DNA of 64,000 nucleotides. Origin: Centroberyx gerrardi (Eukaryota > Chordata > Actinopteri > Beryciformes > Berycidae). A program made the position numbers and the translations under genes. Location: positions 4,946,602 to 5,010,601 of the forward strand of contig NC_136013.1 of assembly GCF_048128805.1 (NCBI RefSeq). The letters are read 5' to 3'. The number at the start of each line of letters is the position of its first letter. Positions within the stretch are counted from its first letter, which is position 1. The notes under the pieces were generated by a model. That model was not told the origin of the DNA. It did not search any database and saw only the letters and a list, made by a program, of their open reading frames with translations. Shown here in pieces: positions 1-64,000 of the stretch.

Positions 1-3000
1 TAACAGCAGAAATCATAGACAAATTGTGGATGATGACCTTTTTTATGCACGTTATCATCACCGTATTTATCTATGTAGAAAGCAGCCATGCAAAACCTGA
101 ATTGCTCTAATTACTGAAAGTCTAATTAGCCTTGCTTATTATTCATGACCAACAAAGAACGAGACACTTTAACCAGCATGTACACTGCATCCCCGAGTCT
201 TAACTGTCAAGAGTTTTGCATGTCATGACGAGCACAACGGGGAAAAAATCCTCAGTGATTTAATTCAGGCTTAACGTGTCTTTCAAGCCATCAAATCAAA
301 TTTTAAAAAGAAAGGAGGAATCCTTGGTTGAAGTGCTTCGGGGAGACAACACGGCTCAAACGCACCCAGCAGCGGTCTGCAATGAAATATTCATTATGTT
401 TTTTACTATGCGTTTCAAAAGTCATCAAATCAATAAAATAAAATGGACAATCCTTGATAGACACCCCAGTGTTTTGGGTGGGCTACCTCGCTCTGGTGCA
501 CCCGCCAACAGTCTGCAAGGAGACATTCACCATGGTTCATACGATGCTCGGGCCTGTCTGCCATGTGCTGGAGGCAGGGAGGAGGACCAGAGGAGGGCAT
601 GGTGAATAATTCAGTGCCACTCTACTCTTACAACACACGCAAGCTCAAACTACAAAGCTCAGAGAAGATGCAAACAATTACACAGCCTACATTTCCTGTA
701 CAGGAGCACTCATGACGAATGAAGCTCCCAGGAAGGCCGCTGCCAAAACTTGTTAGCGTTACGCTTATCTGAGGTCAAGTATTGCTTTGCTGAAACAAAA
801 CCTGCGAGTGCTGTCCATGGTTTTCATTGATTGTGTGTTATGCAGCCTACATTGCAAACTACGCAATAAAGAGGACATCTGTGAGAAGTGAGGAGCTTTG
901 TATGACCTGGGATGGCTACTAAATGGCTTCATCATTAGCTGGGAAGAACAGAGTAGCCGAGACGTACGCTGAAAGAGAAGTAGCCTAAATCGAAGGGGCG
1001 AGCACTGATGTCATCCCTCCTGGTGACAGGGACGCTGCCTGACTCAGAGACGGATGACAAACAGGAAGTCTTCTGGGGCTCGCGGATTGTGTGTCCAGCG
1101 GTAACAAAAGCCTTGCAAGACCTATTACCCGCCTGTCGTGTATTGGCTATTAGTTTACAGGTCTACAGATGCATCGCAGAGGTCCAAACCCCAACATCAT
1201 AACACCAATGTCTAGCCTGGGGGGCATCGGAGCCGAACAAAGAGGCAACAATTCAGACAGAGGAATGCACCGCCGAAATGGATTAGAAAAACCCCCCATT
1301 CAGAGTAGAAATCTACATCGGGACAGATGACAGAGCGAAACAAATTGATCAGACACAACAGAAACAATGGCGCACAGATCAAAACAGCACTAACTTGACA
1401 CAACAGTCTGGCCTATTCATTCACCCATCTGGGATGTATACACACACACACACACCTCTCGAGGTGAGGTAGTGCACACTCACCCGGGTGTACGTGTGCC
1501 TCCTAGTCTGTGACATGTTTCCTGGTCGCCGAGCCCCCCGTCGGCCGTCTTGACTGAGGGAGCGTGTTATTGGGGAGAGCGTCGGCCAGACACAAGGGGG
1601 TCGGGGAGAGGGGTGGGGGGGGGTTCGGTGATGCCGCCGGAGCGTCTCTCTCTCTCTCTTCCTCTCTCTCTCTCCTTACAGATCACACCATCCCTCTCCT
1701 AATCCTCACAGTACAGTCTGGGCTCTCCAAACTCTCCGTTTCTCCTCTCTGCTGATCACAGGGGGGCCGGCGGTGGCCCGGCTCAGTCTGGGAGCTTCTG
1801 AGGACAGGCGCTCCCCCCAATCCGCCTCGCCGGGCCGACTTCGCAAGGGGATGAATGGGCCGAAAAGGAAAACAGAGCAGAGAGGGGGAAAAAACGAGCA
1901 GGCTCGGTCTGCTGTGAGTGCATCAGCTGAGCGGCAGCACTGCGCTAGTGTCTGCGCTGGCTTCTGCAGGAGGGAGGGTGGTTTAGGCCCAGGCGGCGGT
2001 GCTGGGTCCTAAAGCCTGCAATATGCCTCTCAAAAGCATATCAGAAACTGGACAGTCATTATTCTCATGCTTAATCCTCAGAATTTAGCATGATGCAGTC
2101 GTTTGGACTTGTTTTCTTCAGCTTTATGGCTGATCAGAGAGAGCTGACAGGCAAGACTTCTCACAGTCCAGATAAGTCCAATCGTCAAAGTGTATTCCTG
2201 CTAAAATCCTCCAATAATCAATAGACTCATGAATGATCGGTCACCAGAAACACTCTTTGAACTGTTTTGATAGCCATCAACGCAACAAAGCAGCATCATA
2301 CAAGATGCCAGATGTATCCAGAAACAATGCTCTCTCTGCACTGCAGGCTGTTTCATTTTCATTTCATTTCAAGTTCTTCAAAAACCATTTCACTTCCTCT
2401 CCCCCCTGTTAAAAGCACGACTGCTGGGACAAACGAATTACATTTGGCCTAGAAATGAAAGACGTGAAACACAGGTAGTGAGCCTTTTTCCACCGGGGGA
2501 AGGTGAACCGGTTCGATTCCACTTCATTGTGGTTTGACACAAAAGGCCCAGGTGACGCGCCATCATGCAGCACACTGTAAGTAAAGGCCTGCAGATTGCA
2601 TTAGGGCCCAGCCTGATGGTTTGGCAGATCACAGAAGCAGGATTAACACTCTTTTATGAGCTAACTGCGTGGCTGGGGCTTTTTCACTCTCAATCCTCTA
2701 TTCATGTGTTGTCGGGGTTTTTTTGCAATGGAAGCAAATGCTGCAGGGCTTCTGTGTAAAAGGTTTCAGCATCGAGGCTGATGAGAGAGTTTTGTTTTAA
2801 CAGGATGCATTTCAGCAGCTGAACCAAAGGGACCAAAGCTTTCAGGAGAGGGAGATACATATCTGCCTAATAATGCATCAGTCGTAAAGCCTCAGCAACA
2901 AAGCTTGGGCCAGGCTGATATATTGTGGGGTTTGTAGGCTTAGTATATCCTACACACATGGATATTCTGACAGAATCATGTAAGCCCGGGCCTTTTGAAC

Positions 3001-3197
3001 GCATCTGTGTCTTCAAAACAGCCTAAATCCCCATACAATATCACAAAACGGTGTATACAAGTCTGAAAACAGCCAACTAAACAAGAGCCAGCCGAAGATT
3101 CAGAGCTACTTACAGTGGAGGATATTTAGGGCCACACAATAAATCTCTGCAGTCTCTTTGCACCCCTTTATGCAAATGAGGAGGGCAGAGCAGAACC

Positions 3198-3212
3198 GAG
3201 GGGGTGGGTGCT

Positions 3213-3245
<33 letters not shown>

Positions 3246-3280
3246 GAGGTGGGTGGGTGGTTGGAGGGGGGGGGGGGGGG
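3198..3280. repeat. G-rich GGA microsatellite and poly-G tract
   Basis: About ten GGA units are followed by GGGT-type repeats and a run of more than 15 G. The G-runs could form quadruplexes on the plus strand. The tract lies just before a purine-rich stretch that ends in a GTAAAA donor-like site near 3527, but no coding exon was found there. Confidence 0.7.
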
Positions 3281-5639
3281 TCTTATCTCTCACCAAAGAA
3301 AAAGGCATAGCCGCTGAAATCCACATGGGATCAGCAGACGACCAAAATGCCTCATCACAGAAGATGAGGACAATGAGGCAGAGAGAGAGGCGTAAACCGG
3401 CACAGCTACAGTCGAGCTCACAGTCGAGATTTCGGGAACAGAGGTGACACACTGGAATTTCAGCAGGATCGACACTACGCATCTAGGTCTGCCGGTCCGG
3501 GGAGGAGAAATCCACCTCACTGACAAGGTAAAAGACAAACAACATCGCTACGTCCTAAATGCTAATACAGATCAGAGCAGAAAGATGGGTTGTGCAGTAT
3601 AGTATAAATGTAGTATAAATTTAAGTTCAACATATCTGAGAGATATCGTGCCTTTTACAGATACTTGAATGAAGAGCTAAAATAGCAGCCGCTGTGTCAA
3701 AGTCACGCTGTGATTGGTTTCACACAGCATCATTATGTCATCAAGGTATAGATCTCTAGGGCTTGGAAAAAAAAATCAATAGGAAGCGAGGGTTTCATTT
3801 GATAAGAGTTCAGTTCAGTAAATGATACGGCAGGGTCACTGAAACTGAATAGAAATAAACTGTCGATATATAAAGCTATTTCACCAAGGTTAAAGCTGCA
3901 GCAGTTGTCATCTAGTATTAACATTTATTGTTAGGCCTAATATTAACAGTACAACTTTTACTGTGTGGGATACATGATGTCTTGGCCTCATGATTAGTAA
4001 TACTGTGGTAAATGTTTCATTAATGGGTAAACTATGAGCTCAAATATGTCATCGCCATGAGGAGAATCACCAACATTACAAAAAGTGAAAAACAAAAAAG
4101 CACAGAATAGTGTTTTATTTTTTAAATGACCTTATATCCATGTAACCTACATCAATCTGATATTTCTTGCTACAAAGTACTTATACCATAAAGACTAATA
4201 ACGGTGGATTAACTGTATCTCTCAAATTGAAAGTTGGGTTCACCCTCCACTACCTGCTTGCCAGATATATTTAGGTCTCCTCTCAGACAGCACTATGTCA
4301 TGCATACATGAAAAGTAGGTCATCCATACAAACACAAGGATAGAGCCTATTCATTTTAGGTACAGATGTGTAGCTGACGCTTTATTCCAGTGTGCATCAA
4401 ATGAGCAACAAAGTGCTTGATTTAAATGCATCATCATCATCAAAATAGGCTAATGTATAAATAAAGATGGCTGAGTCTAAATTAGGGGAAAGGGAAATGC
4501 TAAATGTGTAATCTGGTGCCATCTAGTGATTTCAAAGGCAGGGCACCATTGCCTCAAAAAAATATTGCCCCACTGAATACACCACAACAATAATCTTGTC
4601 AGTAAATTAACTTAATTAAAATGAGCTATACTATTATCCTAAATACAACAGAGGCTAAACTAATCATTTTTGGCCCGTTATGTCTGGTAGGGAATCATAT
4701 TAATTGACAGCATGGGTGTGGCTGCAGCCTGACATTACATTACATTGCATTTTATCCTGGCAGATTAACGAAATAGGCTTCTGCCAAATGAGAAAATAAA
4801 TCTGAGGACTGCTGATTAAAGCCAAATTAAGTCAAATCATCCCATGTGGGCTGGCTGTCCGACCCCCCGCTCCCCCCCCCATAAGCATCAACCACAGCTA
4901 ATTAAATAACTGAAACAATCACCAGCCAAAAAAATGCGTGTTTTTAATGTCCATTCGTTGTATTTAATAGCTGTGATTGTCATTAATATCATCTCTACAG
5001 TATAAACCGACATTTGGTCCTCAGTCTCAGCTGTCAGTTGGTTGGACACTCCCTGCTCAGCTGCTAGCAACAGTAGCCTAGCTAGCTTCAGTTAGCTTTC
5101 TCATGCTTTCCCCGAGCCTCACCCGGGACATTTTAACAACAAAACACACACACACCTGCGTTTTAACAAAGCTTTCCTGCATGTATCAGCCAAGTCCAGG
5201 TGGCAGTGTGTGCTGAAATCTTACCTGGTTGTGTTAAATGTAACCGCTCAGCTTCGTCCCTGCCAGGCTACATCCATCCATGGAAATCTGACCGGCAACA
5301 TCCTGAGGTGTCCGACCTGCTGCCTGACCACAACTGTCAAACCGTGGAGCCTGCTGACATGTTTAACACTGTATCAGGTTATATACACACTGAGTACATT
5401 ACTGCATTCATCGGTGAGAAAGAGGACAGCTGACAAGGTTGAAATATATCAATATAATGTAAAGGAACAGAAAAATTATGGCATAAATTATAATAAAGTC
5501 AATTAGATGTTCTTTCTTTGTCTTCTTTTCTTCAGTAATCTTGTTTCTCTTTTGCTTGCCATGTGAAGCTCTTTGTAAACTTCATATTGGAAAAGTTCTG
5601 TACCTACAAATACAGTTATGTAATAAAACGTCGAGGGGG

Positions 5640-5870
5640 AAAAGAGACACCAAGGAAAAAAGCAAAAAAAACAAAAAAAAATCACCCAAGGAAATAGGAA
5701 ACAACTAAAAAAACATCAAGGAAAAAGCAACAGCTAAAAAAAAAACACAGAGGAAAAAAACATCAATAACAAAAGAAAGACAAACAAGGAAAAGGAAAAC
5801 ATCAACAAAAACCGTCAAGGAAAAGGAAAAAAACAAAAGAAACAAAAACATCAACAAGTAGAGGAAACAG
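5640..5870. repeat. A-rich degenerate repeat block
   Basis: About 230 bases are made mostly of A runs broken by a recurring motif close to AACATCAAGGAAAA. It looks like a decayed short tandem repeat with no coding potential. Confidence 0.5.
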
Positions 5871-5926
5871 AGAAATTCATCCTGACTACTCGTGCATCCG
5901 CAGGCGAGGCTTCTTGCTGACGCGCC

Positions 5927-6397
5927 TTGTATCCATATTTAAACATCATAAAGTTGATCAGCTTGGCTGGCAGGGGACAGTCAGACAAATTCATCGATTC
6001 TGTCAAGGCCGTGAAACAAACTCCAGAGCTTTACAACAACGCACTGGCGATGCCCAAACCCTTCAAACTCCCTCCTAACAACCTTCCCCTGACCCTCAGC
6101 CATACAAAAACACAAGACGTGTCCTTCCTGCATGTAGCTTGTTTGGTCCCGTCTGAGACCGAGCTGGATCCCCTGGGTGAAGCAGCTACCAGACAGATCG
6201 TGGTTATTAGTGGAGTCAGGAGGGATCCAGACAAGGCTTTGGCTGCCAGGAGAAAGCAGAGCAACACAAGCTGCAGCGGCATTCAGCTGCTCAGGAGAAA
6301 CCAAAGGAACACATTTCCCATTGTCCTCGTCCCGGGAAGGACGGCGCCGAAAAACTGGCCACCTGGTCGTCCTGGAAAGAATAACACAGCTCGCTAG
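5927..6397 (+). other. Unassigned 156-codon ORF
   Basis: The plus-strand ORF is open for 156 codons and reads as non-repetitive, moderately basic protein with no motif I recognise. The minus strand is also open over much of the same span (5981-6304), so openness alone is weak evidence. No clear splice partners were found on either side. It could be an exon of an unknown gene, a decayed mobile-element fragment or chance. Confidence 0.2.
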
Positions 6398-7293
6398 CAG
6401 ACAAAAAGTGAAGATGAGAATGTATTTTTAGATGACATGATGAAGTACGCTATACGAATACATGTTGTGTTTTTCAGTAAGCAATGTTTTTAGATATCTA
6501 AACACTGGAGGTTTGACTACTGTGAACATTCATAGTTGAAAACAGCAGAGGATTATGTAGCTGCAGGTCATGTTTTACATTTGCACTCCATCTAATATGA
6601 AAAGAATATGCAACTGCAAGTTATGTTAGCTGTTAAAATACTTAAAACCAGACTTACACCTATGATTATTCATCTCAAGGTTTCAAATATACCCGATACA
6701 TTGTTAGTATTATGTTATGTATTCTCATGGTCTAACATGTCACCTGTTCAGCATCTTTTACCAAAACATGGATGGGCTTCTCATTAGCATCTTAGTGTTC
6801 ACCTAATCAGGATCGCCTCATTTATCTTATAAGAAATAATCTTTGTGGTTAGGACAGGCTGGGGAAACTGGGTTCTTGATACTATTTAAAAATAAATTCT
6901 TAAAAAAAAAAAATCACTTTACAGATATTTGTTTTTCATGCCACAAAAATGAAAAGAGACACAGTTTAGCTCTAACATTTTATTCTAAGCATCCAATAGG
7001 CATGAATAATTTACAAAATCAAATAATTGAATAATAATAATAATGAAATTCAAGCAAATCAATCAACATAAAACACTGGATAGCACAACCATGGAAAGAA
7101 CAGATTTATCCATACTTAAGGACTAATGTTACATGTAAATCAACTATAAAGGAAGATGATTCAATGAGGTAACAGAAATGGCAAAAAACAATAAATGCTC
7201 GATCCAGTTTGTGTGTAGATTACTCATGAGAATGCTGTCATTCTGAAATGTTAAGCAATTTTTGTGTGTGTGTGTTTTTATATTTCAGTCCAT

Positions 7294-7968
7294 TCAGTCC
7301 CTTTTCCGATCTTGCTGTAAATCTAGTCTGTACTCAACCAGGGAGAAGTTGGTGATTTTGGCAACAAGTTCAGGAATGACAAACTCTCTTATCTTGTCGT
7401 AGCCCATGTGTTCGTAAAGCTTCTGAGCGTCTGTCTGCACCACCGAGGTGTACAGGACGACGGCCGCGTAACCCCTCTCCCGCGTAAAATCCGCTACCGT
7501 CCGACACAGAGCCTTGGCGATGCCCATCCCGCGGTGCGTCCGGCGCACAGACATGCGCTTCAGTTCCAAGCAGCCCGACACCTTCTCAGCGGGCAGGCAG
7601 GCCACCGTGCCGACCACCCGACCCTCGCTCTCAGCCACCCAGAAGCACGCGTCCTTCTGCTCCAGGTAGGTCTCCCCGATGTGGTTGAGGTCCTTCTTGA
7701 GGGACGTGTCGATGTAGCTGGAGAACATGTAGCCGACGAACTGCCGCGCCCCCGCCAGGACGAGGGTGACGGCCAGGATGGGCAGCAGGAAGGACTTGGA
7801 GCTGGCCATCAGAGCGCAGAACACGCACATCAGCACCATCTGGGTGAGCGGCTGCTTCAGGAGGTGCATGAAGGACGAGGGCACGTGCTCGCTCATCCCC
7901 AGGGTGAAGATCTCCTTCACCGCCTCTGAGTCCTCGTCCCGGTACTTCCGGATCTGGATACTGGCCAT
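7294..7968 (-). CDS. nat8-like: NAT8/camello-like N-acetyltransferase, 224 aa
   Basis: This is a GNAT-fold acetyltransferase of the NAT8/camello type. In that family the enzymes are anchored in the ER or Golgi membrane and acetylate cysteine conjugates or protein lysines; the substrate of this copy cannot be read from sequence. The coding region is a single exon. The start MASIQIRKYRDED is chosen because it matches the family N-terminus (short lead, then IRKY); an ATG 29 codons upstream at 8055 is in frame but adds non-family residues. A hydrophobic stretch lies at about residues 41-75, the family motif CFWVAESEGRVVG at 108-120, and the acetyl-CoA loop RRTHRGMGIAKAL at 142-154. Length fits the family (about 220-230 aa). 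A minus-strand AATAAA (read as TTTATT at 6978-6983) could end the transcript. Identification to family is firm; orthology to one NAT8 paralogue is not. Confidence 0.88.
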   Translation of the reverse strand: MASIQIRKYRDEDSEAVKEIFTLGMSEHVPSSFMHLLKQPLTQMVLMCVFCALMASSKSFLLPILAVTLVLAGARQFVGYMFSSYIDTSLKKDLNHIGETYLEQKDACFWVAESEGRVVGTVACLPAEKVSGCLELKRMSVRRTHRGMGIAKALCRTVADFTRERGYAAVVLYTSVVQTDAQKLYEHMGYDKIREFVIPELVAKITNFSLVEYRLDLQQDRKRD

Positions 7969-8055
7969 GATGCGGCACCGTCTTTCAATGAAACAGTAAG
8001 ACAACTGTGAGAGCTGACAAACTACGGAGTTGCCAATCACATACTTAAACATCAT

Positions 8056-10561
8056 TCATTCATTTTCTTAACCCTTTTATTCCTTTTCAGGGTCACAGGG
8101 GGGCTGCAGCCTATCCCAGGATGCACTGCTCAGAAGGCAGGTAAACACCCTTGACAGAGCATAAATATCACACACATCATGAATTATTAGGGCGAAGTTA
8201 CACTGGAGAAGAAATGGGATAAGTCTCCCTGCCCCCAACTTCAGCACTAATCACTCATGACCCTCAAAATGACCCAAAATCGGCGTCCAGGTCACATGAA
8301 TCCGGGTGACCCCAAACTCCAAAGGTAAGCTTATAATTAACTAGCGATAAGCTAGCTGACGTTAGCTAACTGTTACTGCAAAAGGCTAAATAACGTCATT
8401 AGCCCCTTGTTCTTCTCAAGCAAAACATTATGAAACATAACACTGAATGTGCAGTCAGGTAATGTGTACTATAGGACATGTAAACAGATAACAAGACTTT
8501 AATTCGACATTTCGCTGCGAAGTTAGCTAAAGGCAGCTAGCCAAAGTGTTCGCCTCTAAGCTGCCAGTGACGGACTGAGGTTTGAGTCTGACTCACTCGC
8601 TGGAGGAGAAAATATGTAAATAAATATGACTAACCTGTTTTTGAAACGCTTGGACGCTAAATCAGAGTTTTGCTGCGCGCAGCAAGTTGCCTGAAGTCAA
8701 ACTCGTCTCATCTGCTTTCCTCTTCCTCAACTCGGATCACTTGGAGCACTTCCTGGTTTGAGGAATGCTGGTCGCGGATTGGATAAGTGGCGCGTGCGCT
8801 CGCAGCAGAACAGTGCTTTGTTATGCCTGAATACAACCATTTGTCTGCAATGATCTGATGTAATATTTCGCTAATATCAGTGGCATACATAATAAAAGGC
8901 CTTGAAAATCCTTGAAAGTTTGTGGATTTGTGGAAAGTTTTAGATGAATGAATGAATGGATGGATGGCCTTGAAAGTACTTGATTTTCTATTAAAATAAA
9001 GCTACCAAATTCATCAGTCACTTCCCAGCTTTAACCCCAAGGATTTCACCATGAGGGCCTATGATTCAAATTCTGAATGTCATGTCTTACCCCAAAACAT
9101 GAGTCCTTAATTCCACCACACAAGACCTTGAAAGGCATGGATAAGTCCTTGAATTTGCTGTTAAAGTGGGTGTGTAAGTGTACCTTTCTTGTTGGACGGG
9201 GGCTTATTTACTTCATCATTCACAGATTACAAGAAAATATAACAGAAGATAGTATACAAGTGTGCAGGGAAGACTGAGGGAATCCAGAACAGCTCATCAC
9301 ATGGTTTACAACTGTCTTCCAATTAATCAGATCAGTGCAAAATAACACAAAGCAGGCAAACAAATCAATAGTATTACTTGTAACGCTCTAATACGGCTTC
9401 TGTCTCCATGAAGATCGCAGTGCAAAAGAACAGCAGAGTGGTTCTCATTTTGTATGTCAGACAGCAGCTGGTCTGAGTGGGAATATGTTTGTACATTTGG
9501 GTGGGAAAGTTGGATAAATTGGATGAAAACAGTTGCTGAAAACAAAACTTACACAAATGGGGGGAAAAGGTAAAAGTTTCAAGTAGGTTACATAACAATG
9601 CAAATATATTTGTATTGTCTGGTAAGGTTTTCTTTTTGGCATTCGTGGTACCCCATATTGGTCGATTGTACAAATGATAGTTACTGTCACTCCTTGACCT
9701 AAGCAGTAAATAATAAAGCCTTAGGGATAGGGGAAAAGGGAAAATAGAGAAAACTGCTTTACAAGAAAATCAAAATGGTGGATATGTTAATATGGCGAAC
9801 ACTGATGGTCCTGGAGGCAAATTTGTGAAAGGTAGCAAAACAATCTAGATACAGTAGGCTATGTGCACCAAATTTCATGTTATTCATTAATTTCATGTCA
9901 TTTGAACTTGTGGTATGGGATATGACTGTTAATGATTTTTTATTTTGACCTGCAGTTGTAATCCCATAACCCCTCCTCCTTGGGCTAATCAGTATATTTA
10001 TAAATATGTATGTATATATATATATAAAAATAGACAAAAATAAACCAAACTAGTTCAGCCATATATCCTCAAAAAAAGGGACCGGCCCAGAGGTCAAAGT
10101 CTGATGCCATAACAGTCACTGCTGCCACAGTAAAACTGGTTGTGTTAGTCTACAACACCAATGAGTTACCACAACTGTCAGATATTTCACAATGTATGGA
10201 GACTGAAAAAATAATTTATTGTTTTCTTAAAACAAATTTGTCTAGATTCCACACACCAAATGATTGTAAAGATTTTCCATTTTTTGAGGGGTTAAGCTAC
10301 AGCGATAGTCAAAAGATAGAAAACAATTCATTTTTTTAAACATTGAGTTTTGTTTGTACAAAACATTCACTTTACATTCACTTTCCTGCCCAAACAAGTT
10401 GTGAGCAGAAATGAAAGCAGCTCATCACTATTTTTTCAATTCAGACGCTCTTTCTTTCCAGTTTGTGTTGCCCTGTCTCTCCTCTCTAGCCCAGGTTGAT
10501 CTCTCTAGCCCAGGTGGATCTCTCTAGCCCAGGTTGATCTCTCTAGCCCAGGTTGATCTCT
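8056..10561. other. Intergenic region between NAT8-like and SLC39A8
   Basis: No coding exon is seen. A short fragment near 8085-8130, reading GGTCACAGGGGGGCTGCAGC, resembles a dispersed fish repeat. A minus-strand AATAAA (TTTATT at 10215-10220) is a candidate polyadenylation signal for SLC39A8, about 340 bases after its stop. The rest is AT-rich sequence. Confidence 0.5.
8635..8740 (-). other. Possible non-coding 5' exon of the NAT8-like gene
   Basis: A strong minus-strand donor, CAG|GTTAGT, lies at 8635/8634 in a CpG-containing stretch about 0.65 kb upstream of the NAT8-like start. This suggests a 5' UTR exon spliced to the coding exon through an acceptor shortly before 7968. The 5' limit is a guess. 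Confidence 0.3.
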
Positions 10562-10576
10562 CTAGCCCAGGTTGAT
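10482..10576 (-). repeat. 19-bp minisatellite containing the SLC39A8 stop codon
   Basis: Five head-to-tail copies of a 19-bp unit (plus strand CTCTCTAGCCCAGGTTGAT) occupy 10482-10500, 10501-10519, 10520-10538, 10539-10557 and 10558-10576. The copy at 10501 differs by one base; the others are identical. On the minus strand the first copy encodes the last residues of ZIP8 (EINLG) and its TAG stop; the other four lie in the 3' UTR. Confidence 0.95.
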
Positions 10577-13183
10577 CTCTCCAGCGAACATGGTGATCAG
10601 TAGTATGATGGCAAACCCAGTGAGCAGCCCAGCGTTCTGGATCAGGAAGAAGATGACCTTGGTGGAAGTCCGGTCTTGTTCCTTCATTATGTTGTTCATC
10701 TCTGGAAACTGAGGAGCAACAGTGAGAGTCAGATTTCTGTCACATGCAAAACACTTCCAGAGAGACGACACACACACTGGGCTTTATTGTTCAGCAGGCA
10801 GCTATAGAGGAAGTGAGAATCTATGAGCAGTTGTAGTAAAAGGAAGTATGATTTGGTTTGTGATATTTCCCATGTAGTTCTAAAGGGCAGAGAGGACAAA
10901 ATTCAAACTAGATTCTTTTAAATGGAAAAAAAAAATTCACAAAATAAAGCCGGATTACTCTTCTTTTCTCAGCTGACTGACCACTCACTGTCAAATGGCT
11001 TCACAATTTGGCCAGTTTCTGATGTAATGCTTATGGAGAAACTACAAATTTGTACTCTGTAATGGATGTGATTTAGCAGTGTACAATGCTTAAGTCAAAA
11101 TGTACGTAAGTAAAAGTAAAACTAGTACCAATTTAAAAAAAATACTCAAAACAGTACAAGTACACAAAAAATCTACTCAGTTACAATAACAAGAGTAACT
11201 GTGATTAGTTATTTCCACCCATGGTGTTTTCTCAGACAACACTGATCTGATTTTGATGAAACTTGGAGGGGTGATGCATTTTAGCACTGTCCTCTGGTGT
11301 TTAGAAAATGACACTGAATGGCCTGATGAGGGCGCTGTAATTAAATGTTAAAATGTCTAAGGTCCCAACTCCTACAGCTGTTACAGTAAGTCCAGTTCAC
11401 ACAAAACTTGCTACACAAATCCAGCTTTCCTTACAAATCCCTCAGTGGCCTAACGGACGCAAAAATTAAAGGTCAAAATTTTAAACTCAGATGTAAAATC
11501 TCTGACACCCCTGGTCAGATTTTGATTAAACTTGGAGGGATGATGCATCTTTCTCCTGATTGGCCCAAGAGGTGACTGCATCATTTGTGGGGAACGACAT
11601 GTTTACTTGTTACAGTTTGTATTGTTGTTATCAATAAAAAGCATCAACATCATTACACAACAACATTTCAAACAGCTTAAAATACAATATATAGACAACT
11701 TCAGATGCAAAGGAAAGCTATTGCACAAGCCCCAAAGACCACAGTTATAAATTATAACCTATCAATTATGCATTACAACCTCCAGAAAGCGAAGTGCCAT
11801 TTTGTCATACACACCCTCAGACGGGACAGTCTCACTCACCATGTCTGCCAGTGCAATATACAGGAACATGCCTCCAGCGATGGCGAAGATGGCGTTGGGG
11901 GCGAAGGCGCTGCCGAGCAGGATGCCGAACGCCAGGCCGATGTAACAGGACATGGCCGACAGCAGGTTGAAGAAGATGGCCTGCGGGATGCTCATACCAG
12001 CGTTCAGCAGGATCACAAAGTCGCCTGCAGAGGGAGAGAGACGCAGCCGATTAACCACAGCTGATACAATAATGTATAAATAGTCAATAGCCTGATTGAA
12101 ATGTAAGTGTTCGGTTTCTTCTCTCTTGTATTTGTCTGTATTCACATTCTTTTTTGCTCTGTAAAGAACTTTGTGATGAACCAAAAGTGCCCATGAATAA
12201 ATTTCACTTGGGGAAAACACAAATCTGATATGGATATTCTTTTTGTTTAAAAGCACCCAGCAAAAAGAGTCATTCCATCTGAAATCCGACTGAATTTGGG
12301 AGTTTTACAGGCTTAGGTCTACATTTTTTTTCATTTTCAGGCAAAAAAGGAATTAAAAATCAGATTTTCATTGTGGTAATTACACAGAACATATAGAACA
12401 CATATTCATCAAGGTTTCGATGCAACTATGAATACAGGACGTACACTCCTACACTCTGCAGGACTTGTGTAGGAGAAGATTTAAGTTCCATCAATGTTGT
12501 TGCAATTCCTACTGGTCACCAACAGAGGTCAATAAGTGTCATAGATTACTTGATGCCCCTTTAAAGTCACAATGAAACCACATTTTGAGAGCATCTTGCT
12601 TCCTTAATGTGATGTATTTCCTGTTGAAACAGGATATTGGGGCGGGACATACTGCAGGGAGGGATCATTTAAAAGTGTAAACCAATGGGGTATCAGTTAG
12701 GGAGAGAAAGGTTTGATTTGAGGGGCGGAGGTTGATGGTTTTATTGGCTGGAATTTTTATGTTTGCCTCCTGGTACACGATGATGTCACCACTAAAGAAG
12801 GCAATAAAGTGATTTTTAATTTCAGTGTGACTTTAAATTTAAGCAATAGGATGTAACCGGCTTTATATGAGGGATAACTACTCTCTGTCTCCTTTGGAAC
12901 TTAAAAATCACGCCAAATAAAATCAATCAGTCAATCAATTCAGTTTTCCATTGCTGCTCACTCACCCAGCTCATGCGGGAACTCCTCGCACACGATGGCG
13001 ATGGACGTGCTGAACCCCGCCAGCACCGACACCGTGAACGAGGCGCCGATCGCCAGGCCGTCGATGAAGTTGTGCAGAGCGTCGCTCAGCGTTATCATCC
13101 ACGCCACCGTCTTGATGTTGGAGATGCGTTGGCCGCGCAGCCAGTGGCACATGACGCCCGACACATGGACTTCCTGCGAGGAC

Positions 13184-13217
<34 letters not shown>

Positions 13218-16200
13218 AGGTTGAAGGTAAACTCGCTCCGCTGTTTGTTCACGCCAAAGAAGAGTCATATTCCAGCGCAAATGCAAACAATGAAACATGT
13301 GGATTCAATGATGCACGAAGATAACATGCACATCACTATGCTTAACCCCTAAAACCCCAAGTCCAAATCATCCAAAAACAAAGAAGTCGAAAATACACAA
13401 AGTCCTTTATTTTATGGATGCAATCAACCTTTCTCAAGACAATCTTTGTATACTTAACATCTGATTTTTCTTGAGAAAGTCTGATAAACTGAAACACGGA
13501 CATAATAAACAGGTGCATGTTCATGCCTTTTCTACGTCAGTACGGTAAACTGTAGAGCTACAGGTGCTTAGATTTTGGTTACGATTGGGTCTGACAGTTT
13601 AACTGCTGTAGGCGTTTCCAAGTCATTTTAATTTGGACATCGCCGCATGAACAGAAACAGCTTTATTCAACTTGTATTGCGGTGGATATCGCTTACACAC
13701 TGCTATTCAGCTTTTACGGAAAACGCACAAACTCTGAGGAAATGCTGTTTACTTAAGGGCCTTAATCGACAAAGCGTTTCCACTTTAATAGGCTCGATAC
13801 GTAAGAGATACTGAGTGACGCACTGCAGGAAATATTTTTTTTTCTTCTTCCCCTAAATGGATGTGCAGCACTTTGCAACACAACTCTTCAATTACAACTA
13901 TAAAAGGCACAAGTGTTCCTAATGCAAAACCTGAGAACAGGCGGAACCAAACCGTGCTTGTGGGACTCGGTCGGTGATACTCGGCAGTGACAAACCGGCC
14001 CATTATCGGCCGGCGCCGAAAACAAGGAGTCTTTGTGCTCTGGTCGGACAATTCCAGCATTTATCAGAGGGGGGTGGGGGGGTCTGAGGGTCTGAGGATC
14101 TGAGGCCTGCAGCTCGGTTTCATTCCTTGAGCCCTGTGTGACACCGCCACGTCTGTTTGTTTAGTGTTTTGATCCCTTCAGAGCCGGTCTCCTCCATGTG
14201 ACTCGGAGGATTCACTGTTAAACATTAACGCCGACTCTAATCATCTCGTGTCGCCGATAATGGCTCAATGAATAACTCTTAAGCGAATATGCATGATGTC
14301 ATCACATCTGAGCAGGGGGGGGGGGGGGGGAAGCTGCAGGTCGAACTACTTCTATCGCCCCCTTCCAATAGTCGAGGGTTAGCAACATATTACTTTCCAC
14401 ATCATACCATGACTGATAAGATGTTTAAAATGCAGCCATAAATTATTTTTTAATACAGTCCATGAATTCGTGGCAGGTGTACTATTGTGTTTGTGACGCC
14501 ATTTGTGATAGTGGAATGTGGCAGACAGCAAATCTGTATCAAGCACACATTACTCACCCTGATAAGATTTCCTCAGTATTCCAGAAGCCTATCTCATTAG
14601 GAAGATTGAGCTACTCATTAGATGAGATAGTAGAGAAATTGAGTACAAGGTTGCAATAATGTGTAGGTTAATTGGCTGGCATCCAGCTGGGTGATTTCAG
14701 CAGCTTAGGTCTGAGCTTAGTGCAACTAAGTGTGAAGTGTCTGTTTAAAAAAGGGAAAAAGAAAATGTAATTCCAGGCAACCTACTCCCCTCTTATATTT
14801 CTGTTTTGTTACCGACTTCTGTTTATAACCCTGTTAAGATAATAAAAATAAAGTATAATAAATAAATAAATAAATACTAGAAATAACCGCCTCGTGGTTG
14901 TATGCCTCCGCCAATAAACTTTGTTTTATCATTGCAAGGACAGTCTTTATTTATTGAACATATACTGTATAATTAATGTGATTATTAGGTCAACTTAAAG
15001 GATTTTGGTGTCTGCAAAAGTAAGTGACAGCACTTCCACCGTTTTTGTAGAATGACCCAAGATCGTTTTCTCAGCCACAGTGAAGTTGACCTTTGAACTT
15101 TTGGATATAAAATGTCATCACTTCATCATTTTATCCTATTAGACATTTGTGTGAAATGTTGTCATAATTAGCTTATGAATTCTTGAGTTATGGCCAAAAA
15201 CGTCTTTTGTGAGGTCACAGTGACCTTGACCTTTGACCACCAAAATCTAATCAGTTCATCCTTGAGTCCCAAGTGGACGTTTGTGCCAAATTTGAAGAAA
15301 TTCCCTCAAGGCGTTCCTGAGATATCGCGTTCACGAGAATGGGACGGACAGACGTACGGACGGACGGACGGACAACCCGAAAACATAAAAATGAAACAGT
15401 AGTGCTTCTCCAACCCCTCTATATTCTAATGTAGATGAGGAGAGTGTGCTCCGGTACCTGAGAAGGTGTCACCTCTGTATGTGGAGGGTCTGTATTCGGG
15501 CTGCTCTTGTCTGTGGTGATGGTGCTGACGCTGGTCAATATGATGCAGTCTTTTTTCTCCAACACGTCTCCGTTCTGCAGGGAGTTTTCTTGAGGCTGAT
15601 CTGCAGGAGAGAAGTGGCTGTGTCCATGCTGAGGAGGAAAGACAACAGAATCAGATGAGAATACATGAGTAGAGTGGATGAAAATAACTGATGGACAGAG
15701 TGAAACATCATGTAGGTTTGATGAAAAGATGGACTGAGAAAAGGGTTGATCCCCCTGTTCCACAGTCTGTGCCTCAATTGTCTTTTTCCTTTTTCAAGTT
15801 TGCAAAACTTTCTTACGACCACAAAACCTCAAACACAGTACAAATTAATTCCTGCAAAGATTCAACACAGAGCTTCAAACTTTCAAAACTAGTTTAAAGT
15901 TTTCAAAACTTAGCTTCAAGCCTTCAGATTGTGTCCGTTATTTCCCTACTTAATCTTCATCATTACCAGCCTGCATGAAAATCTGTATGAGTGAATGGGT
16001 AACGGCTGCTTAACCCTCCAGTTGCTCTATAGTGGAGCTGCTCAGTATAAACTGGTTGTACTGGGCAGCTCCCAGGTGGGAACGTGTGAAAAGTGAATGA
16101 ATGTGAAGCAGGGCATAGCTGAGAAAGAGCATACGTGCTCAGCAAATGGGTAAATATGCGTAAATTAAGGTTAAAAAAAATCATAAGTGATCGAAATGGA

Positions 16201-19200
16201 GGTGAAGAATCAATAAGGGTTAGGTAATGAAGGTGAGATCCACAGCTCTCAACTGGAAGAACAGGCGTTCCTAATATATTGTACGTTGCACAGTGTCTGA
16301 TCCTGAGGGCCACGTCAGCATCGCTATATCATCTGTGACTTTCCCTCTTTCCTGATGTTCACAACTCTATTCGGCCCCTTATACAGTACAGTACAGTATG
16401 AACTGCTATTCTATATGGGCCCATAAAGAGTAATTGCTATCATGATAGTCACTAATTAGGATCGAGATACAGCAATAAATCAGGGCTATTCATTAGCAGT
16501 TATACAGCTGAAAATATATCAATGACCCGTGACTGTAATAAATAAAAGATCTTAGTGCCTTATGAACTCACTAACTCTGCTGTTATCTTACCTCATGATC
16601 GACCCGCAGGACCATTTTCAACAGTTTCTCCACGAAGAACAGGAGGTAGAACCCGCCAAATATTCCAACTGCGTTCATCACATAGTTATCCGTTTTGGGA
16701 TCAAAGCCCAGCGCCTGTGGATTTATGGGAGACTGTTAGTACTATATCCGAAATCTCTTGCAATCCTCCTACACACACATACACACACACACAAAAAGGC
16801 CACATATCTTAAAATTGGTGAAGTGTGTGTTCTCGTCTGTATCTGTATTTAGATTCTGTGTTGCTCTGTAACACATTAAAAGAGCTTCAAAATACTGTGA
16901 ATACATTTCTTGATTTGGTGCTTAACTGGTGATTCATCCCTTGTTACCAGGGTCTGGGTCAAACTCATCAATTCCAATTCACCTGAGGAATTGGAATTTG
17001 AAAAAACCTGAAATCCTGTGAAATTCCATGTTTTGTTTTGTTTTTTCTTGCCACATATCTGAGATTACACATAGTGTTATATATTATCAATACTGAATAT
17101 CATAAAATGTTAAAGGTTCCTTTCAGGTGGTATTTGATGCATAACATGTAATCGTAATACATACATTATGATTGAATGTATTTGTTAAACTGTCTTTTAG
17201 TTGATCCATAATGTTTGACTTATAATGTTTAGCAAGTCAAGACAAACTCTATTAGAAGTGGAATTTCATGGAATTTAATGGAATTCAATTCTGTTTACTG
17301 TCACTTCAATTCAAATCCAATTATTTTTCCTTAGAGCTGGGTGACATTCCAACTCCAGGATCTGAATTGGAATTTCCCATGAATTCTCAGTTAAATTCAT
17401 GAATGGCTCCGACCTTGCTTCTCACCCCGCCCCCCCCTCTCACAAACCTCTGGTATGAGCTGCAGTACAGCATTGGAGAAGAGCGTCCCGATGGCCAGGC
17501 CGATGAAGTAGGTAAGCACTTTGGGGAAGTAAGGTTTCTTGGTGAAGGGGATCAGCAGGAGGCCGAGCAGAGACGACAGGTTTATCACAGTGACCGCCAG
17601 GAAGCCGTACCCCCACACTGTCAAGGAGGCAAGAAGAAGAAACTGTTACAATGAAGTTATCAAATATTTAAAGTGGTAATCCCTGAGATCCTTGCTCAGC
17701 GCTCGTTGCTGTGGTGTTTCTGCACTGCACTTCCCAGAGATCACCTGTCAATCAAACAGTGTGGGCGGGACTGTGACGTCTTTTTCCTTGGATTTTCTGT
17801 TGATGAAGTTTGAGTTTCTGTAGGTGGCGCTCTTTTCTTTGTCTGTTCTGCCATGGTGGCTATCGCTGCTCATGCTAACTACCCAGTTCTTCTTCTGTTT
17901 ATTCCAAACAAAGGATTTTTCATAGGAAACACCTACCAGACGCCGGGTGTTTCGAACAGCAAATGTAAAAGCTTTCATGAACTGGCTATAGGTTGAATCA
18001 CTGTAGAGGGCTTAAAGGTGACATAACACAGCCTCTGACGGCCATATTGGAGGTCCTCAGCTCTTGGGCAACAGCTGACTGAGTTTCTAAACATACAACT
18101 TAGCCGTCTCAAAAGAATAGAAAAGACATGGTTACTTTCTGTGATGTTTTTGACTGGGAACTGATCATTTCCCCACTGATACATCTGATTGATTTGTGTT
18201 TAGATAATGTTAGCTTATTAGCTAGCAGATAACCAACACTGTCTTGTTGTAAATACATCTGATTTGTGCACTAAGTAATGTATCTAGTAGAAGCAAAAAG
18301 TGGCTAGTAGTCGCATGCTAACATGAACATTGGTTACTTTGCTAAATTAGCTAGTTAGCTAGCTAACAGTTTGTTCAGGTTAACTGAGCTGACTCTTCTC
18401 AAGCTACAACTCAGAGTGTTTTGGAGTAGAGACTAGGGCTAAAGAAAGAAAATTAGTTTACTGTGTCACAGTAACCTGCATTTGGAAACAAATCCACCTT
18501 ATCAGACTATTCACTTTTTATTATACCAGAATTGACCCACACCCACACCACAGCAGCCTTTTTCAGGTATGTCTCTGCCTAGTCTGGTTGTTATATATTT
18601 AACCATTGTTTGCGCACAGCCAGTTCCTCTGGACCTCCATGATGGCACCAGACATTGTCGGTGGGAGATTTGTGACGCAGCTGCAAAACCTCTATTGTGT
18701 TACATCAATCAGTCAAGCAAAACAGACATTTAATAAGACATCATATGAAATGTTGCGGATTGATACTTTACAGCCGTACAAGATTTCATTTATTGTCACA
18801 AGAGAAATCCTGTTCACGAGGTCAGTGCAGGACCAGCATGCGTCCTGTAGCTGCAGCGGACAACACAACAGGCACAGTTGGCCGTAACCCCGCACTGTCA
18901 ACAGTGCTGAGAGGAATGTTTAACATGGAGTCTGAGAGATCAGCGGCTCCATGAGTCAATCCAGGACATTTTGCAGCGTTTGGCTCCGCCGCAGGAGATG
19001 TTTGCAGGAATGTGACTCTGAAACCTCATGGCTGTCATCAGCTGGACCTAGACCTGGACCTGGATCCAGTCTTAGCTCCTTGGTTCATACTTTCATTTTA
19101 TTTATTTTTTGAATATTTCTTTCTCTTAGGAAAGGACACCCACTCTGACAAAATGATTGGTGGCATGACAGTAAAGTCCATTATGGGTAATTATTACGTT

Positions 19201-20445
19201 GTCATTATCAAGCATGGAAGATTTTAAGTTAAGGATGTTTTGTCAAAGGAATGTATGTGTATTTCTTGATGTATTTGTCTTTTGCGATGTTGTGCTATGT
19301 CTGTCTATTTGTCTTATATACACCTGTTTACTTTTATTCTCTCTGTATAGTATTACACACCATACGTGTTGTATTCAGGGCAACTTCGTGAAAGAGAGCT
19401 TTGCTGTCAATTGGTCTTTCCTGGTAAAATAAAGATTAATATCAATCAATCAAAGTTGGGTCATCTTAAAACTTTTCTTGCAAAGTAATTGAGTTTTTAT
19501 TTTCTAATCATCTATGTCTTTGCAATTTCTTCCAGAACAGATATTTACTGTTTTGGAGTGAAACCCTTCAAATGTTCCTCGCATCCCTTCATGCTCTGTC
19601 CGTTCCCACAACAACATAAGGAGGGGGCTTTTTGTATTAGAGCAGAGCCTGAGTTCAGATGGCTCCCTCTGTGTGAGGTCGAGTTTTCCTTGTGCCATGT
19701 TGTGTCAGTATGGACTGTGAAACTCTGCAAGTTGTCAATATGTTTCTGCACCAGGTTCAGCAAGACGGAGTCTGTACAGTTACTCTGTTTGCTGATTGAA
19801 GTGTTTCCAGATCTGTACAGACTAGAGCAGCGCACAGTTTCTACAGTTTCAGTTTCAAAGCTCCATACTTTTTCCAGATCGTGATTTCTTGATTTAAAGA
19901 GTTTGGTTTTCAGTATGATTTAGTCATCTTGCCCCTACTAACGCTGTCATATCACTTTATGGATGAAGAATATTCTTCATAATGACAAATATCAGAATAT
20001 GTGACGTGATACAAGCTAAAAACCACAGAAAATATGTAGTTGTATGTGTATCAGGACACAACATTGTTCATACTTTTCCAAACTTCTTGTGCAATTTCCA
20101 AACTTGTCAGGACCTGGGAATTCCCAAATTCTATTTCCATGCATTTCCAGACCTGTGTAGAACCCTGGCAGTGGTTCTCAACTCGGGGCTCGGGACCCCC
20201 AACAAGATCGAAAAATGACTTTCAGGGGTTTTACAATAACGTGAATAAAATGTATATTACAATCTAAAAATATATTATGCGTGGAATCATTATGTTTACT
20301 GTTCTAGGCCTCTAAAAATGAATCACGTAAAAGAGGCAATAAAAGTTTATGATTGGTGTCACAGTTCTGTGGCTTGGCTGCATTGGGTTAGGAGTACGCA
20401 ACCTCTTGTTTATGGTATTTTGCTTTATTAAGACAGTTCAACATG

Positions 20446-20499
<54 letters not shown>

Positions 20500-22094
20500 A
20501 TGACATGCAACAAACTCTTTCATTGTGTGAAGCACATGAGCTTCATGTTCAATGAATTGAGCTATATCAATAAAATTTGATTTGATTTAGACCGGATTCA
20601 AACCCAAGACATCACAGCAAGCCACCAGGATTCAAACAGACATTTTTCTATACTTTTCCAAACTTTTAGAGCAATTTCCAAACTTGTCAGGACCTGGGAA
20701 TTACCAAATTCTTTTCCCATACATTTCCAGACTGTCCAGACCTGTAGGAACCTTGGCAGTGGTTCAACCCGGGGCTCGGGACCCCCAAAGAAGTAGAAAA
20801 ATGACTTGCAACCCAAACAGACTGAGAACCACCGGATTAGAGAAGTGTCTTTCATCCCCCGTGTCCGGACGAAAGCACCGGCAGACCTCATTCAGGACGA
20901 CAGACCCCACGAACCGTGAGATATTTGTGTTGCGGGGGTCTTACAAATAAACCGGGAGATATCTAACGTCGGGATGAAGCAACTCACCAGTGTAGTCAAC
21001 AGGCTGCAGAGCAGAGGGGGCGGCGTAGGGGCAAGAGGGCAGCAGCACCTGAGTCAACACGGCGGGGCAGATCCTCTCCAGATGTCCCACAGTCAGCTGA
21101 CTGACATTACTGAACCCATAGTGGGACAAGATCTGCCCCACTGAGGGACACTGAGGGGACGAGACAGACATGTTGTATTTATTTATCAGAACATTCATTA
21201 TAATCCTCTACTCTAAAAGCAGAATATCATCGGCTAAAGATTTGCCAGGGAAAAAAATAAATAGATAAAAAAAATCCATTAATGACTAAGTATATTTGTT
21301 CATAAATTAGTGTAATTATAAACTAAATATGACTAGAAGATGAATAGAATGCTATAGGAAGTTAATAATTTTATACAATTCTATAAAAAATAGAGGTGCT
21401 TTCTAACCTAACATGTTGTGAGTTTTATTTATTGGCGCATTAATTACAATCATTATCACTAAAAGCAAAAACTATTGGCTATAAAACAAGGAAGAAAAAA
21501 AAAACAGATATCCAATAATGACCAAGTGTATTTGTTCATAAATTATCCCAGTTATAAACCAGGTATGACTAATATATGGGTTCAATGAAACACTGTAGTA
21601 AATTAATTAGGCTATATTATAATCCTAGATAGATAAAGATGTTGTTAGACATGTAAGCATTTGTTATTTATTGGTGCATTCATTATAATCGTCAACATTA
21701 AAAGCAAAAGATAGGAATACAAAAAAAAAAACAAGGGGGAAAGGAAAACAGAAATCCATTAATAAGTTTATTTGCTCATTTAATAGCCTAATTATAAACT
21801 AGGAATGGCTAAAAATACCACAGGAATTCTCTTAATGATTATAAATAATGCTGGGGGTTTTATACCTACCTCTAGGTTTTCCAGTGGATTTTCTTCTGCT
21901 ATCAACTCAGGTCTTCTGGCTGAGATTAACAGCACTAAATTTCCCAGGTTTTCCGTTGAGATGGATTTGTTTTCACCATAATACCGCAAAATATTCTCCA
22001 GAAAGCCTTGCCCATCCCGCTCATCCACGTTTATACTTTGGGATTTAGAAATTAAAACCACCGCGCACGCGAGGAAACTTCCGAACTGATACAT
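10562..22094 (-). CDS. slc39a8: SLC39A8 (ZIP8) divalent metal transporter, 463 aa, 8 exons
   Basis: ZIP8 imports zinc, manganese, iron or cadmium with bicarbonate across plasma or lysosomal membranes. Coding exons in transcript order: 21870-22094, 20988-21150, 17448-17617, 16592-16714, 15458-15628, 12966-13173, 11840-12024, 10562-10708. They sum to 1392 bp and join in frame. A signal-peptide-like start ([16 protein letters not shown]) is followed by an ectodomain with conserved Cys. The TM block [12 protein letters not shown] begins at about 131, a short His loop HGHSHF at about 228, TM4 metal motif HNFIDG at 318-323, and TM5 motif EEFPHELGD at 347-355. The leading Glu in place of His is the hallmark of ZIP8/ZIP14. 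The C-terminus FAGEINLG matches the human FxAGEIELE-type end, which favours ZIP8 over ZIP14. Length is close to human (460). MANBA lies upstream in the same orientation. Confidence 0.95.
11236..11560. repeat. Dispersed repeat with a duplicated motif in SLC39A8 intron 7
   Basis: A motif close to GATTTTGATGAAACTTGGAG, followed by GGTGATGCAT, appears at about 11250 and again, diverged, at about 11520. This suggests two pieces of one dispersed repeat. Class not determined. Confidence 0.4.
12560..12837. mobile_element. Short inverted-repeat element (MITE), SLC39A8 intron 6
   Basis: The element opens with TTTAAAGTCACAATGAAA and ends with the near-complement TTTCAGTGTGACTTTAAA, giving terminal inverted repeats of about 18 bp around 280 bp of non-coding sequence. 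TTAA is present at both ends. A reversed, diverged copy is at 24890-25118. Confidence 0.7.
13185..13214. repeat. (GA)n microsatellite
   Basis: A perfect GA run of about 15 units lies 12 bases upstream of the acceptor of SLC39A8 exon 6. On the transcript strand it forms a (TC)n polypyrimidine tract for that splice site. Confidence 0.95.
14880..15400. repeat. Dispersed repeat ending in a GGAC tandem tract
   Basis: The segment carries phrases such as CCTCGTGGTTGTATGCCTCC, GGTCACAGTGACCTTGACCT and a terminal (GGAC)n run at about 15352-15375. These resemble a widespread fish repeat family. I cannot assign the class (LINE or SINE) with confidence. It lies in SLC39A8 intron 5. Confidence 0.5.
20067..20220. 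repeat. Dispersed repeat, copy 1 of 3
   Basis: Phrases such as TTTCCAAACTTGTCAGGACC, TTTCCAGACCTG and CAGTGGTTCTCAACTCGGGG recur at 20640-20835 and, in part, at 28135-28220. The CAGTGGTTCTCAA end resembles the terminus of hAT-type elements. Confidence 0.55.
20449..20497. repeat. (AG)n microsatellite
   Basis: A perfect AG run of about 24 units in SLC39A8 intron 2. Confidence 0.95.
20640..20835. repeat. Dispersed repeat, copy 2 of 3
   Basis: Same orientation and sequence as the copy at 20067-20220. It ends with ACTGAGAACCACCGG, the complement of the CAGTGGTTCTCA-type terminus. Confidence 0.55.
21176..21812. repeat. Diverged tandem array, about 240-bp unit, 2.6 copies
   Basis: Three successive blocks begin with TTTATTTATTGGTGCATTCA or a close variant at about 21176, 21424 and 21664. 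They share internal phrases such as AAAGCAAAA, TCCAATAATGACCAAGTGTA and TTCATAAATTA. The third copy is cut short. The array starts 26 bases upstream of the SLC39A8 exon 2 acceptor and fills most of intron 1. Confidence 0.75.
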
Positions 22095-23612
22095 TGTCGC
22101 CGATCAGGTAGAAAAATCCTGGTTTTGAACTTTGGGATCCTCCAGTAAATCTGTTCCGTCAAGCAGCTTTAAATACCAGTTACTGTCTCCAAAATCATGA
22201 TGTCCTTGAGGTTTCTGCACGGTCCAGGTCCATGGCAGACTAAGGAAATCAGTGTCTTGATTTCCAGGCGGACTAATTTGTGTCTACTCGGAATAATCTG
22301 GCAGACTATCTGAGGTAGATTAGGCTGCGACTCTCTGGTTCAAAGATCAGCTCGGCAGGAAAAATATGGAGGGGACCGACCACATGTAGCCGCGGTCACT
22401 TTTTCAATGCTCTCTTTGTGACTGACTTTCTCACTTGGCATGCAACGTGCTCACACACACATACGCACACGCACACGCACACACACTCCTACTGCTTTTC
22501 AAAGTAGGGTGGTCGCAGCTTTAGGTGAAAAAAAACGACGATCTAACAGTAAAATGCGCCGCGGCAACTCGCTGTTGCCTCTCTGTGGACTCAATTATGA
22601 AACAGCTGGAAGGGGGAAAAAAAATCATAAACATTAGTGCATGTGAGCGCTCGTGAGGTTTGCGCGTTCCTGTCGCCTCCTAGTGGTAGCTGCTGATCAA
22701 TGCATAATGATAGAAGATTTGTTTGCTGTTTATTATCTGAATGGTGTGCAAAAACATCAGATATACACAAATTGATAACAAAATCAAACATACACAAAGA
22801 GCAAAATAGTAGAAAATAATTCTCAGTGCAAAATACACAATCATCTGTCAGATCAAACACAAGTCAAATGTTCTGTCGCCTCTACAACAGCAATCAATTG
22901 ATCAGTGCAGAGCCATAGCAGGGTCAGATCGATATATTGGGCCGATATTGGCCTTTTATTAAATATCAAAAAGTTTCCTCCCTGACCACAGTGAGAGAAA
23001 AACAGTCTGTAAAACCTGCAATGAAATGTGATTTTCTTTGCACATTTTAGTTATTAATTTGGTTTGTTACTGTTTATTGTAAAACAATTCTTCAGTATTG
23101 TATCCCACAGTTCCCCTTAACATTGAACAGAGGGCGGTGGATCACTCCTGGTCTTATAAATTATGGTCTGGTCTTATGAATTTAATTGGGTCTGGGTTTC
23201 AATAGAGAGTTTTAGTGTCTCATAATGGTCTAAATGCTTCAGAGGCTTTTCCATCCAGACAAGATATTGGATATTGGCACAAAATATCTCTCGGCAGCTT
23301 CAATCCAAAAATCAGTATTGGCTTCGGCCTTCAAAGATCCATATCAGTCAAACCCAAGCCATAGTATTATTGTATTATTATTATAGCATTATTTTTAATC
23401 TGTTCTTCCCACTTAGCTGGCACTTTTCCATCCTTTTCTCATCTTGCTCAAAGACACTTCAACAGGACAGCTGGCAGCCGATGGACTCCTTGGCCCTGGT
23501 TGGGACTGAACCCGTGTGGTTTCAGTTACAGGACGGGCTCTGTAACCACCGGGCCCCTCCGTCGCCTCCGCAGCTTCACTCAACTCAACACGGAGGTCCG
23601 GCTGGTCTCGGG
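22095..23612. other. SLC39A8 upstream region and MANBA 3' flank
   Basis: This 1.5-kb gap separates the SLC39A8 start from the MANBA stop. It should hold the SLC39A8 promoter and 5' UTR plus the MANBA 3' UTR. Minus-strand AATAAA signals (TTTATT at 23073-23078 and 22955-22960) are candidate MANBA polyadenylation sites. A CA-rich tract lies at about 22450-22490. No NFKB1 exon is seen, although NFKB1 sits between these genes in human. Confidence 0.5.
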
Positions 23613-26600
23613 TCAGTACACGTCTCTTAAAGAGGTGATGCTGAGGGATCTGGAGAGCTCTGCGGCGCTGGTGGGACGCCACGGGGTAAAACCCACCGTC
23701 CGCTTCCCAGAAACCATCAGGAAGCCGTTGGAGCTGAACCGCCCGGCGACGTTTCCCACGTCGAGCCAGACGAAAGGAGCGATAGAAGAAGAGCGGAGGG
23801 TGACGGTGTATCCCGTCTCTTCCTCCTGGACCTTGGCCTGCAGGGAAAGAAAGACACGCTGCATTGGTGACAAGTAAACATGTCGTCCCGTGAGAATGAT
23901 GCAGGCACCAATCAGTAACAAGCAAACAAACTTTCCTATGCATTTTTGACTAATTTATGCATAACTACTGACTTTTGATGCTCTGTAAAGCGCTTTGTAA
24001 ACTCTTTGAAAAGCTGCTATACAAATAAAGTTCAAACAAAGTAGAGGGGTCATCTTTTAATCTTACAACTGTATGGTTTCTGTCATGTTTTTTAATGTTT
24101 TGCTCCTCTTTGGAAAAATATGATGAACTTATTTACTGAAAAATTAAAATAAATTTGACATGATTGGATTTGTGTGCTCTAGCTGCCATGTAAATGAAAC
24201 TGTGAGATGAAAGTGAGATGTTTTCAAGCGCCCAGGGATTTTGTGCATCTCTCTTGCATCATCTGACGTTTTCCCCCTCATCTTTGTGCGTATTATTTAT
24301 TTATGACCAAGCTGCTCTCCTGTTGAACCCGGTGTCTTACTGTAATGTTGGGTGTCCGTATCCCCTGAGCCTCTCTGGGCGAGCAGGGGAAGTGGTGGTT
24401 CCTGGGCCCCCGCTGCCCGCTGCCGTCCTCCAGGTGGAAGGTGAGCAGGCAGGTGAGGCGGGTGCAGCCGCCGCATCCCGCCAGCAGGGCGGCGACCGGC
24501 TGTTTGAAAACGGCCGCAGCGCTCCCCGCCGGCACCGGGACCGGCTCCGACTTCAGCGAACACACGGGATCCACTTCACTCCACGTGTACACAGACACCT
24601 GATGGACAAGACAATACACACGTTTCTGAAAGGGGGGAAGAGTCAAGTGCAAGCTGCGTTTTGAATGTAGTGAAGAGAGTACTGGTTTGGCAATATTGGA
24701 CTTAATAAAAATCAGATATCAGCCAGTCAGTGTTGGTGAGGATATGATTTTAGTCAACCAGCTTCAGGGTTGGCAATCTTTTAACTATTATATCATACAC
24801 CTATTTGAAAATTTATGCCAAAAAAATGACAAAAAATGAATTTTGTTGTAGTTTTATATTAAAATCTCATTACTTTTACTTACTGGAAAATGGAAAATCT
24901 TTAGTGGTGACTTCATCGTGCCAACCATCAGATTTTTGAACAGTCCCGGCCTTCCTCACATCAAATAATCTCTCCTTAACTGATATCCCATTGGTTTACG
25001 TTTTTGATTGATCCCTCCTTCCCGCATTACGTCCCACCCCACCATCCTGTTTCAACAGGCAATGCATCACATTAAGGAAGCAAGATGCTCTCTAAATGCG
25101 GTTTAATTGTCACTTTAAGGAGCTAACCAACCTAAAAATATCGTTAGCATGCGTTTTAATGTCCCATGGTCTAAATGCTGTTTCAGAGGCTTTCCACCCT
25201 GCAAAGAATAAAATTCTGGAGGGAAACATGAATCCTTTTGGCATGAATATGGTGAAATTTAAATATACAGCACAAAATATCATCTATCAGCAGCTTAAAT
25301 CCAAAAATATCCAGGATTGGCCTTCAAAAACCCATATTGGTCAAGCTCCAGTATTAAATGTACTGTGATAAATTATGTCTTTATATTATTATAATAACTT
25401 TGACCATTATCTGCGTTGCTACAAAATCAAGAGTTCTTATGTACTTCAGTCAGGAGAGTAAAAAAGTATAAAAGTAATGGTGCCAATGACTATAAAACAG
25501 CAACAGTAAGAGCATGTTAGTTTGTTATGATTGTTATCAACGTTGCAGACCAAAATCATGATCTTGCCAATTCCTGACTTTCAAGGTTGGTAATGCTTGT
25601 TGTTACACACATTTTTTAGTTACATAATTCATTTTAATTTGTCTGTTTTTCCTCTTATGCAATCCTGTTTTTGATTCATGCCTGACAGTGTCATTGTTTA
25701 TCTTACTGGCTTCTATTCTTGTTTTATTGTTTGCAGAAGCATTATACAAGCAAAGCCTTATTCAAATACAGCATTATACAAATAAAGTTCGGCACTGATG
25801 TCGTACCGCGGCCCTGAGCTTCAGGTCGACGGTCAGGTCGGAGACGGCGTAGATGAGCAGGGAGCCGTCGTCCTCGAAGCCAACGGGCAGAACGGGAGCG
25901 AAGAAGTCCTGAGCGAAGTAATGCAGCATCTTCCACTTCCCACCAAACTCTGCAGACAGAGGAAAGTAAAGAAAAGATGTATATTATTATTATTTTGATA
26001 CTCTCAGACTGCAGTGCACATTACTCTGAGCTGTATCCCCGAGTCATGATAATCACAGAGCCATTACACAGTCAAATAATAATAATACTAGGGCTGCGAC
26101 TAACAATTATTTTCATTATCGATTAATCTATCCATTATTTTTTTGATAAATCTAAAAATTAAGACTCTCATCTCAATGAACAGGTTTAAGGCCTTTGTGA
26201 GAGAAATGGTATCCACGTCTCTGTGACTCTCTCTGCTGGGTCAGATGTGTTTTATTGTTTTTATAATGTATCCAATTGTTTTGTTTTGTTTTGTTTTCTT
26301 GTCTTTTATAATGTTTAATTGTTACTACTCCTTATTTGCTGCGGTCTTGGCCAGGTCTTCCTCGCAAAAGAGATTCTGAATCTCAAGTGGACTTCCTGCT
26401 TAAATAAAGATTATTATTATTAAAGTGATTTATTAATCTTGCTTACTTAGTCTGACCAGCAGCCAAAAAAACCCAAAGTATTCATTTTTTATAAAATATC
26501 AAACAGAGAAAATCAGCAAATCTTAGCATTTGTGAAGCTGTAACCAGAAACTGTTTGGTATTTTTACTTGATAAATGACTTAAAACGATTAATCAATTGT

Positions 26601-29600
26601 CAAAATTATAATCGATTAATTTTCTGTCGATCGACTAATTGATTAATCGACTAATTGTTTCAGCACTAAATAATAATGATGATAATAAAAATGTTTTATC
26701 CATAACATGCTTTTCTCAAAAACAAAACACTACAAGGTTTTGAAAGCAAGAGTCCAAAAATACAAACAAGGTAAAAAAAAATATGAACAAGCTTTTATAT
26801 TAAGAGTTATTGGAGTTCGTGTATGAATGTGTCTTTCTTCTGAGGAGTGATTCACTCACCGATAGACGACCAGGACGGCGCCTGCCAAACATCATTGAGC
26901 TGCCAGTAGAGAGCGCCCATGGTGTGACCTTTGCCCTCGATGATCTCACTCCGACTTCGGCGGTAAAACTCTGTCTGAGTCTTCACACACTGTGCCTGCA
27001 TCACCTGGGCATCCAGTCCGCTCATTAATAATAATGGTATATTTATAAGCAGCTTTTAAAAGATTCATTTGAATCTGGCATTTCTGTATGGAGTTAGAAC
27101 AGTGACTTTAGTATTTGGCAATGAAAACAAAAAAGTTGGCATTGTATTTGGAATTGAAAACAAAATTGAAAAAAACAGGACATTGGCATTGAAAACAAAA
27201 AAAATTGAAAATTGAAAATAGTATTTATTGGAATTGAAAAAAAAAAAAACTCGCATTGAAAAAAATGTATTGAAAAATAAAACATTGGCATTGAAAAATA
27301 AAAGATTGGCATAGAAAACGAAGTGAATGTAACACAACCACTCATTTTTTGACCATGACCATTTTTTATCATTCAAAGTTTTTTGTTTTTTTTTACATTC
27401 AGTTCGTTTTTTATGCCAAGTTTAAATTTTTTGATGCCAATGTTTTATTTTCAATACATTTTTTTTCAATGCCAATGTTTTTTTTTTTCAGTTCAAGTTT
27501 TGTTTCCAATGCCAACGTCCTGTTTTTCAATGCCAAATTTGTTTTTTCAGTGCCAAATACTAAAGTCACTGTTCTAACTCCATATTTCTACTTTATTAGA
27601 TAGTATACAGTGAGGAGAGACAGGAAAACATACAGACAGTGAGCATCAGACATTAATTAAGGGAAGTGTGTGTGTTTCACCTGTGTGAGGTAGAGGGTGT
27701 CTGTGAATCTTTTCAGGGGATCGGAGGAGTTTGGCAGGTGGAAGTGTATCGCAGCCTGTTGCAGCATCTGCTGGTTCCCGTTGTCATGGTGTTGGCGATG
27801 GGAAGAGAAGTCACTGCTGTAGCTCCAGTCTTCTCTTATGGAAACCTGCAGCATCACAAGACCAACAGGGGAAACAAATCTTTATACCAAACAAACAAAC
27901 TACAATGTTCCTACACAATTACAATTTCACAATTCCATACTTTCATTTGATTTTCAGATTTTGGTGCTCAGTATGATCTACGCTGATACTCAACACCATA
28001 ATACTAATATATAACATAATACTAACACCTATCATATCACTCCATAGATGATTATTGTTCACACTGACAGATATCACAATGTGTGACAAGAAATGTGCAG
28101 TTGTATGCATGTCAGGACAGCAAAACAGTATTCTTCCATACTTTTCCAAACTTATCCAGACCTGGAAATGCCAAATCCTTTTTCCATACATTTCCAGACT
28201 TTCCAGATCTGTGTAGGAACCCAGAAGCTAGGGATTTTTATTGAGTTTTGTAGGTGTGATGGACACAACAAAATTGACTATATTTAGTTGCAATTCATCC
28301 ATGTCACTCAATTTTAGAGGAATGGTTTTAAATACCATATTAGGTTTTTCTCCAAGCATTCCAATCTACGATATTTGACCATGATGGCAACTTTGGTTCT
28401 TAATCAGATTAAAAAAAAACAAAAAACCTTGAAAGTGTTTGTCCACCCTTACACAGACACAACAGAGACAAAGTCATTACGTGTTTGAATTTCTTAAATA
28501 CATTTCCAAGAGGAGAGTGAGTACAAATCTAAAATGATCAAGAATAACAAAATACAGACGGAGGGCTGACTGGTTGCCCCAAGGCAGGAGGAACACCTGG
28601 ATGAGATTACCGGCTGCAGAGTGGAGAAGGAAGGCCAGGACTGGAAGCCGTACTCGGAGGCGAAGCGGGTTCGAGGAAACGTCCTCCAGTCCCAGCAGTC
28701 CAGGGTGTAGCTGTAGAAATGCGTGTCTCCATAGTAAGGACTGTAGGGGTTCGCTGCCACCCACCCCTCCTGCTCTGACTCAGCTCCGTTGGTCGGACTG
28801 GACACCAGGAACGGCCGACTCTGGTCCTCCTGAGGGAAGATATTATTATATTATCATCAAATCTGAGCCTTTTGTTCCTACTGTCTTTTTATAGATGCAG
28901 GGTTAGGGAGTAACAGTTTGCATATAATGGGATTATACAAGGAAGAGTACATTTTAAACCTGCAATAAGCGATATCAGACCTTATAACCAATCCTGAAAC
29001 TAGCATGTGCTATGTGGAGATTTCATTGAGACATAATTATATAAACCAATATCTACACAGCAGCAGCTGTGTTGCTGTTTTCACCTCTTTTCTAAAGCTT
29101 GTTGTCAAATTCAGCTCCTGAACAAAGCTCCTCCCGCTTCATTCAGCAGCTTTTCGTTTTTTAAAAACTAGCTTGGCTCCTCCCTCGCTGTTTAAAAGCA
29201 GCACTCACCCCCTCCCATCCCTGAAACTTTTCTCATAATGGTAGAATCAATGAAGCGAGCGAGTAAACTTGTTAAACTAGTAAACTTGCTACCGACCTCT
29301 TCACTTGTCATTGTGGGACACATAAACTTCCACCGGAGAAAGTTCTGGCAAAGCGAGACTCGTAACCACCGAGACTTCTCCATAGGTATGGTTAGCTTAG
29401 CTGTTAGCATTTCTGCACAGTGCTTTGCAATGTTTGTCCTTGGTAGGCCTCCGTAGTGCAGTGGGCGAGTAGCTTTGCTGTGAGCTTGTTTACAAATGCG
29501 TTGCAGTTTCTATCGCCTTCTAGTGGTCAGAAAATTTCGTTTATTGCAGCTTTAAAAAGGAACCTTGACAACTCTGCTTGGATGCGACATATGATTCATC

Positions 29601-32600
29601 ACTCACCTCTTGGACGATCGCCCTTATGTTGTTCACATACAGCGTCACGTAGTCCTTCAGGTAGGTGGGCTTCTGGGAAACGGGGATGCTGAACCAGTCT
29701 GTGGCCAAAGCAGCCTCATTCTCATTGTTCCCACTCCAGACCACGATGGAGGGGTGAGACTTCAGCCGCCTCACCTGGTGGAAAAACATGAAACAAAACT
29801 CATTTACATTGTCACATTGTCTGTATCATCACATTTACAGTTGGCGTGCAGCTAGTCAACTAGTCTCTTTAAGTGCTTGTTACAAAGCTATTGTTACCAT
29901 TTTGGAGCCTGTGAAGAGACAAATATCTAAAAGTCGACTTAGCTAATATCACGACAGGCTGAAAAAGTATAAAATAGATGTTTCGATTTGGTTAACTGAC
30001 AATCTAAAAATGTAATTCGGATAAAAATCTGAGAGTGTAATACCCCGCTTGCATGCTTTCTCCAAGTTTTTCCCCTATTTAGCCCTGTCTTTCCATGTGT
30101 ATCTAGAAAATGACACCTTCAAAAGCCTTCAGAATAAAAGCATGCAGCTCACCTGCTGGATAACCTCCTCTCTCACTGTCTGTATGAAGTCATCCTCCGT
30201 GGGATACATGGCACAGGCAAACATAAAGTCCTGCCAAATCTAAGGACAGATATTTAAACATGTTAGCATCTATCTGTTCTGAAATATGCCTGTAATTCAA
30301 AGCGTTATGCAATCAAAATCCCACAGAAATATAACAATATGTAACAGAAATGGTGGGGATAGTTTTAGCTTTGGGGATAGTTTTAGCTTTGGCTCCATAT
30401 TGTCCCTTTTGTGGATAAAGTTATATTTTATCATAATTAAAACATAGCATTTTTAAACAACAATATATCACTGTCAACTGAATTACCTTGGTATAATTAC
30501 TGTAAACAGCCTCTATCTCACACCAGTGGTATTATTAGTGCTTATGTTTCTCAAAATTAAGACCACATTTCCCATAAACCCTGTTGCTTCCCCCCCCCCC
30601 CCCCCCCCCGTAGTAGTAAGTCTATATTCGTATCACTGAGGGCCGACAGTAGTTACCATGATTCCCATCTCATCACAGATGCTGTAGAAGAGCTCCTGCT
30701 CGTACACGCCTCCTCCCCACACTCTGAGGGCGTTCATATTTGCATCCACAGCAGACTGCAACAAGTTCCTCAACCTGCAGGACACACAAGAGCCGGTCAG
30801 CCTCAGCAGTATACATTCATAATAGGGACGCATGATATATCAGCAGACTATCAGCTTTAAAAAGCGATATCGGTACCCATATTATTTTTACTACCAATAT
30901 TTAGCCGATTGTGGCATTTTTGTGACCTTTTTTCTCGGAGTGACGAGAGAGTCACTGAATACAACTGTCAAATTAGCAACATAATAAAACTAACATGCTT
31001 AAAAAACACTTAATTATCTTAAGATAGGCATGTCTGAAAATTTTAACCTGTTTTGCACCTGCATTTGTACCAAGATCCTTACAAAAATGCATACTGGTAT
31101 CGGGCCAATATAGGTGGGAAAACATCGGATATCGTTATCACCCTAAAAAAAAAACATATCGGTGCATCCCTAATTCATAACTGAAACAAATGTGACTCAG
31201 AAGGGACTCAAAGAGGTGAAACAAGAGCAGGGTTCATGATCCAGTTGGATGCTGTGATAATGCTATACAAAGAGGAAAAACCGTTTCTGGAAATATTGTA
31301 TTAGTTAGTTGACTGACGCGGGAAAAAACTCATATGTTTTTCTCACACAGCAGGAGCGACTTGGTCCTGGAAGGAGTGGGCTGGGATCCAGTTGGAGCCT
31401 TTGAGGAAAACTGGTTTGCCGTTGATGCGGAAATAGAAGCTCAGACCTGGAGACCCAACGACTGGCTCCTGGACGAGTTCCACCGTGCGAAAATACACCT
31501 GCAGAACAGATGTTCATAAACATTCAGCTGCACTGAGAGTGAAGCACTTAAAGCTGCACTAGGCAACTTCACATGTTGGAATTTAAACTTCAATACTACA
31601 GAATTTCATTTGGGCAAATAGGGCGAATATACAGGGTCTCTATTAGAGGGGATGGGACGCTCTCAGTTCTCAGTTGCATTCTCTGTTGTATTTTTACATA
31701 AAATTCTTGCCTAGTGCAGCTTTAATGTGAAATATTTCTGAGATACTGTATATATCAATATTTTGTAACGACTGCCTGTTAGTTTTAAGTATATTCTGAT
31801 ATCCTTTTTGATGTGAAATTTAGCAGCTTGGGATGAAAGAGAAATTTCAGAAAAGTCTCTGAAGCATGTAACCTCTTCTCATGTTTTGACACTGAAGAGG
31901 TGGGGAGCTGTGGAGCGATTTAGGAATTTAAGCTCACTCTACTGTTGCACTTGCTGTACGTCACCCTGGATCAGTGTGTCAGCTAAATGCCTAGAGGGAA
32001 TATGAATGGAATGAAAGTGTAGATGGCTAGCGAGCTCCTACCTTGGAGTCTGCACTCAGGGTCAAAGGTCCATCCAGAAAGCCTCTGACAGTGAGCTGGT
32101 AGGAGGGCTGGTCACCGTGTCCACTGGGCCACCACAGCTTCACCTGGCTGCTCTGGGGAAATAAAAAAAAACACTCAAAGCTAAATATTTACTCAAAGCG
32201 GCACTGAAAACTGATTTTTAACTAGACAACAAAACTCTGAGATATTAAAGAGATCAACGCTGTCAAAACCCACGTATTTACCAGGGAGAGTCCCTTATTT
32301 TTAGATTTAATAACATTTTGATCCTTTTTGAAACGTTTTAGTAAGGCTACTGGTTGCACACATCTGATGCAGAAATACATAATTCATCAAGAAGAAACAT
32401 TTTGTGCTGGTGGACATTCCTTTCCAACTTCAAAATGGAAAACCTCTCATTTTCACTCTCTTCATCAGTACCGTGTTGATGTGCAGGGTGAAGGCGTTCT
32501 TGGTCTTTCCTGGGAGAAAGCGGGCCTGCAGCGTCTGTTCGGACAGCAGCTCCGGTACGGACAGCGTGACTCGCCCGTTTGTTTCCCGAACGGCATCAAC

Positions 32601-35600
32601 GAGCAGTTCGACCTGGACGCTCCACTGAGAGAGGGAGGAGTCTGGACACACACATGATATAGATTTAGACCATCATGGGGCACTGAAACTCTCCATTGAA
32701 AGCCATACTAATGCTTTTTTAGGTGGGTTCAGCTCGTTAAGGCAGGGTGAGGCAGAGTTTCACTGCAGGTTTTACAGTGACTGTTGAGTAAAATCCTCCC
32801 ACACCACACTGCAATGATTTCTCTGACTGGTCAATACTCCAATTTTTACTAAAAAACCAATATCGGCCCCATATATTGGGTTTGGCAAAGCAATACATCA
32901 GTCTGACACTAGCTGTGGTTTATCTTTTGTTGCTTCTGTCCTTACTTTACTATGGTTTACTAATGAAGGCCAACAAAGAGTTCAAATCTGACAGTCTGTT
33001 CACTCGCTTCATATTAATCACCGAGCAAAATCTATCATAAACTGCAGATGAGTGAACGGCCCAAAAAGTACCAACTTGCTGACTTTATATAGAAAGTTTT
33101 CATTTCACACACTCCCATTTGATAAGATTTTGTCCCATAGTGCAGTGGTTCTCAATGTGGGGTCCGGGGACCACCAGGGGTCCATGAGGGGGTTCCAGGG
33201 GGTCCCCAGCAAATTGATGAATTGTTAAATTTCAGCATTATTTTATTTATAAGAAGTTAACACAATTAGAGAATGTAGAAGAATGACTCTTGTGTAAATT
33301 AATTTGAGTCCAGGGATTGTGATTGTGATTATTGCATGTTGTGGGGGGGGGGGGCAATGGTCCAGGGTTCAAGTTATAGTGCAGGTTATGGGTGAGGGGC
33401 TGCATCACGATAAGCACTAATTAAATAAACATGCAGCTAAACTCTTTTTTTTATTTATTTCTTTACAGTACATTCTCTTTCTGAACCGTACCAACTTAAG
33501 CCCAACCAATTCAGAAGAACCACAATACTCTTTCCAAACACTCACTACTAACTGGAATTATCTTAAATCACATTACACTTCTTGTAATTAAACCCAGAAA
33601 ATATACTTTTTACACTTAACTGAAGCTAGCCACATTAAAAAATTAAATCTAAAACACACAGCATCTTTGACAGTCCAGTCAATCAAGTTGGAACTTGGAA
33701 CCTCACTAACTTCATACAGTGTGGTGTCACAATGAGAACAGTGAAAGCTCTATGATGTTACAATTCCAAGTGCAGCAGCCCACAGAGGCATTTCACTTTT
33801 TGGCGCGATGGAGGCGATACACAAAAGAAAACGAGACAAGAGGAATAATTACATGGAGGTACAGCAGAACACAGAGCCGGAGGATGCCCAGGTAGGCTCC
33901 GCCCACAGCACATCAAGGCAGACCTACCTGGAATTCCCTGTGGAGAGGAAGACTGGGCTCCTGAACCCAGTCTCCAGCAGCGAGGAACATCTGCTGTTGA
34001 TAGAGGCAGAACAACATTTGAAGCTGGTTCTGGGCCTGGACTCTTCTGCCCAGATGCAGGAACAGACCCAGACCCGGCAGAAATGGAGCAGGCAAGAATA
34101 TCAGACGATGAGAGAGGCAGACGAATATGTTAGGAAGATTCTGGACCTGGACTCTTCTGACCAGAACCAGTTCCAGTTCATGTTCCTGGGCCTGGCCGAA
34201 CAGGCTCAGGCCCAGGGACTGGTCGAGAAGAAATGGAGCACCCAGGAACATCTGATGATGATAGAGGCAGAAGAACACTTCAAGCTGGTTCTGGGCCTGG
34301 ACTCTTCCGCTGAGAAGCAGGAACAGACCCAGACCCAGAGGAAATGGACCAGCCAGGAATATCAGATGATGAGGGAGGCAGATGAACATCTTAAGGAGAT
34401 TCTGTACGTGGACTCTTCTGCCCAGAACCAGGTCCAGTTCATGTTCCTGGGCCTGGCCGAACAGGTTCAGGCCCAGGAACAGGCCCAGGAAAAGGCCAAG
34501 GAAAAGGTCCAGGACCAGGAACAGAACCAGGAAAAGGCCCAGGAAAAGGTCCAGGTCCAGGGAAAGGCCAAGGAAAAGGCCCAGGAAAAGGTCCAGGTCC
34601 ATGAACAGGCCCAGGAAAAGGCCCAGGACCAGGAACAGAACCAGGAAAAGGCCCAGGAAAAGGCCCAGGAAAAGGTCCAGGTCCAGGGAATGGCCAAGGA
34701 AAAGGCCATGGAAAAGGCCCAGGACCAGGAACAGAACCAGGAAAAGGCCCAGGAAAAGGTCCAGGTCCAGGAAAAGGCCCAGGAAAAGGCCATGGAAAAG
34801 GCCCAGGAACAGGTCCAGGAAAAGGCCCAGGAAAAGGCCCAGGAAAAGGCCATGGAAAAGGCCCAGGAACAGGTCCAGGAAAAGGCCCAGGAAAGGGCCC
34901 AGGAACAGGCCCAGGAAAAGGTGCAGGAAAAGGCCAAGGAAAAGGCCCAGGACCAGGAACAGGCCCAAGAAAAGGCCAAGGAAAAGGTCCAAGTCCAGGC
35001 CCAGGTCCATTCCCATGAACAGGCGCAGGAAAAGGCCAAGGAAAAGGCCCAGGACCAGGAACAGACCCAGGAAAAGGCCCAGGAACAGGCCCAGGAAAAG
35101 GCCCAGGAACAGGCCCAGGAAAAGGCCAAGGAAAAGGTCCAGGTCCAGGCCCAGGTCCATGGCCATGAACAGGCCCAGGAAAAGGCCAAGGAAAAGGCCC
35201 AGGACCAGGAACAGAACCAGGAAAAGGCCCAGGAAAAGGTCCAGGTCCAGGCCCAGGAAAAGGTCCAGGTCCAGGCCAAGGAAAAGGTCCAGGTCCAGGG
35301 AAAGGCCAAGGAAAAGGCCCAGGAACAGGTCCAGGAAAAGGCCAAGGACCAGGACCAGGAACAGGCCAAGGAAAAGGCCCAGGAACAGGCCCAGGAAAAG
35401 GCCAAGGAAAAGGTCCAGGTCCAGGCCCAGATCCATGCCCATGAACAGGCCCAGGAAAGGGCCCAGGAACAGGCCCAGGAAAAGGCCAAGGAAAAGGCCC
35501 AGGACCAGGAACAGGCCCAAGAAAAGGCCAAGGAAAAGGTCCAAGTCCAGGCCCAGGTCCATTCCCATGAACAGGCCCAGGAAAAGGCCCAGGAACAGGC

Positions 35601-38600
35601 CCAGGAAAAGGCCAAGGAAAAGGTCCAGGTCCAGGCCCAGGTCCATGGCCATGAACAGGCCCAGGAAAAGGCCAAGGAAAAGGCCCAGGACCAGGAACAG
35701 AACCAGGAAAAGGCCCAGGAAAAGGTCCAGGTCCAGGCCCAGGAAAAGGTCCAGGTCCAGGCCAAGGAAAAGGTCCAGGTCCAGGGAAAGGCCAAGGAAA
35801 AGGCCCAGGAACAGGTCCAGGAAAAGGCCAAGGACCAGGACCAGGAACAGGCCAAGGAAAAGGCCCAGGAACAGGCCCAGGAAAAGGCCAAGGAAAAGGT
35901 CCAGGTCCAGGCCCAGATCCATGCCCATGAACAGGCCCAGGAAAGGGCCCAGGAACAGGCCCAGGAAAAGGCCAAGGAAAAGGTCCAGGTCCAGGCCGAG
36001 GTCCATGCCCATGAACAGGCCCAGGAAAAGGTCACAGAACAGGCCCAAGTCCAGGCCCAGGAAAAGGCCCAGGATGAAGAAACCAGAATCACGGCCGCGA
36101 AGAAAAAGAAGAAGAAGCGTAGCTTGCTGCGTAGACTCGCTGATGCCCTTACTCCGAAACGCAAGGAGAAAAAGAAGAAGAACAAGGAGGACAAGATGGA
36201 GCCAAGTTCCAACTTAGACTCCAACAAATCCTCCAATACTTCAATGTGAGCACATTGACACCTGTGCTCACACACACATACACGCACACACCCAACCCCC
36301 CTCCATCCATTTTCAACCACCCCCTTACATCCCCCAAATTCCCACAAACCCCTTGCGTTGTATTTTTCTTCAATAAAAGATATCAATAATGATATCGAAA
36401 ATAATGTGCTGCCTGTATAGTTTTATTTCTGTAGAGATTTGCAAGTTCCACTTCAATAGTGTATGCGTAACTAGATTCACTATCAATTGTTTGTGTGGTT
36501 TTTCTATTTAAATGCTGTTAAAAAGAGGGCCTTGTCTTCTCTCCTAAACAATCAAACTCAGAAATGGAAGTGGAGCTTCCATGTTACGCTACATTTATCT
36601 CATCCTACTCATATAATGCAGCTCTAAAAGAAGTCTTAATATATTGCTGAGGTTTGATATAGATGGGTATATTAACTTTGCAATAGGGGGGGTGACATTC
36701 GATGTGACTCTAACACATAACCCTAACCGCCCATAATTACAACCAATAGAAAATAATGAGAAAAAACAGGAACAAAACTTAAATTCTTAAATTGTCAACA
36801 TTATAAGCAACCAAATACTAAGGTTAAGGAAAGAGGTGTTTATTAAAGAGCAGACCTGAGTCAAATAGTATTTTCAAATATTTCCCACGTTGGTTTTAAT
36901 CTGTGTTGGGTGCCAGATGGGTGGGGTTTAACATGTCAGGACAGTTCAGACAGTGTCAGCCATCAACTGAGCTGTCCATCACAGATGCCAAAGTGACTTT
37001 TGAATACTTTCCTACAGTAGTCACAACTTTCTGGCAGTCATCCTGTGGAAGCCCCGCCCCTCTGGCACCTCAGCAGGCTTCAGCAAACAATGACCAGTAA
37101 GAACCAAAGGTGACTTTTAAAGGCAACCCCATTTGTTTAGCTATTGCATCTTGTATAATTGCCTTTATCAGGGTGCACCGAGCAACAGCCAAATAAATAA
37201 AGACTTCTTGATAGTTTCAGAGTACACACTTCAAGCCAAAGCAACATTCCTTTTCTTTTTCTATTTTTAAACTAAGGAAAGTTTTTGAAAATACTATTTG
37301 ACCCAGCTCCGGTAGAGAGAGAAATATAATAAGAGTGATGGTAATAACAAAGTGAGACGTACTGTAGAGAGGAACAGAGGAAACCTGGAAGAGCTGCAGC
37401 ACATCAAACGCCTCCAGCCGAACTCCCTTCCACAGCCCCATGGTGGGGAAAGAAGGCCCCCAGTCCCAGCTGAACGAGCTTTGTTCCTACACCAAAACAG
37501 AGTTATTAATTCATATTTATATGTAGAGTGAAGTGTATGGTCTACTGTCTATCATGTGTCTTTAACTGTCCTCTTTGCGCTATTGTCTGTGTGTTTCAGC
37601 ATGCACTGTGTAACTGTCAATATGTCTTTAACATCAGGATACGTTACATATTTATTATATCCAGTTTTTTAATCTGGATTAGAATTATACAGTTTTTCAA
37701 ATCTGCTTGTTTGCAATCTAGGATTTGACTGATCTTGCTGATTTTGAGCCAGTTCCAAAAACATCATCAGATAGGATTAATCTGATCCAGATGCCACAAG
37801 AGTAAACTAGATGAAAAAGTGTAATAGACAGTTTGTACAGATTGTGTGTTGCTTTTGTTCATTTATCTGCAGAAGTATACAATGCATAAGAACTGAAAGA
37901 GAAAATTCAAAACCTCATTGAATAGCAAAAATCGTTCAATAATTAACTATATAACTTAACTGAAATAACTAACCCATTTCTGCAAAGTCTGTTTTCATTC
38001 ATTAACTCAAGGACTCTTTTAAAAATAAAGGTTCACAAGAGCGTCTCTTTTGTCCGCCCAGCTGGTCCATCCTGCTGCAGCTTGACTGAAGGCAGAATTG
38101 GATCCAAATCCCAATCTGAATTATCCGAATCTCAGTTATCAGTTTTGAAAAACCCAATTTTCAGATTTAATGCAATCCGATTGCTGAAATCCTATCAGAA
38201 AGGTTTGGGAAAAACTGAACCCTGGTGAATAAAACGGATCTGATTCTGACTCGGACAGTTCAGGCGTCCAGAGGCAACCCTCTAAAAACCAAAGCACTCA
38301 CTTTCCTGATGAAGTTGACATGACACTCCCCCTTCTGAACCTCTGGGGGGCATTCGGGGGGAACTCTGTAGGCAGAGTGGGCTTTCCTCCGGTCAGAGGC
38401 GTAAAGCACAGGAGACAGGAAGCTAACTCTCAGCACATTCTCCCCTTCCTTCAGCAAGTCTGTGACGGGGAAGTCCTGCACACCAGGAAGAGCAGCCATT
38501 TTAAAGAAACATGCACAAATGACACTCCAATGTAGGGCTGGGCGATCAATATCACAATATATCGATATATATCGCGATATGGCTCTCGTATGCAAAATCA

Positions 38601-40378
38601 CGCTAAATAATGAAATGAATGTTCCTCCCATTGAACCGAATGGTAAAGTCAGGTGCGATGTCAAACAACATTTTCAAATAATATTCCTTAAAATGTTTCA
38701 TATCTAATTTTGTCAGTTTTTAAATAATATTAGCTTGTTATCATCAGTTTAGACAGCAGAATTGTGCGTCACGATATCCCAAAATCGGCGTACGATTCCA
38801 CTGAAAGAAGACGATAAACAATAATATTGAATAATTGCCCAGCCTTACTCTAATGTTGTTGTGAATATGCATCGTGTATTATGTACTGCTCATTTTCCAC
38901 TTAACATACAAATTGGCGAAACATGTTATCCGTCTTCCCCACGGTGATTCCATTCAGCCAAACTGATGCTACAGTGTCGACGCCGTCAAAGACAAGAAGC
39001 ACTTTCCGTCTGGACCTGTTAACGCAGTAAAACCACAGATAAGTCTAAGTATAAAGCCTGTGCAAAGAAGAGAACGTGGTAGAGTCTTTGAGAAAAAAAA
39101 TAAACTAAAAATCATAATACTGACCTCAGCTGAGAAGACACTGAAAACGAGGTTGTATATGTCCAGTTGTCAAGAGCAATCCACCGGTAAGACACATCAT
39201 TGAACCTGAAGTACGGGTTCTGTAGGAGTAGGAGAGAAAAGAATTTAGCTTGCAGGAATGAAATTTGTTTTTCTTTTTCATTTTATTTCTCTGTACTCAT
39301 ACAGGCTAATTCAGGTGGGTAAGTGGTTTAAATATCAACATCAATATCAATACCATTTTTAGGCTATAAAAATCCCTCAAAATATTACAAGTATTCAGTG
39401 TTTTCCCCAGAGTTTTATTGCTGGAAGGCTAGAAACAGCATTTAGACCAAAAGTCTCCATCGATACCCACAATAAACAATGAGAAGAATAAGAACCCCTT
39501 ACAAAAATGTCACATGTGAACTCAAAGCACATGAGCTTTCTGGACACATGTTGGTTTTCATATGTGAACAATTGCTTCCACTGTGTATTCTGACATCAAT
39601 TGACAGTTTTTTTTACTGTTTTTTCCACAAGTGAACCCTTTTTCACCTGCCATCACATATGACAATATTGCTTCACATGTGAAAACTTAATGTCACATGT
39701 AAAGAGACAATACACAGGTATAAATGTACATTTTCACATGGGAAATTTCACATGTTCACAGATGAAAACCAGCATGTGTACAAAAGGCACATCACACAGT
39801 ACTTTGAATTCACGTGTCTTTTTTTTGTAGGGGAACATTTATGCATGTATGTGGAACCCAATCAAAATGTTGCATTAGAATCGATTCAGGTTCCTATAGA
39901 CAACCAGTGTAGTATATTGATCAGTTTTATGTTCAGATCACCAATAGCTCAAGCAGAAGTCAGGTGAAAGTTTACTCTGTTTCCCAAGGGAGAGATTTGA
40001 CTTGGGCTCAAGAACAAAAACACCTCACAGAGCATAAAAACGACAGAAAACTGCACCATAAATACATGCTACAATATAGAATAAACACATTATACAGTAT
40101 AGTCGATGGGAAGACACGTGAAACCCTTACAGTTAGTCATATCCTCTTCACCCTACCTGGATGTATCCCTGCTGCTGCAGAGCTGAATGGACACAGCCTG
40201 GCACCTCTGCAGGGAATGAAAGAGATCCGTTGGAGTTTGTTAGTCTCCATTTGCCGTTCAGACTGAGTTTGTGTTTCTGCTCTGAGGAAACTGATGAAAC
40301 GACGCTGCAACACGCGCACAGAAAATACACTAAAATGTTTCCTGACAGAGACATAGTTAGTGCGCTGTTGTAGGGCAT
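23613..40378 (-). CDS. manba: MANBA lysosomal beta-mannosidase, 893 aa, 17 exons
   Basis: A GH2 exoglycosidase that removes terminal beta-1,4-mannose from N-glycan fragments in the lysosome. Coding exons in transcript order: 40157-40378, 39125-39219, 38910-39015, 38302-38475, 37363-37486, 32472-32641, 32042-32152, 31347-31498, 30657-30774, 30153-30239, 29607-29774, 28611-28829, 27681-27845, 26860-27004, 25807-25949, 24341-24598, 23613-23837. They total 2682 bp in frame; 17 coding exons is also the human count as I remember it. A signal peptide covers about residues 9-32; the start at 40378 is used, but the in-frame ATG eight codons later is equally possible. The GH2 acid/base Glu is E471 in WSGNNENE and the nucleophile is E568 in [10 protein letters not shown], each 14 above the human positions, which matches the length difference from human (879). 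No break is seen. Intron 5 hosts a large plus-strand ORF. Confidence 0.96.
24890..25118. mobile_element. Diverged copy of the 12560-12837 MITE, reversed
   Basis: The segment starts with CTTTAGTGGTGACTTCATCG and ends with TTTAATTGTCACTTTAA. It reads as the reverse complement of the element in SLC39A8 intron 6 with many substitutions. It lies in MANBA intron 15. Confidence 0.6.
26089..26668. mobile_element. hAT-like MITE carrying a nested LINE-tail fragment
   Basis: The ends TAGGGCTGCGACTAAC and GTTTCAGCACTA match the element at 52435-52772. Flanks AATAATAC and AATAATAA are a 7/8 match, as for a hAT target duplication. This copy is about 240 bp longer than the intact one because of an insertion at about 26155-26425, whose end (TCTTGGCCAGGTCTTCCTCG up to a TAAATAAAG tail with TTA repeats) resembles an L2-like LINE 3' tail. 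MANBA intron 14. Confidence 0.65.
27087..27584. mobile_element. Foldback element with perfect 34-bp terminal inverted repeats
   Basis: Bases 27087-27120 and 27551-27584 are exact reverse complements (both begin TATGGAGTTAGAACAG when read inward). The interior is also roughly palindromic: the left half repeats TTGGCATTGAAAA-type units and the right half repeats TTTTCAATGCCAA-type units, meeting near 27345. The element fills most of MANBA intron 13 and ends 83 bases upstream of the exon 14 acceptor. Class not identified; no clear target duplication. Confidence 0.85.
28135..28220. repeat. Dispersed repeat, partial copy 3 of 3
   Basis: CATACTTTTCCAAACTT and CATACATTTCCAGACT match the copies at 20067-20220 and 20640-20835, without the CAGTGGTTC end. 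Confidence 0.5.
30823..31172. mobile_element. hAT-like MITE with perfect 8-bp target duplication
   Basis: The element starts TAGGGACGCATGATATATC and ends GATATCGGTGCATCCCTA-like sequence, giving terminal inverted repeats. It is flanked on both sides by ATTCATAA (30815-30822 and 31173-31180), an exact 8-bp duplication typical of hAT insertions. Non-autonomous, 350 bp, in MANBA intron 8. Confidence 0.85.
33143..33290. mobile_element. hAT-like element fragment (CAGTGGTTCTCAA end)
   Basis: CAGTGGTTCTCAATGTGGGG is followed by a stretch that is the reverse complement of parts of 43159-43450 and 57310-57610. It lies about 0.5 kb before the intronic plus-strand ORF. Confidence 0.6.
33808..36249 (+). 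CDS. Unrecognised Gln/Glu/Lys-rich repeat protein, 813 aa, nested in MANBA intron 5
   Basis: I do not recognise this protein. It is a single open frame on the strand opposite MANBA. The ATG has G at -3 and +4. Residues 1-57 are unique. Residues about 58-220 hold four related modules of consensus W[ST]xQE[HY]xxMxEA[DE]E followed by LxLDSS, arranged as two near-copies of an 80-residue pair, each ending in FMFLGLAEQ. Residues about 221-755 are built from tetrapeptides such as [12 protein letters not shown] and QDQE, with seven histidine-bearing spots (VHSHEQ, VHGHEQ, VHAHEQ, VHEQ) and no Cys. The composition predicts a highly charged, probably helical rod. The C-terminus (761-813) is unique: a Lys run, [15 protein letters not shown], then a Ser/Asn-rich tail. 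A possible donor (CAG|GTAGGC) after codon 28 could alternatively splice it. An AATAAA follows. Automated annotation might call it trichohyalin- or golgin-like by composition only. Confidence 0.6.
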   Translation: MEAIHKRKRDKRNNYMEVQQNTEPEDAQVGSAHSTSRQTYLEFPVERKTGLLNPVSSSEEHLLLIEAEQHLKLVLGLDSSAQMQEQTQTRQKWSRQEYQTMREADEYVRKILDLDSSDQNQFQFMFLGLAEQAQAQGLVEKKWSTQEHLMMIEAEEHFKLVLGLDSSAEKQEQTQTQRKWTSQEYQMMREADEHLKEILYVDSSAQNQVQFMFLGLAEQVQAQEQAQEKAKEKVQDQEQNQEKAQEKVQVQGKAKEKAQEKVQVHEQAQEKAQDQEQNQEKAQEKAQEKVQVQGMAKEKAMEKAQDQEQNQEKAQEKVQVQEKAQEKAMEKAQEQVQEKAQEKAQEKAMEKAQEQVQEKAQERAQEQAQEKVQEKAKEKAQDQEQAQEKAKEKVQVQAQVHSHEQAQEKAKEKAQDQEQTQEKAQEQAQEKAQEQAQEKAKEKVQVQAQVHGHEQAQEKAKEKAQDQEQNQEKAQEKVQVQAQEKVQVQAKEKVQVQGKAKEKAQEQVQEKAKDQDQEQAKEKAQEQAQEKAKEKVQVQAQIHAHEQAQERAQEQAQEKAKEKAQDQEQAQEKAKEKVQVQAQVHSHEQAQEKAQEQAQEKAKEKVQVQAQVHGHEQAQEKAKEKAQDQEQNQEKAQEKVQVQAQEKVQVQAKEKVQVQGKAKEKAQEQVQEKAKDQDQEQAKEKAQEQAQEKAKEKVQVQAQIHAHEQAQERAQEQAQEKAKEKVQVQAEVHAHEQAQEKVTEQAQVQAQEKAQDEETRITAAKKKKKKRSLLRRLADALTPKRKEKKKKNKEDKMEPSSNLDSNKSSNTSM
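34467..36075 (+). repeat. 12-bp-based tandem array inside the nested ORF
   Basis: The array is built on 12-bp units such as CAGGAAAAGGCC and variants, all in multiples of three. A higher-order period of 486 bp is visible: bases about 35084-35497 recur at about 35570-35983 with no difference seen by eye. Because the unit is divisible by three, other frames and the opposite strand stay open as well. Confidence 0.9.
36372..36377 (+). terminator. Polyadenylation signal AATAAA for the nested ORF
   Basis: AATAAA lies 123 bases after the TGA stop at 36247-36249, on the same strand, and is followed by TG-rich sequence. It is the expected distance for a short 3' UTR. Confidence 0.5.
38533..38847. mobile_element. 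hAT-like MITE (TAGGGCTGGGCGAT type)
   Basis: Ends are TAGGGCTGGGCGATCAATAT and AATTGCCCAGCCTTA. Flanks CTCCAATG and CTCTAATG form a 7/8 target duplication. The element starts 58 bases upstream of the acceptor of MANBA exon 4. A second copy of the family is at 55920-56278. Confidence 0.8.
39544..39779. mobile_element. Inverted-repeat element rich in CACATGTG motifs
   Basis: The ends form inverted repeats of about 27 bp with two mismatches (left begins ACACATGTTGGTTTTCATAT). The interior contains several near-palindromes such as TTCACATGTGAA and TCACATATGACA. It looks like a small DNA transposon relic in MANBA intron 1. Confidence 0.65.
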
Positions 40379-40460
40379 GTAAAACCAAGGGCATATTCTT
40401 TAAAAACACTCCACTGTTTGGGTTTTGGTTTTCATGGTGTTTACTGAACGGCTCTTCCTT

Positions 40461-40470
40461 GTCACGTGAC
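40461..40470. promoter_or_regulatory. CLEAR-type palindrome GTCACGTGAC upstream of MANBA
   Basis: The 10-bp sequence matches the full CLEAR consensus, which TFEB and related factors bind at lysosomal genes. It lies 83 bases upstream of the MANBA ATG. A second E-box, CACGTG, sits at 40505-40510. The position and the lysosomal role of MANBA agree. Confidence 0.65.
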
Positions 40471-43158
40471 CGTCCGGGTGGCAGTCAGCTGATCAGAGTT
40501 CTTGCACGTGGGACAAGCATGGGGACATTTGGTACGAAAGTTAAAAAGAATTGCGTCATACCTGACCAACTTGTATATTTTAAGATTTTTTAACACCTTT
40601 AATTAAAATTAAACTGATTGATAAAAAAAAACAAAAAAACAAAAAGAAAACATATAAACATGTACTGTTGTATTTATGCTGTTTCCTTACCCTATCTATG
40701 TAGCGTACTTAATTCTTAATTTACACTAATGATCTTGTATTTTATTTACTTTCCATTATTTTTGTTACGTTTTATTTTTACTTGCATGTTCAGTTTATGC
40801 TGTTCTCTGTACCCTTTAAGTCCAATTCTTTAAGGCCTATCTATTGTGCAAAACATCACATGTAGGCCTTATTATAATAGAAAGGAAAAATATTTATTCT
40901 GAATGTAATTATTATAAACTGTCCTCAATAGTAGCCCTGTCTTTTCATTTTTATTGGAAAATGTCATATCCAGGAGCCCAAATGTCTCAGTTCCACCTCA
41001 CTAATTGCACCCATTGCAATAATTCGTTTTAAAATGTTTTGCTGATGAAGACTTCTTTTCATTTTTTCACTTATTGATGTAGAGGCCTATTGTTCTGAAC
41101 TGAACTCGTAGGCTATGAGTGTTTGTAAATTGATTTTTTCTATAAAAACAGTGTGTTGCAGAAAGCACAAACATCTACACCATCTACTCTACACATAAAA
41201 CACCCAAATGTATGGAATATCATGAGCTTCTCAGAAAAGAAGCTGTCTACTACTTTTCTGGCATTTTACCCTTATTTTAAATATACGTTTTCCATGTGAT
41301 TTCATTTGGTACACAGGCTGGGATGTATGGTCGGACCATACAGACATCAGATAAATGTATTATCACCAATAAATCAATGGCAGTCATTATGAGGCAACTG
41401 TAGGCTACTATGCTTCAAATTTTGGGTAAAATTAATTTATTTTTGCACTGTACTTTCAATTCAATTAGGACTGAATGGAAGGTGGCTCAATTTTTCCTGA
41501 GGCCAAATGAAGTCAACAATGTACAACAATTTTCAATAATGTTACTAAGTGCTTTACAAAACAAAATGACAGCTCACAAATAGGCAATTTATGCCAAGCA
41601 TTAATTAAAAGCATGTTTATACAAGAACGAAATCAGCATATATGAGAATAGGTCAATTCTTTTTATACAAGACTGCCTGGTGATTTCAAAGATACATTAT
41701 GCATAGAGGCCTTGGCCTTCAACTGCTAATCTTTCATATTCAACATCACTCAAAAAAAAAAAATTCACCATCAAAAAAGAAAAGAACTAAAAGCACCAGT
41801 CTAGTTTGTTTTAATGATTTAAGTAACTTTATTGAAGGGAAAACTAAAAGGAGACAGAGCGACGAGTTGATTATCAACCGTCAGCTTTGCATCAATATTT
41901 CAGGGCTACAAGAAGACAGTGTTTGAGTGGGCATAAAACTAATAGCTCTTCTACTAACTTCTAAATAATGAAAAGAAAATGATAGAAAGCCTTTGAGGGG
42001 GACCAAATTTTCCAACTGCCTAGCCTTACAATCCACTCAATTTGCAGAAACATATCAGATATAATAGCCTACCTTTATTAACATGCATAAAATACAACAT
42101 TGAAGTTCTTATACTTTTGTATCCTTAACATTGATATATACTGCTGTGCTTCTTTGTACACACACTTGATTGTGGAATAAAATACACTTTTTTTTTTCCT
42201 CAGGTAATAGGTTTCTAATACTAATGATTAGAAGAGCATACCGACATCACACCAGTCCAGGGGGCGAACACAGGAGCAAAGACGCGGTTTCCCACAGCTT
42301 CCGTAGATTTAACAAGTTCTCCCTTTCCGTTCTACAACTTGCTCACATAACCGCTGTCCCAATTTAGACAGATGAGGATTTTTGCTAGTAGGAAATTTTT
42401 TTTTTATAATTTAGGGCAGAAATTAAAGACGAAAATGATCTACGAATGCTCTGAGAAACCCAGAGTAAACGTATCGTCGGTCCCACAGGATCCAGCCGGT
42501 TACCTGGCTGGATCGGGATGGGAAGACGTGCAGGCTAGAGTTGGGTCAGTGTCAGGAGAGCAGTTGGATCAGCGTCTACAATGTGTGTGCAGAATAATGA
42601 GTAACGTCATCAATTCTGGGGTTGAATAACAAAGTGTCAGCGCAGGCGAGCCCGGCCTTCTTACTGGTGCATGCTCAAACAGAGAGTTCAGAACCATGGT
42701 GATTAAACTCCGTACAAAACTTCAGCCGAAAAACTTCACTGAAAACTGGCACATGTCCGAACTAGAAAAACACTATCTTCTTATGAGCGCACGGGTGAAA
42801 AAGGAGGGAGAGGGGGTAAAATGGTCTGATTAAAAAAAATTTAAAAAAAAATAAGGAAAAAAAAGAAAAAAGAAACCCGAAAATTTTAAGTTGGATCCAG
42901 CGACAACTTTTTCCACCAGCTTTCCAAAGGATGCCATCACATTGCGTATTTTTGTGTCCATTCTTTTGCTATTCTGCTGTATCTGTAAGAGAGGAAGACA
43001 AAGGAAAAAAAAAAATCACACAAGGAAGACTGAACACAAAGTTCAACCTACTGATGAAGCACACCAACTTCTTGGCAAATAAGCTTCTGGATCAAAAACA
43101 GTAGCACATTCCCCTCTGTGCGTCCAGGATTGATGTGATTTGCTACAGCGCATGCAAT

Positions 43159-43450
43159 GTAGTCCACTTTAGGGCCACGGACCCCCATTTGATGAGATTT
43201 TGTCTCTCGGACCCAAATCTGAGAATATTTTTATTGTTAGATATGATTTTGTCCAGAACTCCATGACTATCTGTATTGTAGGTAGAGACATAACAGTGAA
43301 ACTATGATCAAAACAGTCATTCTTCTACATTCTATAATTGTTCTTGTAAATGAAATAATGAAGTTTAACGATTCATCAATTTGCTGGGGACCCCCTGGGA
43401 TGCCCTCAAGGACCCCTGGTGGTCCCCGGACCCCACGTTGAGAACCACCG
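43159..43450. mobile_element. hAT-like non-autonomous element
   Basis: The element runs from TAGTCCACTTTAGGGCCACG to CCCACGTTGAGAACCACCG. It is closely similar, in the same orientation, to 57310-57610. The right end is the complement of CAGTGGTTCTCAACGTGGGG. Confidence 0.7.
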
Positions 43451-43920
43451 GTTTAGTGAACGGTGCGAGCTTGCTTAGCATCGTCACAACTGTGTTTGCA
43501 CAAAATACTGGACACACAGACGGGAAACTGCTCCCAACTTTGCTGCACAATGCTAAAGTTGAGCAAAGAGCTAATTTGACAAAAAGTTGAGTGTATTCCT
43601 GTTAGCACATCAGATTCCTTATCATCATGCTGACTGTAGGAAGACAAAGTGAAGTTCGGTAGGACCCGCTTCCCAACAGAAACAAACACCTTCATGCTGC
43701 CGACAGAGAGCAACCAACGGCCGTTTAGTTTTAACAAACAGAGGCTACATTCACATGCACAGAGGATTCTGATCCTAACCTGCTTACTCAACTGACGGTT
43801 TTGGGTCGGCACATTTACACATTTACAACTACATTATGTACTCCGATTATGAGAAACACAGTTAAGATGCCTGGCTTACTGCAGTATTAAACACTGTCGC
43901 ATGGAAACTTCTTACGGCAA

Positions 43921-44237
43921 GCAGTACTTTAGTCGATTAATCGATTAGTTGAACGACAGAAAATTAATTTCGATAATCAAATCATTTATCAAGTAAAAAT
44001 ACCAAACAACACAGATGCTACATTTTTTCTTTCTTTTCTCCATTTTACATAATTACATTAATTTTTTTTTTTTTTGCAGCTGGTCAGACTGAGTAAGCAA
44101 TTTTAAGAATCACTTTGGGATCGGTTAACTTGTGATGGGCATTTTTTTTTTGGACATTTTATAGACTAAATGATTAATCCAAAAAAAAAAAAAAAAAATC
44201 AAAACAATAATGAATATAATTGTTAGTTGCAGCCCTA
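43921..44237. mobile_element. Diverged hAT-like MITE, reversed copy of the 52435-52772 family
   Basis: It ends with TTAGTTGCAGCCCTA, the complement of TAGGGCTGCAACTAA. The left end is degenerate (TAGTCGATTAATCGATTAG). It shares internal phrases with 26089-26668, such as CTGGTCAGACTGAGTAAGCA. Confidence 0.65.
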
Positions 44238-44748
44238 GTATTTATTACTACTATTGCGATCTTCATTTCTTTCACCTGTATTAGAAGTAACCTACTACTG
44301 CTGAGTAAAAAAAAAAAAAAGAGTAGCTGGCGTCCGAACGTTTTGTACCGTTATTATACCGTTAATATTATGTTAACTGGTTTATTCTTGGTGACAGGTA
44401 GACTCAATCGCAGGGTATAAAATGTGCAGTTTAACAGTTCAACAGTTTAACTCAACCAAGACCTTAACTGGCGTATGGCTGCTTTCCGGGTTACGCTGTA
44501 CATGTAAACGTATCCAGAGATTAGTATAATCACCTTAGTCAATCACCTAAAAAAAACCAACTTGTTATCAGTCCCACACGGCAGCCACACATTTTGGTGA
44601 ACCAGATCCAAAGCCCAAAACTTAGACTTAAGACTGCAGAAGGACATTGGGGAGGCAGCAACAAGCGCCTCTGGTTATGTCAAGGTGACCAAGAGCATCA
44701 CAAACACATCGACCAAATCCATACCACTAGCCAACTCTTGGCCTTACC

Positions 44749-48993
<4,245 letters not shown>

Positions 48994-50194
48994 CCTCTCT
49001 CGATTTTCTCTTCGATTTGAGTGTTTTTAGATCCAAGTACTGGGGGGCAACCGTGATATGCCAGGATGCTTAGCTATTTATTGACAACTGACGTTAAGTC
49101 AGCTCGACGGCCTTTCTTCTCAAGCTAGCGCAAATGTTCGCTAGCTGGCTAGCAAGCTAAACTACGTATGCGCGGAGTTGCTAACAATGCTAGCTATCTT
49201 ATCCAGCTTATATTCGCCGCAAGACTAACGTTACCCGACGATTTGATAGCCTGTACTTTCTCGGTAGTTGGTACGTCTTATATCGGGTCACTTGTATCCC
49301 TTCTTGTGGCTGAATAAGTGCGTGTTTCAGTTGAAGGAAGACAGGCAACAAAGGTCCTCTTCCTTTGGTTTCTGTCGATACTGTGTAGCTACCTAGCTGC
49401 TGTCTACGCGTATTTTAAGGCGGTCCTTCTGGCTGTGAGTGACAGGCAGGATGTGATGGCAGATTGGTTACAAGATTGCGTAAAAAAAAACATGCGTGAA
49501 GACATGTCAGGTTTTCAGTTATTTAGGCCTACGTTTATAAAGGCTAAAATAATAAAAGTAATGTTCTGGTTAGAATGCATAAATTAGACTCGCCATGTCA
49601 GCATATTATGCACAGTGTCATGATTTAATTAATAATAGACTACTGTTAAAAAAAAACAAAAAAAACCAGTGAATTACTGAGAGACACAGGCTACACAGTA
49701 CAAAACGCTGATTCATGAACAGACAATTGCTGAAGTTTTTTTTTTGCCATATTGCCCCATAAAAATGACATGGCATGGGAGCTGAGTTCTGCTTTACTAT
49801 ACATAGAAACAGTCAGGACAATGGAAATTAAAATAAATCATAAATCAAAGACCATTTCAGTTTCTCTAAGTAAACATGTTTACTTGTAACCTGCTATAAT
49901 TTGGTAAATATTGAAGCATGATAATTGCTTTACATATATTTCAATTTTTTATTTTTTACAATATCTGTACAGTTGTACAATTCAGATATCATTTTCAACC
50001 AGTACATTTTTGTCTCTAAATTCAAATCCATACGCATTTATCCATCTATTTACTGAATAGAAGCACATTCATTTTACTGTCAGTTAAAGGATACAATTTT
50101 TCCCTATTGGTTCACGGAGAGAAGGCAAATGTGTTTCAGTCCACTTTTTGGAGAATCACCCCCTCACACCCTTCAAGGCACTGACGCAGGGCGG
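48994..50194. other. UBE2D3 promoter/5' UTR and RNF145 3' flank
   Basis: The part next to the UBE2D3 start (48994-49270) contains CpG dinucleotides and many GCTAGC-like motifs and probably holds its 5' UTR and promoter. The plus-strand 89-codon ORF at 49318 has no recognisable content. Sequence from 49600 to 50194 is AT-rich and includes the RNF145 3' UTR. Confidence 0.45.
49948..49953 (-). terminator. Candidate RNF145 polyadenylation signal
   Basis: TTTATT on the plus strand reads AATAAA on the gene strand, about 240 bases after the RNF145 stop codon. Confidence 0.4.
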
Positions 50195-53100
50195 TCACTG
50201 TTTCTCTGTGCTTGTGCAAGAGAAGGTGGCATCTGTGGGCGGCGAGGGCATCCGCGGGACAGATTTGGCCTCTCCGAACCGGTCCAGGTCCAAGTCTGAA
50301 TGTGTGCTGTGCCCTTTTCGATAGCGACTTCGAGGACTCCTTACACTGTCTAGTAGTTCTGTGTTTTCATTGCTTGGTTTGATAGACATTTGGCTCATAC
50401 CAGATGAGAAAGCTTCCGGATGTTTGTCGGTATCATTTCCTTCTGGTGAATCAAGACTGTTCCATGATTTACGTGTCCCATCCCTGGCTGCTGTCTGACC
50501 AGCAGCATTTGATGCCCAATTCTTCATTATTTGGGTCTTTCGAGTTTCCTCAGGCAGTATTGCATCAGATCCATTTTCACACAACTCAGTCAAGTCATTT
50601 AATTCACTGCCATCGACAAAGTCCAGTTTAGTTATCGCGCTGTCGCCGTTTTCCTCATGGCTCTCACGGTTACCATCGCTTTTTCGTCGTGCTGTACGAG
50701 AGGAAGCTGCGATGCCTTCAAGTGCTGCGCAAAGTCCAGCTCCCTCAGAATCAGATCTGCTCTCCGCATCGTCCTCGTTCACAGCAGCAGGAGTCGAAGG
50801 CGGCAGCGATGCGTCCGGCGTTTTAAAACTCACCCCGGCGTGTCCAGACTGCGTCTCACCGCTCTCCTCACCTGGGCTGTGCATGTTGTTAGGAGGAGTT
50901 TCACCCAGCGATGCGTGGGAACTAGAAATCCCCCCTGGAGAGCAGCTTGACACCGGGCTCACAAAGCCAACAAAGTCTCCACTGGAGCTGAATCGAAGAC
51001 CTTGGACAGCCTTCTTGCGAGGGTCGCCTGGCGAGTCGTCATCAGCGCCACCGCAGGCTCCGTCCCCGGAGCTCTCGGTCCTCTCCTGCCGCTCGGCGGG
51101 ACTGGGAGTAACCGGATCGCTTGGGGCCTCCTGGGCAGCGTTGTTGCCGGCGGTCTGATCTCTCTCTCTCTCTTGCGCAGCCAGATCCGGTCCCATGTCT
51201 CTCTGAGACGGTGCGGCCTGAGCGTCGCCTGAACCCTGACTCGGACCCGGCGTTGTGGGTCGGACCGCCTGGTGGCACATGGGACAGGTCTCCTGTACGT
51301 ACAGCCACTTGCGGAGGCAGTTGCCGTGGAAGAAATGTCCGCAGTATGTGATCACAGCAGAGCTCATTTCCTGTGGAGAGAGAGCGAGAGAGAGACATGT
51401 TTGACTCAAAAAAACAACATGAAACACTCAAATTTCTCATATGAAGTGAACAGCAAACAGCAAGACTTGCACCTTGTCTACAACTGGTTACTGTTTGTGT
51501 TATTAGTTGTCATAGTTGTCCCCAGGAAAACACATAATTCACTGGTTTTAGCCAAAACCAAATGGTTCAAAGTCAGAGAATTTTGACCTGCACACGGAGA
51601 GGCGGGGCTAAGCGGGTAAAAACAGGAAAAACATGCTTCCCATCCAAACCATGTTTCGTAGATCACTGGTGAAGCAAATCTAAACATCTGTTTTATTTCT
51701 GTTAGCCTGTCACAATGTTAGCCATGTCAACTTTTACATAGGGAGTTAGTAAAGCTTTATTTATATAGCCCCTTTTAAAACGGGAGTGCTTCACAGAGAC
51801 AAAAAAGAAAAACAAAAAAGCAGCAGCAAAAAATGAGCAGTACATACAGAATAAAAACAAAACTGAACAAACAACAGAGACGAAATGAGCAGCATACAGA
51901 ATAAAACAAAACAACACACAACAAAGACAAAAGTGCAGTACATACAGAATAAAACAAAACAACAACAAAAACAAAACAACAATAGTTGTCCATCTCTGCT
52001 GTCAAGACTGTAAAATAGACAGAATCAATAACTTTGTACTGCTAAGAAGAATAAAAAAAATAGAGATGGGAAGATACATTGAAATTCAATATATCGCAAT
52101 ACAAAAAAGTGACAATACGCATCGTGGGCCGGGAAAATGAATGGTGATATCAGTTCCATTTTATTCTGCTGTAGTAATCACAAATGAGACACTTGACCAT
52201 CACAGTTTCAGAAGCTCTCCATCCAAATTATATTATTGTCACTTTCTAATGGCATTTTTACATTGTTATTTACATTCTAGTAAGCCAATGCCATCGCTAG
52301 AAAGATTTGTGTCTCAGAAATAAACATAATTCTGCACATAATTTTTATTTATTACATCGTATCACGGTTGTATCGAATCACGCACCCCATATCACGTATC
52401 GAAGCGTATCGTGAGATAAGTACATCGTCCCATCTAGGGCTGCAACTAACGATTATTTTCATTGTCGATTAATCTGTCGATTATTTTCTCGATTAATCGA
52501 TTAGTTGTTTGGTCTATAAAATGTCAGAAAATGGTGAAAAATGTCGATCAGTGTTTCCCAAAGCCCAAGATGACGTCCTCAAATGTCTCGTTTTGTCCAC
52601 AACCCAAAGATATTCAGTTTACTGTCATAGAGGAGTAAAGAAACCAGAAAATATTCACATTTAAGAAGCTGGAATCAGAGAATTTTGACTTATTTTTCTT
52701 ACAAAATTACTCAAACCGATTAATTTAATAGTTGACAACTAATCGATTAATCGATTAATCGTTGCAGCACTAGTCCCATCCCTAATAAAAAAGGCTGTAC
52801 ATCTATTATGCTATGATGATAATGTGACTAACCTGGAAGCAGATGGAACAGACGTCGTTGTGTTGCTGCAGTTGCTGCGCCGTGGCTCTGGGGAGGGAGT
52901 TGATCTTCTTGGCCGCTTCCTGTCTGAGCAGGAAGCTCCTCCAGCCGGACTGCGCTCTGAGCCAAACGTTGAAGTAGGAGTGGATGATGATGACGGAGGC
53001 GCCCATCCAGCTCCACTCCCCAAACAGAGACTCCCAGGTGCCGTACGCCACCACGCAGAGCGCCACCACAAACTCCAGCACCCGGCTGACGGCGTTCACC

Positions 53101-54025
53101 CAGTAGATCACCTCGTCCAGGCTGTCGATCGGGTCGCTGCGGAACAGCTCCACCATGAAGAGGGAGTAGATCAGCATAGTGCCTGTAACCTGCGGCAAAC
53201 GGGACACACGTCTTAACTCATTAGAATATTCTTAATACACCACAGAGGGAATTCTGTAACTTTAAAGGATTCAGCTGGTGTTTTTAAATACATTTCTTAT
53301 CGTCAACAAATCATATGAAAATAACAAAATCAACAATGCATTTTCTCTACTCCCATTACTTTCCGATTTCCCACGTTCCCTTTTTAGCCTTCAACCCGGA
53401 AGTCACTGGCTCCAATTGTAAGCTAAAAACCTTTAAATACAGCTCACAAAGACATAGTTTCAAATTTAAAAATCGCTAACTGTTACCATGAAAAGTCAGG
53501 CTGTTGTAGTTATTACCAAATCAAATTCAAATGGGAACAAATTCTTCATTACGCCGGGGACTATTTTCGGTGCTACGGAACTACTTTCCTGAGATGGAAA
53601 ACGTGTTTACGGACGGCTTATTAAGTTGTTTGAGGAAAAAGTCGGCTGGCCCGGTGCATCGTGATGATGAAATATGTTGCCCAGAGCAACGGCATGGCTC
53701 TTTGACGTGTTTTTAATAGTTTTTTTAATACAATGGAATGGCTACTGGGATATGGCTTTATTGGGCATCGGCTACATGGACGAGACTTGTTAGCAAATTC
53801 ATTGCTGATTTTGTTATTTTCATAGGATTTGTTGACGGTAAGAAATGCATTAAAAAACACCAGCCTTATCCTTTAATGGAAGGATTCTTCTACTCTGAGA
53901 TAAAGTAAAAATGGTTTGTTTTACTTTAAGGTACACTTTCATCCAAAATGTTTTACAGTACCATGACTGTATATATTTTTAGCTGTAGGTGTCACCAGTG
54001 GGAATTGAACACCTAACCCTGGTAG

Positions 54026-54062
<37 letters not shown>

Positions 54063-57000
54063 TTAGATTTATATAGCGCCTTTCAAGAGACCCAAGGACG
54101 CTTTACACAGTGAGGCAGACAAAACAAATAAAACAAGAACAGAAAATAATAATAGCATTAGTGTAATGCTCTATCCATTGAGCTACACAGGTCCACATGT
54201 AAAGCAGTGTAGAGGCAATACTGCAACTAGTAAGCCAGCTCACTTTCCTTAGCCATATACAGTAACTCCCCCACCTGAAGAGAAGTGAGCATGCAGCTGG
54301 ACACCAGTATAAGGAGCCAGAAGTCCATGTGGAAGAACTGGGAGATTTTATAAGCCATAAATCCTGGGAACACCAGCAAGAGCAGACACATACTGAGGCC
54401 GCGGAAGTGTTTCCATAGACTCCTAGAAGCACAAAAGAAATGCCATACAAGCACATTGATGAGAACAATGCAAACTTATGAGAAGCCTTTCGAAAACTTG
54501 TTCAGTTTAGCACATGCCACTTTATTTCTGATGTAGACTAAAATGTAAATATTACACTGAGACACCTCGGTTTGAGAAGTTTTGAGGTGGAAATGAACTC
54601 TTCATGCCGTTACCTGTTGCGGGAAGCACCCAGGGCTAGAATGACCGGGTCCGTTATTTCGATCATAGACTGCAAAGTGGAAGTCACCACGATGAAGAGG
54701 ATGATGCTGAGGAGGAAGGTGCGCTGCAGTGCTTGCATATCCAGTAGACCGGTCTGAAGTGCAAGCAAGAGCAAAGTGACACCCTCAGTCACACCTCTGA
54801 AGGCGGAGAATGATGAGAATAAGAATACAGAGAATATAGAGCAGAAGAATACACAGACGTACAACAAAAACCCCTCTCTGGACAGCATTAGGATTACCAG
54901 GGGAGGCCAGTAATTAGATTTTTGCCCATGCACATCGGTAATTTTAGTCAGTCATCCCGACGGTGAAATAATTTTACACATAACATCACCCACAAAGCAG
55001 CAAAACTCTCTCCAGCTGTCTCCATATCCCTTGTAACGCCAGATGCAGCAACTCACATTCTTTTCCACCATTTTCTCTATTTTTCTAGGCAGCAAACTGT
55101 GCTTACATGCACCATCTCTTCCTTTTTATTGCTTATTTTTGATTGTATTTGCGCGCTTATATTCCATTTGTCTTTTTCCCTGCTGAATCGTCTCACTTTT
55201 GCTGCTCAATAAAGTTTAATCCAATCTAACCTTAAGAGGGTTATTGCTCCACCCTGCCGCTGGTTTTACGGCCCTGAAACACCAGATGTCGATCCGGACT
55301 GGATTAAAATGACCCCAGGATGTCAGAGTTAACTCAAAACACAGTAGGTAATTTCAGATGGTATATTTTAGCAGGATAGCTAGAGAAAATCTTTGTTCTG
55401 GAGGGGATAAAATTCCTGTGGTCTTAAAGTAAAAGACCTCCCTGGGTAATATAATGCCATGCAGAGAGAGTTAAAGAAACACATAAATAGCAAACAAAGA
55501 TTTGTCTGACATAACATGATAATAAACGTAACATTTTGTGACGTGACGGTAGAAAAATGAAGACAGTTTGGCTGCGGTGGCGGACTCTCTCACCTGTGCA
55601 TGACGTTCTCATTCTGAACAGCCGCGTAGCCTCCCAGGTAGAACTTGCATAGGTTGAGCAGTCCGAGAGCCAGGTAGGACACCACAAACGTCAGTCCCAG
55701 GAGGGAGTAGGGCGTGGCACAACATTCAGAGACACTGTGGAGGGAAGTTAAGCAAGTGAAGCAAAGAAAAACAACCCAATAGAACATTTATAATGTTAGA
55801 ATGTCAAGTACACACACATACACAGGAATCATTTATATATGCCCACATAAATACAGCAATAAACACAGGGGCACAAACAATACTGATGTGACCGGAAAAT
55901 GTCACACTTCACTTTCACATAGGATTGGGGCGATAATTCAATATTACTGTTTATCATCTTTCAGTGGAATCATATGGTGATGATATGCTGATTTTGGGAT
56001 AATCGTGACGCACAATTCTGCTGTATAAACTGATGATAACAAGCAAATTCTATTTAAAAACACTTGACAAAATGAGGTATGGTAGGAATATGATTTGAAA
56101 ATTTCAGTTTTGTTTGACATCACATCTGACATTACTTTTTGGTTCAATGGGATGAACATTAATTTGATTATTTAACATGTGATTTTGCATACGCGAGCCA
56201 TATCGTGATATATATCGATATAGAAAAAAATCCTTGTGATTATCGTGATATTGATTTCAACCATATCGCCCAGCCCTATTTTCACATGCTCTCTTCCTCT
56301 CTCTCTCTTCACACTCTCTCTTCCTCTCTCTCTACTCTCTCACACACCTTGTGAGCAGAAAGAACAGGATTCCCTGATGGCCCGCTGAGGCGCTGACGGT
56401 CATGGTGTCTGAGCACAGCTGGACGATGAACAGAACAAACCAGAAGACACTGAAGAGCACCGGGACGGCAAACTGGTTCCACAGAGAGATGCCCACAGCC
56501 AGGAGTCTGTACAGCTCAATCACCTGAGGGAGGAAATCACTGATGTAGTGAGGAACGTAAACAAGGCAGGAAAACAGCAATCTACATTTACATTTTCGCC
56601 ATTAAGCTGATGCTCTTACCCAAGTTGAGTGCATTTTATTTACTTGCCAGACATTTGAAAAGCCCTTTGTACACTGTGTATGTGTATATGTATGATCACA
56701 TTTGTTTCTTTTTCTTTTATGTTATTATATATGTATTGCATTTTTTACTTTGCTTTTTGTATGAAACTCACTCAAATCAAGTACTGATATTTTTCAATAT
56801 ATGACAGGTATTCAACTGTTATGGAGAAAAAAACAATCACACAAGCAAGGAATTAAGAGGTAAGAGGAGGCGGGAGATTTCTAATAAGTGAATAGATGGA
56901 TGAAGTATGACAGCACAGTCCTGAGCAAAACTAAACTTTAACAGTTGGAAATTTTACATAACTTTGCTTAAAAGGATTTCACAATAAGAGTACCTCCAAC

Positions 57001-59509
57001 TGAAGCACCTCTGAATAGGCAGCCCTTGCTAGGCGATATGGCACAAAGAGATTTGAGAGGAGGAACATGGCTATTCCCGCTCCAGTCAGACCCAAGGAGA
57101 AGGTGTTGACGGTCAGCAGCGTGGCGTGGGGCGCAGCGCAGAGGCGGGCCAGCAGCGGCAGCATGTGAGCAGAAAACAGCCACACCTTCCTGGTCTTCAT
57201 GAGAAAGGCACACAGCGTGCTGAGAATAATCTGACCTATGCAAAAAAACAACAACACAAACACACATCAGATTAACACAGCTGTTGCTTTCATATCATGG
57301 ACCCCTAATTTAGTCCACATTAGGGCCACGGACCCCCCATTTGATGAGATTTTGTCTCTCGGACCCAAATCTGAGAATATTTTTTATTATTAGATATGAT
57401 TTTGTCCTATTTTTGACTATCTGTATTGTAGGTAGAGAGATAACAGTGAAACTATGATCAAAATAGTAATTCTTCTACATTCTCTAATTGTGTTAACTTC
57501 TTATAAATGAAATAATGGAGAAGTCTAACAATTCATCAATTTGCTGGGGGCCCTCTGAAACCCCCTCAAGGACCCCGGGTGGTCCTCGGACCCCATGTTG
57601 AGAACCACTGGTCTTGATGACGAATGACCAAATTATGCTACCGAATCTTTTGCAACTAATATCAACACATTGACTGTTACAGATACAGTGGGCATGCTAA
57701 GTGAAATGAAATATTTCAGTATTGCCAAAGCGGCAATATTTTACACCCTATTCTAGAAGCTAAACTTGCAGTATATGATTAATTGTGAAGCCCTGTGTAA
57801 AGCACATTGTAGCTCTTTAGAAAAGTGCTGCACAAATAGAGAGTTTATTATTGTTATTATTATTAATGAATAGACTCAGTGGCAGTTCTGGCCCTTCTGG
57901 CGCCCTATAGGAGAGATGATTTCCTTAAGTTTCAGATTTTGAAACTGGCTGAAATTTCTTGACATATATACATAATTCAAACCTGAGGTGCTATTTTGCT
58001 TATGTGTGCCATTACACATCAGTCTGGTTCAAGAGGCTGTTAACATACAACATAACGTTACCTATAGCGTGCATGACCTAATGACTGCTGCCTAATTCAA
58101 CAGAGCCTAAATGCTATGTATCTGAGTTAAGTGGTGGGACCTACTAGTTAGTGCAGAGACGAATCGGTTGAAGGCCAGAGAATCAAGATACACTGCTCCT
58201 TCATAACCAAACTGCACCTCCTCACGCACATAATCCCTGTAAAACACATAGAAAAGAAAAACACACTGGTTATATAAATGTATGTATATGTGTGGTACAG
58301 ATACCATCAAAAGGACACACTGCAAGCAACTGACCGCTGTGTTGTATTACACTGCATTTAGCTAATGTTAGCTTGTTTGCAATACTAGTCCTTGGAGCTG
58401 GCTGGCATACATATACATGAGGGTTACTTGCACTTGTTCAGGAGCACTTTAACCATATTATGTACCGTCAGTACTGGGAATTAAGCCAGCAGGCGTTTAA
58501 CTACTAAGCAGGCTCTCTACTAAATTGCCATCCCTGGTTGTAATCTGGTTGCAAAACAAAATCTGCAAGCAAGAGAGCATTAAACAACAATAGCCTCAAC
58601 ACAAGACACTCTATCCCTAAAATCAAGGATCAGCATCTTGGCAGGCTACAGGATACTGGATACACAGCAGGACAGACACTGTGAACGTAGCCAAGCGTTG
58701 TCAAGACAGACAACTGATCCGAGGTATGGTATATCTAGGAAGTGTAGTAGTAGTAGTAGTAGGGTATCTCACTTGGAAATCTGATGCCCCACGTATAGGA
58801 GAAGGGCAGCGAGGATATGGAGGTAGAGCGTCACAATGTGTCTCAGTGGCAGAACCAACACCACCACATTAATCAGATGACCTGGAAGGCAAATGGGAGC
58901 GTTCATTATGTCGCTTGCGTTTGTTGTTAGTTTCAAAAGGTAGCCTAGATCATGGACACACATGGGAAAGTAGAAAAAAAAATACACTAGAGGTGCACAC
59001 AAGGAAGAATCCCATTCAAACCGTGTATCATTAAATCACTGATAAACCAAATCACGTCTAGTTTGGATTTTTGTTAGTCTGTCATGATTTTAACCATGTT
59101 TATGTTACTTATTGGACTTTCTAAGCTGCCAAAAGACTATAGAATTATACAAACTAATAACAATAACACTACTAATACAGTACCCATACATAAACACACA
59201 CAAAACTAACACAGTACCCATACCATACACAGCGGCTTGTGCATATCTGTACTTAAGGGTAAGATCTTCAGTAAAATGGGGAACATGGTAACGTTAAACT
59301 GGTAAATGCATTCTGGTTATTTAATCACATGCATACTTACCAAGGTAGTACATGTTCCAGATGACATACTTGTATTTGAAGAGCATGTCTTCATTTTTGG
59401 CCTTGAGGTGCTCTGTCAAGCCATCAATGTCACATTTATACAGCAGGTCCAGCACCAATATGCTTGGCACCCTAAGGGCAACATTGGCAAACTCTTCTAA
59501 ACGAGGCAT
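50195..59509 (-). CDS. rnf145: RNF145-type ER membrane RING E3 ligase, 930 aa, 10 exons
   Basis: RNF145 is a TRC8-family multi-pass ER ligase linked to sterol control (INSIG/SCAP/HMGCR). Coding exons in transcript order: 59341-59509, 58773-58881, 58145-58236, 56994-57235, 56348-56523, 55594-55734, 54614-54796, 54275-54422, 52833-53189, 50195-51370; 2793 bp in frame. The start MPRLEEFANVALRVPSI is chosen by match to the human NVALRVPSI region; an in-frame ATG at 59563 adds 18 residues. Residues 1-539 align along their length with human RNF145, including QIWLFSAHMLPLLARLC-like and ECCATPYSLLGL segments. RING-H2 ligands are C534, C537, C549, H551, H554, C557, C568 and C571. The tail after the RING is about 359 residues, Ser/Glu/Asp-rich and disordered, much longer than the human tail (under 100). 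The YLYF-equivalent site reads YLHI at 76-79. It could be one of two teleost RNF145 copies. Confidence 0.9.
51836..51985. repeat. Short tandem array, about 50-65-bp unit, three copies
   Basis: ACATACAGAATAAAACAAAA recurs about every 50-65 bases with AACAACA-type filler. It follows a dispersed-repeat phrase, TTTATTTATATAGCCCC, in RNF145 intron 9. Confidence 0.65.
52061..52784. mobile_element. Outer MITE interrupted by a second hAT-like MITE
   Basis: The outer element begins TAGAGATGGGAAGATACATT and ends ATCGTCCCATCCCTA, a terminal inverted repeat pair. Its right terminus is split by the insertion at 52435-52772. Without the insertion and duplicated bases it is about 378 bp. RNF145 intron 9. 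Confidence 0.75.
52435..52772. mobile_element. Inner hAT-like MITE with perfect 8-bp target duplication
   Basis: Ends are TAGGGCTGCAACTAACGATT and AATCGTTGCAGCACTA. It is flanked by GTCCCATC at 52427-52434 and again at 52773-52780. The target lies in the terminal repeat of another element. Length 338 bp; same family as 26089-26668 and 43921-44237. Confidence 0.9.
54028..54061. repeat. (TAA)n microsatellite
   Basis: About eleven TAA units, followed by TTATATAGCGCCTTTCAAGA, a phrase typical of a dispersed vertebrate repeat. RNF145 intron 8. Confidence 0.9.
55920..56278. mobile_element. hAT-like MITE (TAGGGCTGGGCGAT type), second copy
   Basis: Ends are TAGGATTGGGGCGATAATTC and ATATCGCCCAGCCCTA. 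Flanks CTTTCACA and TTTTCACA form a 7/8 target duplication. It is reversed relative to the copy at 38533-38847 and lies in RNF145 intron 5. Confidence 0.8.
57310..57610. mobile_element. hAT-like non-autonomous element, copy of 43159-43450
   Basis: It runs from TTAGTCCACATTAGGGCCAC to CCCATGTTGAGAACCACTG and is closely similar to 43159-43450 in the same orientation. RNF145 intron 3. Confidence 0.7.
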
Positions 59510-59843
59510 CCTGAAACCAGTTTTTTTGGTGAGCGGGGAGCTTGAGTCACATGCTGTTACCACAGGAACAGTTTATAACCAGCTTGACTACTGTTTCGAT
59601 CGTCCTCTTGTCATCTGTAAAAACACAGAAATCCCCTCAGTCAGTCATTAACAGACGTCCAAAAACTGGAATCGGAAAACATCAGCTTCGTCCTTGGCTA
59701 TGTGTTGCTGCTTAGCTCACAAGTTTTAGCCGTTCATATTCGTTGGAGAAGTACAAGCTTTAGATAGCGAATTTATCACCATTGTAAAGCGTTGGATTAG
59801 CATGTATAGAGGCAAGGTATTGAGGAGATACTGGTGTACTTAC

Positions 59844-59940
59844 TTTGCACAGTATCTCGCATCACTGTCGAACAGCCATTTGCTAGCTAGGTGCTGCTGG
59901 TTAGCTCGCACAATGGCCAGCAACATGTTTTCATAATATT
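59844..59940 (-). other. Probable non-coding first exon of RNF145
   Basis: A strong minus-strand donor (CAAA|GTAAGT) ends an exon at 59844. A matching acceptor (TTTTTACAG) at about 59615 would open the exon that carries the start codon. The upstream limit is not known. Confidence 0.4.
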
Positions 59941-60244
59941 ACACGCAAATATGTTGGGATTTTCCGTAAGTTCCGCTTGTCCGAGATAAGTAGAAATAGT
60001 CGTGGAAGAGAAAATGACACCAAACAGCACAATATTCAACGATATAAGGGTGTGTAAAGAGACTTTTTAATGCAATGTTATGATTCCAGTCGCTTGCGTG
60101 GCCATTTCCCGTGTACACGTCACATCCCAAATGCACCAATCAGATTCAGGAAAATGTCTCGATTTCAAAATAAAAGTCACGTAATTCACACGCCTAAAGA
60201 TTATTGAAGCACATGCTCAAACCTGAATTTGAGGACTTAATTAG

Positions 60245-60245
60245 G

Positions 60246-60279
<34 letters not shown>

Positions 60280-60466
60280 GACTACTACTACTACTACTGC
60301 TATTACAACTTCGACTACTACTGCTACTACTACTGCTTCTACTACTACTACTTCTACTGCTACTGCTAGTGATATTACTGCTTCTACTACTACTATTACT
60401 GCTTCTTGTAGTACTACTGCTGCTGCTATAACTGCTGCTACTACTACTACTAGCCTACTACAGTTA
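60245..60466. repeat. (CTA)n trinucleotide microsatellite, interrupted
   Basis: About 220 bases of CTA/ACT units with CTG, CTT and other single-base variants. Reading frames through it give runs of Leu or Val that are not real genes. Confidence 0.95.
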
Positions 60467-60469
60467 CTA

Positions 60470-63400
60470 CTGCTAAAAATGATAGACTTTATTTGTACAG
60501 TGTTTTTTTTTAAACCGTGTACAAAGTGCAACTGAAACCTACATTATAGTCGCCATTTCTTTATCCTGTACACAATGAAAAAAATTCAAAAAAAAAAGTA
60601 GAAAGTAGAAATGGAATACTATAAAAGTACATCTCTATGTTTTCCCAATGTGGGAATAATGCCTTGTTATTCTCACATTCTGTATAGCAGTGGTAGAAGA
60701 CATAGTAATGACTGATGTGTCATTTATTTTGTAGCATTGACGGATCCTTACTGTTGATTACTGGAACCCCAGCAGGATATTCTGTTCTTATATTTCAAGA
60801 TTTCACAAACTAAGAGGCACACATTAAACGAACACTCTCTACTACACCATTTAATTTCTACTTTTTTTCTGCAGGAATTATTAATGCACGTGTTTGCTTA
60901 GATCTTGGATAAAGAAATCACAGCAACAAAGGGTAGGTGTTGTACTCTCAAATTTCAAACTGCAGAGAAGGCCGATATACTTGAACCTCCTGAATACAAT
61001 ACCTCTCAAAGTACACAACACATACCTGTCACAGCAAAACAAAGAAATCACAAATCCCTTTCCCAGAGCAGCCAGGAGACGCCGTAGAGATCCTCTCATG
61101 AGTCTTCAGGATCGGGTCACGCTGCTACAGGCTGTGCTGAAAAGTCAGATGTCTGATGCACTGCCATCAGTTCTCAGGAAAAGATGACTGATATGAAGAA
61201 AGTGCATTTCCTGGATATGTGGGTGGAAAAGGTTTTCTGGCTGATAGAAACAGTTAACTAATGGTAAATTGTTTCCATCCTATTCCACTAAGGACAGCAC
61301 CATGCAAAAGTCACGTTTTTAGACTTTGGTGCATTTGCCATGCAGCAGATATTGAAAAAGCTTCAGATATGCAAAATAGATTCTTAACACAGCTTACCCC
61401 CTTCAGTGGATAGAGGAGGCCTTTACCATGGCCTTAGCAAATCCAGGGTTGAGCCTTTTGAAAATATGACTCCTATATTGGTTATGCTTTCAACTGCATA
61501 TACTCAAGGATAGACCACTGAGCTACCAGGATCATTCCTATCACTTAAATTTTAAATTAAATTGATTTCTTGAGCCTGCAAACATGCCCTTATTTGAAAA
61601 TCAAGGGTCTATCTCCTTTAGTCTCATAGTTATGGCTATAAAAAAAAAAAACAATCATCATCTAATGATGGAAATACCAGATCCAGTTTGCTACTAAAAT
61701 CTAAATAAATGTAGTTTAGTTAGAGGTTGAATTGAGTTAGTTTAACTGAACGAATCTGAAGACTACGTTCTCACAATACTGGACCCTGCAAATGGGCCTG
61801 ATTGGAAGTTAAAAAAGAATTTCAGTAATTCTTTAGTAAGGCTGAAATGTGCACGAGGATAGGAGAGCAGGATATCTCAAAAACTTATGAACAGATTTCT
61901 ATAAGATTTGGCAAACAGATTGGCCTTGGACCAAGGAACAACTGCTTAGACAAGAAGAACGTTATTCTCATCCTGAGTCATAGTAGATTTGAAAACAAAA
62001 TCATGGAAACTGAATAATATGGAACCTTTAAAGCTGAACCAAACCTGGACACTTAAACAAAGGTTGTCTCTCTATTTACAGCGTTGGGCACATGTCAGGT
62101 ACAACTGGCATCAGTCTCTCTTAATGTCTGCTTCCATTAAAACATTATTAATTTTACAGTATGTTGACAGCTAAGAGAGCAACACAAGTGTGTAAAAGTT
62201 GACATGGCTTCAGGTTCATGACAGGACAACTAAAATACAACACAGATGTTATGGTTTCCTCTAAAAACAGTGTTGACTGTGTATCCAGCAAGTGTGTTTT
62301 TCAGACTTGCTGTACTGATGCTTTTGTTCTTGGGAATTTTTGTCTTCCAAACACGTCATCTATTTCAACATCACAATTCTGACCTTTCTTGGTTCTAAAA
62401 CAGACTATGGGCCAGAAAGTGAGTTTTGAAAGCCAGAAATCTCATCAACAACCCTATCAGCCCCCAGCAGCAGGTAGATTCTGGTCATTTGGACCTATGG
62501 TGCAGTAAAGATCTGACTTATTGCATCTTTAATAAGCCACTGCTGATGCACGACTCGTTTGTCATTCCTGTCACTTTCAGGATTTCAACCTGCACTTTGA
62601 CCCGACCTGAAAACAACAGGAGAAGAAGAAGCTAGAGTCTGTTAAGCTACAGGCAGCACTGATGAAAATAAATCATATGAACCCACCAATGTTGTGAGCT
62701 CCCAGTCACTGAAATTAGGTTCTTCTGGGGAAAATCTATATACTGGAGACAAAAGAAGAAAGCCCCAGCTCCCTGGCAAAAAACACCAATAACCCAAGCG
62801 AGCTGATTTCAGATGTAACTGTCATTACAGCAGATACAGCAGAGCTTCTGCCATTCAACAGGATGCACCTGCAGGAGTCTTTTACACCAAATTTGAACTG
62901 TGATCTCCCAGATAGGACACAAAGCATCTACCGGTTAGTCTAAGGAGAACCCTTTCTACCAATGAGAGATATTTAGGCTTAAGTAGTTTCAAAAGGGCTA
63001 CTGTGGCAAACACAAGGATACATTATTGTCCTTTCACTCTATTTGTTGTCACTTTAGTCATCAAATACAATAAATGTACAGGAATTTGTGTTGGTGCTTG
63101 TGGTACAGAGACATTTCTGCTTATATAATGACTCAGAACATACTAACATGCATGCTACAGGGACAATAGGACTTTATATTCAGTGCAAAAGGCTTTGTAG
63201 TCCCTGCACCATGTACTGTCATGTACTCTCTCTGTACTGTGTTACTATGTACATTTTCTGAGATGCTTCTGCACCCATGCTTCCATTGTTTTTCATGGTG
63301 AAACAATTCCTTAGCAGCCTGAAAAAGAGACTGAGCAGAGCAGGAGACTGGTTGAAAGTGTCAAAGGAAACCTTCTCTCCACCAATTAAGGACATAAAAT

Positions 63401-64000
63401 TAATAATTTATCTATCCATCAAGGCTCGGTTCAATTCACGTTCAATTCAATAAGTTCAGGAAGTGGATTTTCTTCATGAAATATTGAAAACCTTTTGGAA
63501 CAATGTTGTCAATACCTGACCTATTAAGAAGGGTTAGTTACTGTAATTGAGAATTTCCACTTTGAATTGATTGAATTGAGAGTGAATGGACCAGTGCCAT
63601 GCAAGTAATTTTGCTGTCACTGCCTTTACGAATGTGTTAGTAGGCCTTATATAATTATCTGTCATGTATGTATAAAATTGACAGTATTGTATAATAGATA
63701 ATATGATTTTACCTCCATTGTATTGTTACAGTCCACAAAAGAAACACCACAAAGCTAAAGAGAGGAGAAAGCAAATGAAGGAGGCAACTGAGCTAAATGT
63801 GACACTAAACTCTCGCTAATTTTGCAAATATGAAAACATGTTTCATTTGATGCAAATCTCTATTGTTTCTGATGCTTGTTTCGCTCATTCCAGCTGTAGA
63901 GGATCTGGTTTTGGGGGTTTTGCTGCAGAGAGACTGAGATCCTACAGAGACCAACACCTGGCATCAGTCCATCATCTTCAGCGACTTCAGTGAATCACAT
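60470..64000. other. Right intergenic region, no recognised gene
   Basis: I see only short open frames and no convincing exon chain. An acceptor-like CATTCCAG occurs at about 63886-63893 on the plus strand, followed by an open stretch to about 63990, which could be an exon of a gene continuing past the window. An ORF at 60894-61187 contains an Arg run but nothing recognisable. Confidence 0.4.

Follow-up and report, generated by a model that had tools for sequence, protein, structure and literature searches.

A single-exon reading frame antisense to beta-mannosidase in Centroberyx gerrardi is very probably an old copy of a dispersed gene family

Results

The window, a stretch of 64,000 nucleotides of C. 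gerrardi DNA, contains a single-exon ORF of 813 codons (33808..36249, +), which runs from ATG to TGA within a stop-to-stop span of 834 codons. The start context is GGCGCGATGG, and an AATAAA is located at 36372..36377 (+), 123 bases 3' of the stop codon. On the opposite strand two ORF pieces carry exons of beta-mannosidase, one at 37217..37486 (-), upstream of the nested ORF as the host gene is read, and one at 32430..32672 (-), downstream of it. A query of 206 amino acids, for which four ORF pieces were joined by eye, matched beta-mannosidase 6ddt with an E-value of 1.2e-56. The two pieces fit a single host intron in which the window ORF lies antisense. Thus, a long intact single-exon ORF, a polyadenylation signal behind it and an antisense location in MANBA were all found as the original prediction had described them.

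The ORF starts with a basic N-terminal head (33808..33975, +), which genome search and paralogue comparison showed to be kept in the paralogues. It is followed by a tandem repeat with a period of 261 bp and 1.9 copies (33976..34477, +). By eye, this repeat may be divided into four units of helix type, each about 43 residues long; helices appear only in the model predicted from an N-terminal alignment of 13 rows, which is of low confidence (mean pLDDT 35.8, pTM 0.19). The central part is a 12-bp array of 134.8 copies (34469..36074, +), which encodes EKAQ-type repeats and includes an identical in-frame duplication of higher order with a period of 486 bp (copy 1, 35083..35497; copy 2, 35569..35983, +). 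Because four of the six frames are open across this array, the length of the window ORF alone is no evidence of coding. The protein ends with the lysine-rich SLLRRxxDALTP tail common to the family (36100..36249, +). At the junction of ITAA and K (36088..36102, +) a coiled coil of the relatives is missing, 63 codons as counted by eye against L028, one of the family loci of the window's own genome, which are denoted by L-numbers. All 19 other proteins that were read to the C-terminal end have this coiled coil ahead of the tail; the window copy is the sole protein of 20 without it.

A known domain was considered as the identity of the window protein and was discarded. No Pfam family exceeded its cut-off, the one match below it being cornifin (PF02389; 29.3 versus 34.8 bits), and a PDB search with the N-terminal part gave no match. 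For the relative L020 nothing in Pfam was over cut-off, and the PDB yielded two weak matches (E 0.017 and 0.26). RNA families were absent at gathering score from the window and L009-L011. Going by composition, the product is predicted to be alpha-helical and rich in Q, E and K, with basic ends and, in the relatives, a C-terminal coiled coil. A nuclear or nucleic-acid-bound scaffold would be a plausible role for a protein of such composition, though we put this forward tentatively and consider it rather unlikely.

The N-terminal 223 amino acids were used as a query against the window's own genome and gave 26 matches at 22 loci on 10 contigs, the window copy included. With L020 as a query 89 matches at 62 loci were obtained. 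The union, including more distant relatives, comprises 65 loci on 23 contigs, some of the weakest being placed by coiled-coil similarity alone. By these searches the family is found on most contigs examined. N-terminal protein identity of the window copy is 79-84% to L023-L029 and L009-L011, and 41-43% to L020 and L021. The two ends of the protein had been proposed to be unique. They are not: the N-terminal part recurs at the 22 loci and contains the 261-bp tandem duplication, and the basic C-terminal tail is a family feature. Nor is the view of a stand-alone new gene supported, as about 65 dispersed relatives were counted, the window copy among them. The argument against a purely random open repeat was borne out. 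Both non-array ends have relatives elsewhere, many of which carry the two ends in a single frame; for this reason a chance open repeat was rejected. A viral origin was also considered and dropped; 40 pattern matches in viral contigs contained no relative.

Stops or frameshifts in close relatives had been named as evidence against a gene. Here the outcome is mixed, on balance in favour of the family. Ten of the 22 N-terminal loci, the window copy among them, are intact from the N- to the C-terminal end and three more are intact apart from one insertion at codon 32; one is short, and eight are truncated or broken.

Homology to the family loci extends beyond the ORF and covers 5' flank, ORF and 3' flank (33452..36829, +); by eye, its 5' edge may reach to about 33400. 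The 5' flank of the window copy matched at 17 of the 21 other N-terminal loci, some of these matches being short, and the 3' flank at 18 of the 21. Because the flanks are shared, the family would have spread as DNA and not as processed mRNA. The 3' flank as a query gave at least 71 matches (143 candidates, 40 of them scored). The polyadenylation signal in the relatives is AATAAA in L009-L011, L020, L023 and L024, and AGTAAA in L025-L029.

Six copies were tested for target duplications of the hAT type. Exact duplications of 8 bp border L025 (GTGGAGAG) and L028 (AATGGATG). They surround the element ends CAGAGGTGGGATG ... CCACCACTG, i.e. whole genes are located inside hAT-type ends. In L027 and L029 the duplications match in 7 of 8 positions; L026 and L009 have none adjoining the element. 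The genome is rich in hAT transposase domains (all 150 scored matches were over cut-off, of 987 candidates). Judging from these ends, some family copies were carried to their sites by jumping DNA of the hAT type. Around the window copy neither hAT-type ends nor a target duplication were present in the stretches searched, which share a single 7-mer, off the edges. A short repeat with a hAT-like end (33143..33294, +) was rejected as the element end of the window copy because it is abundant in the genome and not family-specific (at least 1134 candidates, 40 scored).

Two other modes of spread were weighed against these data. The first is that the family consists of processed retrogenes, generated by reverse transcription of one mRNA, as a single exon with a polyadenylation signal might suggest. 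However, in most copies compared the homology runs far past this signal and also upstream of the start, and the target duplications that were found are 8 bp long and stand beside hAT-type ends. The reading is thus largely refuted and, in our estimation, highly improbable. According to the second, we are dealing with a selfish non-autonomous element, whose ORF promotes the element's own spread, and not with a family of host genes. The dispersal over some 65 loci, the whole genes within hAT-type ends with target duplications and the abundance of hAT transposase domains agree with it. On the other hand, as no known domain is over the Pfam cut-off, neither the window protein nor L020 contains a transposase or a reverse transcriptase; furthermore, hAT-type duplications occur in just four of the six tested copies, two of them exact, and none was found around the window copy. 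We regard a selfish element as improbable.

Selection was analysed in a codon alignment of 13 of the 22 N-terminal loci. All seven coding indel events in 12 copies are multiples of three, a test which leans to open copies since both sets were chosen for good reading. By comparison, only 3 of 15 indels in the flanks of the window copy and L023 are multiples of three and 12 are not; in six further pairs of flanks we counted 3 to 12 indels per pair, 3 to 10 of them not multiples of three. In the clade of L024-L029 and L009-L012 we counted 44 synonymous versus 34 nonsynonymous changes (P 5e-12 to 3e-8, depending on the ts/tv weight), on the stem of the window copy and L023 11 versus 11 (P 0.002-0.016). 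On the terminal branches purifying selection was not significant, with 8 versus 16 changes for the window copy (P 0.10-0.29) and 6 versus 17 for L023. Pairwise dN/dS from the window copy is 0.32-0.43 to L024-L029, 0.40-0.52 to L009-L013 and 0.66 to L023. Values for the arrays were set aside; a result was obtained for seven pairs, each with 10 to 41 alignable codons. In the copies aligned, purifying selection thus maintains the reading frame of the family outside the branch of the window copy.

The window copy itself could be a silent, decaying duplicate, a pseudogene of a real family in which the frame is open by chance. The 8:16 ratio on its branch, the loss of the coiled coil and an array open in most frames are in line with this, and decay does occur, as the eight truncated or broken loci demonstrate. 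Yet a neutral branch of half the flank divergence from L023 (0.10) would leave the N-terminal part intact with a probability of about 4e-4 and the whole ORF with about 5e-14. For a neutral branch of 0.01 the probabilities are 0.21 and 2e-3, respectively. By these numbers a silent copy must be young, or a late copy of an unsampled intact gene. We give it slightly less than an even chance; as regards the family it is compatible with our preferred explanation. That the window copy still makes a functional protein appears possible, but we would rather bet against it.

Discussion

The data are best explained if the window ORF belongs, as one old copy, to a large family of single-exon protein-coding genes, apparently without a name, which is dispersed over the genome and spread at the DNA level (probability roughly 0.85). 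A search of the literature at the level of titles and opening lines of abstracts retrieved no paper on this ORF family. The window copy would have entered the MANBA intron through duplication at the DNA level or through transposition, the ends having since been lost. Since its start region and polyadenylation signal would have come along with it, its transcription could be independent of that of the host gene. A bolder proposal is that the family comprises complete, self-contained vertebrate protein-coding genes which travel as hAT cargo and remain under purifying selection during the spread, with a central repeat domain that is built anew in every copy. In this view, the window copy would be a derived, coiled-coil-free member antisense in MANBA. 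We consider this proposal as a whole unlikely.

If the family is expressed, it would constitute a sizeable set of genes which domain-based annotation leaves unnamed (the two members scanned had no Pfam domain over cut-off). It would also illustrate how hAT-type ends can move open genes whole, rather than in fragments, along with their flanks, and would allow one to ask directly whether it is the host or the cargo genes themselves that benefit from their retention. The window copy alone is of moderate interest, a family member by sequence with an unusual deletion and an antisense position.

Trichohyalin and involucrin are repeat-rich proteins with short tandem repeats rich in Q, E and K. The window protein resembles these and cornifin/SPRR (PF02389) in its short tandem repeats and Q/E/K-rich composition; it differs from cornifin by its score below the cut-off, and the best-matching stretch lies in the low-complexity array.

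With respect to mobility, Pack-TYPE transposons are the closer comparison. In these plant systems the ends of non-autonomous DNA transposons move coding DNA to new sites (PMC8903248). L025 and L028, with coding DNA within transposon ends, are similar. Differences from the plant systems are the host, here a fish, the cargo, which is an entire open gene together with its flanks, and the window copy, for which no hAT-type ends were found. A second parallel is a fungal housekeeping gene, which encodes a DNA methyltransferase and is reported to have been multiplied through the genome by transposition, with several copies active and some inactive (PMC6710886). That case concerns a DNA methyltransferase gene, ours an unnamed family without a known domain; what they would have in common is a gene multiplied through a genome by transposition.

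The window copy and its host gene

The predicted long intact ORF was confirmed on the plus strand at 33808-36249 (813 codons; 834 codons are open from stop to stop). Its proposed start context (GGCGCGATGG) and polyadenylation signal (AATAAA at 36372-36377) were also recovered. The claimed host gene on the opposite strand, MANBA, held as well: ORF pieces on either side of this copy (termed W) match beta-mannosidase (6ddt, E 1.2e-56; a 206-residue query of four ORF pieces joined by eye). The sheer length of the W ORF deserves little weight because the 12-bp array at 34469-36074 (134.8 copies, Tandem Repeats Finder) is open in four of six frames. The same program reported 1.9 copies of a 261-bp unit at 33976-34477. 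The array has an internal period of 486 bp (162 codons), with 35083-35497 and 35569-35983 identical, a recent in-frame duplication.

Other features of the window were noted. At 7294-8055 (minus strand) a 253-residue ORF matches the GNAT acetyltransferase family PF00583 (E 2.1e-18); we take it to be NAT8-like. A 390-residue ORF at 50195-51367 (minus strand) begins with a partial RING finger (PF12678 and PF13639 over cut-off) and probably is an exon of a larger gene. ORF pieces at about 45669-47852 (minus strand) presumably resemble a UBE2D-type ubiquitin-conjugating enzyme. An AAAG-type array is located at 46332-46626, a CTA triplet array of 69 copies at 60246-60452.

W belongs to a large dispersed family

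W is a true single-exon gene-type sequence, one of many related copies dispersed over the genome. Using its N-terminal 223 residues as a query, a six-frame search of its own genome (778.9 Mb, 278 contigs) yielded 26 matches, which upon 10-kb merging gave 22 loci, counting W itself, spread over 10 contigs. The distant relative L020 as a query gave at least 89 matches on 62 loci (best 77 of 131 candidates scored). The union of both queries comprised 65 loci on 23 contigs; these counts may be low because only the best candidates were scored, and the weakest matches, which rest on coiled-coil sequence, may not all be true relatives. Searches of the open-access literature listed no paper on the family. 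Sequence around all 22 N-terminal loci, and around four other loci, was retrieved.

Loci L030-L033 display the older architecture of the family: L031 and L032 consist of a basic head, a long coiled coil and a lysine-rich tail, and in L030 a long repeat region is followed by a coiled coil. In a tree of 13 N-terminal proteins a clade of nine was well supported (97/99), W and L023 branched beside it without resolution, and L020 and L021 were distant from all others. The relative L015 (G000:C10, around 4149144) has an open repeat frame of 1854 codons.

The C-terminal comparison covered only loci with a readable C-terminal frame. All 19 other proteins read to this end possess a coiled-coil motif before the basic tail (in L016, before the end). 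At this position L025-L029 and L011 have AETRITAALKHTEQ...LLE KKKK(K)K, then the tail; in W, DEETRITAA runs straight into the tail without a coiled coil, and 63 codons are absent when counted against L028. L023, nearest to W by identity, has a different junction upstream and retains the motif. W is a derived member; its lost motif may mark either a new architecture or the beginning of decay.

A Pfam scan of W and L020 returned no family over cut-off. The N-terminal structure model (mean pLDDT 35.8) has four longer helices, 59-74, 95-111, 145-161 and 182-198, one per repeat unit, and a short one at 129-135; this weakly hints at a helix-per-unit pattern. By composition, the product would be a charged helical scaffold whose ends are basic and which may sit in the nucleus.

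Reading frames and selection

Whether stops or frameshifts disrupt the relatives, a point raised by the original prediction, had a mixed answer: the frame is intact from the N- to the C-terminal part at 10 of the 22 N-terminal loci (W, L020, L021, L023-L029; that of L025 stops some codons early), whereas eight are truncated or broken (L012-L015, L017-L019, L022). Three (L009-L011) are intact apart from an insertion at codon 32, and L016 is short and devoid of the basic tail.

In L009-L011 the insert derives from a dispersed repeat, here in shortened form, and lies between 12-bp duplications, CAGGTAAGCCCC (L009:1694-1705 and 2854-2865, plus strand; same site in L010 and L011). Owing to this duplication it starts with GTAAG and ends with CAG; splicing would restore the frame exactly, making it a candidate newly made intron. 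More than 300 of the 356 bases of the L010 insert were matched at 16 other places, and at seven of eight matches examined the repeat extends further upstream.

A nucleotide alignment of the N-terminal part in 12 of the 22 copies contained seven distinct internal coding indels, all multiples of three, in copies picked for good readability and thus biased toward open frames. The flanks of W versus L023 had 15 indels, 12 of them not multiples of three, and 61 differences over 652 aligned sites; six further flank pairs had 3 to 12 indels each (3 to 10 not multiples of three). dN/dS of W was 0.32-0.43 against L024-L029, 0.40-0.52 against L009-L013 and 0.66 against L023. Polarised counts (P against neutral expectation, ts/tv weights 1 to 3, four ambiguous sites excluded) gave 44 synonymous to 34 nonsynonymous changes in the clade L024-L029 plus L009-L012 (P 5e-12 to 3e-8) and 11:11 on the W-L023 stem (P 0.002-0.016). 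The ratios were 8:16 on the W branch (P 0.10-0.29) and 6:17 on the L023 branch (one stop step excluded; P 0.33-0.60). Therefore, these counts indicate a clear purifying constraint for the family, but not a significant signal on W's own branch.

Under neutrality, taking the W branch as half the flank divergence between W and L023 and letting indels occur at the rate seen in the flanks, the chance of an intact N-terminal part was 4e-4 and that of an intact whole ORF 5e-14; on a five times shorter branch these became 0.21 and 2e-3. The calculation is only suggestive because low-complexity stretches contribute to the flank indel rate and because W may be a late descendant of an unsampled intact copy.

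Spread of the family as DNA

The family-homologous segment of W runs from about 33400-33452 to 36829. Among the other 21 N-terminal loci, 17 match its 5' flank (some over a short stretch) and 18 its 3' flank. Several copies remain homologous for hundreds of bases beyond the polyadenylation signal. Such sharing on both sides of the ORF disfavors processed retrogenes. A repeat abundant in the genome lies near W at 33143-33294; the flanking stretches searched contained no target duplication around W.

L025-L029 and L009 have a common end point of the homologous unit, ...GAGTACTTTTTCCACCACTG. In L025 and L028 the unit starts with CAGAGGTGGGATG, and exact duplications of 8 bp lie on either side of it: GTGGAGAG (L025, locus coordinates 6406-6413 and 2074-2081) and AATGGATG (L028, 6246-6253 and 1684-1691), both genes being on the minus strand. 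In L027 and L029 it starts at AGATGACATTAG, with a flanking duplication matching at 7 of 8 positions; L026 and L009 had none adjacent to the unit. Inside the unit, upstream repeat and gene meet at one and the same junction in L025 and L028, yet the two loci are on different contigs with different duplications. This argues that a two-sided hAT-type composite moved as one unit with an open family gene aboard (678 and 633 codons, respectively). The genome also encodes many hAT transposase domains: all 150 candidates scored, out of 987, were over cut-off. Eight-base target duplications and CAG...CTG ends are marks of hAT transposons. Beyond the ORF of W alone, the surprise is that within this family whole selected genes would have been moved by hAT-type ends.
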